Source: Geitlerinema sp. BBD 1991-9 (GTDB lineage Bacteria; Cyanobacteriota; Cyanobacteriia; Cyanobacteriales; Geitlerinemataceae). From it: a stretch of 64,000 nt of DNA. Both the position numbers and the translations under genes were made by a program. This document shows positions 1 through 64,000 of this stretch, piece by piece (positions within the stretch are counted from its first letter, which is position 1; every line of letters starts with the position of its first letter). The DNA lies in NCBI GenBank assembly GCA_001657325.1, contig LWRO01000003.1:1-64000 (forward strand). Direction: 5' to 3'. The notes under the pieces are model-generated. The model searched no databases, was not told the origin of the DNA, and saw nothing but the letters and a program-made list of their open reading frames with translations.

Positions 1-70
1 GTCGAATTCGTTCGACGCTTTCCGAGGCGATTCCCTTTGAAGCTGGAAGCCACTCATCAATCGCCTCGCG

Positions 71-316
71 ATGATGAGTGGTAGTTCACTCTTCACTCTT
101 CCCGAATCCCTGCGTCCGATTTACGAAGCCTCTTTCGGTATCGATTTACCCGCTCACAGCGGTGACGACACGTTTGAGTTACCGATTCCGGCCACTTACG
201 CGATCTCCCCAAGAGGTGAAATCGTCTATGCCTTTGTAGAATCCGACTATACCCAGCGTCTCGATCCCGAAACACTTCTCGAAGCCTTGAGATCGTTAAC
301 GGCAACAGTAGCGTAA
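71..316 (+). pseudogene. 3' fragment of a peroxiredoxin-like (AhpC/TSA) gene
   Basis: The reading frame from about position 95 matches the C-terminal third of AhpC/TSA peroxiredoxin-like proteins as I know them: FTLPESLRPIYE, then a GDDTFELPIPATY block, then VYAFVESDYTQRL. The N-terminal part with the peroxidatic cysteine is absent: the same frame has a stop at 38-40, and the sequence just before the homology is a short TTCACTCTTCACTCTT run rather than the expected coding sequence. The parent gene would reduce peroxides in the cytosol. The fragment cannot be active by itself. It may continue in another frame upstream of the window, which I cannot see. Confidence 0.6.
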
Positions 317-493
317 CGTGGCATAAAATTGTCGCGATTGTCTCGAAAGTGCCGAGTCATTCCGCCCCTACCCCGGTTCGATCGCCATTTGGGGGCGGAT
401 TTAGCGTTCTCAAGCGTTCGCCTCGATACGATCGAGCTTCAAGTGACAGCCGAGATCGCGACTATCCGTCGATCGAATCTTTGGCAGGTGCGA

Positions 494-621
494 GCTGAGG
501 CGAGGGTACTTGCCAGGGGAGACTGACGAGATCGGTTAAATCGATATGGCGGCGACGATCGAGTTCGTCAATATGCCGTTTTTCGGCGTACAGTTGCGCT
601 TGATAGTGTCGTGCTAACTCC
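494..621 (-). pseudogene. Displaced copy of the 3' end of dnaG
   Basis: This stretch aligns without gaps to 4759-4886, the last part of dnaG, in the same orientation. By hand count about 110 of 127 bases match. The encoded tails read ELARHYQAQLYAEKRHIDEL here and ELARQYQTQLLAEKRHIDEL in dnaG. Most differences are silent or conservative, so the copy diverged while still part of a working primase gene. Upstream on the minus strand (beyond 621) the dnaG homology stops abruptly at a small foldback. The simplest reading is a direct repeat left by insertion of foreign DNA at the 3' end of dnaG. A decayed second dnaG is the alternative. Confidence 0.8.
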
Positions 622-647
622 TTGCTCCCAGAAACCGGAGTTAGCAC
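611..647. repeat. 11-bp perfect inverted repeat at the edge of the dnaG remnant
   Basis: GTGCTAACTCC at 611-621 is the exact reverse complement of GGAGTTAGCAC at 637-647, with a 15-base spacer. The left arm is the end of the displaced dnaG tail. The right arm with its preceding bases (CCGGAGTTAGC) matches the sense strand of the intact dnaG better than the left arm does, so a short piece of dnaG has been copied in inverted orientation at the breakpoint. There is no T-run, so it is not a convincing terminator. Confidence 0.6.
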
Positions 648-1328
648 TGTTTTCGATAAACTCGTTCGCGATGGTATTGACGTTGAATTCGCTGACAATC
701 GTGGCTGTACCCGAACACACCCCTAGTCCAGTAGGGTAGGTTAACACATTTGGGAAACAAGATCGATCCTCTGGGTGTAAAGGGTCTGAGGTTGGTGTGG
801 AGGCTTTGACCGGACGATCGAAAAGTCTGTGGAGACATCCTGATTTTGTAACGAATTGTGATAACTCAAAACAGTTTCCGTAAAAGTCGAAGTGTTTCAA
901 CCGATAGATATAACTAGGCTAGCTCTAGTGCATTGTGTGTTTACACTGAATTAATAAAACTTTCAATAAAAAAGATTTACAACGTCGATTTATTTCACTA
1001 CAGTGATAGATGTAGTACCGAGATATAAATCATTTACAACGTGGCAACATCTAACAAACTGTTTAGCGTCAACCTGCGTGCTGAGATGTGAAATCACCTC
1101 GAATACCAAGCCAGCGAGACGGGTAACTCGAAGTCGTGATAGCGGCGTTAGTAAATTCTTTTAAAATGGAGTTTCCTCAGTTACTTAGTAAGTGGGTTGT
1201 ACAGGATAAGTGACACTTCGGGTTTTATTGAGTTGTTATGTCACTTCATTTATTGACTGTGATGTGATTTACGTATCCTTTGAGTTCTAACAATCTAAGA
1301 TTGTCTATAAAGTGAGAGATAAACTGGC
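648..1328. other. Gene-free leader of the TerB operon
   Basis: No convincing gene on either strand. The only structure noted is a direct repeat ATTTACAACGT at 975-985 and 1032-1042, within an AT-rich stretch (about 920-1060). It could contain the promoter and operator of the operon that starts at 1329, but I cannot define promoter boxes. Confidence 0.4.
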
Positions 1329-2237
1329 ATGAGTAATTCATTGGATCTTGCAAAAGTTTCGGAACACGAGCGTCTTGCCTTTTATGGCGCACTATTTTCA
1401 ATTGCTTTAGCAGATGGTTCTCTTGATAAAGAAGAAATCGAATTACTTTTCGGAATAATAGACTTGGAGGGCATGACTGAATCTGCAAAACGGGAAGTAC
1501 AGTCATATATTATTGAGCCACCTTCTTTATATGCATGTCTAAAGTCGTTGGAAGCAGCAGATGAGAATTTGCGGTATGGACTGATGATTAATTTAGTTGA
1601 TACGGCTTGGGCAAATGACGAGTTGGATGCCAATGAAAAACAGGCAATTACGCTTGCACAACAGGAACTTAAAATTTCTGACAAACAGTTAGATGCGATC
1701 GAAAAGTTTATCAATAAAGTTCGAGAGATTCGGATACGTGGTTTAGATGACAATTACGCAGCCGATACGATTAAAACAGCAGCAGCAGGACTTTCTGCCG
1801 TGGGAGTTCCTGTTGCTGCCGTCTGGTTCTCTGGCTCTGTTATTGGATTAAGTGCAGTAGGCATCACCTCCGGTTTGGCAGGACTTGGAGCATTAATTGG
1901 TTTAGGCGGCATGATTCCTGGTATTGGTGTTGCCATTCTATTAGGAACTGGCATTTTTATAGGTGTTAATACTTTACTTGATACAGGAGATAAATCTAAG
2001 AAAGCAAAGTTGCAAGCCGAAAAAGAACGTAAAGCTCAACTGGTAATTAAGAATATGCAAGATGCTATTAACCAGCTAGTCGAGCGGATTGCGAAGCTTC
2101 AAGAAAAAACAGCTCATCTCGAGTCTAGTGCCGCTGATGCAGAGGCAAATCGAGAAGCAATCCAGCGTTTGACCGAACGTCTAAAATTCATGCAGCAGTC
2201 AGTTGCAAAGCGCAAGCATGCTTTTGGGGCAAGTTAA
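1329..2237 (+). CDS. TerB-domain protein with glycine-zipper membrane region and coiled coil
   Basis: 302 residues in three parts. Residues about 10-135 form two TerB-like helical repeats, with acidic motifs ALADGSLDKEE near 27 and TAWANDELDANEK near 92. Such acidic motifs are typical of the tellurite-resistance TerB fold, which often binds metal. Residues about 150-216 are hydrophobic and very rich in Gly (GLAGLGALIGLGG), a glycine-zipper segment expected to insert in membranes. Residues about 222-295 are a charged coiled coil. The next gene starts one base after the stop, so the two are surely co-transcribed. Codon use is more AT-rich than in the neighbouring dnaG, which suggests transfer. 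I do not know the exact family. A stress or abortive-infection membrane effector is an inference from architecture. Confidence 0.75.
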   Translation: MSNSLDLAKVSEHERLAFYGALFSIALADGSLDKEEIELLFGIIDLEGMTESAKREVQSYIIEPPSLYACLKSLEAADENLRYGLMINLVDTAWANDELDANEKQAITLAQQELKISDKQLDAIEKFINKVREIRIRGLDDNYAADTIKTAAAGLSAVGVPVAAVWFSGSVIGLSAVGITSGLAGLGALIGLGGMIPGIGVAILLGTGIFIGVNTLLDTGDKSKKAKLQAEKERKAQLVIKNMQDAINQLVERIAKLQEKTAHLESSAADAEANREAIQRLTERLKFMQQSVAKRKHAFGAS

Positions 2238-2238
2238 A

Positions 2239-3720
2239 ATGCTCTCCAATAAGTTTATTGTGGAGCTAGGAATTGCCTTACAAACTCAGAATCATATCCT
2301 GAGTCAAGTCGATTCAGCGGCTTCAGATATTGAATCTAAACTAACTGAGCTCGAGCAGAAACTATCCAGCTCCGGCTCAATGTCGGAACAACTCCGAGAA
2401 CTTGAAAGTCTAATGGATGACTTGGAAGCTTCTCAAGAGTTAGTAGAATTAAAAGATTTTGGTGACTTTAATCCAGATCGAATTCTACATCTCTATGAAA
2501 GCCGTCAGAAATCTATTTTTCAAGCGTTAAACAGAATTGGATTTAAGGACTGGGATAGCTTTATTAGGAAATGTAAAACTTATACCTTATCTCAAGGCAT
2601 CGATTCACTAAAACCATACGAAGTCTTTTTAACTGATGCCGATTTGGAGGCGCTACGATCGAACTCTTACAGCGATCGATATCAATGGGATCGATGGGAT
2701 TACATTTTTGTTGGAGCTAGTGGCGTTCTTGCGTCTCTAACGGATTACCTCTTGGTTAAAATACCTACAACATTAACAACAGGTGAATATTCAGGTCAAA
2801 TCGGTAGTCCTATAACTGAGTGGTTGAAAAGCTATGACACAACCCAAGCAGATGATTGGTTTGCACGATGGGCAAATCGCCTTGAAGACATCTGCAAAGT
2901 TCCTTACGACTCAATGAGTTCTGTAGGAGCAGAGCAAACGGAGCGGATTGCTGGAATGTTCCCTAAATCGCACCGTATTCAGTCTTTAGGTCACGATCCT
3001 GTGCTTGGCTTCGTGTTTGGAGTCCTAGATATCATGCGAGGTACAATTACGGGTTTCTCTTATGACAAGTTAACGGGAAATCATGCCTGGATGCAGGGAG
3101 TCGTTTGGACTAACCAGGAACCGATTCACTTGATTGAAGCAATTCTCCGTCAGATCGGACATCTAATTTCTGATGTTGCGACTCCGATGGGGTTGCCAGC
3201 TCCCTTTATGGCCTTAATTCAAGGAATCAACTTAGGAAGTTTTGGAGATAAAGATCGAACCGTTGGAGAAATTGCGAGATGGATGTATCTTAACGGTTAT
3301 GACTTTAGACACTTCCTAGTTTCTGGAATCACTCCGGCAGTTATCGAAATTATTCTCCGTGCTTACATGATGTTGAGACATTACTCTGAGTACGGAGAGA
3401 CGAAATTCAACTTAGCTTCTCACCCAAAATACCGAGCTATGTTATTGGTTGCTCATGGAATTGCAACTTTAGGCAATGCCGGTAAAATCTTATTGATGCA
3501 GGGCAATCCCCTTGCCATCAACTATGCAGAGTGGATAGCTTTTACTCGGTATCTAATTCCTAATCTTAAGTATTGGCTATTCGATCGACATCATTTGTGT
3601 CTAGAGCATTGGGAACAAATTAACTCAGAAGGATGGAATCAGCTATTACAGAGTAGCGATCGTTTGCTCGAAAGCGTTGCAAAACTGAATAAGCAAGAGT
3701 TGGTCTTAGGAACAACATAA
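2239..3720 (+). CDS. Unrecognised partner of the TerB-domain protein
   Basis: 493 residues from the ATG at 2239, which directly follows the upstream stop (TAAAATG) and has TGGGGC about 10 bases before it. A TTG at 2203 and an ATG at 2218 are in-frame alternatives. Residues about 18-65 are a coiled coil (ESKLTELEQKL, QLRELESLMDDLE). Near residue 157 is a hydrophobic segment VGASGVLASLTDYLLV that could be a membrane anchor or buried helix. The remainder is rich in aromatic residues with several hydrophobic helices (PFMALIQGINLGSF, AVIEIILRAYMM). No catalytic motif was recognised. Coiled coils in both proteins suggest they form a complex. It is intact and AT-rich like its partner. Function unknown. 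Confidence 0.7.
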   Translation: MLSNKFIVELGIALQTQNHILSQVDSAASDIESKLTELEQKLSSSGSMSEQLRELESLMDDLEASQELVELKDFGDFNPDRILHLYESRQKSIFQALNRIGFKDWDSFIRKCKTYTLSQGIDSLKPYEVFLTDADLEALRSNSYSDRYQWDRWDYIFVGASGVLASLTDYLLVKIPTTLTTGEYSGQIGSPITEWLKSYDTTQADDWFARWANRLEDICKVPYDSMSSVGAEQTERIAGMFPKSHRIQSLGHDPVLGFVFGVLDIMRGTITGFSYDKLTGNHAWMQGVVWTNQEPIHLIEAILRQIGHLISDVATPMGLPAPFMALIQGINLGSFGDKDRTVGEIARWMYLNGYDFRHFLVSGITPAVIEIILRAYMMLRHYSEYGETKFNLASHPKYRAMLLVAHGIATLGNAGKILLMQGNPLAINYAEWIAFTRYLIPNLKYWLFDRHHLCLEHWEQINSEGWNQLLQSSDRLLESVAKLNKQELVLGTT

Positions 3721-3864
3721 ATCGTTTTTTTGCTATGTTTGATGTGGATAGCGTAGGTTGAGAGTTAGTAAATTAACAGAAGCTCGCGATCTCCTCTTTC
3801 TCCGCCGGATGAGTGACACGATCGAAGTATGACCCCAACCCCCTTCAACTGCAACGTTTCCCAA

Positions 3865-4207
3865 ATGTCGATCGATCTTCGTCCAAACCTCACGGTCGAT
3901 CGTCAAAAACTTATCAAACTGTGAGATCGATGGCAAATTGTCGAACTGTCCCTGTTCGGTTCCGTTCTGCGCGACGACTTCCGCCCCGACAGCGACATCG
4001 ATCTCCTCGTAACCTGGGACGATCGCAGTCGTTGGACGCTCTTAGATTTCGCTCAAATGCACGACGACTTCGCACAACTGTTCGATCGATCTCGTCAGCA
4101 AACGCGCCATCGAACAAAGCGATAACCCCCTCCGCCGCGCCGCTATCCTCCAAACCGCTCAACTGCTCTATCGCAAACCACGATCGAGCGCGATTGCCAA
4201 TCTTTAA
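3865..4207 (+). pseudogene. Dead MntA-type nucleotidyltransferase antitoxin
   Basis: The frame from ATG 3865 reads MSIDLRPNLTVDRQKLIKL, hits TGA at 3922-3924, then continues as DRWQIVELSLFGSVLRDDF and PDSDIDLLV. That is the GSx10DxD signature of minimal nucleotidyltransferases (MNT). Near 4087 the frame shifts: the continuation DLVSKRAIEQSDNPLRRAA lies one frame over and ends at TAA 4205-4207. The gene therefore has a nonsense codon and a frameshift. Intact MntA proteins neutralise the paired HepT RNase by adding AMP to it. The hepT remnant overlaps the 3' end, as usual for this module. Confidence 0.8.
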
Positions 4208-4509
4208 TCGACATCGTCCACTCTGCCACCCTCGCCGCCAATTATCTCAACGGCAAAACCCAAACCGATTTCAAACGAGATCGAATGATTCAAGACGCGA
4301 TCGTGCGCCGCATCGAAATCATCGGCGAAGCAGCAACTCGACTGTCACAAGAAGCCCGCGACGAGATCGATACTGTTCCTTGGAAGCAAGTTATCGGTAT
4401 GAGAAACATCATGATTCACCAATACGATCGCGTCGATCTCCAACTCGTTTGGGATACGGCCACTATCGCTTTACCTCAGCTTGCCCGTAGTCTTCAGCCT
4501 TACGTCTAG
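4183..4509 (+). pseudogene. HepT-like HEPN RNase toxin, start codon apparently lost
   Basis: The frame is open from 4126 and matches HepT from 4183: ERDCQSLIDIVHSATLAANY, then FKRDRMIQDAIVRRIEIIGE, then the catalytic RNIMIHQY (the R-x4-H-x-Y motif of HEPN RNases), ending at TAG 4507-4509. The codon where ATG is expected, before GAG CGC GAT, is ATC. The first in-frame ATG is 4285, well inside the fold. The toxin domain itself is otherwise intact. With the antitoxin dead as well, loss of toxin expression would be needed for viability. Initiation at ATC or ACG cannot be excluded. Confidence 0.65.
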
Positions 4510-4724
4510 CCAAACAGTTGTCAACTATTACTTACTATAATCAAGGATAAATTCTTTAGTCGTGCCGGAAAATTTTGAATTCGCTTGTCTGCCCACCTCC
4601 AACTGGAAATCGATGGATTCACTAGAACTATTGTCTAGCAAGGGTTTCAGGATTTTTCTGCACCACCAAGCCGGTTACCCTGCTCGCTCGAAGCGTCGAT
4701 CGATGAAAAACAAGCTCGAAACCA

Positions 4725-6719
4725 TCAAACATCGATCGATCCTTCCGCCGCTTCCAACTGAGGTGAGGGTGCTTGCCAGGGTAAACTGACGAGATCGGTT
4801 AAATCAATGTTGCGACGACGATCGAGTTCGTCGATATGCCGTTTTTCCGCCAAGAGTTGTGTTTGATACTGTCGCGCTAACTCCGGTTCTTCGCGAATAT
4901 CGATCGTTTCTAACGACTGCAAAATCTGACGATAGCGCTTCTGGGCGATCGTTCGTTCGATGGCAGATGCAGCCGAACGAACTACTAACGGCGCTCGTCG
5001 AACATCGATTTCCTCCATTTCACCTGCTTGAAACAACACCTCAATCCGTTTCAACATCGCCGACGCTTCGGAATATCGCTCTTGCAATTTTCCCCACAAA
5101 CTCGCCGCACTATCTCTTGGTGTCGGTGCGAGTTCCGTCAAATGCTGCCACAACCAATAATAGTGCGACACGCTAAAGGAAATGTCTTGTTCTTCTAACG
5201 CCTGCACCGCATCGAGGACGATCGATCTTGCATCGACATCGTGCAAGTACACCCGCAACAACAACGCCTCAGCTCGTTCGAGTAAACTTCGATCGGCATC
5301 GACGGGAAGCGGAAGATCCTCGTCGTGGGATTCGACTTCAGATGACTCGTCGCGTTTAACGGCTCGGCGGCTCACCGAACGTCGCAGCCGCGCGATCAAG
5401 TTTTCTTCCAGTAAGGGGACGCGACGGGCATCGCCCTGACTCAGTTTCTGGGCGCACTGGTTGATGTAGTGGGTGCGGGTGGTGCGGTTTTGAATGCGAT
5501 CGAGCAGTTTCACCAGCTCTCGTACCGTGGTTTGATAGAGATCGGCGCGAGATAAGTCTCGATCTCCCGCAATTTCGTCAATTTGCCAATCAATCCACAA
5601 CGGTGACTCGTCGATGAGTTTCCGATAAGCCTCTGGGGAAGCACTTTGTAAAAATTCATCTGCGTCTTTCCCCTCGGGAATCTGCAACACCCGCAACTGC
5701 ACCATCCCGCGATAGGCTAAATCCGCCACTTCTCCGATGGCGCGTTGGGCGGCGCGGTTTCCGGCTGCATCAGTGTCGAAATTCAAAATCACCTGTTTCG
5801 ACTCGGTGTAGCGCAACAAGTGTTTGACTTGCACTTCACCGAGCGCCGTTCCCAAAGACGCGACGACTTCAGAAATGCCAGCAGCGTGTAAGGCGATAAC
5901 GTCGAAATAGCCCTCGACGACAACGGCTCGATCGAATTTTGCAATGGCTTGACGCGCTTTGTCGATGGAAAACAGCGTGCGTCCCTTGTCGAACAGTTCG
6001 GTTTCCGGCGAGTTGAGATATTTCGGTTGTTCGTCAGTTAGAGTACGTCCGCCGAAACCGATAACGCGCCCGCGATCGTCGCAAATGGGGATGAGGACGC
6101 GATTGCGAAATCGATCGTAATAGCCGCTTCCGTTTTTTCGGGCAACGATCAACCCCGCTGCTTCGACTAACTCCGTCGGATACCCTTTTTGCTTGACGAG
6201 ATAGCCGTAGAGGGTTTCCCATCCCTCCGGGGCATAGCCGAGTTGGAACTTTCGGATGGTGTCGTCGCTCAGATGCCGGCTTTGTTTTAAGTAATCTAAC
6301 GCAGTTTTGCCTTGAGGTTGTCGCAGGGCATGTTCGTAAAAACTACAGGCAATCGCGAGAATTTCGTAGAGTTGTTCTCGCCGAGACAGTTGGCGTTGAA
6401 AGTCTTGCTGTTCGCGCTCGTCGAGGGTGCGAACGGGGACTTGATAGCGTTGTGCCAAATTCAGCACGACATCGGCAAACGATTGCTGTCCGATTTCCAT
6501 TAAGAAGGAAATCGCATTGCCTCCCTTGCCACAACCAAAACAGTAGAAGAGTTGCTTACTCGGGCTAACTGTAAAACTCGGCGTTTTCTCTTCGTGAAAC
6601 GGACACAACCCGGCAAAATCTTTTCCCTGCTTTCGCAGGACGACGTGTTCGGACACCACGTCGTAAATATCCATTCGTTGTTTGACCGCCTCGATAGTAT
6701 CGGGGTGCAAACGAGTCAT
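4725..6719 (-). CDS. dnaG: DNA primase
   Basis: 664 residues, normal for cyanobacterial DnaG. It makes the RNA primers at the replication fork together with DnaB. The N-terminal CHC2 zinc ribbon is visible (C39, H42, C60, C63 in LCPFHEEKTPSF and FYCFGCGKGG). The central RNA-polymerase core includes the TOPRIM motifs VVVEGYFDVIAL and LNFDTDAAG. The C-terminal region is the DnaB-binding part. It starts at ATG 6719. The last 127 bases are duplicated at 494-621. The preceding gene on the same strand, rbp, ends 221 bp upstream behind a hairpin, so dnaG probably has its own promoter. Confidence 0.97.
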   Translation of the reverse strand: MTRLHPDTIEAVKQRMDIYDVVSEHVVLRKQGKDFAGLCPFHEEKTPSFTVSPSKQLFYCFGCGKGGNAISFLMEIGQQSFADVVLNLAQRYQVPVRTLDEREQQDFQRQLSRREQLYEILAIACSFYEHALRQPQGKTALDYLKQSRHLSDDTIRKFQLGYAPEGWETLYGYLVKQKGYPTELVEAAGLIVARKNGSGYYDRFRNRVLIPICDDRGRVIGFGGRTLTDEQPKYLNSPETELFDKGRTLFSIDKARQAIAKFDRAVVVEGYFDVIALHAAGISEVVASLGTALGEVQVKHLLRYTESKQVILNFDTDAAGNRAAQRAIGEVADLAYRGMVQLRVLQIPEGKDADEFLQSASPEAYRKLIDESPLWIDWQIDEIAGDRDLSRADLYQTTVRELVKLLDRIQNRTTRTHYINQCAQKLSQGDARRVPLLEENLIARLRRSVSRRAVKRDESSEVESHDEDLPLPVDADRSLLERAEALLLRVYLHDVDARSIVLDAVQALEEQDISFSVSHYYWLWQHLTELAPTPRDSAASLWGKLQERYSEASAMLKRIEVLFQAGEMEEIDVRRAPLVVRSAASAIERTIAQKRYRQILQSLETIDIREEPELARQYQTQLLAEKRHIDELDRRRNIDLTDLVSLPWQAPSPQLEAAEGSIDV

Positions 6720-6864
6720 TGATAAAACTAGGACTTCAATCCAAACTTTGAATTCTATTCTAATTTTTAAGACATTCGATCGATTCGTTATTTTTCGTTA
6801 TATTTTTCCGAACCTCGAGTCTTGATTCTTGCCTTTTGCTTCTTTGGTTTTTTTTCAAACAACG

Positions 6865-6889
6865 AGACTCGCCCGCAACGAGCGAGTCT
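6865..6889 (-). terminator. Probable terminator of the rbp gene
   Basis: AGACTCGC at 6865-6872 pairs perfectly with GCGAGTCT at 6882-6889 around a 9-base loop. On the minus strand it lies about 50 bases after the rbp stop and is followed by CGTTGTTTG, a weak U tract. The position between rbp and dnaG fits a terminator that keeps the cold-regulated rbp monocistronic. Confidence 0.5.
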
Positions 6890-6940
6890 GCAAAAGACTG
6901 TATTGGAAAAACGGTGTTTCCTTACGGTCTGTAGTGCGGT

Positions 6941-7240
6941 TTAGTAGCGACTTGCACTGCGGCGCTCGGAACCGTTAAACCCATTACGAGGACGGCGATC
7001 GCGCGGTTTAGCTTTGTTAACCCGCAGTTGTCGGCCCATCCACTCCGCACCGTTAAGTGCTTCGATCGCCGCCTCTTCTTCTTCGTCCGTAGACATTTCG
7101 ACGAATCCAAAACCCCGAGATCGTCCAGTATCCCGATCGACTGGAATTTGAGTTCGTCTCACCGTCCCGTATTCAGAAAAGATGGCGCTGAGGTCTTCTT
7201 GCGTAGCGTCGTAGGACAGATTACCGATATAAATTGACAT
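6941..7240 (-). CDS. Short RRM RNA-binding protein (Rbp type)
   Basis: 99 residues: one RNA recognition motif followed by a short basic tail ending [12 protein letters not shown]2 is IYIGNL at residues 3-8 and RNP1 is RGFGFVEM near 40. These single-RRM proteins are characteristic of cyanobacteria, where several are induced by cold and act on mRNA stability or localisation. The start is the ATG at 7240, with CTGGAG upstream. A longer frame reaches 7348 but lacks RRM sequence. The tail is Arg/Asn-rich and short of the Gly runs seen in some paralogues. It stands alone on its strand. Confidence 0.93.
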
Positions 7241-7518
7241 GGAGCAACTCCAGGAACCGAAAAATGAAAAGACACTGTTTCGTGGAGATTGCCCTGTTAG
7301 GAAATATAAAACAGAATCAAAACAGCCACCGAACATATGTCTTGCCACACTTTAGCATAGGTCTGTGAAATCTGGGGTAATTCTTCTGACGTTTCTTCGA
7401 TCGAATTTTGACGAAGTCGCGACGAACGCGCTAAAAACGTTGTAATAAGATAACGAGGGAACGACAAGTCCTGTTTCACTCGTTCTCAAGCGTCCCATCG
7501 AGTTTGGATTGTGAGTCG

Positions 7519-8898
7519 ATGCACAGCAGTTCTGCTACACCTTCCGCTTTTCGAGATCCGTCACGGTTTCGCACCGATCGTCAACCCGAACACACCGAAA
7601 CCCCCTCTCGGTTAACGGTCGCCCTAACCGCAGCGAGTACGATCTTCGGACTGCTGGTCTTAATGGCTGGAGGGTATGCCCTGACTCGTCCCTGCGCGAT
7701 CGGTAGCTGCGCTCGACTGACGGAGGCCGAAACGCTCACCCGAAATGCTCTATCCGCGCTGGAAACCGAGAAAACCACTGATTCACTCGTCCGGGCGCGT
7801 CAGGAAATCGAGGTCGCGATCGAGCAACTATCCCCCATTCCCCCCTGGTCGCTGTACCATCGCGAATCCCAGTCGCTTTCGGGACGATTGCAAGATCGAT
7901 CGGTGCAACTCGCAGAAACCAACGAACCCTTAACGTTAGGAATGAAAGCGGCTTTGCGAAGCCAAAATCCACCTCACGCTCTGCGTGAGTGGCGAGAAAT
8001 GGAAAGACTGTGGGAGCAGGCCATCGAACAACTCGAAACCATCAGCGCTGAAAATCCCGCTTATGGTTTCGCCCAGGAAAAGATTGAAGAATACGCCAAT
8101 AACCTCGAAGCGGTTCGCCGCAGAGCCGTCCTCGAACGACGGGGTGAAGAACAACTGCAAGCGGCAAAATCAGCAGCGGACGTGGCGAGAAGTCGTCAAA
8201 GCGGCGTGCGCGGTTTAGAGGGATGGCAACAAGTTTACGCCAGTTGGCGTACTGCCGTTCGCGCCCTCGTTCGCATTCCTGGGGGAACGACATCTGCCAC
8301 CACCGCGAAGCAATTATTTCGTGCCTACGGGCCGCAATTGACCAACGCACAACAGCGACAAACTCAAGAGCAGATCGCCAAAAACCTTTACGATCGAGCG
8401 TTGAAACTGGCTGACGAGGCGAAAACGGCTCAAGATAACCGACAGTGGGATCGCGCTGTTGTGAAATGGCAACAAGCCATCGGCTACGCGCAACAAATCC
8501 CGAAAAATACGGAATACATCGATCGATCGCCGGCTTTGATTCGCGCCTATACGAACGCCCTCGTTCAAGCGATCGCCGCGCAGCAACTCCAAGAAAACAT
8601 CGATCGAGCCAAAACCGACCTCGATCGACTCTGTAGCGGAACTCCTAAAATTTGCACCTATCAAGTCACCGCCGAGCGCATCGTCGTTAAACTGCTTCCC
8701 GACTACGTCAACCGAGTCCGCGAACTCGATATCGAAGCGCTCCGACAGCGCAACACTGAAGCTCAAAGTCAACTCCAGCAACACGTTCGCAGCTTCATCG
8801 ACGGTCTGGAACTCGTCAGCCTCAACGCCCAAATTCCCCTGAAAGTCCTCAATTCCGACGGTCAAGAGGTGGGTTCCTTCACTCCGACGCAAGAATGA
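7519..8898 (+). CDS. Membrane-anchored helical/coiled-coil protein, unknown function
   Basis: 459 residues from ATG 7519 (a TTG at 7504 is also in frame). A single hydrophobic segment, TAASTIFGLLVLMAGGYAL near residues 38-56, follows a polar Arg-rich start, so the bulk is probably periplasmic or lumenal. The rest is almost wholly helical, with repeated pairs resembling tetratricopeptide-type units (WREMERLWEQAIEQLETI, DNRQWDRAVVKWQQAIGYAQ) and coiled coils. No enzyme motif was seen. It is probably a cyanobacterial protein of undefined role. It converges with cobM across a GATGAG-type repeat. Confidence 0.8.
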   Translation: MHSSSATPSAFRDPSRFRTDRQPEHTETPSRLTVALTAASTIFGLLVLMAGGYALTRPCAIGSCARLTEAETLTRNALSALETEKTTDSLVRARQEIEVAIEQLSPIPPWSLYHRESQSLSGRLQDRSVQLAETNEPLTLGMKAALRSQNPPHALREWREMERLWEQAIEQLETISAENPAYGFAQEKIEEYANNLEAVRRRAVLERRGEEQLQAAKSAADVARSRQSGVRGLEGWQQVYASWRTAVRALVRIPGGTTSATTAKQLFRAYGPQLTNAQQRQTQEQIAKNLYDRALKLADEAKTAQDNRQWDRAVVKWQQAIGYAQQIPKNTEYIDRSPALIRAYTNALVQAIAAQQLQENIDRAKTDLDRLCSGTPKICTYQVTAERIVVKLLPDYVNRVRELDIEALRQRNTEAQSQLQQHVRSFIDGLELVSLNAQIPLKVLNSDGQEVGSFTPTQE

Positions 8899-8953
8899 TG
8901 AGGTGGTGATGAGGTGAGGTGATTTCAGGTCGTCCGGTCATCTCCCCATCTCC
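8899..8953. repeat. GATGAG-type intergenic repeat between convergent genes
   Basis: Low-complexity GATGAGGTGG-like units start right after the stop codon, and CATCTCCCCATCTCC lies on the other side. The two halves can pair to form an irregular hairpin. Similar segments lie at 11827-11911, 24405-24475 and 60227-60349, so this is a dispersed family that may also serve as a bidirectional terminator. Confidence 0.5.
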
Positions 8954-9727
8954 TTACCCCTCAACTTTGGCTCGAAAAATGTGACCGCACTTGGGACTGT
9001 ACAATTTCGATCGAGCTTCGGGATTAGCAGATAGGGCAGGACTGACTATATATAATACTGTGCGCGTTAATTTAGCATCGTGCGTCATTCGTGCCATTTC
9101 GTCCAACCGACCGATTTTCACAAACTCGTCTTCCCATCCCAGGCGGTAACATAATGCTGTTGGCGTTTCCGGGGAATAGTGTTCCATGAGTTGCTGTTGT
9201 GCCTTGGCGATGTGGTGGGCGCTCAGATACAAACACAAGGACGCGCGATGGGTGGCTAACGTGTCTAAGTCCTCGGCACTCGGAACGTTTGTCGTCCCCT
9301 GAGTGCGAGTCAGAATAATGGTTTGGACTAAATCGGGAACCGTCAGTTCGGCGCGAAGTCGAGCCGCTGCAGCCTGGAACGCACTAACACCTGGAACGAC
9401 CTCGAAGGAAACTTCGTGTTTGAGTAAGTAGACGGTCAGTTCGTGTAACGCACCGTACAAACAAGGATCGCCGTCTTGCAAGCGCACGACGGTTTGACCA
9501 GCTTTGACTCGATCGACGATGAGGGGAAGCCAGGTTTCGAGAACGTGCGATCGCGTATCGACGAGTTCGACATCGGGACGACAGTGGACGAGCATCGCTT
9601 CGGGAACGAGCGAACCGGCGTAGACAACGACATCCGCTTCAGCGAGGCGCTTTTGTCCCCGCACTGTAATCAATTCGGGATCTCCCGGCCCGGCTCCGAC
9701 AATGTAAACTTTGGCTGGTGTAGTCAT
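8954..9727 (-). CDS. cobM: Precorrin-4 C(11)-methyltransferase
   Basis: 257 residues from ATG 9727, the first Met before the family start KVYIVGAGPGDPELITVRG. It transfers a methyl group from SAM to C-11 of the corrin precursor in cobalamin synthesis. Visible landmarks of the tetrapyrrole methylase fold are GAGPGDPELIT, VVYAGSLV, RLQDGDPCLYGA and the VVPGVSAFQAAAA block. Length and motifs agree with CobM/CbiF. It sits 44 bp downstream of a lyase gene on the same strand, so the two could share a transcript. The link would be tetrapyrrole metabolism, though through different products. Confidence 0.93.
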   Translation of the reverse strand: MTTPAKVYIVGAGPGDPELITVRGQKRLAEADVVVYAGSLVPEAMLVHCRPDVELVDTRSHVLETWLPLIVDRVKAGQTVVRLQDGDPCLYGALHELTVYLLKHEVSFEVVPGVSAFQAAAARLRAELTVPDLVQTIILTRTQGTTNVPSAEDLDTLATHRASLCLYLSAHHIAKAQQQLMEHYSPETPTALCYRLGWEDEFVKIGRLDEMARMTHDAKLTRTVLYIVSPALSANPEARSKLYSPKCGHIFRAKVEG

Positions 9728-9771
9728 GGCGTTCGTGGAAGGAAGAGGGCGGGAGAGGAGTCGATCGAGCT

Positions 9772-10335
9772 TCACGCTGTCGTCGAAGTGACGGCGACTT
9801 TGGGTTTTGCAGGCGTGAGAACTCTCGTGTCTGAAGTAAAGGTGGTTGTCGTCACCGCCTCGTCAGAGGGTCGAACGATCGAAACGCAAAGTCGCAAATT
9901 GGGCGTTGCAAACCAAATGCGTTCTTCGAGAATAGCGGTATCTTGAGACGATAAAACGGTAAACGTTCCGTTTCGACTGAGTTCGTAATCGCCGATACTG
10001 ATGCTCGCCGACGGTTCGAGGTGCAGTTGTAGAAGTTTTCCGAAATTGGCGTTGTCGGGATTGGGGACGGGTACGACAATGCTGCGACTGAGACGATCTT
10101 GGAAAACGTTGGAGGATCGATCGTCGTATCCGTCAATTTGATAAGGTAACGTCACCGTATCGGGATCGACACCACAATCTTGACAGCAGCGAACGACAGC
10201 AGGATGGTTCGGTTCGAGTAGCGTCACCTCGATCGTCGATCTGCGGTCTTCAAAATGGCTCAATTCTAAATAATGACCCGTTCGCTGCGATTTCCAGCGT
10301 CCTAAAGATAGCCGAAAAAATTTGGTGATGTTCAT
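9772..10335 (-). CDS. CpcS/CpeS-type phycobiliprotein chromophore lyase
   Basis: 187 residues beginning NITKFFRLSLGRWKSQRTGH, the characteristic N-terminus of the CpcS/CpeS family (FF--S-G-W-S-RT-H). It contains further family blocks EERIWFATPNLRLCVSIV and the Ser/Thr-rich end. These lipocalin-fold proteins attach phycocyanobilin or phycoerythrobilin to conserved cysteines of phycobiliproteins. It resembles the single-component form rather than the CpcU form, but I cannot fix the substrate. The start ATG at 10335 agrees with the family start. It is one of three paralogues in this neighbourhood. Confidence 0.88.
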   Translation of the reverse strand: MNITKFFRLSLGRWKSQRTGHYLELSHFEDRRSTIEVTLLEPNHPAVVRCCQDCGVDPDTVTLPYQIDGYDDRSSNVFQDRLSRSIVVPVPNPDNANFGKLLQLHLEPSASISIGDYELSRNGTFTVLSSQDTAILEERIWFATPNLRLCVSIVRPSDEAVTTTTFTSDTRVLTPAKPKVAVTSTTA

Positions 10336-10620
10336 TACGTCTTGTCTGAACGACCCGATCGAATCAATATCGACCCCTGCACTCGGTGCGATCGATAGTG
10401 CGTGTAGACTTTATTTAACCAGATTCAGGCACCGGGTGGGAAAGACAATCGGGTCGAGATCGATAAGCCAGTAATTTTTGCCCTCGGTCTTTTCGATCTG
10501 AAGCGGGTTACACCAACTCGTATCTCGACCGCTACAACACGACCTGAAGTTTCAAACAGCAATAGTGCTACGGTTCCCCTGGGTAGAGCTGATGTCACCT
10601 TCTTCTATGGAGGAATTCCG

Positions 10621-11826
10621 ATGAGCAACAATTATAACGAGTTATCTCGTCGCAACTTCGTTACCGGGATAGCGGCTATGAGTACTCTAGGTTTCACGGC
10701 CTGTCAGGCGAAGACGACAGCCCCCACATCTACGGCGGAAACCGATATTTCTACAGTTGACGATCGCGAGACTCAAACAGATCGAGAGCCGTATGAGGTC
10801 AGTGTTCCTGTAGATGGTGACTATGAAAAGGTCGATCTCATCAAGCCAGTCATCAGAATCGGGGTTGTTCAATCGCGCGTCCGTGGTGTTGATGTCAGCC
10901 AACTGCGCCAGACACGACGGGATAACCTGAAACATATGTTAGAGCTGATCGATGCGGCCAACAACTGGGGCGGCCCCAAAGATTTACTCCTTTTTCATGA
11001 ATTTCCGATTACTGGGTACTCCAACCAGTGGGATAGAAAGGACGCACTTCAAGTCGCGATTGAAATTCCTGGTGAGGAAACGGAGGCGATCGGCAAAAAG
11101 GCTAAAGAATATCAGTGCTACATCGTTTTTGGCTCTTATGCCAAGGATGCGGATTGGCCCAATCATTTGCTATCGATTACGTCGATCGTGAGTCCGGATG
11201 GGGAAATTGTAGATAAACACTGGAAAGCCCGTAATATTAAAGGTGTTTTCGGCCCGGGATTTGAACTCTTCACCACGACAATTTACGACGTGTTCGATCG
11301 ATATGTTGAAATGTATGGAATGGACGCAGTTATTCCCGTGACACGTACCCCCATCGGTAATATTGCGACGAGTTCCGTCCAGCGAGAACCGGAACTGTTT
11401 CGAGCTTTTGCAATGAAAGGGGCCGAGATTATCTTGCGAACGGCAACGGGTGGTTTTAACCCGATTGATATACAAGCGACCTCACTCTACAACGGCGTGT
11501 ACACGGCAATCGTCAACAATGCTGTTTCACCCAACAATTCAGGGTTTCTGCCCGATCCAGGGGGAAGCGGTGGCTCGGCTATCTATGGACCGAGCGGCGA
11601 ATTAATCGATGAAGCCAATTCAGTCCACGAAACCTCGGTGACAGCAACCATCCCAATGGCTGATTTCCGTATGCGTCACCGCCTGCCAATGGTACATATG
11701 GACTTATACCGTCCAGTTTTTAGCAAATATGTTAACCGTTTCCCACCCAATCTGTTTTGGGCTTATCAACCGGAGAATACGTCTGATGCCTACCGTTATT
11801 TATCTGATAAAGAGGTTTGGAAGTAG
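10621..11826 (+). CDS. Exported nitrilase-superfamily protein with Ser in place of the catalytic Cys
   Basis: 401 residues with a strong ribosome site (GGAGG, 7 bases before ATG). The N-terminus SRRNFVTGIAAMSTLGFTAC is a twin-arginine signal followed by a possible lipobox Cys28, so the protein is probably exported and may be lipid-anchored. From residue 76 it follows the carbon-nitrogen hydrolase fold: Glu127 in HEFPITGY and a Lys in DKHWKARN near 202. The strand that should hold the nucleophile reads IGNIATSSVQREPELFR, where the expected IC(Y/x)xxxxPE has Ser251 for Cys. Either it is not a normal amidase or nitrilase, or the nucleophile has changed. It lies between lyase genes. Confidence 0.82.
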   Translation: MSNNYNELSRRNFVTGIAAMSTLGFTACQAKTTAPTSTAETDISTVDDRETQTDREPYEVSVPVDGDYEKVDLIKPVIRIGVVQSRVRGVDVSQLRQTRRDNLKHMLELIDAANNWGGPKDLLLFHEFPITGYSNQWDRKDALQVAIEIPGEETEAIGKKAKEYQCYIVFGSYAKDADWPNHLLSITSIVSPDGEIVDKHWKARNIKGVFGPGFELFTTTIYDVFDRYVEMYGMDAVIPVTRTPIGNIATSSVQREPELFRAFAMKGAEIILRTATGGFNPIDIQATSLYNGVYTAIVNNAVSPNNSGFLPDPGGSGGSAIYGPSGELIDEANSVHETSVTATIPMADFRMRHRLPMVHMDLYRPVFSKYVNRFPPNLFWAYQPENTSDAYRYLSDKEVWK

Positions 11827-11911
11827 GAAAGGACTATAGGTGAGGAGATGGGGAAACGACCGGGTAACGAGCAACGAATTCATCTCATCATCACCTCACC
11901 TCATCATCACC
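11827..11911. repeat. GATGAG-type intergenic repeat, second copy
   Basis: It begins AGGTGAGGAGATGGGG and ends CATCTCATCATCACCTCACC, partly complementary halves around a GAAACGACC core. The gap separates convergent genes, as at 8899 and 24405. No gene is present. Confidence 0.5.
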
Positions 11912-12469
11912 TCAACTTCCCTTCTGCTCGACGCCAAATCCAACTAACGCCACGGTATCGAGGGGATGTCCGAGTGGAGAACGTTGGTAGTTGAGGATTT
12001 TACGAATGCGGAGGTTGGGGTTGACCAGAGTGATGGAATCGACGGAGACGACGCGAGTGTAGTTGGTCGTCATTAACAATTCGCGCGTGTCGTTGTCGAA
12101 GCGGAACTTGGAAATGATGGGACGATCTTCTTCATAGGCTCGATCGCGCAGGTAGTCGCCGTCGATAAATTTTCCGTCTTGCGTTTTGGGGACGAACAGC
12201 AAGTTTAACTGTTGAGAGACTCGTTCCCCGGTTTCGGAGACGGTGTCGAATTTGAGTTGATACCCGGGACATCGATCGAGATCGTCGGGAACTTCAGAAT
12301 AGGCGTTGTCGTTGAGAACCTTGGCTTTGCAGTCGATCGAAACGGGTTCGATGACAAAATGGGTGTGGGAACGCTCGACGTATTGGCGCGTCAAGTAGTG
12401 GTAGGTGCGTTCGCTACTCCAGTTTCCCACGCAGCAATCAAAAAAGGATTGGAATCGATCGAGTTCCAT
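11912..12469 (-). CDS. CpcS/CpeS-family chromophore lyase, second paralogue
   Basis: 185 residues from the ATG at 12469, chosen because the family begins MELDRFQSFFDCCVGNWSSE there. The longer frame to 12544 adds no family sequence. It contains SERTYHYL, RPIISKFRFDNDTRELLMTT and ITLVNPNLRIRKI, all matching the lipocalin strands of CpcS/CpeS proteins. It would attach a bilin to a phycobiliprotein, perhaps together with another family member, since some CpcS proteins act as CpcS/CpcU heterodimers. It is divergent from the next lyase across 245 bp, a layout that allows shared regulation. Confidence 0.85.
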   Translation of the reverse strand: MELDRFQSFFDCCVGNWSSERTYHYLTRQYVERSHTHFVIEPVSIDCKAKVLNDNAYSEVPDDLDRCPGYQLKFDTVSETGERVSQQLNLLFVPKTQDGKFIDGDYLRDRAYEEDRPIISKFRFDNDTRELLMTTNYTRVVSVDSITLVNPNLRIRKILNYQRSPLGHPLDTVALVGFGVEQKGS

Positions 12470-12664
12470 GTGTTGCGATTTGATGACAGTTGACGACGAA
12501 ACGGTTCGTTCCAAACAGTTCGCGCAGATACACCGTGTAAGCATACCTACTCAGTGCGCGACTAGTCATAGGCTTTAGCTTACTAGGAATCGCGGGTGGC
12601 AGGAAATCGCCCCAGCGGAGGTCTGGCAACCTTGAAGATTTATGTTAAATTTTAAGAAGTTCGC

Positions 12665-12693
12665 TTGACAATTTCGCTGGCACTCCAATTAAA
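12665..12693 (+). promoter_or_regulatory. Possible promoter of the third lyase
   Basis: TTGACA at 12665-12670 is followed 17 bases later by ATTAAA (12688-12693), an imperfect -10 box, 21 bases before the lyase ATG at 12715. The -35 match is perfect. The -10 is weak. Confidence 0.4.
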
Positions 12694-12714
12694 ACGTTGT
12701 GAGGTTTTGACTCC

Positions 12715-13254
12715 ATGACAGTATCCGTGAACCTCGATCGAATTTCCACAGAAGCCCTTGTAGAGCAGTTTTTCCGCAAGACAGAAGGTCGTTGGAAATC
12801 GGTTCGGCGCTACTACACGTTGAAAACAGGCGAACCCCAGGAGGTGACGAGTTTTATCTCGATCGTATTTTTGGAAGTTGAAGATCCTCGTCTCGTCGAG
12901 CTAGCGAAGCGTCACGAACTTAGTGAAGAGATGGCGTTGTGCTGTGGGAGTTACGTGACCTGGGAAAGTCATTACGAAGGGGTGAGCCGCAAACCCGCAA
13001 AAGGTTCGACCGTATTCGGAGTCAAGGGTGAAGTCCTGTATCGAGATCGAGGGTTTGCAACACCTAAACCCGTTATAGCGCAGTACAAGTTTACAAATCC
13101 AAACACAATGTGTTTGCACACGGAGTACGACAATTCGCAGTTTGACGAAGAGATAAAACTCGTCGGGGATAAATACCGTACCCGTCAAACGATTATCTAC
13201 CGAGATGGAGAAGAGATGACGATCGGTCAATATTTGGAAACGCGCCTCGATTGA
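12715..13254 (+). CDS. CpcS/CpeS-family chromophore lyase, third paralogue
   Basis: 179 residues. Family blocks: VEQFFRKTEGRWKSVRRYYT at 15-34, CCGSYVTWESHYEG near 75, GSTVFGVKGEVLYRDRGFA and PVIAQYKFTNPNTMCLHTEY. The double Cys (CCGSYVTWE) and the RWKSVRRYY start are typical of the CpcS/CpeS clade that works on phycocyanin or phycoerythrin beta subunits. I cannot tell which chromophore it uses. A strong factor-independent terminator follows 45 bp after the stop, so this is probably a single-gene transcript. Confidence 0.88.
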   Translation: MTVSVNLDRISTEALVEQFFRKTEGRWKSVRRYYTLKTGEPQEVTSFISIVFLEVEDPRLVELAKRHELSEEMALCCGSYVTWESHYEGVSRKPAKGSTVFGVKGEVLYRDRGFATPKPVIAQYKFTNPNTMCLHTEYDNSQFDEEIKLVGDKYRTRQTIIYRDGEEMTIGQYLETRLD

Positions 13255-13298
13255 GTTTTTCAAGCGCTCGACCTCCTCTAAAACTCAGTTGTCTTCTC

Positions 13299-13328
13299 AT
13301 TCCCAGCTTTTGACTGGGAATTTTTTTA
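13299..13328 (+). terminator. Rho-independent terminator after the third lyase
   Basis: ATTCCCAG (13299-13306) pairs with CTGGGAAT (13314-13321) around a 7-base loop and is followed by a run of T. It is a textbook intrinsic terminator 45 bp after the stop at 13254. Confidence 0.9.
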
Positions 13329-13394
13329 GGATTAACGAGAAAGATTCATGAGATGCACCCAATCGAAGCCCTAATCTAGATTACTTGTCGTGTT

Positions 13395-14081
13395 TTAAAT
13401 CAGCGAATTTTTAACACCATTCAGTACTAATTCAATAGTCGATCGGACATATTGTTCGATTGATTCTTCACTTAATAGATTTTTTTTAGGTGTAATATGT
13501 TTTAAATTTTCATGTGCATTTCCATAAAAAACACAAACCCCAATAATATTGAGTGTTGTCATATAGGAATCGAGTGGTCGAAAAACTTGAGTTTTTACAC
13601 CACGATCTAAAATGTTAGTTAGTAGATCGATTGCTGGTTGCCAATTCATATTTGTAAAATACTTTCCTTGATTCTGATTTGCTTCTTGAAAAAGGAGCAT
13701 TCCGCGATGTCGATACTGCATTTCGTAGATAATGGCAGCGCGGATGACTTCTGCTAAAGCTCGATCTGGCGATACATTTTCTAAATCGATCGACGCAATT
13801 GCATTCTGAATTCCAGTAGCAGAACGCTGAAGAACTGTTTGATACAAACCTTCTTTACTCTCGAAATAGTAATAGATCATACGTGAGGCAACTCCAGCAG
13901 TTTTTGAAATTCGATCGGTTCTAGCACCCTTGAGTCCGTGTTTAGCAAATTCAATCTCTGCCGCGTCTAAGATGTGTTGCTTCGTTTTTTCTGCATCTCG
14001 GATAGAACGCCTGGATTTAGATCCTTGAGTTGATTGACTCACGACAGCAGCATCTCCAAAGAAACCTAGACTCTCTATCAT
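13395..14081 (-). CDS. TetR-family transcriptional regulator
   Basis: 228 residues. The N-terminal helix-turn-helix domain spans about residues 30-80: TKQHILDAAEIEFAKHGLKG, then TDRISKTAGVASRMIYYYFE, the usual TetR recognition helix followed by YYYF. The C-terminal ligand domain has no assignable effector. It is transcribed away from the flavin-dependent oxidoreductase at 14195, and the shared 113-bp gap holds a perfect 12-bp palindrome beside a -35 box. By analogy with other TetR pairs it probably represses its neighbour and itself until a substrate-like ligand binds. Confidence 0.9.
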   Translation of the reverse strand: MIESLGFFGDAAVVSQSTQGSKSRRSIRDAEKTKQHILDAAEIEFAKHGLKGARTDRISKTAGVASRMIYYYFESKEGLYQTVLQRSATGIQNAIASIDLENVSPDRALAEVIRAAIIYEMQYRHRGMLLFQEANQNQGKYFTNMNWQPAIDLLTNILDRGVKTQVFRPLDSYMTTLNIIGVCVFYGNAHENLKHITPKKNLLSEESIEQYVRSTIELVLNGVKNSLI

Positions 14082-14106
14082 ACCGACTCTACAGTGTGAA
14101 CTAAAA

Positions 14107-14149
14107 AGTTAATTAACTCTTGACAGTCCAGTAGATGAGACGCTAATCT
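14107..14149 (+). promoter_or_regulatory. Promoter with TetR-type operator
   Basis: The palindrome AGTTAATTAACT at 14107-14118 lies one base before TTGACA (14120-14125). TAATCT at 14144-14149, 18 bases on, is the likely -10. A repressor on the palindrome would block the -35. The position between the tetR and flavoprotein genes supports this. Confidence 0.6.
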
Positions 14150-14194
14150 AATGAATGAAATTTTTAATTCACTATCTTGAAGTCATCACGAGGC

Positions 14195-15574
14195 ATGATG
14201 GTTGATGCTGCATTCCTTGGGGATCGTGCTGTCGTCATTGGCGGTAGCCTATCTGGATTTCTCGCCGCGAGGGTTTTGTCCGATTTTTTCAAGCAGGTGA
14301 TAGTGCTAGAAAGAGCGCGTTATCCTGTTGAAACACCAGCACCGCGAAAAGGCATTCCTCAGTGTACGCAACTGCACGTTCTGCTCACCCGAGGACGACA
14401 AATTATCGAAGATTTATTCCCAGGACTCGAAGCCGAGCTACTCGAGGTAGGTGCAGTCACACTAGATATGGGAGCTGATGTAAACTGGCTAAATCCTTTC
14501 GGCTGGGCTGTCCGCTTTCCCTCGGGATTCGAGACATTATCATTCAGTCGATATATTCTAGATTGGCTCGTTCACCGTCGCCTGTCCCAATTCAGTAATG
14601 TTGAAATCGTAGAAGCCAGATATGTCCAAGGCTTACGAACAACGCTCGATCGAACTCGCGTCACGGGTGTAGTAGTACGACCTAGTGGAACAGCGAGTTC
14701 CGAACAGACTGAACCAGAAGAACTGATAGCAGATTTAGTCGTTGATACCAGTGGCTATAGCTCCCAAATTCCCAAATGGTTACAAGCAATTGGCTACAAC
14801 TCCCCCGAAGAAGCAACCGTTACAACCTCGATCGAATATGCAAGCCGCATTTATGAAATTCCTCAAGATTTTCAAGAAAGCTGGAGAGGCGTATATATCC
14901 AAGCAGCTCCTCCCGAGCGAACTTCAATGGGTGTCTTGTATCCAATTGAAAACAACCGTTGGATGGTTAGCGTATGTGCTACCGCACCGAATTGCCCTTC
15001 AACCGAAGAAACCGAGTTTTTAAAAGCTTTACAAAATTTGCCAAGCGATCGGATTTATAATGCAGTCAAACGTGCCAAACCGTTAACTTCAATTCAACCC
15101 TATCGTCCGTCAGGGAATCGACTGTATCGTTACGAACGTCTCAAGAAAAAACCGCAGGGATTGATTGCGTTAGGCGATTCAGTTTGCTCGTTCACACCTA
15201 TTTACGGGCAAGGCATCACGGTCGCAGCTTTGGGCGCTGTGCTATTACAGGAATGCTTACAGAGCATTAAAACTAAAGGTTCCGATTTGAGTCAACTGCC
15301 AACTCGCTTTCATCAGCAGCTTGCCAAGATTAACACAACACCTTGGATTGCCGCGACGAGTCAAGATGCGAAATATCCCACGGTCAAAGGTATTAACAAG
15401 CCTTCCAGTTTAATTGAAAGAGTAATGGGTTGGTATATGGATAGACTGATTTATTTGACAACCCAAGAACCTCGCATTACCTTGGCGTTATTTAATGTTT
15501 TTCATATGCTTCGACCCTCTAGCACCTTGTTTCGTCCCTTCATTGTATGGCGAGTTTTTCGATCTCTGTTTTAG
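14195..15574 (+). CDS. FAD-dependent oxidoreductase/monooxygenase
   Basis: About 459 residues from ATG 14195. ATG 14198 has better spacing from the GAGG at 14189, and a TTG at 14177 is also in frame. The Rossmann motif is RAVVIGGSLSGFLAARVL, with the ribose-binding Glu in VIVLER. The second FAD motif, LIALGDSVCSFTPIYGQGIT, is that of aromatic-hydroxylase-like flavoproteins (GD near the FAD pyrophosphate). The C-terminus has a hydrophobic stretch. No substrate can be inferred. Regulation by the divergent TetR protein suggests induction by a small molecule. Confidence 0.82.
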   Translation: MMVDAAFLGDRAVVIGGSLSGFLAARVLSDFFKQVIVLERARYPVETPAPRKGIPQCTQLHVLLTRGRQIIEDLFPGLEAELLEVGAVTLDMGADVNWLNPFGWAVRFPSGFETLSFSRYILDWLVHRRLSQFSNVEIVEARYVQGLRTTLDRTRVTGVVVRPSGTASSEQTEPEELIADLVVDTSGYSSQIPKWLQAIGYNSPEEATVTTSIEYASRIYEIPQDFQESWRGVYIQAAPPERTSMGVLYPIENNRWMVSVCATAPNCPSTEETEFLKALQNLPSDRIYNAVKRAKPLTSIQPYRPSGNRLYRYERLKKKPQGLIALGDSVCSFTPIYGQGITVAALGAVLLQECLQSIKTKGSDLSQLPTRFHQQLAKINTTPWIAATSQDAKYPTVKGINKPSSLIERVMGWYMDRLIYLTTQEPRITLALFNVFHMLRPSSTLFRPFIVWRVFRSLF

Positions 15575-15839
15575 TCATGAATGTCTAAAAACATCGATCG
15601 ATCCTTGTTGACTCAACTTACATCGCAAAATTCACACCGATCGACGCTTCTAATCTCAACTGTTATGAGATATATTCACCATGCTCAGAGAGTTCGATCG
15701 AATCTTGGAAGAAGTTTGCGAAGTGCTTCTAGACGAACTAAAATATTTATCGTTTAACGGATTAATACGAAATCCACTTCTCAAATCAGTGAATAAATTG
15801 TCCCCTGTCTCTAGCTCGATTGTTCTGACGTGTTGGGGA

Positions 15840-18800
15840 TTATTGGAGAAGTGCTTGTTTTTCGAGAAAGAGTTTGTGGCGATAGTATCCACAGCGTGAT
15901 TGAATGGCAGCCAACATCTCGAATAGTAGCTGAGTCGAAAAACAGAGATTGGTATTCTGCTGTATGTCTGCGAGATGGTATCCCTTCGCACATTTCTTGA
16001 GCGCGTTATAGGTATTCTCAAAGACCTCAAAATCTTCTGCTTCCAGCACTTCAATCAAAGCACTTGTCGCTACATCACCTCCAATATTTCCTAACGCCTC
16101 AGCAACTCGATCTCGGGAATAAAAACCTCGATCTCTCGATATCGATAAGTCTTCTTCATCTTTAAATAAATCGACGAGAGCCTCTACAGCAGCATCACCA
16201 CCAATTTTTTCGAGCGCGTTAATTGCAGCTTCAAAAACATCGCAACGATAATAATATGAACTTTCATCTTCACAATCTAAGCACGTCTCTTCATCATGCA
16301 GTGCGCGAACGATCTCAGGAACAGCCCGATCGTCACCGATTTTCCCCAATGCTTCAATAAGATTGCTGCGAAGGTATTGATAATCATCAAGATCGAGAAA
16401 GTCAAGAAAAGCAGAAACAACTCGATCGTCTCCAATATTTCCTAATTTATTGATAATTTCTCTGCATAAGTAACTGTTTTCCGCATCAAATGCACGATCG
16501 AGTTCGTCAATTAAGTCAGGAATCGATCGATCGTCTTGATTTTTTTCTTCACGATTGATAGATCTAGATTGAGTACCCATAGATGAGTCCCCGAGAAATT
16601 CCTCTGATTCTATAGAAGTATCTCGATGTTTATGAACTTCACAATTTAGAACTGTGGAGAGAGCATTAACTACTGCTCTGTTTTTGATTTCTTGTAACGA
16701 TTTAGCATCAACTTGAAAATCTTCCGTATTTTCATTATTGCAGATATCGAGTAGAGCTTTGACTGCATCTTTACTACCAATTTTTGCCAAGGCAATGATG
16801 AGAGCTTTACAAAATTCTTTACGAAATTCCGAGTCCTCTTCATTGAATGCGTTAATGAGATCGGGAACCGCCGCTTCGCTGCCAATTTTTCCCAGTGCAG
16901 TAGCAGCAGCCTTACGTTGCTTGTCATTTTTTAAGTAGAATTTGAGACGGTTCACTCTTTCTGAAAGCTCTCGAGTGTTTAAAACCCTAATTAGAGAAGG
17001 GACAGCGGACTTATCACCAATTATTCCTAAGCTATCAATGATATGAAGACGTAAAGATAGATCTCGATCTGTAAATGGTAATTCAGTTAATGAATCGAAA
17101 CTTTTCCTAGCCCGAAAAGAAAGCGGACGATCGACTATTTCAATAAATTTGGAAACTACAGCAGTACCACCAATTTTTTCTAAAGCCTCAATAATTCGAT
17201 GTCTATCAACATAAAAATTGTTACAATCGAGTAGCTCTAGAAGTTTTGGGGCGGCCAACGAATTGCCTATATTTCCAAGCACTTTAACAATATCAGTTCG
17301 TAGATCCAAATATTTTACTCTATCCGAGATTTCACATAGAGCATTGACAGCCGCTTTCCCTCCAAATTTACCTAATGCTGATATTACTGATGAGATAATT
17401 TTATATTTCCCAAACCGTTCAGAATCGTCTTGAATTTTAATATTAAAAATTTGTATCAGGGTATTCACAGCAGCCGAACTTCCGATATTCCCTAAAGCAC
17501 TCAGAGCCACCAAACAATCCTGTAGAGCCACTTGACGATCGCGAGTTGCCGTCAATTTCGTTTCCCAATTGAGTACTGCGTCCAAAAGAGTAGGAATCGC
17601 AGCATTACTTTCAATGTTCTCGATCGCCGACTTCGCCACTTCTTTACGAACCCGAGTTGAAGCTGACAACATTTCGAGGAGAGTCCGTGTTTCAGTTTCA
17701 CCCGCTCGACGTGCGAGCTTTTGCAAGGCTTTAACTACCTTTTCACGATTCCAGTGATTTCTGTTGTTATTATCTAGCGTTTCATTGAGAGCCAAAATCG
17801 AAGCGTTCGAGCTAATCTCTCCTAAAGCTAGAGCCGCACGTCCGCTTACATTTACAGATTGACTGTTGAGGTAATGTTGTAAAAAGGGAACCGCAGCAAC
17901 CGATTTTGTCGTTTTCAGCAGCTCGATCGAACCCTCTGACGAACATTCCCACTCAGCGATCGATCCCACGATTTGCGCTTGAAACGGCTCCCGAACCGCT
18001 CCCACTAACCTCGCCCCCAACATCCAATCTACCTGCACGAACGCCAACCCCACCACTCGCCTCGCCAGCGCCTCATCCTCGAGCAATCCTAACGCCAGCA
18101 CCATTGACTCCGTCCATTTGAGAAAATTGAGATAATCCCGCGTCAGCACCTCATCGCTCAAATGCGGCAACCGCTCTAACAAGACTTCGGCGGCGAAATA
18201 CGACTGTAACAGTGAATGGCGAAACTCAATTTGTCCGTCTACCGGTTCTCGTAACAAGCGATGGCGCAAAAAACGATTCAGCCAAGATGTCGCCGCTTCC
18301 TGGGATTCCGAAACTCCCACTTCTCTCAAACATTCCGCGAATCCACTCAAAACGTACTGGCGAGACATCACCCTCGTTCGCGCCGTCAGTCCATCTCCTT
18401 CGAGGCTTTGAAATGCCAACTGCTTCAACAGTCGATTCCCGGATTCTCGCTCTAACTCGTCCGTTTGTTCGTCATCGTAACGTGCGAAAGCTCGCAACAT
18501 CTGCCCGAGATTTTCGGGAACGGCGCGGAGTCGATCGAATGCGACACAGAGCATTTGCAATTGCAGCGGCGTTTCGGCAAACTCCTGCGATCGACCGTAC
18601 AATTGGGGCAACAACTGCGCCGCAATTTCGGGAAAATATTCCTCAATAAAATCGCTCGCCTGGGACGTTCTGAGCCGTTGTACCGTCAGCTTTTTCTCGA
18701 TGCCAAACTCTCTCTGAATCGGGAGATCCTGCATCGCCAACACCGTCGGCATGGTGCGATATCGATCGAGAAATTCCCACAAATCCTGTTGCGCTGCTTC

Positions 18801-19289
18801 CGTTGGTAACGCCTCCGCATCGTCGAACAGCAGGAAAAACCGCCCCGCTTGCAACTCCTGCGTCAGTTCCTCGACTGACAAAGATACGCCATGTCGTGCC
18901 AATTCTCCGAGGAGCAAATCGATGACAGACTCGCGATACAACCGTAACTTCACCAATACGGGAATTTTGGCTGTCGAGTCGGTATTCTCCCGTGCGGTTG
19001 CCGCTAACTCCAGCAACAGGCGCACGAGTGCTGTAGACTTTCCCGATCCCGGCACACCGCACAGCAAAACGCGATCGAGAGCGTAGGTTCGCAATGCCTC
19101 TGACAAATCGAGCAACCGAGCTTTTGGACTGCGATCGGATGCTTGCACTTTCAACTTGAGATTCAGCCAAGACGCTTGTGACGGTTGCACCTCTCGATCT
19201 CGCCTGGCTAAATCCACGAGCGCGTCACGCTCCCACCAGCGATCGTACTCTCGTTCGATGGAATTCAGGTAGCTTTGCCAGTCCGTCAC
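15840..19289 (-). CDS. NACHT-HEAT repeat protein (NLR-like)
   Basis: 1149 residues. Residues about 70-165 carry a NACHT/AAA P-loop: Walker A GVPGSGKST at 78-86 and Walker B FFLLFDD at 151-157. Helical winged modules follow to about 430. From about 465 to 1110 there are many HEAT/PBS-like repeats with the recurring core ALGKIG or ALEKIGG (for example AATALGKIGSEAAVPDLINA), interrupted by an acidic insert near 905-945. The signalling-ATPase plus repeat-sensor layout is that of STAND/NLR proteins. Several bacterial NACHT proteins defend against phage, but this one has no obvious N-terminal effector domain. It is transcribed alone behind a set of nested inverted repeats. Confidence 0.88.
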   Translation of the reverse strand: MTDWQSYLNSIEREYDRWWERDALVDLARRDREVQPSQASWLNLKLKVQASDRSPKARLLDLSEALRTYALDRVLLCGVPGSGKSTALVRLLLELAATARENTDSTAKIPVLVKLRLYRESVIDLLLGELARHGVSLSVEELTQELQAGRFFLLFDDAEALPTEAAQQDLWEFLDRYRTMPTVLAMQDLPIQREFGIEKKLTVQRLRTSQASDFIEEYFPEIAAQLLPQLYGRSQEFAETPLQLQMLCVAFDRLRAVPENLGQMLRAFARYDDEQTDELERESGNRLLKQLAFQSLEGDGLTARTRVMSRQYVLSGFAECLREVGVSESQEAATSWLNRFLRHRLLREPVDGQIEFRHSLLQSYFAAEVLLERLPHLSDEVLTRDYLNFLKWTESMVLALGLLEDEALARRVVGLAFVQVDWMLGARLVGAVREPFQAQIVGSIAEWECSSEGSIELLKTTKSVAAVPFLQHYLNSQSVNVSGRAALALGEISSNASILALNETLDNNNRNHWNREKVVKALQKLARRAGETETRTLLEMLSASTRVRKEVAKSAIENIESNAAIPTLLDAVLNWETKLTATRDRQVALQDCLVALSALGNIGSSAAVNTLIQIFNIKIQDDSERFGKYKIISSVISALGKFGGKAAVNALCEISDRVKYLDLRTDIVKVLGNIGNSLAAPKLLELLDCNNFYVDRHRIIEALEKIGGTAVVSKFIEIVDRPLSFRARKSFDSLTELPFTDRDLSLRLHIIDSLGIIGDKSAVPSLIRVLNTRELSERVNRLKFYLKNDKQRKAAATALGKIGSEAAVPDLINAFNEEDSEFRKEFCKALIIALAKIGSKDAVKALLDICNNENTEDFQVDAKSLQEIKNRAVVNALSTVLNCEVHKHRDTSIESEEFLGDSSMGTQSRSINREEKNQDDRSIPDLIDELDRAFDAENSYLCREIINKLGNIGDDRVVSAFLDFLDLDDYQYLRSNLIEALGKIGDDRAVPEIVRALHDEETCLDCEDESSYYYRCDVFEAAINALEKIGGDAAVEALVDLFKDEEDLSISRDRGFYSRDRVAEALGNIGGDVATSALIEVLEAEDFEVFENTYNALKKCAKGYHLADIQQNTNLCFSTQLLFEMLAAIQSRCGYYRHKLFLEKQALLQ

Positions 19290-19293
19290 AGTA

Positions 19294-19341
19294 CTTCCTC
19301 AGTTCCACAGTGGAAAATGGATGTTTCCATTGTAGAGGAAG
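19294..19341. promoter_or_regulatory. Nested inverted repeats upstream of the NACHT gene
   Basis: CTTCCTC at 19294-19300 pairs with GAGGAAG at 19335-19341. Inside lie TTCCACAGTGGAA and ATGGATGTTTCCAT, each self-complementary. The cluster begins five bases upstream of the NACHT start codon, so it could be an operator or fold in the 5' leader. The remaining bases to 19639 show no gene. Confidence 0.4.
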
Positions 19342-19639
19342 GCAAAGATCTGAAAAATCTCGATCGTCAGGTTTAGGAAAATTGGTAACGCAAGACAAGG
19401 ACAAAACAGAACGATCTTTTAAACAGGCAATTCACTTAAATCTTGACAGAGTTGTTGTCGCCCATAAAAGCATGAGAAAATATCATGCTAAACAGTAGTC
19501 CAAAGAAATATACAAATGGTTTTTAGAGCGATCTCTATAGGATAGAGGGGAGGATGATATTCTCGTAAAACTAAAATATTGTCAAATCTTCCAGACAAAT
19601 CACGCTAAAATCGATGCATCGTTCGACAAGGAAACCGTC

Positions 19640-20041
19640 ATGGACGATCGAAGAATTCCCCTAGCTCTGCTTCTACTGCGTTTGAGCGTTTTCTCGGTCA
19701 TGCTCATGTGGTCGCTGGACAAATTCGTGCGACCCGACCACGCCGCAGCGGTCTTCAAGTCCTTTTACTTTATCGGCGGACTGAACGAAACGGCGATCTA
19801 CATCATCGGTGCAGTTCAACTCGCCATCGTCTTCGGTTTCCTGCTCGGTTGGCGCAAACGGCTCACCTACGGCTTGGTGTTGCTCTTACACGCCGTTTCG
19901 ACCTTCTCGTCTTTTCCCGTCTATCTCGCACCCTACCAAGATCCTAATCTCCTCTTTTTCGCCGCCTGGCCGATGTTAGCGGCGTGTTTTGCGCTCTACA
20001 CCCTGAGAGATTTAGACACTCTATTGGCGATCGAGCGTTAA
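19640..20041 (+). CDS. DoxX-like small integral membrane protein
   Basis: 133 residues with four hydrophobic segments at about 9-25, 52-72, 77-95 and 106-120. The pattern LALLLLRLSVFSVMLMWSLDKF, then a polar loop, then IYIIGAVQLAIVFGFLLGWRK, resembles the DoxX/SURF4 four-helix family. Such proteins are often associated with redox or quinone chemistry, but no partner gene is adjacent. It starts at ATG 19640 and is probably monocistronic. Confidence 0.7.
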   Translation: MDDRRIPLALLLLRLSVFSVMLMWSLDKFVRPDHAAAVFKSFYFIGGLNETAIYIIGAVQLAIVFGFLLGWRKRLTYGLVLLLHAVSTFSSFPVYLAPYQDPNLLFFAAWPMLAACFALYTLRDLDTLLAIER

Positions 20042-20110
20042 CGTCCTGACAACTAGACTCAATCGCTTGAGCTGAATTTCTAAATTTTGAATCACCAAAC
20101 CGAGCTATTG

Positions 20111-20293
20111 TTAACTCGCCCAACGTTCGATTTGCCGAACCCGTTTCGAGTGGGGCAATCCTTGGTGTGCGATTTCTAGCAATTCGTCACTCCCCAAAAT
20201 CCAGCTCAGAACGCGATCCCAAGTGTCACTGGTCGGTTGACTGGAGTTGCCGTGGGTTTTGATATCGTCAATATGGGTGTGGGTTGCCAACAT
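20111..20293 (-). CDS. Small hypothetical protein
   Basis: 60 residues, with AGGA about 8 bases before the ATG. The sequence is compact and charged, with a plausible helical core TWDRVLSWILGSDELLEIA and a basic end HSKRVRQIERWAS. No domain was recognised. It lies between a DoxX-like gene and the vWA gene, divergent from the latter. It is supported by the ribosome site, good codon use and absence of an overlapping gene. Otherwise uncertain. Confidence 0.55.
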   Translation of the reverse strand: MLATHTHIDDIKTHGNSSQPTSDTWDRVLSWILGSDELLEIAHQGLPHSKRVRQIERWAS

Positions 20294-20485
20294 GGTTGTT
20301 TCCTCACGCTGCTCTCTATTTCTATTCTACTTTCATCCACATTGGGTGAAATCCGTGTGACAGTGGGAACTCGATCGAGATGACGTTCGACACGGTGATT
20401 GGTGTTTGACACCACCTCGAGATAGGATCTCGATCGCAGCGTCCAGGTGTTGCAGAAAACACCGTTACTGAAAACCCTAAACCCA

Positions 20486-21160
20486 ATGTCCGAAGCTATC
20501 AACCTCGAAGACGCAGTAGAATTCGCCGAAAACCCAGAGCCACGCTGTCCCTGCGTTCTTCTCCTCGATACCTCTGGCTCTATGTCTGGCGCACCCATTG
20601 ACGCACTCAACACGGGGTTACAGACGTTTCGCGAAGAACTCAATAAAGACGAACTGGCACGTAAGCGCGTCGAAGTTGCCGTGGTTTCGTTTAATACTCA
20701 CGTTAAAATCGTACAGGATTTCGTCACCGCCGATCGATTTGAAGAACCCACCCTCAGCGCTCAAGGACTCACGAGTATGGGAACGGCGATCGACAAAGCA
20801 TTAGATTTAATCGCCGATCGAAAGGCACAATACCGCAACAACGGCATCACCTACTACCGTCCCTGGCTGTTTGCGATTACCGACGGCGAACCCCAGGGAG
20901 AATCCGATAAAGCAGTTCAACAGGCGATCGATCGAATTCGGGATGACGAAACCAACAAGCGCGTCGCCTGTTTCGCTGTGGGAGTCGAAAACGCCAACAT
21001 GGAACGCCTCACGGAAATGTTCGTGCGCGCGCCACTGAAACTCAAAGGATTAGATTTCCGCGAAATGTTTGTGTGGTTATCGACAAGTATGCAGCGCGTT
21101 TCCCACTCCCAACCGGACGAACAAGTTCCCCTTCCGCCTCCGGGTTGGGGCGAGGTTTGA
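20486..21160 (+). CDS. von Willebrand A domain protein, TerY-like
   Basis: 224 residues from ATG 20486. A single vWA domain has a complete MIDAS: DTSGSMSG, the Thr in SMGTAIDKAL and the Asp in FAITDGEPQG. It resembles TerY proteins, which bind a metal and act as the sensor or scaffold of a phosphorylation triad. The next two genes on the strand are a PP2C phosphatase (68 bp on) and a kinase (99 bp further), so the classical vWA-phosphatase-kinase set is complete and co-oriented. A longer upstream start at 20447 has no support. Confidence 0.9.
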   Translation: MSEAINLEDAVEFAENPEPRCPCVLLLDTSGSMSGAPIDALNTGLQTFREELNKDELARKRVEVAVVSFNTHVKIVQDFVTADRFEEPTLSAQGLTSMGTAIDKALDLIADRKAQYRNNGITYYRPWLFAITDGEPQGESDKAVQQAIDRIRDDETNKRVACFAVGVENANMERLTEMFVRAPLKLKGLDFREMFVWLSTSMQRVSHSQPDEQVPLPPPGWGEV

Positions 21161-21227
21161 AGGCGTTAAAAGGCAGAAGGCAAACGACTACTGCCTCTCC
21201 TTGCCTCTCCCCTATTCCCCATTCACA

Positions 21228-22151
21228 ATGAAAATTACAGCATCTAGTGTGAAGCTTGATAATGACCTCTCAACTTGGCGAGTTTTCGCTACGTCGGTGT
21301 GTGGAACCAGTCACCAACGCCGAGGGCAGCCCTGTCAAGATGCTCATTGTTGGAAACGCTCGGCCAACGGCGTACTCATCGCAGCAGTGGCAGACGGTGC
21401 AGGTTCGGCGACTCGATCGATTGAAGGGGCAAAACGAGCGGTTGAAGCCTCGATCGAATTCCTCACCGACATCGATTTTACCCAATTTAACCCCGCTGCT
21501 CCCGTTCCATTAGCGGATTCCGAACTAACGATCGATTTATCAGAAGCTGAAAATTCGGAAACTGGGAATTCAGAAACGAAAACAGAACTCGAAACGATTC
21601 TCGCAGGTGCCCTTTCAACTGCCCGAAATGCGGTCAATGCGGAAGCCAAAAGCCACTCGATCGACGTTCGAGAATTTGCCAGTACCTTAATTTCGATCGT
21701 CGCAACATCCGACTGGGTCGCTGTAGCACAAATTGGCGACGGGGCGGCAGTCGTGCGAGATTCCGAGGAACAGTCGATCGCCCTGACGCAACCGCAACAG
21801 GGAGAATACGCCAACCAAACGACATTTCTCACCTCAGACAACGCCCTCGAAACGGCCCAAATCGAAATTTGGCAGGGAACACCCACGCATTTAGCTTTAT
21901 TTTCCGACGGATTACAGCGATTAGCCTTAGAAATGCCAGAAGGAAAACCGTTCGATCGATTTTTCAATCCCCTCTTTCAATTCGTCACCCAGAACACCGA
22001 CGAAACCGAAGGCAGCACTCAACTCGCCACCTTCCTCCAATCTCCCCGCGTCACCCAACGCACTGATGACGATCTAACCTTATTATTAGCCCACCTTTAC
22101 AGTGAACAGCGAGCGGTCAACAGTGAACAGTGTAAGGAACAGTGTAAGTAG
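21228..22151 (+). CDS. PP2C-type protein phosphatase
   Basis: 307 residues from ATG 21228. The PP2C metal-binding motifs are present: the Asp in GQPCQDAHCW near 30, VADGAGSA near 48, QIGDGAAVV, and TDDDLTLLLA near the end. This is the short PP2C form that accompanies TerY-like vWA proteins and kinases, where it would reverse the kinase's action on Ser/Thr. The last few codons (SEQRAVNSEQCKEQCK) come from a short tandem CAGTGAACAG-like repeat and may be an extension beyond the domain. Confidence 0.9.
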   Translation: MKITASSVKLDNDLSTWRVFATSVCGTSHQRRGQPCQDAHCWKRSANGVLIAAVADGAGSATRSIEGAKRAVEASIEFLTDIDFTQFNPAAPVPLADSELTIDLSEAENSETGNSETKTELETILAGALSTARNAVNAEAKSHSIDVREFASTLISIVATSDWVAVAQIGDGAAVVRDSEEQSIALTQPQQGEYANQTTFLTSDNALETAQIEIWQGTPTHLALFSDGLQRLALEMPEGKPFDRFFNPLFQFVTQNTDETEGSTQLATFLQSPRVTQRTDDDLTLLLAHLYSEQRAVNSEQCKEQCK

Positions 22152-22250
22152 TGGGCAATGGGCAAGAGCGGAGGCGTACCCCTACAGAACAAACGGTTTT
22201 AACTGATGACGGGTGACGGGTGACTGATGACTGATGACGGGTAACTGAAA

Positions 22251-24404
22251 ATGAAGGTGCAACGGCGATCGAATAGCGAATTAATTACCCTCAGACGCGA
22301 ACTCGGTGGAGGTGGGGAGGGGAAGGTCTACGCAGTTGCCGAAAATCCATCTTGGGTGGCGAAGGTATACCATCGACCCACAGCGGAAATGGCTCGTAAA
22401 CTGGCGGTAATGTACGCCAACCCGCCGGAAGATCCCCTGCGTTCTCAAGGACACGTTTCGATCGCCTGGCCGGAAGATTTGCTCATCGAACGGGGGCGCG
22501 TGGTGGGATTTCTCATGCCTCGCGCCGATGGGAGCTTTCCCCTGCATACGTTTTACAACCCAACCTCTCGCCGCGATCGATGCCCGCTTTTTAACTATCT
22601 TTACCTCCATCGCACGGCCCGCAACCTCGCTGCCGCCGTTAGCAACTTACACGTGCGAGGCTATGTCATCGGCGACGTGAACGAGTCGAACATTCTCGTC
22701 AGTCGCACGGCGTTAGTCACCCTAGTCGATACCGATTCGTTTCAAGTGTGCGATCGATCGCGAAACGAATTGTATCGCTGTCCTGTGGGAAAACCAGACT
22801 TCACGCCGCCAGAATTACAAGGGAAAACTTTACGCCACGTTCGCCGTCTCCCCGAACACGATCGATTTGGGTTGGCAGTTCTGATTTTTCAATTGCTGAT
22901 GGAGGGAACGCACCCGTTTTCAGGAGTGTTCTCGGGGAGCGGCGATCCCCCTCCCATCGAAGCCCGCATCGCCAAGGGACATTTCCCTTACGGGATGCGT
23001 CCGGTTCCCTATCGCCCGATGCTCGTCGCGCCACCTTTTGAAATACTCGCTCCAGAACTGCGGCGATTGTTCGTTCGCTGTTTTGAAGACGGACACGACA
23101 ACCCCAAACTACGCCCCGACGCCCCCACTTGGTCGAAGGCGTTGGAAGTGGCGGAAGGCCGACTCGTTGAGTGTTCGGTAAATTCTCAACATCGCTATGG
23201 CAGCCATCTGTCCGAGTGTCCTTGGTGCGCCCGAACTCAGCAATTGCGAGGTCGAGATCCGTTTCCGCGCACCGTAGCAGAGGCGGGACGCTTGCGACAG
23301 CAGCCGATGCCCAAACCGAAAAAACGGGCGAAATCCCTCAAAGATCGCGTTCTTTCGCCGACTCCTGCCTTGGCGTATACCGTTCGCTTTCCCCAACCGA
23401 TGAGCGTTGCTCGAGTGCGTGGGGTTGGCTGGGGGCAAGTCCTGGCAGAGTTTTGGGCGGATTTGGCGAAGTACAAATACGATTTGTTGGCGGGCGGTGC
23501 GATCGTCGCCCTGGCGATCGCGGGGAGTATTTATGTGGTGAATCGTGAAAATGCCTCGCCTTCGGTGGAAACGTCTGTGGTTACAACGATCGATCGATCG
23601 AATTCGGATTTGCAGACCTCTTCTTCAGACGATACTTCAGCGTTACAAGCGCCTGTCGAGCGGTTTTACAGCCATCGCGCTCGCATCAATGCGGTAGCCG
23701 TCAGCCCGGATGGGACGCGGTTCGCTTCGAGTAGTGAAGATGGATCGATTGCGATCTGGAATGGGTCGACTCAGATGCCGTTACAGTCGCGCCGCCTGTC
23801 CTCGGTTTTGCAATTACCCGAAGATCGCATTCGATCGATGGCGTTTGGGGCGGACGGACAAACGTTAATCATCGCGACGGCGCGGGAGTTACAAGTTTGG
23901 GATGCCGACACGCTTACATTTCGAGAATCGATGCCGTTGTCATTAACACCGATGGCGATGACAGTATCGATCGATCGATCGGTTCGTGTCGTCGGAAGCT
24001 CGGCCTGGGAAACCGTGGTTTGGGACGTTTTTCAGAATTTAGAACTCCAACGTTGGGAAAATCTCGACCGTTCAGTGCTGGCAATGAGTGGGGACGGGCG
24101 ATCGATCGGAGTGGGAGGCGATGAGATCGAGATTTGGAACGTTGAAACCGGGCAAAAACACCAAACACTCCCCGCGAAAGTCCAAAAAGATATGGCAGTT
24201 GCGTTGAGTCCCAACGGTCAACTGTTGGCGTTAAGCGTTCCTGAAGACGATGGCGACATTCAGCTGTGGGACGTGAAAACCGGGCAGCTCTTGCATGCAG
24301 AAACCGCCAGTCACATTAGCGTGCTGGCGTTTAGTCGAGATGGCAAAACACTCATCAGCGGAGATCTGTACGGCTCGATCGGGATTTGGAGAGTGGGGAA
24401 ATGA
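22251..24404 (+). CDS. Serine/threonine protein kinase with zinc-ribbon, one TM helix and WD40 repeats
   Basis: 717 residues. The divergent kinase domain occupies about residues 1-300: Gly loop LGGGGEGKVYAV, Lys in WVAKVYHRP, catalytic loop YVIGDVNESNILV (Asp in GDVNESN in place of HRD) and metal Asp in LVDTDSFQV. A Cys-rich element HLSECPWCAR follows near 320, then a membrane helix LLAGGAIVALAIAGSIYVV near 410. The C-terminus carries WD40-type blades (INAVAVSPDGTRFASSSEDG). It is the third gene of the vWA-PP2C-kinase triad. The membrane anchor and propeller suggest sensing outside the cytoplasm, an inference from topology. Confidence 0.9.
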   Translation: MKVQRRSNSELITLRRELGGGGEGKVYAVAENPSWVAKVYHRPTAEMARKLAVMYANPPEDPLRSQGHVSIAWPEDLLIERGRVVGFLMPRADGSFPLHTFYNPTSRRDRCPLFNYLYLHRTARNLAAAVSNLHVRGYVIGDVNESNILVSRTALVTLVDTDSFQVCDRSRNELYRCPVGKPDFTPPELQGKTLRHVRRLPEHDRFGLAVLIFQLLMEGTHPFSGVFSGSGDPPPIEARIAKGHFPYGMRPVPYRPMLVAPPFEILAPELRRLFVRCFEDGHDNPKLRPDAPTWSKALEVAEGRLVECSVNSQHRYGSHLSECPWCARTQQLRGRDPFPRTVAEAGRLRQQPMPKPKKRAKSLKDRVLSPTPALAYTVRFPQPMSVARVRGVGWGQVLAEFWADLAKYKYDLLAGGAIVALAIAGSIYVVNRENASPSVETSVVTTIDRSNSDLQTSSSDDTSALQAPVERFYSHRARINAVAVSPDGTRFASSSEDGSIAIWNGSTQMPLQSRRLSSVLQLPEDRIRSMAFGADGQTLIIATARELQVWDADTLTFRESMPLSLTPMAMTVSIDRSVRVVGSSAWETVVWDVFQNLELQRWENLDRSVLAMSGDGRSIGVGGDEIEIWNVETGQKHQTLPAKVQKDMAVALSPNGQLLALSVPEDDGDIQLWDVKTGQLLHAETASHISVLAFSRDGKTLISGDLYGSIGIWRVGK

Positions 24405-24475
24405 TGAGGTTAGAAAATGACCTGACGATCTGAAACGACCCCACCACATCATCTCATCACCACCACATTACCCGA
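24405..24475. repeat. GATGAG-type intergenic repeat, third copy
   Basis: TGATGAGG after the kinase stop and CATCATCTCATCACC before the pentapeptide gene are partly complementary. The GAAACGACC core is shared with the copy at 11827-11911. It separates convergent genes. Confidence 0.5.
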
Positions 24476-25189
24476 TCACTCTGCCACAGTTCCGTCCGGC
24501 ATAGTCGCGCCTTTAAAATCGGCGTTGTCGAGGATAGTCCCCGTTAAATCGGCATCCCGCAAATCAGCGTTGTGCAGGACGACACCGCTGAGATCGGCAT
24601 AACTGAGATCGGCACCGCGTAAATTGGCGTAACTGAGATCGGTGGGAACGTTTTCTGCACCGTATTCAGTACTGAGGTTTGCCCGACAAAACTTAGCTCC
24701 TTCTAAATTGGCGCGATGAAGCAAGGCTTCGTTCAGGTGAGCGTAACTCAGATCGGCTTCGCGAAGGTTGGCTTCTTCGAGGTTTGTTCGCTGGTCGGAA
24801 GTCGGCCGGAAATCCGCCTCAATGAGTAATGCTCGATCGAGAACAGCACGACTGAGGTTCGCCCCGCAAAATATCACTTTGATCAGATTGGCGCGTTCTA
24901 GCCGCGTTTGGGTGAGTTGAGCGGCACTGAGATCGGCATCTCGCAAAATGGCACTATACAAATCCGCTTCGCTGAAGTCGGTTCCCCAGAGAATGGCTTC
25001 GCTGAGGTCAGCTTCGCGAAAGCTGCTGCGGTGAAAATGCGTGCGACCGAGCCGCGCTTGTCGGAAATCCGATCGATCGAAGGTAGCGCGGCTGAGATCG
25101 GCGTTGAGGAGTTCGCACTCTCGTAAGTCGATGCTGTCAAACGCGCGATCGCCTCGATCGTAGCGCTGGATAAGTTCGTCAACGTCCAT
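24476..25189 (-). CDS. Pentapeptide-repeat protein
   Basis: 237 residues from ATG 25189. From about residue 20 the sequence is almost wholly A(D/N)Lxx pentapeptides (ADLSRATFDRSDFRQARLGR, ANLREADLSYAHLNEALL), which fold as a right-handed quadrilateral beta-helix. Cyanobacteria encode many such proteins. Most have unknown roles, and a few mimic DNA and inhibit gyrase. A short helical start (MDVDELIQRYDRGDR) precedes the helix, as in many cytosolic members. It lies 68 bp downstream of a nitronate-monooxygenase-like gene on the same strand and may be co-transcribed. Confidence 0.92.
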   Translation of the reverse strand: MDVDELIQRYDRGDRAFDSIDLRECELLNADLSRATFDRSDFRQARLGRTHFHRSSFREADLSEAILWGTDFSEADLYSAILRDADLSAAQLTQTRLERANLIKVIFCGANLSRAVLDRALLIEADFRPTSDQRTNLEEANLREADLSYAHLNEALLHRANLEGAKFCRANLSTEYGAENVPTDLSYANLRGADLSYADLSGVVLHNADLRDADLTGTILDNADFKGATMPDGTVAE

Positions 25190-25257
25190 CGAAAACCTCG
25201 TGAAACTCAGCGTTAGGGGCAATGCTGGGATTGTCCTATCGAGGTCTCGTTCCTATC

Positions 25258-26394
25258 CTATTGGGGTGGACAGGTCAGTTCGGTGATGAGTTCGGCGACG
25301 GATACGATTTGAGTGGCGCGTCCGGCGTTGCTTCCCGAAAAAATGAGACCGTCCTCCACATTACCACGGGAAGCGTTATCCAACGCCTTCAAAATACAGT
25401 ACGTTTCACCTTTTTCGCGACATTTACAAACTTTGAGACAGTTAGCAACGCACCGTTGGGGCTGCGGTAACGTCCCTTCAATGGCGCGCTGGGCAAAGTC
25501 ATTCGTAATGGCACGACCGGGAAGTCCAACGGGAGAGGGGACGAGTACGACATCTTCAGGACGAGCGTCGAGATGGACTTGTTTGTAGCGAATGTCGGCA
25601 TCGCATTCTTCGGTCGTGATGAAGCGCGTTCCCATTTGTACGCCTTTAGCCCCGAGTGCCAGAGATCGATCGATATCGGCGCGATCCCAAACTCCCCCAG
25701 CAGCAATCACAGGAATCTCTTCGCCCAAGTCTTGTTTGAGGTATTCGACCAATTCGGGTACGACACACTCGGCATCGAGTTGGGGATTGTCGAGTTCTTC
25801 TCGGGAAGCGCCGAGGTGGCCGCCAGCCGTGCGCGGGTTTTCGACGATGAAGGCATCGGGTAAACGCCCCTGACGCTTCCACTTACGGCAGATGAGTTTG
25901 GCCGCGCGAGTGCTGGAGACGATCGGGACGAGGGCGACATCAGGATAGTCTTGGGTCAGTTCGGGAAGGTTCATTGGCAGTCCAGCCCCGGCAACGATGA
26001 GGTTTGCCCCGTGTTCGGCTGCCGTTTTCACGAGGGTATCGAAGTCCCGTGCAGCGACCATAATGTTGACGCCAATGACGCCTCGGGAACTGATGGAACG
26101 GGCGAGGCGCAGTTCGTCGATCAGTGCGAGGCGATTGGCTTCAAAGAAGTTCCCTTTTCGGCGTTGAGCGTCGTAGTAAGGGGAGTTAAATCCCAAACCG
26201 ACGGCGGAAATAATGCCAACGCCGCCAGCATTGGCAACTGCGCCTGCTAAGTTCGCCCCGGAAATTCGCACGCCCATGCCCCCTTGGATGATGGGAACGC
26301 GGGCGATAGACTTGCCGATCTGTAGAGAGGGCAGAGTCGATTCCGCTGGAGGAGCGTAACGATCGATAACAGGGGAGGGAGTTACAGAGGCCAT
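25258..26394 (-). CDS. NAD(P)H-dependent flavin oxidoreductase (nitronate monooxygenase family)
   Basis: 378 residues from ATG 26394. The TIM-barrel FMN protein family is recognised by VPIIQGGMGVRISGANLAGA near 34-53, ENPRTAGGHLG (the His of the 2-nitropropane dioxygenase family) and PVIAAGGVWDRADIDRSLAL, followed by GAKGVQMGTRF. Some members oxidise alkyl nitronates. Others are FabK-like enoyl reductases or of unknown substrate. A Cys-rich segment CVANCLKVCKCREKGETYC near 330 is unusual and might bind a metal or cluster. It lies 64 bp behind a rhodanese gene. Confidence 0.87.
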   Translation of the reverse strand: MASVTPSPVIDRYAPPAESTLPSLQIGKSIARVPIIQGGMGVRISGANLAGAVANAGGVGIISAVGLGFNSPYYDAQRRKGNFFEANRLALIDELRLARSISSRGVIGVNIMVAARDFDTLVKTAAEHGANLIVAGAGLPMNLPELTQDYPDVALVPIVSSTRAAKLICRKWKRQGRLPDAFIVENPRTAGGHLGASREELDNPQLDAECVVPELVEYLKQDLGEEIPVIAAGGVWDRADIDRSLALGAKGVQMGTRFITTEECDADIRYKQVHLDARPEDVVLVPSPVGLPGRAITNDFAQRAIEGTLPQPQRCVANCLKVCKCREKGETYCILKALDNASRGNVEDGLIFSGSNAGRATQIVSVAELITELTCPPQ

Positions 26395-26458
26395 AGTCAA
26401 ATCCGTCTGGCTAAAACAAAAAGCGGCGACGGACGGCGATCGCCCGTCGCAATGGAGT

Positions 26459-26788
26459 TTAGAGTCCCGACTGCAAGGTGTAGCCTGCGCGTTGCCACGC
26501 CATACAGCCCCCTTGGAGGTTGTAGACTTTTTGATAGCCTTTTTGGACGAGAACGTTAGCAACGGCTTGGCTCCGCATCCCCGACAGGCACGTGACGGCA
26601 ATCGGTTCGTCTTGCGGAATTTCCCGTAAAATTCGTTCGAGGCTCAGGCGCTTGGAACCGGGAATATGTCCGAACATATATTCGACCATTCCACGCACGT
26701 CCACAACGTGCATCTGTTCCTGTTTGGTGTGGAGTTGGGCAGGGGTGAGAGATTTTAACTTGGGAGCGTTGTTAACTCGTTTGCTCAT
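26459..26788 (-). CDS. Single-domain rhodanese-like protein
   Basis: 109 residues: one rhodanese domain with the active-site loop VTCLSGMRSQ (Cys near 68), preceded by VVDVRG and HIPGSKRLSLE. These proteins carry sulfane sulfur as a persulfide on the loop Cys. The protein has no second domain or signal peptide, so it is cytosolic. It probably heads a transcript with the flavin oxidoreductase downstream. The physiological sulfur acceptor is not evident. Confidence 0.92.
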   Translation of the reverse strand: MSKRVNNAPKLKSLTPAQLHTKQEQMHVVDVRGMVEYMFGHIPGSKRLSLERILREIPQDEPIAVTCLSGMRSQAVANVLVQKGYQKVYNLQGGCMAWQRAGYTLQSGL

Positions 26789-26859
26789 TGCAATCGTCCG
26801 TTGGCTAACTCTGTTTATTATAACTAAATAATCATCTTTTGATATATCGTATTCTTCTT

Positions 26860-27080
26860 AAACTGGCAACGATCGACAAATCTCCAGGTTTTCAGGCCGC
26901 AACAGTCCCTTTTTAAGGTAAGGTCTTGGTGGAGTCGAGCTGGCACTTAGCCTGAAAAGCGAGTTGACCGGTTGAAACGGTTGCCCGAGCTGACGCCAGC
27001 CAACCAACGAAAACTCGTACTCACAGCGGTGTAAACCGCGCGTGTCGCTTCTCCTCCCCGGTCTCAAGACACGGGGTTTC
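26860..27080 (-). mobile_element. tnpB-less remnant with an IS200/IS605-type end hairpin
   Basis: Read on the minus strand, 27076-27056 forms CCCCG, a bulged base, GTC, loop TTGA, GAC, CGGGG, followed by AGGAGAAGCGAC. The element end at 46361-46381 has CCCCG, a bulged base, CGC, loop TTGA, GCG, CGGGG, then TGGAAAAGCGAC. The architecture is identical, with compensatory base changes in the inner stem, so I infer homologous element ends. No transposase frame follows in the remaining roughly 195 bases. The far boundary is a guess. The hairpin ends 25 bases before the nucleoside transporter start. Confidence 0.5.
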
Positions 27081-27100
27081 CAAACTCCCGCGAGGCAAAC

Positions 27101-28537
27101 ATGAGCGCACTCAATCTTTTGTCCGCCCTGGGAATCGTCGGTCTGTGTTTCATCGCCTGGTTAGGTTCTGAGGATCGACGAATTGTATCTTGGAATACGA
27201 TTTTTTGGGGGATCGGACTTCAACTGTTCGTTGGAGCGATCGTCTTTGGCTTTGGGAGTGGCTTAGTTGCTGGAATCAACAACTTTCTCAACGTTATCCT
27301 CGATGCTTCCGAAGCCGGATCGCGATTTCTCTTTGGGGGAGGATTCGTACCCGATCCCGACCGCCTCGTGGGTCCTGGCGATGCCGGACGCTGGTTAGTG
27401 CGAGCGCTGGGCGATCCTTACATTAGCGTTCCCGGCGATCGATTGGGAACGAACAATCTCAACCCCGGTTTTATCTTCGCGTTTCGATCGCTGCCCCAAG
27501 TCATCTTTTTCTCGGGTTTAATCAGCTTGCTGTATCGCCTCAACGTGATTCAACCCATCGTGCGCCTGTTTGCCAAAATTTTCCAGAAAACGATGAAAAT
27601 CAGCGGTGCCGAGTCGCTCTCGGGCGCAGCTAACATTTTCGTCGGTATCGAATCGGCGATCGCAGTCAAGCCGTTTCTGGCCGATATGAGCCGCAGCGAA
27701 CTCTGTGCGATTTTAACGAGTTGCTTCGGTTCGATCGCCTCATCAGTATTGGGATTATACGCCGGAATTTTGCGACCGACCTTTCCCAGCATTACCGGGC
27801 ACTTGGTCTCCGCCTCGATTATGACCATTCCCGCCTGTTTTGTGTTGGCGAAGCTCCTCGTTCCCGAAACGACGATCCCGAAAACCTTCGGTCGAATCCC
27901 TGAGGAACCGGAAGACGAACCGCAGAAAAAACCCAATCCGGTGGACAGTCTCATCATCGGTGCTTTGGACGGAGTCAAAATGGCGGTGGGGATCGCAGCA
28001 GTGATTGTCGCGATCTTAGGGTTGGTTGCCCTCGTCAATGAATTTTTTGCATTTCTGACCCAACTTCCCGGTGGTTTGGGTCAGGTCTTTCAGGTGATTA
28101 CGCTGCAAAACCTCCTCGGGGCCCTGTTTCTACCGCTGACGTTTTTGACAGGAGTATCGCTTCCCATTCCTTTTACCGAGGGATTCCAAGAAAACTGGCA
28201 AGTGTTGTGGGATTCATCGGTCATTATCGGCAGACGGCTTTTTGAAACGAGCATTCCCCCTTACAACACCCTGGCGCAACTGGCCGGTACGGGTCAAATC
28301 CCCCCCCGCGCGCTGTTGATCGTCAGTTACGTCCTGTGTGGGTTTACGCACTTAGCCTCTTACGGCATCTTCATCGGAGGGGTATCAGCACTGGTGCCAT
28401 CCCGTCGCTCGGATGTTTCAGCGCTCGGCTTTAAGGCGTTGTGGGCGGCAACCCTGGCCACGCTGATGACCGGTTGCGTCGCTGGGTTATTTTTCACGAG
28501 CAACACTCAAACACTGCTGGACATTTCAATGCGTTAA
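27101..28537 (+). CDS. Concentrative nucleoside transporter (NupC/CNT family)
   Basis: 478 residues with about ten hydrophobic segments. Family signatures include SLPQVIFFSGLISLLYRLN, KISGAESLSGAANIFVGIES (the helical-hairpin substrate site) and YVLCGFTHLASYGIFIGG near the C-terminus. It imports nucleosides coupled to Na+ or H+. It is longer than typical bacterial CNTs (about 400) because of a polar insertion at about residues 78-125 (GFVPDPDRLVGPGDAG), expected to face outside. The next gene starts 11 bp after the stop. The upstream DNA is an IS-end remnant, so its promoter may be new. Confidence 0.9.
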   Translation: MSALNLLSALGIVGLCFIAWLGSEDRRIVSWNTIFWGIGLQLFVGAIVFGFGSGLVAGINNFLNVILDASEAGSRFLFGGGFVPDPDRLVGPGDAGRWLVRALGDPYISVPGDRLGTNNLNPGFIFAFRSLPQVIFFSGLISLLYRLNVIQPIVRLFAKIFQKTMKISGAESLSGAANIFVGIESAIAVKPFLADMSRSELCAILTSCFGSIASSVLGLYAGILRPTFPSITGHLVSASIMTIPACFVLAKLLVPETTIPKTFGRIPEEPEDEPQKKPNPVDSLIIGALDGVKMAVGIAAVIVAILGLVALVNEFFAFLTQLPGGLGQVFQVITLQNLLGALFLPLTFLTGVSLPIPFTEGFQENWQVLWDSSVIIGRRLFETSIPPYNTLAQLAGTGQIPPRALLIVSYVLCGFTHLASYGIFIGGVSALVPSRRSDVSALGFKALWAATLATLMTGCVAGLFFTSNTQTLLDISMR

Positions 28538-28548
28538 CGGTTGCCCAA

Positions 28549-29268
28549 ATGACGAAACGATCTTCAATTTGGCTTCTCGGTTTGGGACTGTTCGCCGCCC
28601 TCGCGGTGAGTGGGTTCGGTCGTCCGACTTCTGGGTGGATGCCATCTGCCACGTTTGCCGTCGGGCAGGCCGTTCGCGCGCAAACGCCGGTTCCGTTACC
28701 CAATCCGCCATCGATCCCACCTTCCGAATCGACAGCCCCTGAAAACACTTCCCCTTTGGAAAGACCGGCGGATTTTGAGTTAGAACAAGTGCCACCGGCG
28801 GATGGAGACACGGCCGGATTGACACTTGGGGAAGGAGCTTACTCCGAACCCGGTCAGTTTCAAATCGGCACGATCGAGGGCTATACCATGGCGGTAACGG
28901 CGGGAATTCCCCTGTTCGAGTCCCCCGATCGATCTCTGGCATATACGGCACTGTCGAAACGACGGGCTAATCCTCGTGTGTTGGCTGACGATGAATTGGT
29001 ACAACTGGTGCTGGAAACCCTCGATCGAGGGGAGAATTTCCAAACCGGAGGCGTTATTTCGACGGCACCCGGTGAAATTCTCATGAACTGGACGGCTTCG
29101 ATAAAGGACGCACCGATTACGGGAAAAGTGTTAGTGCGGCAGATCGATCGACAAGTATTGATGTTAGTTGTATCGGCAACGGCATCGGGTGCGGATAAAG
29201 TCGATGCGGCAATATCGGTCTTGTCGGAGACGCTACAAGTTGCACCAACCGATCGAGCGGCTTTGTAA
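28549..29268 (+). CDS. Secreted or periplasmic hypothetical protein
   Basis: 239 residues from ATG 28549. A signal-like hydrophobic stretch SIWLLGLGLFAALAVSGFG at 5-23 is followed by a second, weaker one and by a Pro/Ser-rich linker at about 46-75. The C-terminal domain (about 100-235) is compact with no recognised motif: LADDELVQLVLETLDRGENF, then ILMNWTASIKDAPITGKVLV. It is probably a periplasmic or lumenal protein translated with the transporter (11 bp apart). Confidence 0.7.
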   Translation: MTKRSSIWLLGLGLFAALAVSGFGRPTSGWMPSATFAVGQAVRAQTPVPLPNPPSIPPSESTAPENTSPLERPADFELEQVPPADGDTAGLTLGEGAYSEPGQFQIGTIEGYTMAVTAGIPLFESPDRSLAYTALSKRRANPRVLADDELVQLVLETLDRGENFQTGGVISTAPGEILMNWTASIKDAPITGKVLVRQIDRQVLMLVVSATASGADKVDAAISVLSETLQVAPTDRAAL

Positions 29269-29312
29269 GTGCGGGATCTTTTCCCTTCTACCCATAGGTT
29301 TCCATTCGCCCA

Positions 29313-29981
29313 ATGTTTGAGAACATCCGTGACGATCGACAGTTTGCCCCAGCGACAGTACGCAACCGAGAACCAATTTTGGGGGTGTTGCGTCGGGTAC
29401 TGCCGCAAAGGGGGACGGTGCTAGAAGTCGCCAGTGGGACTGGAGAACACGCGGTATTTTTCGCCCCTCGCTTGAAACCGCGCTTTTGGCTGCCCTCCGA
29501 TCCCGATCCCTCGTCACGAGTGAGTATTGCGGCTTGGCGCGATTACCAACCGGTAGAAACGCTCTTAGCGCCCATCGATCTCGACACTCGCGATCCGGAA
29601 TGGGCGCAAGTCCTCCGTGCCGCTAACGCGAACGCCCGCCCGCCCGTTCCCGAATTGGCGCGATCTCCAATTTGCTCGATCGTCTGCATTAACATGATTC
29701 ACATCGCACCCTGGTCTGCTGGTTTGGGCTTAATGGCAGGTGCCGGGCAAATTTTACCCCCTGGCGGCATATTGTATTTGTACGGGCCGTTTAAGGAAAA
29801 CGGACAACATACGTCACCGAGTAACGTTGCGTTTGATTCGCTATTGCGCGATCGAGATCCGTCCTGGGGCGTGCGCGATCTCGAGCAAGTGGTCGAAGCA
29901 GCAGCACAACAAGGACTCCAGTGGCAGGAAACGGTGGAGATGCCAGCCAACAATCGATCGGTAGTATTTTGTCGAACTTAA
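29313..29981 (+). CDS. DUF938-type SAM-dependent methyltransferase
   Basis: 222 residues with the class I methyltransferase motif VLEVASGTGEHAVFFA at 36-51. The family's N-terminal FAPATVRNREPILGVL, the CINMIHIAPWSAGLGLM block and LYLYGPFKENG are all characteristic of DUF938 proteins. The substrate of the family is not established. It follows the previous gene by 44 bp and is probably the end of a three-gene transcript with the transporter. Confidence 0.9.
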   Translation: MFENIRDDRQFAPATVRNREPILGVLRRVLPQRGTVLEVASGTGEHAVFFAPRLKPRFWLPSDPDPSSRVSIAAWRDYQPVETLLAPIDLDTRDPEWAQVLRAANANARPPVPELARSPICSIVCINMIHIAPWSAGLGLMAGAGQILPPGGILYLYGPFKENGQHTSPSNVAFDSLLRDRDPSWGVRDLEQVVEAAAQQGLQWQETVEMPANNRSVVFCRT

Positions 29982-29991
29982 CGACCCATTG

Positions 29992-30137
29992 AAATAAAAA
30001 GCGGCCAGCTTGAAGCGAGCTGAGCCGTAAAAACCAACCAAAACCAATCACGTTGTATGTGATAGCCGCGAGGAAACTCCAAAGGGCGCGTTCCCACAAG
30101 CTGCGGGAAATCCTGCCTTTGTTTAACGCTCTAGGCC
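29992..30137 (-). ncRNA. Candidate structured small RNA
   Basis: On the minus strand TACAAT (30149-30144) could be a -10 box, though no good -35 is seen. The transcript would contain a CCCGCA/TGTGGG stem (30106-30092), an ATCAC/GTGAT stem (30062-30046) and an intrinsic terminator at 30027-30002. Almost the whole stretch can pair. A GCGTT...AACGC closing stem recalls glutamine riboswitches, but the conserved ACGGAAGTAGG core is missing. It could instead be the distant 3' end of the GFA transcript. Confidence 0.4.
30002..30027 (-). terminator. Intrinsic terminator reading leftward
   Basis: Minus strand: CGGC, A, GTCAGCT-side stem pairing with AGCTG and GCCG around a 7-base loop (9 bp with one bulge), followed by TTTTTATTT. 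It ends the candidate small RNA and lies just downstream of the convergent methyltransferase gene. Confidence 0.75.
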
Positions 30138-30213
30138 AATTAAATTGTAACAAACATCACGGATTTTTTGTTATAAAACTTCAAGATTTGATGAAATTTT
30201 GTTGAAGAAATGT

Positions 30214-30254
30214 CGGAGAGAGTGTGAAATGGAGGTAAAGCAACGCTCTCTCCG
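30214..30254. repeat. 11-bp inverted repeat
   Basis: CGGAGAGAGTG at 30214-30224 and CGCTCTCTCCG at 30244-30254 pair with a single G-T in the stem and a 19-base loop. There is no T-run. It lies in the gene-poor stretch between the small RNA candidate and the GFA gene. Confidence 0.5.
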
Positions 30255-30288
30255 AACGGTAACGGGGGTTCGACGAAGCCACAAGATG

Positions 30289-30420
30289 TCAGAAAGTAGG
30301 ATGAGTAGGCTTTTGCCCTCGAGGGGAAACGTCTGCATAGGGGATAATAAGATTCAACCCCAATGCTTCTAATCGAGTTTCCGCTTTTCTTTCCGATTTT
30401 TCCAAACTGTCGAACTTATG
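30289..30420 (-). pseudogene. C-terminal scrap of an unidentified protein
   Basis: A frame on the minus strand, without a usable start, reads KFDSLEKSERKAETRLEALG and ends in a Gly/Pro-rich tail at the TGA 30291-30289. The helical, codon-like character suggests the end of a lost gene. It stops just before the foldback at 30431-30470. I do not recognise the family, and it may be chance. Confidence 0.3.
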
Positions 30421-30430
30421 CTAAGGCGAA

Positions 30431-30470
30431 CCTTCCCAAATTGCTGCTTTGAAGCAGCAATTTGGGAAGG
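30431..30470. repeat. Perfect 19-bp foldback palindrome
   Basis: CCTTCCCAAATTGCTGCTT (30431-30449) is the exact reverse complement of 30452-30470, with a 2-base centre. It has no T-run and lies between no recognisable gene ends, so a terminator role is doubtful. Similar perfect foldbacks occur at 46623-46667 and 47363-47405. The rest of the gap to 30659 shows only two copies of AGCTTGAGTTTTT. Confidence 0.85.
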
Positions 30471-30659
30471 TATAAATCCGTGCGACTAGAAAAGCTTGAG
30501 TTTTTTGACTTTAAGTGATAAACAATCAAAATAGCTTGAGTTTTTGGTTGAGAAGCTTGTTGATTTAAAAAGCAAAATTTAAATAGATCGACAATTTCAG
30601 CCATTCTCCTCATTTCAGGCCTCTCCCGACCGCCGCTCTCGCGACACCCAACCAATTTT

Positions 30660-31034
30660 TCAGCCTTCGCGAATTGATTCCACGTTCTCTTCCCAATGCT
30701 GCCCGTCAAACGGTTCGATCGAGAACTGGTCTAACACGTTCCCATCCAAGCAGCGCAGGTTGACATCGAAGCAATCTGGGTGAGAGCGAGGGCGGTAAAA
30801 CGAATGAATCCCGCAGACTTTGCAAAACAAGTGTTTCGCAATGCCCGTGTTGAACGTATAGGTACTGAGTACATCCTCACCCCGCAGCAGCGTAAACCGT
30901 TCCGGGGGGACGATCAGATGGAGAAACCCCTTCTTCGTACACATCGAGCAATTGCAGTCGATCGCTTCGAGTTTTTCCACCTCAATCCGAAACCGCACCG
31001 CACCGCAATGACAACCCCCTTCAAACGTCATCAT
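30660..31034 (-). CDS. GFA/CENP-V family zinc protein
   Basis: About 124 residues from ATG 31034. ATG 31031, or ATG 31046 with GGGAA upstream, are alternatives. The family motifs are GGCHCGAVRF near 6, DCNCSMCTKKGFLHLI (CxxCxxC) and HLFCKVCGIHSFYRPRS, which bind two structural or catalytic zincs in Gfa (glutathione-dependent formaldehyde-activating) proteins. Most members are of unknown substrate, so formaldehyde is not implied. Its start region overlaps or abuts the stop of the YaaW-like gene (31039), so translation is likely coupled. Confidence 0.88.
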   Translation of the reverse strand: MMTFEGGCHCGAVRFRIEVEKLEAIDCNCSMCTKKGFLHLIVPPERFTLLRGEDVLSTYTFNTGIAKHLFCKVCGIHSFYRPRSHPDCFDVNLRCLDGNVLDQFSIEPFDGQHWEENVESIREG

Positions 31035-31038
31035 CTCC

Positions 31039-31980
31039 TCAACCATATGCAAATTCCCAGGTTTCACCCCGCGTCAAGCGAATCTGCGCCAAAGCAAAAA
31101 TCGTCGGAATAATTCGGGCGTAGTTCGTCGAAATCGCACGCCAGCCAATATCCGCAAAAAACCAAGCCCACATTGCCGGGCCTAAAAACGCAAAAACTGT
31201 GCGTGTCATGCTATATCGTGCCGTCGCCAATGCCATGCCCCGCCGTGCCATCTGTAAGCCGACATAGCCTTTTAACCTTGACGCTGCCGTGACGCTACCT
31301 TTCAACGCCTCTTTTGCCATTTGATGCTTGGCGAATTGAATGGCGAACTGACGCGCCAACTGCTCGAGCAAAATCGGACGTAGCACCGAACTCACCGCCA
31401 GCGCACTGCCCCCTTTCACGAGCCATCCCACAGGATCTCGCTGGGCGTGAATGGGGAGCGGTTGGGGAAGCTTCGAGTCAGCCAGAGCGTTTTGAACGCG
31501 CACCATCAACGCTTCCTGTTCCGAAGCCGGTAGTGTTTTCCAAGCACGCCCCATCAAGTTAAGGAAAATTTCAGCTTCTAAATCTGTCGTCGAAAGCGAT
31601 CGAGAGTAGGGAATCTTCAAGTAGCGACACACTTGAATCAGGACATCGCGATAGGCAACGCCATCCGTTTGTCCTCGTAGAACTGTCAAACCGTCAGCAG
31701 CGAGAAAGCGAAAACGGCGTTCCAGAGCATCGATCCATTCCTGGCGACAGCGACTTTGCACCTCGATCGGATCGGGAACGTTGATGTAATCCAAGGGGTT
31801 GAACCGAGGACGGAACAGAAGTTGAGTTAACCCTTCGAGTTCATCATCCGTTGCTAACTCCAGCGCGATTCTCAGTTCGTCCAAAATCGATGTCCTCCAA
31901 CCAACCGATACGTTCAGCCTGGAAACTGGCGGTCGTTCGACGTTCCCGCAAACCGATGTCACGAGATCGTAGAGCGACAT
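31039..31980 (-). CDS. YaaW/UPF0174-type protein
   Basis: 313 residues. The N-terminal DELRIALELATDDELEGLTQ and the central RQEWIDALERRFRFLAADGL are like the E. coli YaaW family, whose role is unknown. The C-terminal half has moderately hydrophobic helices (GWLVKGGSALAVSSVLRPIL; TVFAFLGPAMWAWFFADIG), so it may associate with membranes. It is co-directional with, and very close to, the GFA gene downstream. The start ATG at 31980 is plausible, but a later start cannot be ruled out. Confidence 0.7.
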   Translation of the reverse strand: MSLYDLVTSVCGNVERPPVSRLNVSVGWRTSILDELRIALELATDDELEGLTQLLFRPRFNPLDYINVPDPIEVQSRCRQEWIDALERRFRFLAADGLTVLRGQTDGVAYRDVLIQVCRYLKIPYSRSLSTTDLEAEIFLNLMGRAWKTLPASEQEALMVRVQNALADSKLPQPLPIHAQRDPVGWLVKGGSALAVSSVLRPILLEQLARQFAIQFAKHQMAKEALKGSVTAASRLKGYVGLQMARRGMALATARYSMTRTVFAFLGPAMWAWFFADIGWRAISTNYARIIPTIFALAQIRLTRGETWEFAYG

Positions 31981-32242
31981 TCCGTTTCCGCGAACGACTA
32001 TTCCTCAACGAGGGACTGTTCGTGCAACAGAATCCAAAAAGAGGATTTCCGATTTGATTGTAGCGCCAATTTTCCGATCTCTCCCTCAAAATTGACAACC
32101 CTTGACTTGCGAGATTCGCGAGAGCCTCCCATCAACTGGCGATCGCTCTGCGTTAAACCGTCTCGATCGAACGTATTCAGCATGAGTTGAGGAAGATAAA
32201 GTAAAGAGAGAACCGTCGCCGAGATTCGATCGAGGTTTGTTG

Positions 32243-32600
32243 TCACTTACATTCGGCAGTTAAGGAAGAATTAAAAAAAGAGGCATTGTAAAGCTGACAA
32301 GCCTGTGGAAAAAAGCGAAGAACGTGCCGCCACTCCTCGGTCAAATTGGAGATAGCTACTCCATCCGCAAGAACAACCCGATGTATACTGTAGAAAAATT
32401 GAAAGACCCAGCGCAAGGCGGGATAGTTGGTCGGTTTGAGGGAATCGTCTGCTGTTGCCCTTTCAGTGCCTGCCGCAAGTAGCGTTGTCCCAGATGAGAC
32501 ACTAAGAGAGCCAAAGCCATAATCAAAGCATTCGCCACGACACGCTCGGGATTTTTGACAAAGATACTATCGGCCAAAAGTGAAAACCTAAGAGAGTGGT
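32243..32600 (-). pseudogene. 3' remnant of an IS1634/IS4-like DDE transposase
   Basis: Minus-strand frame LLADSIFVKNPERVVANALI, then LVSHLGQRYLRQALKGQQQT, is the C-terminal end of DDE transposases of the IS1634 type as I know them (VY-LAQR-LR). After TIPSNRPTIP the frame shifts. The continuation LRWVFQFFYSIHRVVLADGV is one frame over and ends at TGA 32245-32243. The catalytic part is missing upstream. Between 31981 and 32242 nothing else was seen. Confidence 0.7.
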
Positions 32601-32718
32601 CGAAAAAAGCTTATTCTGGTACAGTTCCCGTACCTGCACCTAATTTTTAGCCTCTGTTACAGGAACAAAAGTCACAGCCGCCACGACCTACAGCAAATTT
32701 ACCAACGGTGGAAGTATC

Positions 32719-33075
32719 ATGATGAAGGTAGAAGCTGACTGGTATTTAGGTTCTCTCGATTTCACCTTTCTATTAAATGGGGCTTGCTCAATCCCCGTTC
32801 AAATTCTAATTCCCAATCAGCCAGATGACTTAAAAGCTTATACTAAACGAGAGTATGGAGCTAGTCCAATTCTTCTGACATCTTTCACAGTTAAAATTAA
32901 GCTCAATGCTACTATGTTCCCAGAATTTAACACTGACAATGGTTCTTTGAAAACATTCCTAATGGAAGTAGGTTTTGCTGGAATTCCATCTAATAGTGTA
33001 ATGCGATTTGTCCGACTTTTCTTAAGTCTATTTATGGAGGTTTTTCTTTACGTATATTCCTGGTGCAAGACCTGA
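32719..33075 (+). CDS. Hypothetical protein, possibly truncated
   Basis: 118 residues from ATG 32719. AT-rich codon use, unlike the surrounding housekeeping genes. The first two thirds look like a soluble beta-rich domain (DWYLGSLDFTFLLNGACSIP), and the last 25 residues become hydrophobic and may be out of frame. It lies upstream of the broken ankyrin gene and an Rhs scrap, where polymorphic-toxin or immunity genes would be expected, but I recognise no family. Confidence 0.45.
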   Translation: MMKVEADWYLGSLDFTFLLNGACSIPVQILIPNQPDDLKAYTKREYGASPILLTSFTVKIKLNATMFPEFNTDNGSLKTFLMEVGFAGIPSNSVMRFVRLFLSLFMEVFLYVYSWCKT

Positions 33076-33379
33076 AAACATAAATGAAGTTCCAGGATAA
33101 ATAAATTAAGAAAAGGAAATTAAATAGATTCTATATGGGACTTAGATTTTTAATCACCTGGTTTTTCAGGAAATCCAGAAAAATTGCTATCATTAAAAGC
33201 TGACATTGATGAAGAAAGAGAAGTAAATTTTTCCTGCAAAGAAACTCCTTTGATTTTAGCTTGCCGTTACAAAAATATAAAAGCAGTTAAAGCGTTACTG
33301 ATGTTTGGAGCAAATCCCAACAATACATCATCATGCTGGGGAAATCCACTTTCAATTTCTGCTGGATTAAACGATTGAT

Positions 33380-33468
33380 AGCGTTTCCCTGGAAAGTGAG
33401 GTACACCTGGCCCTTGCTACATAAGGACTTCAGCCAGGAATCTGTACCTCATCAAGTTGAGAAACGCT
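33380..33468. mobile_element. 89-bp MITE-like insert in the ankyrin gene
   Basis: The ends are imperfect 26-bp inverted repeats. AGCGTTTC and TGAGGTACA are identical in both arms (33380-33405 against 33443-33468). No coding capacity. The ankyrin frame is interrupted exactly here. No clear target duplication could be found. Confidence 0.65.
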
Positions 33469-33613
33469 GTGTGCCTAGAACTTATTGATTTTGGAGCAAA
33501 TTTTAATATTTTATGGACTGCTAAATCCTTACCATTTTTACCTACTTTTGTTCTTGGCTCACCATTATATAATGCTGCAAAAAATGGATATTCAGATATG
33601 ATATTATTTTTAA

Positions 33614-33641
33614 TAGAGCATAGAGCATAGAGCATAGAGCA
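33614..33641. repeat. Four tandem copies of TAGAGCA
   Basis: A heptanucleotide repeated four times inside the ankyrin remnant. It brings TAG into the reading frame after FLIEHRA. Seven-base tandem repeats are known from cyanobacteria (STRR sequences). Confidence 0.85.
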
Positions 33642-34021
33642 ACAATGGAACATATTATTACATATGCTGGGAATAACACTCCTCTGGGGATTGCCGCAGA
33701 AAACGGACATCTTGAAGTAGTAAAAGCTTTAGTCCAGGGAGGAGCAGATGTTAACTTTAATTTTTTTTTGCTCCTTCTCCTTTATTTTCTGCAACTATAA
33801 ACAATCACTCGAACATCGTTCGCTTCTTGGTTGAACAGGGTGCAGATATCAACAGTCACAATGGTTTACTTGGTGAAACGCCACTTCATGCAGCCCAACA
33901 TCTACAGCATAAAATCGATCCAAAAATACGACAGTATTTGATTCAACATGGGGCAGTCGCACGATTATATCCTTTAGCTGAAATCTTAGCGCTTTTCGGA
34001 ATCCTAGCCTATTAGGTATTC

Positions 34022-34204
34022 TCTTCGGACTATAAATACGACGATAACGGCAATCAAATCGCTGTCACTGACCCTCGAGGCTACACCACGCACTCGGTTT
34101 ACGACGCGAAAAACCAACTCGTCGAAACCCTCTATTACAACGCTGTCGGGGAAGCGATCGAAACGATAGACATTGCCTCTATCCGTATCCTTCTCAAGCG
34201 CTGA
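34022..34204 (+). pseudogene. Scrap of an Rhs/YD-repeat protein
   Basis: The frame reads YKYDDNGNQIAVTDPRGYTT, then YDAKNQLVETLYYNAVGEAI, and stops at TGA 34202-34204. These are YD repeats of Rhs proteins, the large wrapped shells that carry C-terminal toxins. Only about 60 residues remain, without start or toxin tip. GC-rich codons here contrast with the AT-rich ankyrin remnant immediately before, so the two came from different sources or gene regions. Confidence 0.8.
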
Positions 34205-34270
34205 GCCTGACCCACCATACTGTTCAGACATCCTCTTAGCTTCACGGCATCACTCCGGTCGAGTCAGATT

Positions 34271-36298
34271 TTAACGACGCCCCAACTCAAACTGACGCAA
34301 CTTTCCCATCACGCGCAACACTTCAGCAACACTCCACGCCTGGGCAAAGCACCCTCGGGGATGATGGGGCGCTTCTCCGTCGAAAATTTCGCTAATGCTG
34401 CCCAATCCTGCCGCACAGAGATGTTCTCGCAGAGGTTTAAGGAAACTGCGGGCGCGATCGACATCGCCGTAAACGCGAAAGTGAGCCTCGGCGAAGGCTC
34501 CCAACGGCCAAGTCCAAACCGTGCCTTGATGGTACGCACCATCCCGTTGCAGTCGATCGCCGCCGTAACGTTCGCAATATCTCGGATCGTCGGGTGACAA
34601 CGATCGAAGGCCGTAGGACGTGAGCAGCTTTCGTCCCACCACATCCACCACGGATTTCGCTCGTTCTCCCGTTAGCGGAGCGTTGGACAACGAAACGGCA
34701 AAAATCTGATTCGGGCGCAGCGAAGTATCGACCCCCAAAGGCGTATCCACCACGTCGTAACAGTAACCGCCCTCAGCATACCAAAATCGATCGAATCCCC
34801 GTCGCGCTCGATCGACCAGCTGTTCGTACTCGCAATGAGATTTTCCCAACACTCGTGCGAACTGCACCATCGTACACAGAGCGTTGTACCACAGTGCGTT
34901 CACTTCAACCGGTTTTCCCTGGCGCGGTGTGACGACCCAATCGTCCACTTTGGCATCCATCCAAGTCAGTTGAACGTCGGGTTCTCCCGCATACAGCAAA
35001 CCGTCGTCGTCGAGGTGAATATTGTAACGAGTGCCGCGACAGTGCCAATCCACCACCTCAGACAAGCTGGGAAAAAGGGTTTCAATTAACGCAATATCTT
35101 TCGTCGCCTCGAAATACGCCCGCAGTGCCTCGAAATACCACAACACTGCATCGACCGTGTTGTAAGCTGGGCTGTTGCTGCCGTCAGGAAAGAGATTTGG
35201 CATCATACCCCGATCGAAATATCGGGCAAAAGTTTGTAGAATTGACCGGGCGACTTTCGGCCGTCCCGCCGCCATCGTCAACCCCGGCAAACTAATCGCC
35301 GTATCCCGTCCCCAATCTCCGAACCAAGGATATCCAGCGATAACTGTTTTGCCCGTTTTTTCGCCAGGAATCGATCGATCGACAATAAATCGATCGGCAG
35401 ACAGGGCCAACTGTTCTAACCAGTCGCAATGTCCCCAACGAGCGACGAATCGATCGCGCAGTTGAGTGTCGTAATCCTGCTGACGGTGTAAAGCCGCCTC
35501 GGCTGACTCCGCATCCCAACTGACCTCGGAATGGATACTGGCCGCGATCGTCAGGGACTCTCCCGGTTGTAGCGTCCGCTCCACCGTCGCAACGTGCTGG
35601 TGATTTTCCCAACGTCCCGTTCCGCGATAGCGTTCCACTGCGAGATCGAACTGTTCGTACCACTGGTATTGAGTCGTCCATTGTCCCTCCCCGCGCAACA
35701 TCAGGGGAATTGCACCACGCAAGGGAACGACATCAATTCCCCCACCGACGATTCCAACCTCCCAATTGCCGACGATCGATCCCCCGTGATGGTCGCGATA
35801 GTTCGCGAGAGCATCCAAGGATAAGTGGAAAGGGGCAGACGCTCGATCGAGGGTATAGCGAACGTAAGTCGTATTTTGACCCCGTTCCATCCACACTCGC
35901 TTCGACAGACGTGCATCGGCGATGGCGAACTGCCACACGGGAACAGTGTCATCTAAATAAAACCGTTCTAAGTACAAATAGCCTGAGGGTGAAACCGTTC
36001 CGTCTGCCCAACGATTGGTGCCTAGTTCGATCGATCGATTCAAATACGTGGCCGTTTCGTCGAGTTTTGCCAGCAGCAGCGTCCGTCCCAAGGGAGGTTC
36101 CAAGGCCGCAACGAGCAATCCATGATAGTGGCGCGTTAGCATTCCCGGAACCGTTCCGCAGGCGTAGCCTCCAATGCCGTTCGTCACGAGCCACTCTCGC
36201 GTTTCAGCCCGATCGAGATGTCCACAGATATCCCGCCCGAAATTCACGAATGGTGTCCGTCTCACGACCTCAATCGGATATTTCATGGGGAATTGCAC
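34271..36298 (-). CDS. Amylo-alpha-1,6-glucosidase (glycogen debranching-type enzyme)
   Basis: 675 residues. The N-terminal domain with NGIGGYACGTVPGMLTRHYH and the C-terminal (alpha/alpha)6 barrel with GYPWFGDWGRDTAISLPGLT, NTVDAVLWYFEAL and DGAYHQGTVWTWPLGAFAEA are those of the archaeal/bacterial type GDE (GH133-like). It would cleave alpha-1,6 branches of glycogen. Asp residues in GDWGRD are candidate catalytic acids of the family. It starts at ATG 36298, with ATG 36286 as an alternative. No glycogen-cluster neighbours are present. Confidence 0.88.
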   Translation of the reverse strand: MQFPMKYPIEVVRRTPFVNFGRDICGHLDRAETREWLVTNGIGGYACGTVPGMLTRHYHGLLVAALEPPLGRTLLLAKLDETATYLNRSIELGTNRWADGTVSPSGYLYLERFYLDDTVPVWQFAIADARLSKRVWMERGQNTTYVRYTLDRASAPFHLSLDALANYRDHHGGSIVGNWEVGIVGGGIDVVPLRGAIPLMLRGEGQWTTQYQWYEQFDLAVERYRGTGRWENHQHVATVERTLQPGESLTIAASIHSEVSWDAESAEAALHRQQDYDTQLRDRFVARWGHCDWLEQLALSADRFIVDRSIPGEKTGKTVIAGYPWFGDWGRDTAISLPGLTMAAGRPKVARSILQTFARYFDRGMMPNLFPDGSNSPAYNTVDAVLWYFEALRAYFEATKDIALIETLFPSLSEVVDWHCRGTRYNIHLDDDGLLYAGEPDVQLTWMDAKVDDWVVTPRQGKPVEVNALWYNALCTMVQFARVLGKSHCEYEQLVDRARRGFDRFWYAEGGYCYDVVDTPLGVDTSLRPNQIFAVSLSNAPLTGERAKSVVDVVGRKLLTSYGLRSLSPDDPRYCERYGGDRLQRDGAYHQGTVWTWPLGAFAEAHFRVYGDVDRARSFLKPLREHLCAAGLGSISEIFDGEAPHHPRGCFAQAWSVAEVLRVMGKLRQFELGRR

Positions 36299-36407
36299 AG
36301 AGGGGGCGATGTAGCGATCCTACATCGATCTCGAATCTTGAATTGCCATGTCTGTGGGAATTTTAGGGAAACACCTCTCGCACGCCAGACTGGGCGAGTT
36401 CCCCCCA

Positions 36408-37538
36408 TTAACGATCTCGATCTCTCGGATAGGGATCGTTGACAAATCCCAACTCATAAAGCTGTCGGTAAGCGTTCTTACCCAAATCCCGCGTTGGATT
36501 CTGAGACCCCAGAATTTGCACTAACAGTGGCACCGCAAGTTCCGGTTGATTTCGCGCGCGGTGCAACAGCGCCAGTTGATACGTCGCCTCATCTCGCAGT
36601 TGTGCCGACTCCAAAGCCAACCGCCGCTGCTCTTCGTAAATTCGGTTTTCAATTCCCGAAAAACTACCGGCCAGTTGTTGGTAGTAATTCGACAGTCGGT
36701 TGGAAATTTCCCGAGCTTCTTGTAAAACCTGAATCGCTCGATCGTAATCTTCCGACAGCACCGCCTCTTGCGCGTCTTCCATCAATCCCTCAACCCCTTT
36801 CACGCTGAGAATTGTATCTTCTCCGAGGGTCGCCATCGGATTGGACTGAGCAGACGCATCTTCCTCCGTTTCAGACGCTTCCGACAAGTCCTCTGCTTCA
36901 GATACCGGCTCTGCTTCCGACGAGTCTTCCGCTTCAGGTACTTCGGGTTCCGAATCTCGTTCGATCTCAAACGACGATCGAACAAATCCCAATTCGTAAA
37001 GTTGACGATACGCTTGATTCCCCAGCTCCCGCGTTGGGTTTTGAGAACCGACAATCTGGACGAACAGCGGTACTGCGAGTTCCGGTTGATTTTGCGCCCG
37101 GTGCAGCAGGGCGAGGCGGTAAGTTGTGGTATCGCGCAACTGTGCGGCCTCCAGCGCCATCCTACGCTGCTGTTCGTAAATTCGGTTGTCAATACCTGAA
37201 AAAACCGTTGAAAGTTGCTGGTAAAAATTCGAGAGTTGGTTGCTCAATTCCCGTGCGTCTTGCAGTTTGCGAAGGGCAAGATCGTAATCCTCAACGAGTA
37301 CCGCATCGCTGGCTTCGTCCGCCAGTTGCACGATCCCTTGTAAACTGAGGAAACTGTCCTGCATAGCCCCCTCTGACACGACCGCAGTAGACTGCTCGCG
37401 TTCAGATGAGTCGAGGGATTCGAGGGGCGTTTGAGCTAAAGTGTTAGAAGAACCGAGAGCGCACGCCGCCACCGTCAAAACGACGATCGCAGGGTCAGAC
37501 AATTTAAGGCGGCGGAACCCAAAAGGTTGAAATCGCAT
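36408..37538 (-). CDS. Periplasmic protein with two copies of one domain
   Basis: 376 residues with a signal peptide (PAIVVLTVAACALGSSNTLAQ, cleavage near residue 36). Two domains of about 115 residues, at roughly 69-185 and 258-373, match closely: DYDLALRKLQDARELSNQLS against DYDRAIQVLQEAREISNRLS, and both end with NPTR-LG--AYRQLYELGFV. They are joined by a Glu/Ser-rich acidic linker. The helix-pair repeats (RLALLHRAQNQPELAVPLFV) look like TPR-type packing. No known family. It is probably a scaffold or binding protein in the periplasm. Confidence 0.75.
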   Translation of the reverse strand: MRFQPFGFRRLKLSDPAIVVLTVAACALGSSNTLAQTPLESLDSSEREQSTAVVSEGAMQDSFLSLQGIVQLADEASDAVLVEDYDLALRKLQDARELSNQLSNFYQQLSTVFSGIDNRIYEQQRRMALEAAQLRDTTTYRLALLHRAQNQPELAVPLFVQIVGSQNPTRELGNQAYRQLYELGFVRSSFEIERDSEPEVPEAEDSSEAEPVSEAEDLSEASETEEDASAQSNPMATLGEDTILSVKGVEGLMEDAQEAVLSEDYDRAIQVLQEAREISNRLSNYYQQLAGSFSGIENRIYEEQRRLALESAQLRDEATYQLALLHRARNQPELAVPLLVQILGSQNPTRDLGKNAYRQLYELGFVNDPYPRDRDR

Positions 37539-37745
37539 GTGTAACGTTCACCGATGCAGTGACAGGACGGACTCCGAGCCAACTTCACAGAAGACGGTAC
37601 GACTCACGGGGCTGACTCGCTCCGACAAAGCCGTATCTTAACATTTCTTCGTCCGATCGAGAGACCTTCCGGACGATCGCATCGATCGTGACCGATTGCC
37701 CTCCTTTTTCCTAAAATGAAATTGGCTTTAAGAGAGGCGACAATC

Positions 37746-39830
37746 GTGGCTGAAGAACTGGGAACAACGCTACAACGGGGAGGCGAAACCTTAGCCCTCG
37801 ACAAAGCACTCGATCGATTTACAGCCCGTCCCAACGACCCAGACTCGATCGACGCACTCACCGAACGCATTCCCGCTCAATTCTGCGATACCGTTCCGGT
37901 GGGTTCGCGACGAGAAGCCATCCTCTTAGAATTCCGCGTCGCCGATCCCGATCGACTCAACGATGCGATGGTGGCCACCCGCAATCTCGACGAGATCGCC
38001 TTTGTCAGTCACGTGTACCAAATCCGAGACAATCCCGGTACCTTCGTGTATCTCGCCGACGAAATCACCGCTCAGTTCGACGACGCTGTTTCCGAAGCCG
38101 AACGCAACGCGATCGCCACCGATCTCGGCTTGCAGCTTCTCAAACCCCTCGAAGGCTTACCCGGTGCGTTCGTCTACCGCGTGACCAAAAACGCCACCGA
38201 AAACCCCATCAAACTAGCCAATCGCCTCATCGATCGAGACGAGGTTCTCGCCGCCGAACCCAACATTGTCATCCGTTCTTCCCCCGCCTATCGTCCCGCC
38301 GACGATCTCTATTCCCGTCAATGGTATCTTCACCACGACGGCGGTGCTTTACTGTCGCCCAACTCCCATATTTTCGCCGAGCAAGCCTGGGATATCACCC
38401 AGGGCGATCGATCGATCGTCGTTGCCATCGCAGACGATTCGATCGACATCGACCATCCCGACTTTCAAGGCATCGGTAAAATCGTCGCCCCTCGAGATTT
38501 GCGCGGCAAAGACTTTCTCCCCCTTCCTGAAGCCGAAACCGACAACCACGGAACCGCCTGTGCGGGAGTCTGTCTGGCTGAAGAAACTGGAAAAGGCATC
38601 GTCGGCGTTGCCCCCGGCTGTGCCTTAATGCCCGTTCGCACCACGGGCTACCTCGACGACGACTCGATCGAAGAGCTGTTTGACTGGGCCGTCGAACACA
38701 ACGCCGCCGTCATCTCCTGTAGTTGGGGTGCCAGTGCCGTTTACTTCCGCCTCTCCATGCGCCAATACGCCGCCGTCACCCGCGCCGCTACTCAAGGCCG
38801 GAGCGGCAAAGGCTGCGTTGTCGTCTTCGCGGCGGGCAATGCCAACCGACCCACCCAAGGCACACTCAACGAACGAGGCTGGCCGAACAACGTCATCTCG
38901 GGAACCACCCGCTGGATGAGTGGATTTGCCGCACATCCCAATGCGATCTGCGTTGCCGCTTCAACGAGTCTCGGGAAAAAGGCCGCGTACAGCAATTGGG
39001 GCCCCGACATTTCTGTCTGCGCCCCCAGCAACAACGCACCTCCCGGCATCTGGTTGCAACAAACGGGCTTTATCAGCACCGCTCCCGCCGTCACGCAAGC
39101 GCTATCCGGCTTGGGCATTTTTACCACCGATCGAACGGGAACCTCTGGATACAGTCGAGACGACTACACCTTTGGCTTTGGCGGAACCTCCAGCGCTTGC
39201 CCCGTCGTCGCTGGCGTTGCCGCCCTCGTCCTGTCCGTCAATCCCGATTTGACGGCTGCCGAGGTGAAAGACCTTCTCCAACGCACAGCCGACAAAATCA
39301 CCGATGCCGAAGCCGATCCGCAACTGGGCAAACGTTTGGGAACTTACGACAGTCACGGTCATTCCCAGTGGTTCGGTTACGGCAGAGTCAACGCCCACCG
39401 AGCGGTACTCGAAGCCAAAACCCTTCAAGACATTTCCGCTACAGTAACGAAGCGGGTACGGGGGACAAACGATCGAGACTTTCCGATTCCCGACAACCAT
39501 CCCGACGGCGTTCGCAGTCCCATCCGCGTCCTCGAAGATTTACCCGTTGCCGACCTTTCGGTCAACATCGACTTAGAACACGACTATCTCGGAGATCTCG
39601 AAGTATCCCTCGTCGCGCCCAACGGTCAACGGGTTTTACTCCAAGGGCGACGTGCTGGACGACAAACCCACGTAGTTGCCAATTTTTCCCTCGCCAACGC
39701 TCCCCAACTCGCTAAGTTTCGCGGTTTGTCCGCCGAAGGAACTTGGTACTTAGAAGCCATCGACCTCGCACCTGGCGACACGGGAACCCTCAAGCGCTGG
39801 CAGCTCACCCTAGGGATGGGGAACGGATAA
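37746..39830 (+). CDS. Subtilisin-family (S8) protease with C-terminal P domain
   Basis: 694 residues from GTG 37746, which is preceded by AGAGAGG at good spacing. ATG 37716 is in frame but lacks a ribosome site. The catalytic triad is visible: Asp in VVAIADDSIDIDHPDF, His in DNHGTACAG, Ser in GGTSSACPVVAG, with the oxyanion region VFAAGNA. The first 180 residues are a prodomain-like region and the last 125 a jelly-roll P domain (LEHDYLGDLEVSLVAPNGQR). It resembles the calcium-dependent protease PrcA of filamentous cyanobacteria. No Sec signal is visible. Confidence 0.88.
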   Translation: MAEELGTTLQRGGETLALDKALDRFTARPNDPDSIDALTERIPAQFCDTVPVGSRREAILLEFRVADPDRLNDAMVATRNLDEIAFVSHVYQIRDNPGTFVYLADEITAQFDDAVSEAERNAIATDLGLQLLKPLEGLPGAFVYRVTKNATENPIKLANRLIDRDEVLAAEPNIVIRSSPAYRPADDLYSRQWYLHHDGGALLSPNSHIFAEQAWDITQGDRSIVVAIADDSIDIDHPDFQGIGKIVAPRDLRGKDFLPLPEAETDNHGTACAGVCLAEETGKGIVGVAPGCALMPVRTTGYLDDDSIEELFDWAVEHNAAVISCSWGASAVYFRLSMRQYAAVTRAATQGRSGKGCVVVFAAGNANRPTQGTLNERGWPNNVISGTTRWMSGFAAHPNAICVAASTSLGKKAAYSNWGPDISVCAPSNNAPPGIWLQQTGFISTAPAVTQALSGLGIFTTDRTGTSGYSRDDYTFGFGGTSSACPVVAGVAALVLSVNPDLTAAEVKDLLQRTADKITDAEADPQLGKRLGTYDSHGHSQWFGYGRVNAHRAVLEAKTLQDISATVTKRVRGTNDRDFPIPDNHPDGVRSPIRVLEDLPVADLSVNIDLEHDYLGDLEVSLVAPNGQRVLLQGRRAGRQTHVVANFSLANAPQLAKFRGLSAEGTWYLEAIDLAPGDTGTLKRWQLTLGMGNG

Positions 39831-39833
39831 GTC

Positions 39834-39861
39834 GATTTACGATTTACGATTTACGATTTAC
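39834..39861. repeat. Four tandem copies of GATTTAC
   Basis: Perfect heptanucleotide repeats just after the protease stop, followed by a decayed fifth copy. This is an STRR-like cyanobacterial repeat. No promoter motif for folC was seen within it. Confidence 0.9.
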
Positions 39862-39895
39862 GATTGGGACGGTTCGGGAAATTTACGATTGCGGA

Positions 39896-41149
39896 ATGCT
39901 CGACTCGTTTTTAGATCGCTTCGCTCACTTCGGCGTTCATTTGGGACTCGATCGAATCCAAACGCTCCTCGCCAACCTCGGCAACCCACAGCAGCGCGTT
40001 CCCATCGTTCACGTTGCGGGTACGAACGGTAAAGGTTCGGTGTGTGCTTATCTCAGTTCCATTCTCACAGCGGCTGGATATCGCACCGGACGTTACACCT
40101 CCCCTCACCTCGTCAGTTGGTGCGAGCGCGTTTGCATCGACGGAACGCCAATTCCAGAACCCGAATTTGCCGAACTGTTAAAGCGCGTGGCGGCGGCGAT
40201 CGATCCCGATCGACCCACTCCCACACAGTTTGAAGTCGTCACGGCAGCGGCGTGGCTCTACTTTGCCGAGCAGTCGGTCGATATTGCTGTTATCGAGGTC
40301 GGACTCGGTGGACGACTCGATGCCACCAACGTCTGCGATCGACCCCTCGTCAGCGTGATTACCTCCATCAGTCGCGATCACTGGCAGCGTCTCGGCTCGA
40401 CGCTGGCTGAAATTGCCTTTGAAAAAGCGGGAATCCTCAAACGGGACCGTCCGGTCGTTCTCGGGCCTTTACCCCCAGAGGCCGAAGACATTTTCCTAGA
40501 GCGCATTGAAGCCCTTGACTGTCCGGCCGTTTGGGTCGAACCCGCCACCGCTCTTTCCGAGACCGAAGCGATTGACAACGGCTTTCGCTATCCACTTCCC
40601 CTTCCAGGAGACGTGCAACTGCTCAACTCAGCGTTGACCTTGGCGACGGTGCGACAGTTGCGACAGCAAGGCTGGCAAATTTCTGACGACGCAATCGTTC
40701 GAGGCACGAACAACACCCGTTGGCGCGGACGCTTGGAGTGGCTGACGTGGCGAGATCGAAAAATCCTCATCGACGGGGCCCACAACGTGGCTTCGGCGGA
40801 CGTCTTGCGACGTTACGTCGATCGACAACAAACCCTAGTAACGTGGGTGATGGGGATGCTCTCGTCGAAAGATGTAGAAGGAATTTTAACAACTCTGTTG
40901 CGGCCGGGCGATCGCGTTCGCTTCCTTCCCGTTCCCGGTCACAGTTTTGCGACACCGTCAGATTTAGCAATCCTAGCCGTCGATATCTGTCCCGAACTAG
41001 CCGGGTGTGCGACTGACGACGTCGATGTGAGAGCCGCATTGACGGCTGCTTGTAAGGATGAAGGACGACTACCCGTATTGTGCGGTTCTCTGTACCTCAT
41101 CGGCGACTTTTTCCGCACCCAAGCGATTTCTGAAATCCGGAACGCTTAG
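39896..41149 (+). CDS. folC: Folylpolyglutamate synthase / dihydrofolate synthase
   Basis: 417 residues from ATG 39896. Mur-ligase-type ATP site VAGTNGKGSVCAYLSSILTA near 40-59 and the folate-site pattern RYTSPHLVSWCER. Also FEVVTAAAWLYFAE, EVGLGGRLDATN, SRDHWQRLGSTLAEIAFEKA and the C-terminal LIDGAHN. It adds glutamates to folates and usually also makes dihydrofolate from dihydropteroate. Length and motifs are standard. The longer frame upstream runs through the 7-bp repeat and is not coding. Confidence 0.95.
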   Translation: MLDSFLDRFAHFGVHLGLDRIQTLLANLGNPQQRVPIVHVAGTNGKGSVCAYLSSILTAAGYRTGRYTSPHLVSWCERVCIDGTPIPEPEFAELLKRVAAAIDPDRPTPTQFEVVTAAAWLYFAEQSVDIAVIEVGLGGRLDATNVCDRPLVSVITSISRDHWQRLGSTLAEIAFEKAGILKRDRPVVLGPLPPEAEDIFLERIEALDCPAVWVEPATALSETEAIDNGFRYPLPLPGDVQLLNSALTLATVRQLRQQGWQISDDAIVRGTNNTRWRGRLEWLTWRDRKILIDGAHNVASADVLRRYVDRQQTLVTWVMGMLSSKDVEGILTTLLRPGDRVRFLPVPGHSFATPSDLAILAVDICPELAGCATDDVDVRAALTAACKDEGRLPVLCGSLYLIGDFFRTQAISEIRNA

Positions 41150-41180
41150 GGTCGCAGCGATCCCCTTCAGACATCACGCC

Positions 41181-44100
41181 TTACCAATCCTTCCTTAACC
41201 GTTGTGTGGCGTCTTCCGCCGACAAGGGCTGTCCGAACCAATTCCCTTGAAAATGAGGACACTTCAGCGCACGCAATCGATCGAATTGCGCTTGTGTTTC
41301 CACACCGTCCGCTACCACTCGGAGGTTCAGCACGCTTCCAAATGCCACGATCGCCGCAATCGCTGCCGCATTGTAGGGGTCTTCCTCGAGATCGCGAACG
41401 CAACTCGAGTGAATTTTCAGGGTTTGAAGGGGGAAGATGGGAAGAGAACTCAGAGAAGCCTCGCCCGTCCCGAAGCGATCGAGGGCGATGGATACTCCTA
41501 TTTTCTGAAGTTGCGCTACACTCTCGCGAATGTCTTCCGTCTGTTCCATCGCCACCGTTTCGGGAATCGCCAACTCCAACTGGCTCGCCTCGATCTCGGT
41601 TGTGACGAACAGTTTTTCAAGGAATCCAGCCAAGCCCGGTTGTTGGAGTTCGCAGGCTGACAGCGTTGCTGAAATTCGCGCTGGCGACAATTTCAGAGTC
41701 TGCCATGCCTGAATTTGCTGACAGATCGTCTGTAACGCCCACTGTCCGATCTCAACGAGCAAGCCGTTATCTTCCGCTAAGGAGAGAAACTGAGATGGAC
41801 GTAACATCCCTCGCGTCGGGTGCTGCCAATGCAAGTGTGCTTGCCAACTGACGATCTCGCCATCGAGATCGACCTGCGGTTGATAGTACAACACGAACTC
41901 GTTGCGTTCTAAGGCTTGTTGCAGGTTTTCGAGCGTTGCGAGATGTTCTGACGTCGGGGCGTCTTCTTCCGATCGTCCGGTGTTTATCGTGTCAGTATAG
42001 AGCTGGTAATTGTTACGACCGGCATCTTTTGCCCGATAGAGTGCAATGTCGGCGTGTTTGACGAGCTGTTCGGGATCTTGACCGTCGGTTGGATATAACG
42101 CAATTCCAATACTCGTACTCGTGTGAAGTGTATGTCCGTCGATTTGAAACGGAGACTCGAGGGTGTTCAGCAAGCGGCGTGCGATTTTACCGGCATCTTG
42201 CAGTTCGCGGATTTGCGGCAACATCAGGAGAAACTCGTCTCCTCCCCATCGCGCCACGAGATCGCACTGGCGCAAGCAACGACACAAGCGACGACTCACT
42301 TGCTGCAACAGCTGGTCGCCGATGGCGTGGCCGAGAGTATCGTTAATTGTTTTAAATCGATCGAGATCGAGAAAACAAACGGCAATCGTCTCTCCGTTGC
42401 GTTTGGCCCGGGCGAGGGCAGCTTGTAAGTGTTCGTCGAACAGCAAGCGGTTGGGCAATCCGGTCAGGAGATCGTGAAACGCCCGATAGTGAACGATTTC
42501 GGTGGTGCGTTGGTGTTGGATCGCACTGCCCAAACTCGCGGCGATTGCCTGTAGGATCGATAGTTCGCTCTCTTGCGATCCCAACCATTCGGTTGCGGAT
42601 GCCTCTAAACTCAAATATCCCCAATTTTTATCTTCAATGACGATGGGAAGCAGCCAAAATTGGGTAATGTCGCTCGCTTCGAGAGCTTGTCGAACCGTGT
42701 CCGGCGCTCGATCGAGGGTCTCGTAAATCCATTGTCCCTTCGACAGCAAACTGTAGTATTCCGGTGTGAGGGGAAACGTTGCGTCCGTTTGATTTTGAGG
42801 AGGCGGGGTCTCATGGGTCGAACGTTGTACCTCCTCGGAACGATGCCACTCGTAACACAGATAGGTTAGGGGTGGATAAACCGTCAAATCGCCGTATTCA
42901 ACAACGCCAATTCTCACGACTCGTGTTGTTTCACCGACAATGGCGAGGGCTTGAGGAATCGTGTTGGCGCGATTGCTGTGGGCGATGAGCGTTTGCAGGG
43001 CGCGGGACGTTCCGTCGAGGAGAGCGTCGCGGTAGTGCAGTTGGCGTTCGGCTTGTTTGTGTTGCGTAATATCTTCGATACAGCCTTCGATGGCGGCTTG
43101 GGTCGCGTCGCCGTTTACGACCAAGCGAGCTGTCTCGCGAATCCACACGATCGATCGATCGCGACGATAAACCTGAGTCTCGAACCGGACACTACCGCGA
43201 CCTTCTCGCACCTGCTTCAGAAATGCCGCTCGTTCTTCGGGATTGACGTATCGTTCGACGGCGAGATCCTTCGCCTCTACAAGAAAGGTCTCGGGATCGC
43301 CGTAGCCGAAAATACTCGCCAACATGGGATTGACGGTCGTATAGCGACCGTCGGGAGTGGTTTGGTAAATCCCAGCAACTGCGTTGTTAAAGATATTGTG
43401 ATATTTCTTGTGATGGAGAACGACCCCGAGTTGAACGGTAATTGCCGAGACGAGGGAAACTTTCTGTCGATTGGCGTGTAGGGCGTTGCGGATAAAAAAG
43501 ACGAGAACGCCGAGGACTTCACCTTTGATGAGAAGCGGCATCGCCAATCCGACTGAAAATCCATGGGCGATGGCACTGGCGGGACGTAGCAGATCGAGGC
43601 TGGAATCGGGAGGAGCAGTGGAGGGGTCGCCGATGGTCTCAGCAGACCAAACTTGTCCGAACCAACCGGCTTCGGAGGGAAACGTCAATCCTTCATGCTG
43701 TTGGCGAAACGATCGATCGGCGTCCGAGCGACTGTACTCGGCCGAACTGCGTTCTAAGGTCGTACTTTGACGACTCAGCACCCACGCTTCGCCGTAGTCC
43801 CATTCCGTCGCGTCGCAAATTTTTCGTAACGCGACGTTGAGAGCGGCGGGAAAGTCTGGAGATTCTGCAATCGCAAGGGTTATCGTCTGGAGCAATCTCG
43901 CTTCTTGGAGGACGCGCCGTCGCTCGCTAGTGTCTTGACACAAACCGACGATTTGACGGACGCGATGCTGAGGGTCGGTAATGGGCGAAAGGGAAACCAG
44001 TAACGTGACCGTTCGATCGCCCTGTTCCCAAGACACTTCGCAATGGGTGGGTTTCCCCTGTCGCCAGCATCGATAGCAGTGTTCTTGAATGAGGTTTTCG

Positions 44101-44357
44101 ATCGAATCGGGAAAAACCTTACTGAGCGCGCAACCGATCTCGATGCGGTCGATTGAAAGCATCTGACGACTGACGCGGTTGAGACTGATGAGGTTGAACT
44201 CGAGATCGCTGGCTCGAGACGGCATTTCAACCCCCTGACGCGAGCGCACGTCGACGACGAAAACACCGTCCGACGTTTGCTCGAAAACAGCGTTCAATTC
44301 ACGTTCCGTCAAGACGCACAATTGGGAGTCTTTGGCGGTACACCAGTCGTCATGCAT
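41181..44357 (-). CDS. PAS/GAF sensor with GGDEF and degenerate EAL domain
   Basis: 1058 residues: PAS-like (about 20-145), GAF (about 155-300), PAS/PAC (about 310-430), GAF (about 440-610), GGDEF (about 620-785) and EAL (about 805-1055). The diguanylate cyclase motif RWGGDEFLLML is intact, so c-di-GMP synthesis is likely. In the EAL domain the signature EAL is replaced by QAH (SWQAHLHW), the paired acidic DDFGTG is DRFGTG, AEGVET is ADGVET, and the usual KIDRSF Asp is lost (KIHSSC). Phosphodiesterase activity is therefore unlikely, and the domain may bind c-di-GMP or regulate. No membrane segment. Confidence 0.93.
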   Translation of the reverse strand: MHDDWCTAKDSQLCVLTERELNAVFEQTSDGVFVVDVRSRQGVEMPSRASDLEFNLISLNRVSRQMLSIDRIEIGCALSKVFPDSIENLIQEHCYRCWRQGKPTHCEVSWEQGDRTVTLLVSLSPITDPQHRVRQIVGLCQDTSERRRVLQEARLLQTITLAIAESPDFPAALNVALRKICDATEWDYGEAWVLSRQSTTLERSSAEYSRSDADRSFRQQHEGLTFPSEAGWFGQVWSAETIGDPSTAPPDSSLDLLRPASAIAHGFSVGLAMPLLIKGEVLGVLVFFIRNALHANRQKVSLVSAITVQLGVVLHHKKYHNIFNNAVAGIYQTTPDGRYTTVNPMLASIFGYGDPETFLVEAKDLAVERYVNPEERAAFLKQVREGRGSVRFETQVYRRDRSIVWIRETARLVVNGDATQAAIEGCIEDITQHKQAERQLHYRDALLDGTSRALQTLIAHSNRANTIPQALAIVGETTRVVRIGVVEYGDLTVYPPLTYLCYEWHRSEEVQRSTHETPPPQNQTDATFPLTPEYYSLLSKGQWIYETLDRAPDTVRQALEASDITQFWLLPIVIEDKNWGYLSLEASATEWLGSQESELSILQAIAASLGSAIQHQRTTEIVHYRAFHDLLTGLPNRLLFDEHLQAALARAKRNGETIAVCFLDLDRFKTINDTLGHAIGDQLLQQVSRRLCRCLRQCDLVARWGGDEFLLMLPQIRELQDAGKIARRLLNTLESPFQIDGHTLHTSTSIGIALYPTDGQDPEQLVKHADIALYRAKDAGRNNYQLYTDTINTGRSEEDAPTSEHLATLENLQQALERNEFVLYYQPQVDLDGEIVSWQAHLHWQHPTRGMLRPSQFLSLAEDNGLLVEIGQWALQTICQQIQAWQTLKLSPARISATLSACELQQPGLAGFLEKLFVTTEIEASQLELAIPETVAMEQTEDIRESVAQLQKIGVSIALDRFGTGEASLSSLPIFPLQTLKIHSSCVRDLEEDPYNAAAIAAIVAFGSVLNLRVVADGVETQAQFDRLRALKCPHFQGNWFGQPLSAEDATQRLRKDW

Positions 44358-44476
44358 AGGCTTTGGAGATCGCGTACTTTCGATCGGTTCTGGTTCAATT
44401 GTCGGCCAACCTTCTCGCCTTCGATCGAACTTTAATAAAGCTTTGAAAACGATTCTGTCCCGTGTGACCTAGCTGT

Positions 44477-45199
44477 TTAATGGGAGTCGGGTGCTATTCC
44501 AAAGCGATAGCCTTTTCCGTAAACGTTGTGAATCAGGGGGGATTCGCCGGGAACGGACACTTTTCGGCGTAGCAGGCGCACGGAAGCCGCTAATACGTTA
44601 CTACTCGGTTGAGTGTCCGTTCCCCACAAATACGCTTGAATTTGGAGGTGGGTCAGTAGTTGGCCGGGATGCTGCATGAAATACGCCAGCAAGCGCGTTT
44701 CTTTTTCTGACAGTTCGATCGTGCGTCCACCACGATAACCCAGTTGATTGTCACAGTCGAGTTCCAAGTCTTCGACTTTGAGTCGTCGATGGCTCGCTTC
44801 GGGGACGTCGTGCTGGGTCGATCGATCGTCGTCCCGCTGTTGCGAACGACGCAGTAACGCCCGCACTCGTGCCAGCAATTCTCGCAACTCGAAGGGCTTT
44901 ACGAGATAGTCGTCTGCACCGGCATCAAGGCCCGCCACGCGATCGTCGAGGGTATCTTTCGCCGTCAGAAATAATACAGGAGTTGTATCGCCGTGCGATC
45001 GACGGGATTGACAGATCTCCAACCCACTCAATTTCGGCAACATCCAATCGAGAACGAGCAAATCGTAGGTTTTGCTTTCGGTCCGTTGGCATCCCTGCTG
45101 TCCATCGTAAGCGACATCGACAACATATCCTTCTCGCTCGAGCGCTCGGGCGAGAGAGTTTGTCAGTTCGATTTCATCGTCTACGAGGAGAATTCGCAT
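44477..45199 (-). CDS. OmpR/PhoB-family response regulator
   Basis: 240 residues. The receiver domain has the acidic pair DDE at 7-9, the phosphorylated Asp in LLVLDWMLP near 51 and the Lys in YLVKPFEL near 100. The C-terminal winged helix has TIELSEKETRLLAYFMQHPG and YGKGYRFG. A linker rich in Gln/Arg/Asp (RSQQRDDDRS) joins them. It resembles RppA-type regulators of cyanobacteria. No histidine kinase is adjacent. The GGDEF-EAL gene follows 119 bp downstream in the same direction, so it could be a partner or a target. Confidence 0.93.
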   Translation of the reverse strand: MRILLVDDEIELTNSLARALEREGYVVDVAYDGQQGCQRTESKTYDLLVLDWMLPKLSGLEICQSRRSHGDTTPVLFLTAKDTLDDRVAGLDAGADDYLVKPFELRELLARVRALLRRSQQRDDDRSTQHDVPEASHRRLKVEDLELDCDNQLGYRGGRTIELSEKETRLLAYFMQHPGQLLTHLQIQAYLWGTDTQPSSNVLAASVRLLRRKVSVPGESPLIHNVYGKGYRFGIAPDSH

Positions 45200-45378
45200 C
45201 TTGGAATGTTGAAGAACGTTCTGCCATCTATGTTACGGGTTGTCGAGGATCGATCGAACGCCGTTCCACGCCGCGAACGTCCCCCTCGAAGTGCAGTTCG
45301 AGCCGAAATTTTTTCGATCGTCCGGATCGATAAACCTGCGTTGAGGAAGTAGAAGCGGTAGATGCACCCTGACGATCG

Positions 45379-45409
45379 CCCCCCACTCTGCGGAGTTGGG
45401 GGGTTTTTT
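45379..45409 (+). terminator. Strong intrinsic terminator without an upstream gene
   Basis: CCCCCCACTC (45379-45388) pairs with GAGTTGGGGGG (45393-45403) around TGCG and is followed by six T. It faces rightward, yet no rightward gene ends upstream for over 4 kb. It may end an unseen small RNA that begins between 45200 and 45370, or insulate sixA. Confidence 0.85.
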
Positions 45410-45494
45410 ATCGCAAAATAGGCAGAGTCTTGCGGTACGCTAGAAACTATCTGCGGTACGCGAAGTAGTCGTACCCACCATGGAGCGAATACCG

Positions 45495-45995
45495 ATGACA
45501 CAGCTGTATCTCATCCGTCACGGAATTGCCGCAGAGCCGACCGACTATGCAACGGATGAAGAACGACCGCTCACAGAAGTCGGTCAGAAGAAAACTCGTA
45601 AAGTTGCCGAACGCCTCAAACAGCTGGATTTGAAGTTCGATATTTTACTCTCCAGTCCTTTGGTTCGCGCGCGCCAAACGGCTGACATCCTTCAAGAGGT
45701 GGGATTGTGCGGCGATGTGGAAATTTTTACGCCTCTCGTTCCCGACGGTGCGATTCAAGAGTGGATGGCCTGGTGGCAAACCTGGAAAGCGGAACGCGGA
45801 CACGACGGTAAAATTGCTTTAGTCGGACACCAACCGGATTTAGGAAATTGGGCGGAAATTCTGGTGTGGGGTGAAGTGCGGGAGAAGCTTGTCGTTAAGA
45901 AGGCTGGCGTTATCGGTGTGGAATTACCGGATACAGCTTCCCCCGTCGGACGCAGTCTCTTGTTTTGGCTCGCTCCTCCCCGCTTGTTACTCTAA
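45495..45995 (+). CDS. sixA: Phosphohistidine phosphatase, SixA type
   Basis: 166 residues from ATG 45495, with GGAG 9 bases upstream. Histidine phosphatase fold: catalytic LYLIRHGIAAEP at 4-15, the Arg-containing LLSSPLVRARQTA, and the second His in ALVGHQPDL. SixA removes phosphate from His residues of histidine-containing phosphotransfer proteins. It lies near the response regulator gene but is divergent from it. It converges on a small hypothetical gene 6 bp away. Confidence 0.9.
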   Translation: MTQLYLIRHGIAAEPTDYATDEERPLTEVGQKKTRKVAERLKQLDLKFDILLSSPLVRARQTADILQEVGLCGDVEIFTPLVPDGAIQEWMAWWQTWKAERGHDGKIALVGHQPDLGNWAEILVWGEVREKLVVKKAGVIGVELPDTASPVGRSLLFWLAPPRLLL

Positions 45996-46001
45996 GGCAA
46001 G

Positions 46002-46226
46002 TTAACCCCATACTGTATCGATCGCCTGTTTGGCACGAGCAATGGCGGCTTCGATAGACGTTTGACCGTCGGCTAGGGCAAATTCTTTGTCCTTCAGTTC
46101 GCGTCCGTCGGGATCGATGACCGTGACCCACCACCACGATCGACTGTAACGGGGAACGATAAGGTGTCCTTTGTACACCTGTTGGGCGTGTTGGTTTTGA
46201 GAGAGAGAAGATGATGTGAGTGTCAT
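46002..46226 (-). CDS. Small hypothetical protein
   Basis: 74 residues. A basic/aromatic core (YKGHLIVPRYSRSWWWVTVI) is followed by a helical end (TSIEAAIARAKQAIDTVWG). It has no domain known to me but has coding character and no overlap with another gene. It converges with sixA at 6 bp. The next 120 bases on its upstream side are empty up to the IS element. Confidence 0.6.
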   Translation of the reverse strand: MTLTSSSLSQNQHAQQVYKGHLIVPRYSRSWWWVTVIDPDGRELKDKEFALADGQTSIEAAIARAKQAIDTVWG

Positions 46227-46403
46227 CGTAGAAAGATCTCCATTGAAGCTTCAAGGACGACACACCCCTCTTAAGATCCTATTTTGGCATTTCGATCTCG
46301 CGATCGACTGCCTGCCACTTCACCAGTTGGAAATACGAAGATAGATCGGGAGCTTGATAGCCCCGCCGCTTGAGCGCGGGGTGGAAAAGCGACTCGTACA
46401 GCT

Positions 46404-46541
46404 TTAGCCGCCGTCAGCTTCCTTAATCCTGTCTATCCAATCTTCAATCAGTTGGGTCATCGTTTTGCGCTTTTGCTTGGCAACTCGTCTCAACTTCTCC
46501 AGTCGTTCCGCCTCGATTCTGACGTTTAATCTTGATTTCAT
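46404..46541 (-). CDS. Ribbon-helix-helix protein carried by the tnpB element
   Basis: 45 residues: MKSRLNVRIEAERLEKLRRV, then a basic turn and KTMTQLIEDWIDRIKE, ending at TAA 46406-46404. This is the CopG/Arc ribbon-helix-helix pattern (RLNVRI strand, two amphipathic helices). Such short ORFs are often found divergent to tnpB in cyanobacterial IS605-type elements, where they may repress the element. It is intact although tnpB is dead. It is below common length cut-offs and easily missed. Confidence 0.75.
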   Translation of the reverse strand: MKSRLNVRIEAERLEKLRRVAKQKRKTMTQLIEDWIDRIKEADGG

Positions 46542-46622
46542 CTGACTGTACACTGGCTACACAGCTATGCGATCGTCAACAACATGAAAACACTGAAGTT
46601 CAAGTTGTACAGCCACAAGCGG

Positions 46623-46667
46623 AATCGTCACCTAAAACGCATTAACCATGCGTTTTAGGTGACGATT
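46623..46667. repeat. Perfect 20-bp foldback in tnpB
   Basis: 46623-46642 and 46648-46667 are exact reverse complements around TAACC. The left arm is the natural tnpB sequence coding RHLKR. The right arm looks like its templated inverted copy, and it introduces the stop. Confidence 0.95.
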
Positions 46668-47362
46668 TACAATCACTGTATCGCGTTACATCGACGGTAC
46701 TACCGGATGTGGGGTAAACACTTGAGATGTGCGAAACTTCAGAAGCATATTGCCAAACTCAGAAAACGAAATCCTTTCTGGAAAACCGTTGACGTGCAGG
46801 CGGTACAAGACATCTGCCAGCGCATCGAAAAAGCGTATCAGTTGTTTTTCAAACACAAAGACAAAGGAGTTCGTCCTCCTGGGTTCAAGAAAATCAGAAA
46901 GTACAAGTCGTTCACTCTCAAGCAAAACAACTACAAATTTCTCGGTGAAAACCGGGTGAAAATCTGCAGTCGGGTGTATCAGTTCTGGAAGTCTAGAGAA
47001 ATTGAGGGAAAAATTAAAACCGTGACGGTTAAGCGAACTTCCTTGGGGAAATGTTTCTGTTCGTGACGGTAGACGCCCCTTCAGAGCCAATTGTCAAAAT
47101 CGAGACGAAAAGTGCAGGTTTTGACTTCGGATTGAAAACCTTTCTCACGACATCTGAAGACTTCAACGTTGACGCACCACTGTTTTTCAAGCAATCTCTC
47201 AGTGAGATTCAAAAAGCCAATCGAGAACTGTCCCGCAAACAGAAAGGGTCGAACCACCGAGAACGCGCTCGGAAGAACTTGGTTCGTCGCCACGAGGACA
47301 TCGCTCACCGACGAGAAGATTGGTTTTGGAAACTGGCGCACTGGCTGACCGATCGGTTTGAC

Positions 47363-47405
47363 ATCCCCCCGTAGCCCCCCTTACCAAGGGGGGCTACGGG
47401 GGGAT
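47363..47405. repeat. Perfect 20-bp G/C-rich foldback in tnpB
   Basis: 47363-47382 (core CCCCCCGTAGCCCCCCTT) is the exact complement of 47386-47405 around ACC. Similar C-run/G-run palindromes are widespread between cyanobacterial genes. Here one interrupts an old coding sequence. Confidence 0.95.
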
Positions 47406-47826
47406 AAAAGCCATGCAGCGGTTGTGGGGACGCAAGATCTCCGATCTGGGGTTTCGGTCGTTCCTGCAAATCTTGGAATGGGTTGCCCAGAAGAAAGGAA
47501 AAGTCGTTGTCTATATCGACCGTTGGTTCCCGTCCAGTAAGACCTGCTCCTGCTGCGGGTACGTTTGAGATGAGTTGGATTTGAGCGTGAGACGGTGGCG
47601 CTGCCCGTCCTGCGGGTCGGAAAACGACCGGGATAAAAACGCTTCCAAGAACATCAAACAGGTTGGGGCATCAACCTGTGGGCTAGGCAAAGTCAGTCAG
47701 GTTCAGCCTGCATTTGCTGTTTGAACCCAGAATCACCCAGGCTTCAGCCCGGTGAGTATGTCAAGGACGGGACGTAAATGGCGATAGGATTGCTATTGCC
47801 GAACGTCTTACGGAGTCGGGGTTTCT

Positions 47827-50583
47827 ATGGCACAACTTTCTTGGAGAGAGCGGTTAAACGTTTCTAAATGGGCAATCCGTCACGGGGGGCTGACTGTGGC
47901 AATTTGGATTGCCGTTGCCGTTGCTGGGTTGTTTTCCTATCGATCGCTACAGTACGCCCTCTTTCCGGACATTACGTTTCCTGTCGTCGTCGTCACCGCT
48001 TCATCGGACGCAGAAACAGCCCTCGACACCGAAGCGCAACTCACTGAATCGATCGAAATGCACCTTCGATCGATCGAGGGACTCGACGATATTAAATCCA
48101 CCACTTATCCAGGGCGAACGGTGGTCAATCTCTTGTTCGACGTGGGGACGAACTTACAGGAATCCTCAAGTGCTGTTTCTACAGCACTCGCCGATTTGGA
48201 ACTTCCTGAAACCGCCGAGTACGATATTATTCCTCTCAATCTCAACGAGTCGGCTGCCATTAGCTACAGCCTCCGCAGTGCAAACGACGAAACCCTCGAA
48301 GACCTCGCCGATATCGCGCGAACGCAACTCGTCCCCGAATTAGAATCGATCGATGGCGTGCTGCGCGTGGATTTACTCGGCGATGCGGCAACTCTAGAAG
48401 AGTCGGAAAACTCGGAGGCGAAAGGATTCGACCCTAACCCTCCGACCCTAACGCGCTTTAACGGCGATAACGCACTGGCCGTTCAGGTAGTCAAACGAGG
48501 GGATGCCAATACTTTAGAAGTCGTCCACCGCATTGAAAACGTCGTCAGCCAGTGGAGTAGCGACTTTCCCGATATTCAATTCGACCTCGCAGCGACTCAA
48601 GCAGAATACATCCGCGAAGCCACGCAATCAACGATCGACGCACTTTGGTTAGCCATCGTCCTCGCCGTTGTCGTCATCTTTGGATTTCTCCGCAACTTCG
48701 CCGCTACGTTGGTTACGGCTTTAGCGATTCCCATCTCGTTACTGGGAACGTTTATCGTCATGGCGATTTACGACTTCAATTTAGAGACGATCACGTTGTT
48801 GGCGTTGGCGTTGACGATCGGGATTATCGTGGACGATGCCATTGTCGAAGTCGAAAATATCGCACGTCACATCGAAGAAGGCAAAACCCCCCGAGAAGCT
48901 GCGATTGCGGCGACGAACGAAATTGGTTTGACGGTGTCTGCTTCGACGTTAACGATCGTGGCAGTGTTTCTACCCGTGGCGTTGATGGGGGGAACTGTCG
49001 GACAGTTTTTCAAACCCTTTGGCTTGACGGTGTCAGCGGCGGTTCTCACGTCGTTGTTAGTAGCGCGAACGCTGTCGCCGGTTTTGGCAGTGTATTGGTT
49101 GAAAGTGAAGGGGGGAACCGTTCTCTCGAATGGGGAAAAAGAAATTCCACTGACGGCGATCGATCGAGTTTATCGTCGAATTTTACAGTGGTCGTTACGC
49201 AATCGGCTGTTAACACTTGCCATTGCAGCGTTGAGTTTTGCCGCAGGAGTGGCGTTGATTCCCTTGATTCCGAAAGGGTTTATTCCCCAACTCGATCGAG
49301 GCGAGTTTAACATTCTCTATCAAGCGCCGTTACCGGAATTCCCACAACCGCAAGTTACAGAAACTGAAATTCCCGAAGAATTCGACCTGGAAAATTTGCC
49401 AGAAGGGTTCGACCCAGCTAACTTTCCTGAAGGTTTTGACCCCGAGGTTGCGAATCTCGAAGAAGGTTCTGAAGACTCGATCGATCTCGATTTCAACCCG
49501 CGTTTGTTCGTCCTCGAAGATGCGGCGGAAGTTGCGAAAGAACTCGAACCCGTGGTTTTAGGCATCGCCGATGTGGAATCCGTTTATTCGATCGTCGGGT
49601 ATCGCGGCGAACCGAACCGAGGCAAACTTTACGTAAAATTGAAGGTCGATCGATCTGCCGATACCGCCACCATTCAATCGCAACTTCGCCGAGATTTACC
49701 GAAACTCGACGGCGTAACCGTCAGCGTTGAAGATATTCAATTTGTCGAAATTGGCGACGCGAAGCCGTTCCAAATTGCCCTGCTGGGAAACGATCTCGAC
49801 AGTCTCAACCAAGCAGCACGAGACATCGCTGAAGAAATGGAAGCATTACCGGGACTCGCCGATGTGGAAATTGTCGGGGCGAACGATAACGGTGAAATTA
49901 CCACAATTAACCACAAAAGCGGTCAGCGCGTTGCCTACATCGAAGCGAATTTAAATCGGGGTCAAGCCTTGGGAGACGCGACGGACAACGTCGTTCAAAT
50001 CGCTGAAGATGCAATTCCGCCAGATGTGAAACTGGATTTGGGGGGAGACTCCGAACGCAGTAATACCGTATTTCGCAGTTTTGGTGGAACGCTGGCGCTG
50101 TCGGTAGTGTGTATGCTGGCGTTGCTGACGTTACCTTTTGGACGCTTGTTAGAACCGTTGGTGGTAGGCTTGTCACTTCCCTTGGCGATGGTGGGGGCGC
50201 TGTTGGCGTTATTAGTGACGCAGAGCGATTTCGGTATGATTTCGCTGTTGGGATTGATTTTCCTGTTGGGATTATTAGATAAAAACGCCTTGCTTTTGTT
50301 GGATTATGCAAACCAATTACGGAAGGCTGGAAAAAATCGCATGGAGGCACTTTTGGAAACAGGTACAGTGCGGTTGCGTCCGATTTTGATGACGACGGCT
50401 TCGACGGTATTGGGAATGATGCCGATCGCGGTAGGTTTGGGTGCGGGTGCAGAGTTGCGTCAACCAATGGCGGTGGCGATTATTGGCGGGTTACTGACTT
50501 CAACGCTGTTGAGTTTGGTGGTAGTTCCGGTGTTGTACGTGGTGTTAGAGGATGTGTGGAAGTGGGTTCGGCGGAAGTCGTAA
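47827..50583 (+). CDS. RND-family efflux permease
   Basis: 918 residues. The RND layout is clear: an N-terminal membrane helix (VAIWIAVAVAGLFSYRSL), a periplasmic porter region, the central TM block with the proton-relay motif TIGIIVDDAIVEVENIARHI, a second periplasmic region, and a last TM block with LGLLDKNALLLLDYANQLRK. It is shorter than AcrB (about 1050). The second periplasmic loop contains near repeats LPEGFDP and FPEGFDP in an acidic linker. No adaptor or outer-membrane genes are next to it, so partners must be elsewhere. Substrate unknown. Confidence 0.93.
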   Translation: MAQLSWRERLNVSKWAIRHGGLTVAIWIAVAVAGLFSYRSLQYALFPDITFPVVVVTASSDAETALDTEAQLTESIEMHLRSIEGLDDIKSTTYPGRTVVNLLFDVGTNLQESSSAVSTALADLELPETAEYDIIPLNLNESAAISYSLRSANDETLEDLADIARTQLVPELESIDGVLRVDLLGDAATLEESENSEAKGFDPNPPTLTRFNGDNALAVQVVKRGDANTLEVVHRIENVVSQWSSDFPDIQFDLAATQAEYIREATQSTIDALWLAIVLAVVVIFGFLRNFAATLVTALAIPISLLGTFIVMAIYDFNLETITLLALALTIGIIVDDAIVEVENIARHIEEGKTPREAAIAATNEIGLTVSASTLTIVAVFLPVALMGGTVGQFFKPFGLTVSAAVLTSLLVARTLSPVLAVYWLKVKGGTVLSNGEKEIPLTAIDRVYRRILQWSLRNRLLTLAIAALSFAAGVALIPLIPKGFIPQLDRGEFNILYQAPLPEFPQPQVTETEIPEEFDLENLPEGFDPANFPEGFDPEVANLEEGSEDSIDLDFNPRLFVLEDAAEVAKELEPVVLGIADVESVYSIVGYRGEPNRGKLYVKLKVDRSADTATIQSQLRRDLPKLDGVTVSVEDIQFVEIGDAKPFQIALLGNDLDSLNQAARDIAEEMEALPGLADVEIVGANDNGEITTINHKSGQRVAYIEANLNRGQALGDATDNVVQIAEDAIPPDVKLDLGGDSERSNTVFRSFGGTLALSVVCMLALLTLPFGRLLEPLVVGLSLPLAMVGALLALLVTQSDFGMISLLGLIFLLGLLDKNALLLLDYANQLRKAGKNRMEALLETGTVRLRPILMTTASTVLGMMPIAVGLGAGAELRQPMAVAIIGGLLTSTLLSLVVVPVLYVVLEDVWKWVRRKS

Positions 50584-50670
50584 AACACTGCCGATTTCTG
50601 CATGAGTCCTCAAAGAGTAAGAGGGGAATAGCAACGCCAATTCAAGTAAAAATTCAAGGAATCCTGGGTA

Positions 50671-50889
50671 ATGCCAAAGAAAATTCGAGGATTGAAGCAG
50701 TTGTTACGCAAGGCGGGATTTGAAGAACTTTCTGGGAAAGGGAGTCATACCAACTGGATACATCCACTATATCCAGGTAAAATAACGGTTGCTGGTTAAG
50801 ATGGTGCAACGGCTAAATTCTATCAAGAAAAAGAGATTTTAAGAGCGATTCAGCAAGTAAAGGAAAACCACGATGACGAGCAAACTTAA
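50671..50889 (+). pseudogene. hicA toxin gene with a nonsense codon
   Basis: The frame reads PKKIRGLKQLLRKAGFEELS, then GKGSHTNWIHPLYPGKITVAG, stops at TAA 50797-50799, then continues in the same frame as DGATAKFYQEKEILRAIQQV to TAA 50887-50889. GKGSH holds the catalytic His of HicA mRNA interferases. The stop removes the last third of the fold. hicB overlaps the 3' end by 17 bases, as in working pairs. Confidence 0.85.
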
Positions 50890-51269
50890 GTATCAAATGG
50901 CGATCCAGTGGTCAGACGAGGACTATTGTTTTCTGGTCGGTTTTCCCGATTTTTCTGGCCAGCAGTGGTGCACCCACGGTGAAACCTACGAGGAAGCTGT
51001 CATCCAGGGCATTGAAGCCCCAGGGTAAGCTCATCTAATTCGGACAATTCCATATATAGAGTTTTAGATTAACTGACTACGCTATATATGGAATTGCCAG
51101 TCTCAATCAGAAATGGGCTATTGAGATTTTTTGCAATAAGAGGCGTTTTTTAGCACCTTATTGACTTGATGAGCTTACCCTGATTGAAGCCCTCGAATCA
51201 TTGGTTATGGCCTACGAAGCCTCTGGAGAACCTTTACCTGAACTCAGTACTGTTTGCGCTGTCGTCTGA
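50873..51269 (+). pseudogene. hicB antitoxin gene split by a MITE
   Basis: Reads MTSKLKYQMAIQWSDEDYCF, LVGFPDFSGQQWCTHGETYE, EEAVIQGIEA, then the 162-bp element. It resumes with IEALESLVMAYEASGEPLPE and ends at TGA 51267-51269. Removing 51021-51192 (element plus one target copy) restores exactly 74 codons plus stop. Intact HicB binds HicA and represses the operon. With the toxin also dead, loss of the antitoxin is tolerated. Confidence 0.9.
51021..51182. mobile_element. 162-bp MITE with 15-bp terminal repeats and 10-bp target duplication
   Basis: Ends CAGGGTAAGCTCATC (51021-51035) and its exact complement (51168-51182). Target duplication ATTGAAGCCC at 51011-51020 and 51183-51192. An inner 15-bp inverted repeat (51045-51059 and 51082-51096) makes a long hairpin. 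No ORF. Ends beginning CAGGG with 8-10-bp duplications suggest ISAs1-type transposases, an inference. It is non-autonomous. Confidence 0.95.
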
Positions 51270-51322
51270 TTATCACGATCGAACCCAAGGACGACCAAAA
51301 ACACTGCATCAATCGAGCAAAC

Positions 51323-52552
51323 TCAAAAAGGTATATCCTCACCTTCATCTATTTCTTCAATTTCTGCGTCGCCCAGTGCACCATACTCTTTCAAAACTCG
51401 AACAATTTCTTTGTACCGATATCTTCGAGCCAGATCTAGTGCTGTTTCTCCATCAAGGTTTGTTGTATTAATATCGTCAACCCCAGCTTCTAGAAGAACT
51501 TTGACTATATCTAAACAATTAAATTTTGCAGCTAACATCAGAGCCGTATAGCCTCCAACCACGCACTGATTCGGATTGAATCTAGCATGAATTAAAAACT
51601 CAACAATATTAGATCGATTTCCATAAATTGCCCGAACAAAAGATGCTTTGCTGAGGTTAGCTCCTGCATTAAGCAAAACACGAACAACTGCACATTGTCC
51701 AAAAAAGCAAGCTTCAGTCAAGGCTGTTTTTTGATGAAAGCCTACACCATTTACATTGATTCCTGCCTCAATCAACTCCTTAACAGCCTTAATATTTCCC
51801 GTAGATGCAGCAACAATTAAATCCTGCATTTCCATCTGTTCTTGTTTTCGAGCAATTGCTTTAGGAAGCTCTTCAACTGCTCTCCGTCGATCTTCTTGAC
51901 AAGAAACCAAAGGAAGTAAGTATTCAACAATATCTCGATGTCCTAATGTCGCAGCAACAAATCTATTTGTTTGTTCGATTTCGCCATAGTCATCATCGCT
52001 GAAATCTCCATACAATTCTTTAGTTAAAAAAGCACCTGCTTCAATCAAAGCTTTTACTAAATCTAAGTTGCCTCTATGAATCGCCAGACTTATGGGTGCT
52101 GTACTGTTCTGGCGATCGTTAACATTGACACCTGCTTCAATGAGTAAATCCAGTATTTCTCTATTTTCTTTTTGAATCGCTAGACTTAAAGGAGAGTCAG
52201 GCTCAAAATCATAATAGAAGTCTCCCTGAATTCCATTTGGATTGGCTCCTGCTTTCAAGAGTATTTCCACCATTTGAACTTGTCCCAATCTCACCGCAGC
52301 CACCAAAGCATTATCTTGTGGCGTAAGCTGAAAGTTGACATTAGCTCCGGCTTCGATAAGAACTCGTAAACCTTCTATCCACTTGAGTTCAACGGCATAG
52401 GTTAGAGGCGGAAGCGTCGTTTTTGGATCGACAAAATCTATATGTTTTAGGGTTTTAAGAAATGCTTGTAACTCTTCTATATCGCAGCGATCGAGCTTTT
52501 GAAAAAGATTTTGCTTGGTCTGAAAATCGAGGCTTGCATTACTCCAAATCAT
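51323..52552 (-). CDS. Ankyrin-repeat protein
   Basis: 409 residues, composed of about ten ankyrin repeats from residue 45 on. Clear units are LTYAVELKWIEGLRVLIEAG, ALVAAVRLGQVQMVEILLKA and YTALMLAAKFNCLDIVKVLL. A charged helical insertion (EDRRRAVEELPKAIARKQEQ) breaks the array near 225-245, and the C-terminus is acidic. No signal or membrane segment, so it is probably a cytosolic binding protein. It is AT-rich relative to the flanking genes. It lies next to the dead hicAB, and the window contains another, broken ankyrin gene. Confidence 0.92.
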   Translation of the reverse strand: MIWSNASLDFQTKQNLFQKLDRCDIEELQAFLKTLKHIDFVDPKTTLPPLTYAVELKWIEGLRVLIEAGANVNFQLTPQDNALVAAVRLGQVQMVEILLKAGANPNGIQGDFYYDFEPDSPLSLAIQKENREILDLLIEAGVNVNDRQNSTAPISLAIHRGNLDLVKALIEAGAFLTKELYGDFSDDDYGEIEQTNRFVAATLGHRDIVEYLLPLVSCQEDRRRAVEELPKAIARKQEQMEMQDLIVAASTGNIKAVKELIEAGINVNGVGFHQKTALTEACFFGQCAVVRVLLNAGANLSKASFVRAIYGNRSNIVEFLIHARFNPNQCVVGGYTALMLAAKFNCLDIVKVLLEAGVDDINTTNLDGETALDLARRYRYKEIVRVLKEYGALGDAEIEEIDEGEDIPF

Positions 52553-53019
52553 AGCTTCAACGATAAAAAAAAGGAGACAATTGAATCCAGTTTTTTGTGC
52601 AATACAAGCTGTCGAGCGTCAAATTAAAAGAAAGAATTTCGCTGATTTTCGGTACGAGTTTGCCAGCACCTTAATCCCCTCAACCGCAAATACCAACAGT
52701 CTATCCCCATCCCCGATCGATCGAACATCGATCCAGATTTGATGAAACTGAGGCACTTCGATATCGATTGCGCTCGGGGTCAGTTTCTATTTTAATATGC
52801 TCAAATCGAGCCAAAATGCACTTCTCATCACTACCCATAAGTTGTTTGTCGATCGTCCTAAACCGGTTCAACAACGAGTCCACACAGCCTATCGTCAGTA
52901 CTGGATATTCTATTCAGTTGCAATTCCTAAAATACTGTAGTGTCACAAGTTATCGATATCTCAAAAAACATCAAAAGTCTATTTTCAGTATTAATTTTAA
53001 CCTTGGCAAACCCTCAAAC
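52553..53019. other. Gene-free stretch
   Basis: Short frames exist on both strands, but none has a ribosome site, family motif or consistent codon use. It probably holds the ankyrin gene's leader on the minus strand. No repeats of note. Confidence 0.4.
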
Positions 53020-54192
53020 TCACTGCAACACTCGGAAATATTCCTGAGCGATTCCAGCAATATGCGCCGCGCGATCGAGCCAGTTAATAATCATCCGAGC
53101 CGTATAAAAATCTCGATACGACCCTTCAATAAAGTCGTTCAGTGAATACCCCGTAAACGACCCATCGCGCATTCCCAACACCAAAATCTTCGCCGCAATG
53201 TCTTTCTGAGCAGCTAAAACGGGATTACCAATCAAATCGATACCCAACCGAGCCGACCAGTGACGGTAGTTCGCTCGTCCCGTCACCTGCACGAAACCCC
53301 GTCCTTTATAGAGCGGCCCGTCTCCTGCATAAAAGTTTCCCAGATCGTCTCGCCACTCGTAAGCCCAGCCACTGGCCAACTCCTCCATCCATTTTCCCAT
53401 GTGGGACTCGTGTTCGGCGGTTGCCAGAACGTAGGCGATCTGTCCCAAATCCGTCACACCGTTCTCCAAACAGCTTCGCAAAATCAACGGTACTGTATCG
53501 CGCGCGAACAACCGAACATCTGCATAGGGAATCGACGCAATAATCAACTCGAGATTAAAATTGCCAATTCCGGCTCCCGGTCGCTCGGGATCGTACACCT
53601 GAACCAAACCATTCACCAAGGCCGACCAAGTTTCGCGGCCGACAATGCCATCGGCTAAGAGATTTCGCAATTGCTGAAAGCGCTTGACAGCGGCTTCTGT
53701 ATTGCTGCCAAACTTGCCATCGGCGACTTCGTCAGGGGGAAAAATCCCCGCATCTTTGAGCCGTTCTTGGAGGATGCGAACGAACTCGCTCAATGCGGGA
53801 TAATCTAAACCATCGTCTTTTTGGAGAACTGGATACCGCAGCACTTCTGGCGGCGGCGGTGGTTCTTCGTCTGGCTTTTCCTCTTCTAGTTTTTCCTCGG
53901 GTGTGTCGTCAGGAGTCTCGTCCGGCTCGTCCTCATGGGTTGTATTGCCCAGGGTTCGATCGATCTCTGCCCAAGTCCCCGGTCCGACGAGTCCATCGAC
54001 CGTTAAGTTATTCCGCATTTGGAACACGCGCACGGACTTCTCAACGTTCGAGTCGAACTCACCGTCTACAATTTCACTGACGGGAAGCAGCTTGAGCGCG
54101 ATCAAAAGCCGTTGTAACAGCTTGACGGGTTCAGTAAAATCCTTGGATTTGATGCCGTCTCCAGGTCTGAGGAGGGGACGTTTGACGGTCAT
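53020..54192 (-). CDS. Peptidoglycan-binding, GH19-like lytic enzyme
   Basis: 390 residues. Two peptidoglycan-binding type 1 domains at about 18-82 (VDGEFDSNVEKSVRVFQMRN) and 128-195 (VADGKFGSNTEAAVKRFQQL) are separated by a Glu/Pro-rich linker (about 84-115). The C-terminal 185 residues resemble glycoside hydrolase family 19/lysozyme-like domains: LATAEHESHMGKWMEE with the candidate catalytic Glu, then DGPLYKGRGFVQVTGRANYR. It probably cuts peptidoglycan, in cell division or as a lysin. No signal peptide is evident, so export or phage origin is open. Confidence 0.85.
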   Translation of the reverse strand: MTVKRPLLRPGDGIKSKDFTEPVKLLQRLLIALKLLPVSEIVDGEFDSNVEKSVRVFQMRNNLTVDGLVGPGTWAEIDRTLGNTTHEDEPDETPDDTPEEKLEEEKPDEEPPPPPEVLRYPVLQKDDGLDYPALSEFVRILQERLKDAGIFPPDEVADGKFGSNTEAAVKRFQQLRNLLADGIVGRETWSALVNGLVQVYDPERPGAGIGNFNLELIIASIPYADVRLFARDTVPLILRSCLENGVTDLGQIAYVLATAEHESHMGKWMEELASGWAYEWRDDLGNFYAGDGPLYKGRGFVQVTGRANYRHWSARLGIDLIGNPVLAAQKDIAAKILVLGMRDGSFTGYSLNDFIEGSYRDFYTARMIINWLDRAAHIAGIAQEYFRVLQ

Positions 54193-54284
54193 GGCAAATT
54201 GGGAATAATTGTTGAGTCTATTTTAGACAGCTCCGAGCAATTCCGGCTAATTTTTCCCAAAATCCTCGACTCCCGATTTCCCTC

Positions 54285-55340
54285 TTACCCTCGAACCGCT
54301 GCTTCCGATAACCATTCAATTTCTTGCGGATGCCACAAACGACCGTCCATCGCCATTTGTTCGATCGAACTGGCCAGACGCAATGCTCTTAACGCCTGTT
54401 CTCCCCCCACAGACGGCTGGTTTCCACCGCGCACGCAATTGACGAAGTGTTCGAGTTCGGCGTGTAACGGCTCGATATTGCTCGTCCGCACTTTCTCGAT
54501 CGACCCGTCTTGACGGTACAGCACTTGACCGTAATCGGTAGAATAATTCGCCGTCGTTTGACGGTGAATGAGAATTTCGTTATTGAGAAAATCGGCTTCC
54601 GTCAGCGACGTTTTGCAATGTGCGACAATGCTACGACGCTTGCGGTGCGTTACCTTACTCGCCGTCAGCGTGGCAATGACACTGTTGGCAAATCCCAACG
54701 TCGCCGTCACGTAATCTAAATGAGGCGAACCAGACACGCTACTACCACTGGCGGACAATTTCACCACTCGATCGCCGATGAGGTCTAACATCAGATCGAT
54801 GTCGTGAATCATCAAATCTAAAACGACAGACACATCGTTCGCTCGATCGGAGTAGGGACTGAGGCGGTGAGCCTCCAGCGCCAAGACGTTTTCAGTTTTT
54901 AAGACCTTGCCGAGTTCTTGGAATGCGGGATTGAAGCGCTCGATATGTCCCACTTGCAAAATACAGCCCAAATCCGCCGCCGCGTTCACGAGGGATTCGG
55001 CTTCAGCAATACTGGCGGCGATGGGTTTTTCGATCAGAACGTGAACCCCTGCCTGTAAACACGCCATGCCCACCGTGTAGTGTAATCGCGTCGGAACGGC
55101 AACGCACACCGCTTGCACGTGGGGGAGTAGATCGTGATAGTTTTCAAAGAATTTGACGCGATACTTGCTGGCCGTATCTAATCCTCGATCGACGTTGATA
55201 TCTGCTACGCCGATGAGTTCTACATCTTTGAGTAGACTTAACACCCGCGTATGGTGTTGGCCCATGTTGCCAACGCCGATGACACCCATGCGAAGCGGTT
55301 CGGGTTGACTCGTCCCCGCACTGTTATTCGGATGATTCAC
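54285..55340 (-). CDS. Gfo/Idh/MocA-family oxidoreductase
   Basis: About 351 residues from GTG 55340. ATG 55289, immediately before the NAD motif, is possible. Rossmann motif MGVIGVGNMGQHHTRVL, the family EKP motif in VLIEKPIAAS, and the later HDIDLMLDLIG with the catalytic-region His. These enzymes oxidise sugars, inositols or related alcohols with NAD(P). The substrate cannot be told. It stands alone on the strand. Confidence 0.87.
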   Translation of the reverse strand: MNHPNNSAGTSQPEPLRMGVIGVGNMGQHHTRVLSLLKDVELIGVADINVDRGLDTASKYRVKFFENYHDLLPHVQAVCVAVPTRLHYTVGMACLQAGVHVLIEKPIAASIAEAESLVNAAADLGCILQVGHIERFNPAFQELGKVLKTENVLALEAHRLSPYSDRANDVSVVLDLMIHDIDLMLDLIGDRVVKLSASGSSVSGSPHLDYVTATLGFANSVIATLTASKVTHRKRRSIVAHCKTSLTEADFLNNEILIHRQTTANYSTDYGQVLYRQDGSIEKVRTSNIEPLHAELEHFVNCVRGGNQPSVGGEQALRALRLASSIEQMAMDGRLWHPQEIEWLSEAAVRG

Positions 55341-55499
55341 AGTATCGACTCTCTTACGCGCTAATCTCAAACTCCCCCACCACTGGAAGAGCGCATCTGG
55401 GTAGCATGGCACGACCCAAAACTACCCAGATAGTATCACAGCGTCTCAATTTGTAAAGATTTTACAAAAACAGTTTCGGAACTGTCTGTTTTGTGGATT

Positions 55500-55853
55500 T
55501 TAACCAAACGTGCTGCCGTTCCAACCCCACATCGAACCCTGGGCGTTAGCGAATTCGATGTAGGTGCGCTTGGCAGAAACACCGAGGCTCGCTTCGACTT
55601 GTTGGCAAAACGACGCGCTCATGGCTCGAGTTTGCTCCGAACTCATCGTACCGATACTTTTAACCTCGATGTAGCAGACGGGATCGGACGTGCCGCCAAA
55701 GGTCATGGGAACGTCTCCTTCAAAAGCTGTCATCACGTAAGATTCCGATTTCCCGAGGTGTTCTGCGAGTTCTGCTGAGAGCTGTTTGAGCAGTCCTTCG
55801 GCAGTGTTTTTGTCTGGGACGGCGGTTGAGGTTTTGACTTGGATTAAAGGCAT
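55500..55853 (-). CDS. MIF/tautomerase-superfamily protein
   Basis: 117 residues, starting MPLIQVKTSTAVPDKN. The Pro exposed after Met removal is the catalytic base of the macrophage migration inhibitory factor/phenylpyruvate tautomerase family. Further family features are the GTSDPVCYIEVKSIG segment and the C-terminal TYIEFANAQGSMWGWNGSTF. Trimeric in known members. The physiological substrate in cyanobacteria is not known. Confidence 0.92.
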   Translation of the reverse strand: MPLIQVKTSTAVPDKNTAEGLLKQLSAELAEHLGKSESYVMTAFEGDVPMTFGGTSDPVCYIEVKSIGTMSSEQTRAMSASFCQQVEASLGVSAKRTYIEFANAQGSMWGWNGSTFG

Positions 55854-55868
55854 CAGGTTGAGACCCGT

Positions 55869-55904
55869 TGAGGTTTGGCTTGAGGTTTGGCTTGAAGTTT
55901 GGCT
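55869..55904. repeat. 12-bp tandem repeat
   Basis: TGAGGTTTGGCT occurs twice and TGAAGTTTGGCT once in tandem, with a decayed fourth unit beyond. It lies upstream of the tautomerase gene and downstream of the flavin reductase gene. Confidence 0.85.
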
Positions 55905-55999
55905 TGAAGTTTAAGCGGGTGGGCGAGGTCTCCTCGCCCCGACAATCGGCCCCGACAATTGGGGAAGATTATGGTATTGACAGAATTCGCTTGACCGAA

Positions 56000-56491
56000 T
56001 TAGCCGCCATAGTTCCAACCCGTACTTGCAAGATCGAGGATCTTGCCGTCGCGGTGAATTCCTGCGGAAACGACCTCTCCGACGAACACGGTGTGATCGC
56101 CGTGTTCGACGGTTCCGACAACGTTACATTCGATATAACCGAGGGAATCTTTGATAATGGGACAACCGGTTTCCCCGAAATAGAATTCTACGTCTTCAAA
56201 TTTGTTGCCAACGCGACGTTGGGGTTTGAAAAATTTCTGCGCCATGTCTTTTTGTCCCAGTTCGAGGAAGCTCAAGGTAAAGACACCACTCGATTGAATC
56301 ATGGCGTGGGAACCGCTATCGTTTTTGACGCAGTTGACGACTAATGGCGGCTCGAAGGAGGCTTGCATGACCCAACTGGCGGTAAAGCCGTTCGCGTTTT
56401 CGCCATCCTTGACACCACAGATGTAGAGTGCGTGAGGGATCTTGCGCAAGAGCGTTTTTTTAGCGGCTATTTTGGCTTCGGTATCTAACAT
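56000..56491 (-). CDS. Flavin reductase-like FMN-binding protein
   Basis: 163 residues of the flavin reductase/flavoredoxin split-barrel fold: NGFTASWVMQASFEPPLVVN (FMN phosphate site) and GYIECNVVGTVEHGDHTVFV. Some members are single-domain reductases that supply FMNH2. In cyanobacteria similar domains occur in flavodiiron proteins, but here no diiron domain is present. The ATG overlaps the stop of the upstream kinase-like gene by 7 bases, so they are translationally coupled. Confidence 0.88.
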   Translation of the reverse strand: MLDTEAKIAAKKTLLRKIPHALYICGVKDGENANGFTASWVMQASFEPPLVVNCVKNDSGSHAMIQSSGVFTLSFLELGQKDMAQKFFKPQRRVGNKFEDVEFYFGETGCPIIKDSLGYIECNVVGTVEHGDHTVFVGEVVSAGIHRDGKILDLASTGWNYGG

Positions 56492-57420
56492 AGGTTCGCG
56501 TTTCTAACCCTTCTGAGTTTGTTCGGAATTCTTAAACTCTTGGTTATTGTACGTGGATTTAGGGTTTGGCGAGGATGTGGAAGGTCTGTTGGCGGTAGGT
56601 TTCGATCGATCGGCGCTATCGCTACGGGAGCGTTTGTGTTAGCCGCGAAAAAGCTGTTCTCGTTGAGCCATTGGAGATCGTCGGTGAGGGCGTTGGCGTT
56701 TCCGTAGATCGTGCCATGAGTCCGAGCGAGAAGATCGGCGAGCAGCTCGGGACAGGCAGTTTCTGCTTGAGGATGTTGCAACAGCCAACTGAGAAGGTAC
56801 ATCAACCGCTCGAAATCAACCAGTCGGGCGTAGCGATGCCAGATGAGGTGACGGGTGTATTTGAGTCGTTGATTGCGTTGTGGGTACAGTCGATCGAGTG
56901 GGTAAAAGAGGGTGGCAAAGTTGTAGTCGCCTCGGGGAGTCAGCGGAACGGAACGCACGGCGAGAAAGCCCTCGGAAACGTGAGGTGGAAATCGATCGAG
57001 ATCGGTTCCTAGAGCCTCAATGACCGATGGAGGAACGACCCGGTTTCGCTGACGGTTGCGCTGTTGACAAACAGCGTTGGATGTGTTAAAGATCCAAGCA
57101 ACCCAAGGCGTCTGGGGGGAAATTTGGCGGACGCGTTGAAGGAAGGACAATCGCCACGCGCGTTTGGCGTTCGTGGCATCGTAGATGATGGGAAAGCCTC
57201 CAGCCAAGGCGGTTTGAATTTGCTGGTCAACTTTGGCTTCGATGTCCGGCCAATTCCCTTGAATGCTGGCATCGCCGTAAAGTCGGGCGCGAATAGCATC
57301 GGTGGATACGAGGCGGTAAGTCGGACAGCGATCGATCCACTGTCGAGCGAAGGTGGTTTTACCACTTCCAGGAAGCCCGACGAGAAGGTGACAAGGGATT
57401 GGCAAAATGGGCAGCAACAT
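56485..57420 (-). CDS. P-loop ATPase/kinase of the polynucleotide-kinase/zeta type
   Basis: About 311 residues from ATG 57420 (a TTG at 57468 is in frame). Walker A HLLVGLPGSGKTTFARQWID at 11-30, then STDAIRARLYGD and a lid-like Arg-rich segment NRQRNRVVPPSVIEAL. The AAA_33/zeta-toxin-like fold phosphorylates small molecules or nucleic acid ends. The rest (after about 160) is a helical domain of unknown use. Overlap with the flavin reductase gene suggests joint expression. No antitoxin is adjacent, so a toxin role is not indicated. Confidence 0.8.
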   Translation of the reverse strand: MLLPILPIPCHLLVGLPGSGKTTFARQWIDRCPTYRLVSTDAIRARLYGDASIQGNWPDIEAKVDQQIQTALAGGFPIIYDATNAKRAWRLSFLQRVRQISPQTPWVAWIFNTSNAVCQQRNRQRNRVVPPSVIEALGTDLDRFPPHVSEGFLAVRSVPLTPRGDYNFATLFYPLDRLYPQRNQRLKYTRHLIWHRYARLVDFERLMYLLSWLLQHPQAETACPELLADLLARTHGTIYGNANALTDDLQWLNENSFFAANTNAPVAIAPIDRNLPPTDLPHPRQTLNPRTITKSLRIPNKLRRVRNANLC

Positions 57421-57549
57421 GGGATCGATCGAGACAGCAATCTGAAATTCGATCGAAGACACCCTCAAAAGTTCAGGTTGCTGTCAAAACGAGTCTGGAG
57501 CGATTGAGGTCGTGCTCTAATACATTGTCAATACATTGACAAGACAGAA

Positions 57550-59232
57550 TTAATACATCGGAATCATCTGAAGCATTCCGAGGCCTAAATCATCGGGACT
57601 GACGAACTGAATCTCGTAAAAAGCCAACATATCGCGAACTTGAGGGTTTCCGCGATGAGCTCCCGTCGCACCCATAGCGATAATAAACCCACAATAGCCC
57701 CCAGCTTGACGGCTCATGGTGTCCCAGCGTTGCCGGACTTCACGGTGATTGGGATCGTCTTGGTTGTATTCTCCAAACAAATACAACTCCTCGTTTTCGA
57801 GTTGAACGATTCCCAAGTCAAACATTTCGCCTTGAAAGGGATTTTCGCCGGGATTGAAACAGATCGATCGAACGCCTCCCGCTTCGCGAATTCGATCGAT
57901 CGTCTCTTTGGCTTTCGGACGAGTGGTTTGAACGATCAGAACGGGAAGACCTTTTCCTTGGTGAACGAGATCTTCCCCAGCTTGATGGGATTGAACGCTA
58001 TGCTGCAAAACTTCGACTAAATCCCAAGGAATACTCCCCAGCGTTAATAGAGATCGATCGGGGATCAAATCTTCTCGGAGAAGCGGACTACCATCGAAAA
58101 ACTCGCCGTCAAAATCAGCATCTTCGTCTTCTTCATGCTTCGATGCCATTTCAAACAACTCGCTGGCCAAGTCTGGCAACGTCGAAACCGTGACTTCAAT
58201 ACGTTCGACATCCGCCTCTAATTCAGGTGGAAGTTCGATCGTATATTGGCTTTCGATCGAGCGAAACGTCTCTTTTTCTAATTTTCGGTGGTGTTTCGCA
58301 CAAAAACGGTGTAGGGCTTCCAGGGCTGCCAGAACGGGGATGGCCTCCTCTTCATACAAGAACGATCGTAAGCCTTCCAACGGATGGAGGTTGCCAAACT
58401 GCGGCTCGATTTCTTCCCAGTCGAGGTCAGATAAATCTAAATCTTCGTCGTCGAATTCTTCCCGGCTATCATAAGTTAAAAACAGACAATCTTGATTGAG
58501 AAACGCATTTTCAAGCTGTTCGATCGATTCGTTTCGCAACACCGACGCTCGAAACTTTTTCAACGATTCGAGCGATCGATATAATAAAATTCCGTAATCG
58601 AGTCCCAGCATTCCCAACACCGACACGTAAAACGTCTCGATGCCCCATCGATTCAATTGAACGGCAATAATCTGATGGTCGCCGAGATACTCCCAAGGTG
58701 CATCGTCCCACAAATGGCCAGCGCAATCTTCTAAAGGTCGAACGTACTGGGGGGGAAGATGAGGCGGACGGACTTTAATCGTACTTTGCAAACCGCGAAA
58801 GATTTCGTCGATGAGGGGGAGATCGGGAACGTAATCTAACGCGATATCGAGCTCTTGCAAAACGCCACGCAGGAAAAACAGCAATTCCCGATCTTTAACG
58901 ACAATTTTTTGAGGACGAGCGGGCTTCGCAGGACTGTGGGGGTGTTCCATCGCCCGTAGCAACGTCCGTACAGCTGCTTCCATGCCCGTGTCGGACGCGA
59001 CCATATCCATAGCACGAACAATACCTTCCGAACCATCTACCCACAACACGCACTCACTCGGTGCATCAGGGCGTTCTGATTCAGAGGGAACGTTGAGGGG
59101 TCGTCGGTCTCCTTCCCACACACAGGGAATTTGTTCTAACTTTTGCAGGCGGCGACGAGTAGATGGAGTCAGCACGATTGTAGACGAAGTGAGCAATGAG
59201 TCGAACGTCAAGCGAGGTCGAACGTCAAGCAC
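57550..59232 (-). CDS. Cyanobacterial hypothetical protein, possibly DUF6930-type
   Basis: 560 residues if the GTG at 59232 is used. The GTG at 59175 (MLTPSTRRRLQKLEQIP) is the better start, because the first 19 codons overlap a 16-bp direct repeat. Features seen: ECVLWVDGSEGIVRAMDMVA near 60, PLPLIDEIF-like blocks, a very acidic insert (FDDEDLDLSDLDWEE), and a C-terminal domain with LPVLIVQTTRPKAKETIDRI. Similar proteins occur in many cyanobacteria, to my knowledge without assigned function. No catalytic motif recognised. Confidence 0.7.
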   Translation of the reverse strand: MLDVRPRLTFDSLLTSSTIVLTPSTRRRLQKLEQIPCVWEGDRRPLNVPSESERPDAPSECVLWVDGSEGIVRAMDMVASDTGMEAAVRTLLRAMEHPHSPAKPARPQKIVVKDRELLFFLRGVLQELDIALDYVPDLPLIDEIFRGLQSTIKVRPPHLPPQYVRPLEDCAGHLWDDAPWEYLGDHQIIAVQLNRWGIETFYVSVLGMLGLDYGILLYRSLESLKKFRASVLRNESIEQLENAFLNQDCLFLTYDSREEFDDEDLDLSDLDWEEIEPQFGNLHPLEGLRSFLYEEEAIPVLAALEALHRFCAKHHRKLEKETFRSIESQYTIELPPELEADVERIEVTVSTLPDLASELFEMASKHEEDEDADFDGEFFDGSPLLREDLIPDRSLLTLGSIPWDLVEVLQHSVQSHQAGEDLVHQGKGLPVLIVQTTRPKAKETIDRIREAGGVRSICFNPGENPFQGEMFDLGIVQLENEELYLFGEYNQDDPNHREVRQRWDTMSRQAGGYCGFIIAMGATGAHRGNPQVRDMLAFYEIQFVSPDDLGLGMLQMIPMY

Positions 59233-59420
59233 GACCCGATCGCTTTTGGGGCAGCGTTCTAATCGGGGGAACTATTCCACTGTACCACTGGGAACGAACG
59301 GAACCCACGGAGTCGATTGAAGATTATCACTCACTCGATCGACGCTTTGAGGAGAACGAAACCCCCGAACAAACGTTATGATTTGTAATGAAAGTGGTAT
59401 TGAGAAAGAATTGCAGATCC

Positions 59421-59993
59421 ATGCCAACCCAAGCCCCGATTCTCGTCGAAAAGACTAAGCTCGAAAAGCCTCCCTTAAGCCTTCACTATCTCGGCGATCG
59501 CGTCTTGCGCCAAAACGCTAAACGAATTTCTCGCGTAGACGAGAGCATCCGAAAACTGGCGAAAGAAATGCTGCAAAGTATGTATAGTGCGGATGGTATC
59601 GGTTTGGCTGCTCCCCAAGTCGGCGTTAACAAACAAATCTTAGTCGTTGATTGTAATCTCAACGATCCCACCACCCCCCCTTTGATTCTCATCAACCCTA
59701 CAATTCACAAGGTCAGCCGCGAAATCGCGATTGGAGAAGAAGGCTGTTTGAGCATTCCCGGCGTATATTTAGATGTCAAGCGTCCGGCAGCGATCGAAGT
59801 GTCCTATAAAGACGATCGCGGTCGTCCGCAGCGGCGCACCTTTGACGGTCTACCCGCACGGGCTATCCAACACGAAATGGATCACCTACACGGCATTTTG
59901 TTCGTCGATCGAGTAGAAAACGAATTCGAGTTAACCGAACAGCTTGCGAAACACGGGTTTTCGGTCAACACCGTTCGCCGCGCCAAAAACTAA
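59421..59993 (+). CDS. def: Peptide deformylase
   Basis: 190 residues from ATG 59421. The three diagnostic motifs are intact: GIGLAAPQVG, EGCLSIPGVY (metal Cys) and QHEMDHLHGILF (two metal His and the catalytic Glu). The enzyme removes the formyl group from new proteins at the ribosome. The N-terminal extension with LHYLGDRVLRQNAKRIS is usual for cyanobacterial and plastid type 1B forms. A small membrane protein gene follows 17 bp later. Confidence 0.96.
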   Translation: MPTQAPILVEKTKLEKPPLSLHYLGDRVLRQNAKRISRVDESIRKLAKEMLQSMYSADGIGLAAPQVGVNKQILVVDCNLNDPTTPPLILINPTIHKVSREIAIGEEGCLSIPGVYLDVKRPAAIEVSYKDDRGRPQRRTFDGLPARAIQHEMDHLHGILFVDRVENEFELTEQLAKHGFSVNTVRRAKN

Positions 59994-60010
59994 TCCAAAT
60001 AAAATCAATA

Positions 60011-60226
60011 ATGGAGAGCGCCATCGTGATTACAACGCCCAAAGCCGGTTTTCTCCTCGCTGCCTCTTGTGTGGCGGCTATCGCTGCTGTCGGTTCGATC
60101 TTCGAACTTTCCTCGGGACACCCGCAATACGGAGTCTGGTTTACGGGGATTGTCCTCACCCTGAGCGTTCCCCTCGGTGGCTTTTTCTTTTTTGCCGCCG
60201 TGCGAGAAGCGAAGGAAAATCAGTGA
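60011..60226 (+). CDS. Small two-helix membrane protein
   Basis: 71 residues with hydrophobic segments at about 11-32 (KAGFLLAASCVAAIAAVGSI) and 45-65 (GIVLTLSVPLGGFFFFAAV), and a charged end VREAKENQ. It is probably a conserved cyanobacterial membrane protein of unknown function. It follows def by 17 bp and is likely co-transcribed. GAGAG just before the start may be part of the ribosome site, though the spacing is short. Confidence 0.75.
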   Translation: MESAIVITTPKAGFLLAASCVAAIAAVGSIFELSSGHPQYGVWFTGIVLTLSVPLGGFFFFAAVREAKENQ

Positions 60227-60349
60227 TGATGAGATGGGGAGGAGAGGAGATGAGATGGGGGGATGATGAGATGATGAGAAGCGAATTACCCGACCCTCCT
60301 TACTCTTCACTCCTCACTCTTCACCTTTCACTTTTCACTTTTCACTGTT
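60227..60349. repeat. GATGAG-type repeat and TTCACTCTTCAC run
   Basis: Purine-rich GATGAGATGGGG units (60227-60280) are followed by pyrimidine-rich CTCTTCACTCCTCACTCTTCAC up to the recG start. It is the fourth member of the dispersed GATGAG family. The TTCACTCTTCACTCTT tract also occurs at about 85-102 of the window. Confidence 0.6.
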
Positions 60350-62842
60350 ATGACAACCGCCCCCGATTGGGAACGCTTGCAAAAAGCACTCAGTGTGGAA
60401 GCCGAACGCGGGTTTCCCAATTTGATGGGGCGAGAGTATCGGTTTAACGAGTTTCTCCAGCTCAACTTCAAACAGCCTCCCACCGAACTGACAGACGACG
60501 ATCGACGTCGTTGGTGCGAACTGGCCGATCGATTTGCAATCTATCAAGATTTAACACCGAGCCAACGCCAGCACCTCGTCGCGGAGTCTCGGCGGTTTCT
60601 GATGCAGATGCAGCGTTGGGTTGAAAAAGAAGCCCGCAAATGCCAGCCTCAAACCAAGAAAACCAAAAAACCCCCCACAGTTCCCTTGCAATCGCAGGCC
60701 GTTCGCACTGGGGACATTTCTTTATACCAATCTCTCGCTGATGTGAGAGCGATCGGGCGACGTAATGCCGATCGATTGGCGAGATTGGGGCTGTACACGG
60801 TTTTCGATTTGCTGCGCTACTTTCCCCGAGATCGAATCGATTACGCTCGCCAAGTCACAATCGGCGAGTTGGAACCGGGGGAAACCGTCACGGTCATCGG
60901 ACAGGTCAAACGGTGTAGTTTTTTTACCAGTCCCAAAAATAAAAAACTCACCATTCTACAACTCGTCCTCAAAGATCCCACCGGACAACTCAAAATCAGC
61001 CGGTTTTACGCGGGATCTCGCTACACGTCCCACCGCTGGCAGTACGCGCAAAAATCGCTCTATCCTTATGGTGCGACGGTTGCAGCGTCGGGATTGGTAA
61101 AAAAGAACAAGTACGGGGTAACGTTGGACAATCCCGATCTCGAAACCCTCGATCGAATGGATGGACGGATCGAATCGATGACGGTGGGGCGCGTACTTCC
61201 GGTTTATCCGCTGTCCGAAGGAATTACCGCCGATGTCATCCGTCGTGCGGTTATCGCCGTACTTCCCGCCGCACGTCAAATTCTCGAACCGCTTCCGGCG
61301 AAACTCCGACAAAAATACGATCTGAGCGATCTCCCAACCGCTATCGAACACATTCACTTTCCCCCCGACAACGACTGTCTCGATCGATCTCGCCGTCGCT
61401 TGGTGTTCGATGAATTTTTCTACCTCCAACTCGGGCTTCTCAAACGCCGCCACGAACTTCAACAAAGTTCTCAAATCGCCAACCGCGCGCCGTCAGCGGT
61501 GCTTGCGGGAAGCGGACAGTTAATCGATCGATTCTACGAAATCCTACCGTTCTCACTCACCAACGCTCAAAAACGAGTGGTTGGGGAAATTCTCAACGAC
61601 TTGGCGAAACCGACCCCCATGAACCGTATCGTTCAAGGAGACGTGGGAGCGGGCAAAACCGTCGTGGCAGTCGTCGCCGTCCTCGCCGCCATTCAATCGG
61701 GCTATCAAGCGGCGTTCATGGCACCGACGGAAGTGCTGGCCGAACAACACTATCACAAACTCGTCAACTGGCTGGGACAACTCCACATTCCCGTCGAACT
61801 GTTAACGGGTTCCACCAAAGCCCGCAAGCGTCGGGAAATTTACCAACACTTACAAACGGGAGAACTTCCGGTTGTGGTGGGAACCCACGCTTTAATTCAA
61901 GATGCGGTGCAGTTCGATCGATTGGGATTGGCGATCGTGGACGAACAGCATCGTTTCGGGGTTCACCAACGGGCGAAGTTACAACAAAAAGGCGAGAACA
62001 GCATCGCGCACGTCTTATCGATGACGGCGACTCCCATTCCACGAACGTTGGCGTTGACGCTACACGGGGATTTGGATGTCAGTCAAATCGACGAGTTACC
62101 CCCCGGACGAAAGCCAATTCAAACGACGGTGTTATCGGGAAAGAACCGTCAGGAGGCTTACGATCTGATTCGGCGGGAGGTGGCGAGTGGCTATCAAGCC
62201 TATGTGGTGTTACCGTTGGTGGAAGAGTCGGAAAAACTCGATCTCAAGTCGGCGATCGAGGAATACGAGCGGTTGCAGCAGGTTTTTCCCAACTTTCAGG
62301 TGGGACTGTTACACGGTCGCATGACTTCAGCGGAAAAGGAAGCTTCGATCGAGCAGTTTCGCTGCAATCAAACTCAGATTCTCGTTTCGACCACTGTAGT
62401 TGAGGTCGGTGTTGACGTTCCGAACGCAACGGTGATGCTCGTGGAAAATGCGGAACGCTTCGGCTTGTCGCAGTTGCACCAGTTGCGAGGTAGAGTGGGA
62501 CGCGGAGCCGATCGATCGTATTGTATTTTGATGACTCACGCTAAAGCGTCGGCGGACTCGAAGCAACGGTTAGAAGTTCTCGCGCAATCGCAAGACGGCT
62601 TTTTCATCGCAGAGATGGATATGCAACTCCGGGGCCCGGGGGAAGTGTTAGGAACCCGTCAATCGGGATTACCGGATTTCGCACTCGCCAGTTTGGTGGA
62701 AGATCGCGAAGTGCTAATTTTAGCCCGAGATGCTGCCGAGCGCGTCATTGCTAAAGATCCCTCGATCGAGCTATTCCCTCGCATGAAGGCAGAGTTAGAA
62801 GATCGCTTCGAGCGATTCCTCGGCGGCTCGATCTTACAGTGA
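60350..62842 (+). CDS. recG: ATP-dependent DNA helicase RecG
   Basis: 830 residues. It remodels stalled replication forks and Holliday junctions. The N-terminal 100-120 residues are the extension usual in cyanobacterial RecG. The wedge/OB domain includes RNADRLARLGLYTVFDLLRYF. Helicase motifs: QGDVGAGKTVVAVVAVLAA (Walker A), VDEQHRFGVHQR (DEQH), SMTATPIPRTLAL, GLLHGRMTSAEKE, VSTTVVEVGVDVPNA and QLHQLRGRVGRG. It begins at ATG 60350 within a TTTCACTTTTCACTG tract, so no classical ribosome site is present. Confidence 0.97.
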   Translation: MTTAPDWERLQKALSVEAERGFPNLMGREYRFNEFLQLNFKQPPTELTDDDRRRWCELADRFAIYQDLTPSQRQHLVAESRRFLMQMQRWVEKEARKCQPQTKKTKKPPTVPLQSQAVRTGDISLYQSLADVRAIGRRNADRLARLGLYTVFDLLRYFPRDRIDYARQVTIGELEPGETVTVIGQVKRCSFFTSPKNKKLTILQLVLKDPTGQLKISRFYAGSRYTSHRWQYAQKSLYPYGATVAASGLVKKNKYGVTLDNPDLETLDRMDGRIESMTVGRVLPVYPLSEGITADVIRRAVIAVLPAARQILEPLPAKLRQKYDLSDLPTAIEHIHFPPDNDCLDRSRRRLVFDEFFYLQLGLLKRRHELQQSSQIANRAPSAVLAGSGQLIDRFYEILPFSLTNAQKRVVGEILNDLAKPTPMNRIVQGDVGAGKTVVAVVAVLAAIQSGYQAAFMAPTEVLAEQHYHKLVNWLGQLHIPVELLTGSTKARKRREIYQHLQTGELPVVVGTHALIQDAVQFDRLGLAIVDEQHRFGVHQRAKLQQKGENSIAHVLSMTATPIPRTLALTLHGDLDVSQIDELPPGRKPIQTTVLSGKNRQEAYDLIRREVASGYQAYVVLPLVEESEKLDLKSAIEEYERLQQVFPNFQVGLLHGRMTSAEKEASIEQFRCNQTQILVSTTVVEVGVDVPNATVMLVENAERFGLSQLHQLRGRVGRGADRSYCILMTHAKASADSKQRLEVLAQSQDGFFIAEMDMQLRGPGEVLGTRQSGLPDFALASLVEDREVLILARDAAERVIAKDPSIELFPRMKAELEDRFERFLGGSILQ

Positions 62843-62890
62843 AAGAGTGTTGACCGTGTAGAGTGTTTTCAGTTTGCTCTCATCTCTTCA

Positions 62891-63904
62891 TCACACGCTC
62901 GAATCTCCCTGACGCTGCTGCTGTTGGTAACGCTGTCGATCTCGCCGTCGCAAACTATCCGCTTGCATCCGAGCTTGCCAGTCTGGTAAACCTGGGGAAT
63001 TGTTCGGTTGACCGTTTCCCCCCAGATGCGGTTGCGATCGCATTGTATGGTTGACAATTGGTGGCGGCGGACGGTGAACGACCGCTTTTCGGGCTTCTTG
63101 GGGCGTTTCCGGTTGTCGCAGCTCGTTGAGAATATCGATAATGCGTGGGAACAAACGCTGTACCATGTCTCGCTGCTTGCGTTTGATGGGTTGGACGCCA
63201 CCCGCCAGTTGTTGTAAGTAGCTTTGTAATTGTACGATACTGGCTTGCACGCCGTTCAAATCCGTCGCTTCCAGCGGTACGAGACGACCTTTGATGACAG
63301 CGAGTTCGCGATGGAGAAGTGCGATCGCGTTTTCAACTCGTTTGTATTCCGTGGTTTGTTGCGGAGCCGGAAGCTGTTCGTACCAGGTTTTGAGTTGCTC
63401 GATTTGCGCGACGACTTGGCGTTCTCGTTCGTGTTGCTGAGCTACAAAGGACTGCATCCGTTCCACATCCACTCTCAGACTAGCAATGGCCTTGTGCATT
63501 TGTGCCATTTGCTTGGGTTTCGCCTGGTAGCGCATTTCCCGCTGTAGGTGTTCGATTTGCTGAACCGTCATCTGGTGCGCTTGTTCGAGGCTCACCACTT
63601 TTTGCAAAATGGGTTCGAGGTTGACGGGATCGGGAAAGGTTTTCAGACTTTGATGGAGTTGTGAAAGGGAAGTTAAGTATTGTTCCTGTACCTGCTTTTG
63701 GAATCGCTGACGGTTGAGAACGCCGAGTGCCATAGCGATGGTGAGAGGCGTTGCGGCGTACAGCACTTGCTTGGTGATGACGGCGACTCCGACCCCCACA
63801 GCTGAACCGGCGATCGCAATCGTTTCGAGCAATTCTGGGAGACCTTGCCGTTTCCGGGCTTTCCCCGTCTCCGTTGTGCTAGAGGAAGATTTGGGGTTGG
63901 ACAT
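62891..63904 (-). CDS. Membrane-anchored coiled-coil protein
   Basis: 337 residues. Two adjacent hydrophobic stretches at about 27-62 (ETIAIAGSAVGVGVAVITKQ, then VLYAATPLTIAMALGVL) form a probable membrane hairpin. From 65 to about 255 the sequence is heptad-patterned coiled coil (VVSLEQAHQMTVQQIEHLQR). The end is Pro- and Gln-rich and disordered (RDRQRYQQQQRQ). No domain family recognised. It is plausibly a cyanobacterial envelope or division-associated protein, without direct evidence. It converges with recG at 48 bp. Confidence 0.75.
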   Translation of the reverse strand: MSNPKSSSSTTETGKARKRQGLPELLETIAIAGSAVGVGVAVITKQVLYAATPLTIAMALGVLNRQRFQKQVQEQYLTSLSQLHQSLKTFPDPVNLEPILQKVVSLEQAHQMTVQQIEHLQREMRYQAKPKQMAQMHKAIASLRVDVERMQSFVAQQHERERQVVAQIEQLKTWYEQLPAPQQTTEYKRVENAIALLHRELAVIKGRLVPLEATDLNGVQASIVQLQSYLQQLAGGVQPIKRKQRDMVQRLFPRIIDILNELRQPETPQEARKAVVHRPPPPIVNHTMRSQPHLGGNGQPNNSPGLPDWQARMQADSLRRRDRQRYQQQQRQGDSSV

Positions 63905-64000
63905 GGTGGTTTTCCTAAGTCACGATGGCGACGACACAACGGTTGGGGACTCTCGATCTCGAGGGTCGAGCGACTCCAGATTTTTACTCGTAAGTTTAGC

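Follow-up and report, generated by a model that had tools for sequence, protein, structure and literature searches.

A probable YegL-PphC-YegI-type membrane phosphorylation switch with an exchangeable kinase tail in the cyanobacterium Geitlerinema sp. BBD 1991-9

In the 64,000-nucleotide stretch of Geitlerinema sp. BBD 1991-9 DNA analysed here (contig LWRO01000003.1; hereafter, the window), three genes on one strand, separated by gaps of 67 bp (vWA-PP2C) and 99 bp (PP2C-kinase), code for a vWA protein, a phosphatase of the PP2C type and a WD40-tailed kinase (Table 1). The longest open run spans 719 codons, compared with a maximum of 291 among 500 mononucleotide shuffles. Gene calls and Pfam domains bear out the complete triad that the initial annotation placed at 20486-24404 (+), and the features it had read in the kinase, namely a zinc-ribbon-like segment (the zinc ligand role being presumed), a predicted transmembrane (TM) helix and WD40 blades, were all recovered.

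Table 1. Coordinates of the triad genes and of the kinase features in the window.
Feature	Position	Strand	Basis
vWA protein, predicted YegL ortholog, 224 aa	20486..21160	+	Pfam VWA 1.2e-13
PP2C_2 phosphatase, predicted PphC ortholog, 307 aa	21228..22151	+	Pfam PP2C_2 7.5e-54
YegI-type membrane kinase (predicted) with WD40 tail, 717 aa	22251..24404	+	37% identity to YegI; AF2 model
Kinase domain, residues 1-303	22251..23159	+	alignment, residue counts, structure model
Presumed zinc module C308-x5-H314-x8-C323-P-W-C326	23172..23228	+	conserved residues
Single predicted transmembrane helix, residues 412-430	23484..23540	+	hydropathy 2.27; helix in model
WD40 beta-propeller, residues 471-717	23661..24401	+	Pfam WD40; propeller strands in model; PDB 5yzv

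The catalytic, MIDAS and presumed zinc-binding residues are near-invariant across the family alignments. The MIDAS of the vWA protein is intact (D28xS30xS32 ... T96 ... D133), its residues recurring in 119 or 120 of the 120 other rows, and the acidic motif residues of the PP2C protein (D38, D56, D171, D227 and D281) are all present, each being an aspartate in 127 of the 130 other rows; for both proteins, sequence searches of solved structures yielded no relative at E <= 0.01. The kinase matches the Pfam Pkinase profile weakly (1.8e-06; 28 bits, under the cut-off of 31.7) and retrieves general kinases only when its sequence is searched against solved structures. As judged from the alignment and residue counts, K38, PPE188, D204 and R288 are present, with GD142..N147 replacing HRD..N and D160xD162 replacing DFG. 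The model of residues 1-344 has a pLDDT of 92 and matches solved protein kinases (mean pLDDT of the full-length AF2 model, 80). The four residues of the C-H-C-C module, which presumably bind zinc, are all kept in 162 of the 162 other kinase rows.

The tail of the kinase starts with the predicted TM helix, modelled at residues 412-431 with low confidence, and ends with a WD40 part (Pfam WD40, 1.2e-18), for which the modelled fold is a propeller and the best PDB match is 5yzv (E = 2.6e-17), the solved prokaryotic WD40 domain of a PkwA-type protein of Thermomonospora. Presumably, that protein likewise joins a kinase to a WD40 propeller; the structural likeness covers the WD40 domain alone. Because a kinase needs cytoplasmic ATP and there is a single helix, the tail is placed outside, so that, as far as hydropathy can tell, the propeller most likely lies across the membrane from the catalytic domain and the zinc module.

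Judging by sequence, the three proteins are orthologs of the chromosomal YegL, PphC and YegI of E. coli. The vWA protein is 52% identical to YegL over its full length (225 columns), the PP2C protein 34% identical to PphC (286 columns) and the kinase 37% identical to YegI over 336 columns that comprise the kinase-plus-CPWC part only; the respective family profiles match PphC at 4.5e-80 and YegI at 8.4e-103. The gene order and strand, the C-H-C-C module and the DxD motif are shared, as is the attachment to the membrane, predicted in the case of the window kinase. The differences are that, in E. coli K-12, yegJ splits the phosphatase (pphC/yegK) and kinase genes, whereas no gene intervenes in the window, and that the YegI tail is absent here: the main BLASTP alignment stops at residue 331, and the two tails fall into different clusters. 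Where the window kinase has its single predicted TM helix and propeller, YegI carries a pair of predicted TM helices and an extended region that, going by its name, is helix-hairpin-helix. According to a second-hand account, YegI is a membrane-bound Ser/Thr kinase that autophosphorylates and is dephosphorylated by PphC (PMC13232886). The same three-gene set, with a kinase-zinc ribbon protein, a PP2C and a vWA protein described as linked, is reported for GAP1-N2 systems (PMC7159879), which, unlike the set compared here, are actinobacterial and have GTPase-centred components. Among the papers searched, none joins TerY, vWA, PP2C and kinase, and none joins cyanobacteria, serine threonine kinase, WD40 and PP2C.

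Beyond E. coli, two sets of 80 loci were compared which, given their overlap, comprise 162 kinase rows or 151 distinct sequences (over residues 21-300); rows L055 and L082 were excluded from the family profiles, and the later locus counts and comparisons do without L002-L008 and L090-L096, which are duplicates or hold other genes. The order vWA-PP2C-kinase on the same strand is found in 60 of the 80 loci of the first set and in 56 of the 80 in the second, and the kinase occurs without a full triad within the fetched upstream stretch in 18 and 19 of the 80 loci, respectively. All 25 genomes in which a vWA relative was sought have one somewhere. The core of the kinase is conserved, and the tail, for which a sensor role is proposed, is swapped between lineages. 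The tails (WD40, TPR, six TM helices, GUN4 or FGE) belong to unrelated groups, and a tree of 114 kinase domains, hand-picked from 164 rows, requires no fewer than 10 switches between five kinds of tail.

A functional context for the triad can be gleaned from the Nostocaceae, where the class-I triad, the class represented in the window, heads the HEP island of heterocyst envelope polysaccharide genes. The vWA gene was found in 190 of the 192 Nostocaceae genomes, and the triad occupies one locus, with a flanking gene common to 189 of the 190 pairs of 20 loci. RfbF lies downstream of the triad in 50 of the 51 loci (49 of them distinct), followed, in genome G125, by HepC and HepA above the NCBIfam cut-offs; HepA is located about 13-21 kb downstream of the triad in the HEP-island loci. 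Conservation at one locus in all cyanobacteria with a housekeeping role, which the initial annotation had named as refuting its reading, is not the case for cyanobacteria at large (a class-I kinase was found in 65 of the 386 genomes), although in the Nostocaceae the triad is near-universal, at a single locus and beside envelope-polysaccharide genes. In one Nostocaceae genus, both genomes lack the vWA gene and one lacks the kinase; HepA is kept.

The Nostocaceae triad corresponds to alr2822-alr2824 of Anabaena. These genes are listed as hypothetical; in a sigC mutant, their expression falls by 1.48-2.24 log2 units alongside that of the HEP island (PMC4390870). A FurC box has been published 286 nt before alr2822, and we find it upstream of the vWA gene in three genomes, at a distance from the ATG of exactly 286 nt in two and of 281 nt in the third; a gel-shift assay showed no FurC binding at the alr2822 site. 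The available portions of the literature on alr2822-alr2825 and the HEP island contain expression tables and no description of these genes as vWA, PP2C and kinase; the Huang et al. 2005 article (HEP island) and two Rajagopalan papers (PphC, YegI) may say more. The Anabaena triad and its orthologs share with the window a kinase domain that is 57-63% identical and a single predicted TM helix following the zinc module, and differ in having a TPR tail, a divergent neighbour of the DUF4388-response regulator type and the HEP genes downstream.

Taken together, the triad is probably an ancient YegL-PphC-YegI-type membrane phosphorylation switch with an exchangeable sensor, serving chromosomal envelope or developmental signalling, in one large clade, more than phage defence; the former is suggested by the heterocyst formers, in which the triad stands first in the HEP island. 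The kinase would reside in the membrane, its catalytic domain and zinc module facing the cytoplasm and its WD40 propeller most likely facing the opposite side, where binding or assembly at the propeller could alter kinase activity. The kinase would then autophosphorylate and phosphorylate its substrates, the PP2C protein would reset it, and the vWA protein, with its intact metal site, might act as an adaptor by docking kinase, phosphatase or substrate; between lineages, the putative sensor tail would be swapped on the fixed kinase core. In Geitlerinema itself, the triad may have an envelope function. A tentative extension, which we hold to be rather less than likely, is that the class-I triads are one ancient envelope-sensing phosphorelay of E. 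coli and cyanobacteria in which the tail (WD40, TPR, six-helix, GUN4 or FGE) is swapped whole while kinase, phosphatase and adaptor stay fixed, that it was captured in heterocyst formers for the polysaccharide coat, and that the lineage of the window uses a WD40 propeller on the far side of the membrane to read another envelope signal.

The membrane topology could be challenged by assuming that the hydrophobic stretch is no membrane helix and that the WD40 part serves in the cytoplasm as a scaffold for collecting substrates. Such propellers are classic scaffolds, class II relatives such as L064, L066 and L069 carry WD40 without a preceding TM helix, and the charges within 15 residues of the window helix (two lysines before, one arginine after) are only weakly biased. 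This alternative appears unlikely, given the hydropathy of 2.27, the location of the helix at the same place as the single helices of TPR-tail and other WD40-tail class-I kinases, and the report that YegI is membrane bound (PMC13232886). Doubtful, too, is the proposal that the window triad regulates envelope polysaccharide synthesis or export, as suggested for the HEP-island relatives, with the WD40 tail reading the envelope state. The HEP-island linkage and co-regulation of the relatives, along with the predicted membrane anchor of the sensor tail, speak for it; the neighbourhood in the window does not. Downstream of the triad are genes for a pentapeptide protein and a nitronate monooxygenase, with no HEP genes directly downstream, and no polysaccharide gene was detected among the window proteins scanned or among 10 triad-flanking proteins from five genomes of other families (GGDEF-PAS, pentapeptide, Tex, RNase III-like, CheA-like, DUF4388-response regulator, FHA-cyclase, a transposase and two without a match). 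Moreover, the tail is WD40 rather than the TPR of the HEP-island relatives. No synteny was seen in the family of the window: among 21 window genes set against the fetched loci, the pentapeptide gene alone matched, once (L027). With no HepA over the cut-off in the genome and no shared neighbours except this one match, the HEP link is not direct in the organism of the window.

The initial annotation had assigned the genes to the TerY-phosphorylation (TerY-P) type and linked them to stress and phage defence. The assignment stands in the broad sense of PMC11090510, that is, a TerY-like vWA, a PP2C and a kinase with a C-terminal presumed zinc module, the same three domain types as in the TerY-P of ter plasmids and CoCoNuT, and fails in the strict sense of ter plasmids. 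The vWA protein is 29-32% identical to TerY-like vWA proteins in 13 sampled enterobacterial plasmid rows, one of which was confirmed in a ter region, and 27% identical to a relative on a Pseudanabaena plasmid; one ter region shows distant homology to all three proteins (vWA 91-112, PP2C 87 and kinase 77 bits). Unlike the window triad, ter-plasmid TerY-P has TerD/TerW neighbours, several vWA genes and a longer PP2C (545 aa), and no TerD/TerC family member was detected with Pfam among 10 window proteins scanned. An anti-phage or stress module, with the kinase as sensor of infection or damage and a toxic or nuclease response gated by the phosphatase and vWA protein, is nevertheless conceivable: it is reported that TerY-P modules accompany CoCoNuT restriction systems and that similar modules with an OB-fold kinase are stand-alone anti-phage systems (PMC11090510), and the window also encodes a Bunzi system and a NACHT-HEAT protein. 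Furthermore, 57 plasmid records carry a YegI-type kinase, and 24 of these records are predicted conjugative (some 4.9 Mb 'plasmid' records resemble chromosomes); a class II triad is among these loci, and close YegL-type vWA proteins (49-56%) are plasmid-borne in Cupriavidus, Rhizobium, Deinococcus and others. The wider family is therefore not confined to chromosomes, and mobility and a defence role are possible in it. For the window triad, such a role is not supported and quite improbable, given the predicted orthology to chromosomal yegL-pphC-yegI, far from ter-plasmid TerY, the near-universal presence at a fixed locus in Nostocaceae and the lack of an obvious toxic effector among the three products. 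In PADLOC, the vWA protein matches only TerY, at E = 0.0099, and this test is weak because the same model also misses ter-plasmid TerY proteins.

The TerB-domain system noticed earlier at 1.3-3.7 kb was confirmed as BnzA/BnzB, that is, Bunzi (3.2e-41 and 7.8e-87), and the suggested cross-talk with the triad, 17 kb away, found no support. BnzB was detected in 7 of the 386 genomes, all 7 with a class-I kinase, and the two systems share the window. Four of the seven are Nostocaceae, where the triad vWA is near-universal, and BnzB is absent from 58 of the 65 class-I kinase genomes, including 5 of the 6 from the family of the window, so that the co-occurrence shows no coupling; functional coupling to the Bunzi operon seems extremely improbable. 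Coupling to defence was thus backed neither by PADLOC, with the above weakness, nor by BnzB co-occurrence.

The YegI-PphC pair of E. coli has known chemistry and no known role, which the cyanobacterial orthologs, standing first in the HEP island, make testable. Anabaena offers gene deletion and simple phenotypes, such as coat staining and growth on N2 in air. Of possible relevance to the FGE-tailed kinases, another study reports kinases with C-lectin tails as targets of diversity-generating retroelements (PMC7517822). The tail exchange provides natural kinase chimeras with which to study the wiring of a sensor to a bacterial Ser/Thr kinase.

The positions and domain content of the vWA, PP2C and kinase genes proposed in the initial annotation agree with the gene positions and Pfam matches in the window (see the table). 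The genes are separated by 67 bp (vWA/PP2C) and 99 bp (PP2C/kinase), and the longest open run, 719 codons, compares with a maximum of 291 among 500 mononucleotide shuffles. The Pkinase match, at 28 bits, lies below the curated Pfam cut-off of 31.7. Short near-tandem repeats (AACAGTG, TGACGGG/TGACTGA) span the end of the PP2C gene and the gap before the kinase gene (22096-22250).

Features of the window in and around the triad
Feature	Position	Strand	Evidence or assignment
BnzA-like protein (302 aa, model positions 154-445 of 544) and BnzB (E 7.8e-87)	1329-3720		Bunzi defence operon
1149-aa AAA/NACHT-like protein, many HEAT/PBS repeats	15840-19289	-	PADLOC HEAT-ARM_XIII 6.4e-17
vWA protein	20486-21160	+	Pfam VWA 1.2e-13
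PP2C protein	21228-22151	+	Pfam PP2C_2 7.5e-54
Kinase, 717 residues	22251-24404	+	Pfam Pkinase 1.8e-06, WD40 repeats
Pentapeptide protein	24476-25222	-	326.5 bits vs NCBIfam HetL cut-off 260

The triad is a well-conserved module of a known kind, in which the sensor tail of the kinase is the new part. By sequence, it falls within the YegL-PphC-YegI branch of TerY-P triads in the broad sense rather than with those of ter plasmids. This assignment follows from the comparison with the Escherichia coli K-12 locus (L089), where the order vWA, PP2C, kinase is identical and the identities are 52% to YegL (225 columns), 34% to PphC (286 columns) and 37% to YegI (336 columns, the alignment stopping directly after the CPWC motif). 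The profiles of the cyanobacterial set match the three E. coli proteins with E-values of 2.5e-97, 4.5e-80 and 8.4e-103, respectively, whereas the proteins of the one plasmid row inspected, which sits within a ter region (L177), score only 91-112 (vWA), 87 (PP2C) and 77 bits (kinase). That row is one of 13 sampled enterobacterial-plasmid vWA proteins, to which the window vWA is 29-32% identical.

In an alignment with 162 other kinase rows (L009-L089, L097-L176 and L178; 151 distinct), D142, D162, E188, D204, R288 and the four residues of the presumed zinc module (C308, H314, C323, C326) are each conserved in every row, and K38, N147 and D160 in 161. Two motifs are non-standard, with xGD in place of HRD and DxD in place of DFG. 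The vWA MIDAS residues D28, S30, S32 and T96 are present in 119 of 120 rows and D133 in all 120; each of the five PP2C aspartates is retained in 127 of 130. The predicted model of kinase residues 1-344 (pLDDT 92) resembles solved protein kinases. Hydropathy predicts one TM helix (residues 412-430), and the full model (pLDDT 80) shows residues 412-431 as helical and those from 471 onward as a propeller, the best structural match of which is the prokaryotic WD40 domain 5yzv.

The kinase domain is matched in 106 of the 386 genomes of the phylum (E <= 1e-5). Class I matches, which score 388 bits or higher with identities of 56% and above, occur in 65 genomes, as tallied by hand from the match table; the remainder are weaker class II or general kinase matches. 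The triad is complete, in this order and on one strand, at 60 of 80 first-set loci and at 56 of the 80 named-set loci, with 2 and 5, respectively, of the loci that lack it ending within 3 kb upstream. No more than 150 bp separate the PP2C and kinase genes in 35 of the 60 and 42 of the 56 complete triads; elsewhere, for example in family f6, the two genes lie several kb apart. A vWA relative is present somewhere in all 25 genomes searched, which were chosen by the analyst and mostly have incomplete triads. YegI-type kinases also appear on 57 plasmid records, and Trichormus variabilis plasmid A, typed as conjugative, carries a triad of class II whose kinase has WD40 (L178). The kinase of a metagenome contig labelled Tatlockia (L125) is nearly identical, by tree branch lengths, to those of Aliterella and Chlorogloea, so that the contig probably comes from a mislabelled or mixed bin.

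Beyond the zinc module, the kinase tails differ entirely: the window's family and f3 have TM-WD40, f2 and f5 have TM-TPR, f6 has about six TM helices, f1 has a second kinase ending in GUN4, and other kinases carry FGE-sulfatase, DUF1036, PQQ propeller or PDZ. With tail labels assigned by hand from tail clusters, five tail states require at least 10 changes on a rapidly built tree whose 114 kinase domains were hand-picked from 164 rows, where 4 would suffice if each had a single origin; the changes were counted without a shuffle control. WD40 and FGE tails are seen in both kinase classes and were therefore gained or exchanged more than once. The GUN4-type tails belong to second class I kinases at four loci of the window's relatives in f1 (L044, L047, L049, L050), with no vWA or PP2C gene within the fetched upstream stretch. 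The FGE-sulfatase (C-lectin-like) tails of L060, L075-L079, L136, L163 and L169 form a single cluster; in cyanobacteria, kinase-lectin proteins are reported to be targeted by diversity-generating retroelements (PMC7517822). A 1093-aa protein adjoining PP2C and vWA genes (L055:3762-7043, minus strand) contains the CYWC module twice and has a doubled kinase score, with WD40 and TM helices following.

According to a second-hand account (PMC13232886), the YegI protein of E. coli is a Ser/Thr kinase bound to the membrane; it phosphorylates itself, and PphC dephosphorylates it. We infer the same cycle for the window triad, along with its topology: a signal at the tail would switch the kinase on, PP2C would switch it off and the vWA protein would act as a metal-dependent adaptor. 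A single 1204-aa chain that unites Band_7, vWA and kinase domains (L082:3378-6992, plus strand), a fusion of two triad partners, supports contact between the partners, and in genome G262 the vWA match falls inside a 1294-aa frame.

Triad orthologs are linked to the heterocyst envelope, an unexpected and testable connection. It is seen in family f5, read as Nostocaceae since named loci from Nostoc, Desmonostoc and their relatives coincide with genomes of this family (L024/L148 and L035/L139 are examples). A vWA ortholog is present in 190 of 192 f5 genomes (E <= 1e-60), and 189 of 190 locus pairs from 20 genomes share a flanking gene. Among 51 f5 loci (20 plus 31 named; 49 distinct), a glucose-1-phosphate cytidylyltransferase gene follows on the same strand in 50, with an L-2-hydroxyglutarate oxidase-like gene (48) and an epimerase gene (47) also downstream and a divergent response-regulator gene upstream (48). 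Further downstream in G125, HepC and HepA score 337.3 and 1064.4 bits (cut-offs 140 and 725), and each of the five f5 genomes with a triad that were checked (G125, G340, G393, G051, G233) has a HepA above its cut-off on the kinase strand, some 13-21 kb farther downstream than the kinase. The two genomes without a vWA ortholog, G419 and G447 (genus g169), both have HepA above the cut-off, so a genome can have HepA without the full trio; G419 retains the kinase, and G447 (88% complete) lacks it. In the window's genome no HepA match exceeds the cut-off, and no polysaccharide gene was found among the scanned neighbours of the triad. The divergent upstream gene, with DUF4388 and a response-regulator receiver, accompanies 56 loci, all of the class I TPR-tail group, and in f2 lies near a CheA-type kinase gene, which connects the TPR branch with another signalling system.

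In Anabaena, alr2822, alr2823 and alr2824 are listed as hypothetical proteins immediately preceding the cytidylyltransferase gene alr2825, and in a sigC mutant their log2 ratios are -1.48, -1.58 and -2.24, the heterocyst envelope polysaccharide (HEP) island behaving alike (PMC4390870). The island starts at alr2825 by the count of that source and spans alr2822-alr2841 by that of PMC7065334, where it is reported down 2.5-fold in a cse mutant. A FurC box lies 286 nt before alr2822, with no FurC binding there in the gel shift described in PMC10406281. Of 13 genomes in the genus, 3 contain this 19-mer, placed exactly 286 nt upstream of the vWA ATG in G393 and G387 and 281 nt in G024. By this spacing and synteny in relatives, alr2822 of Anabaena PCC 7120 is very likely the vWA gene; from gene order, alr2823 would be the PP2C gene and alr2824 the kinase gene.

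The initial annotation likened the genes to the TerY-P triad, linked in the literature to stress and phage defence, and raised the question of cross-talk with the TerB genes. In PADLOC the window vWA matches TerY with an E-value of only 0.0099, a weak test because the same models also miss the ter-plasmid TerY. TerY-P modules are reported to occur with CoCoNuT restriction systems, and a module related to them acts against phages (PMC11090510), so a defence role is possible, chiefly for plasmid-borne triads and those of class II. The TerB operon of the window is identified by PADLOC as Bunzi; BnzB is found in 7 of the 386 cyanobacterial genomes, all 7 with a class I kinase, and is missing from 58 of the 65 class I genomes. 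The pentapeptide gene of the window lies tail-to-tail with the kinase gene, and in G298 a pentapeptide gene is located directly upstream of the vWA gene.
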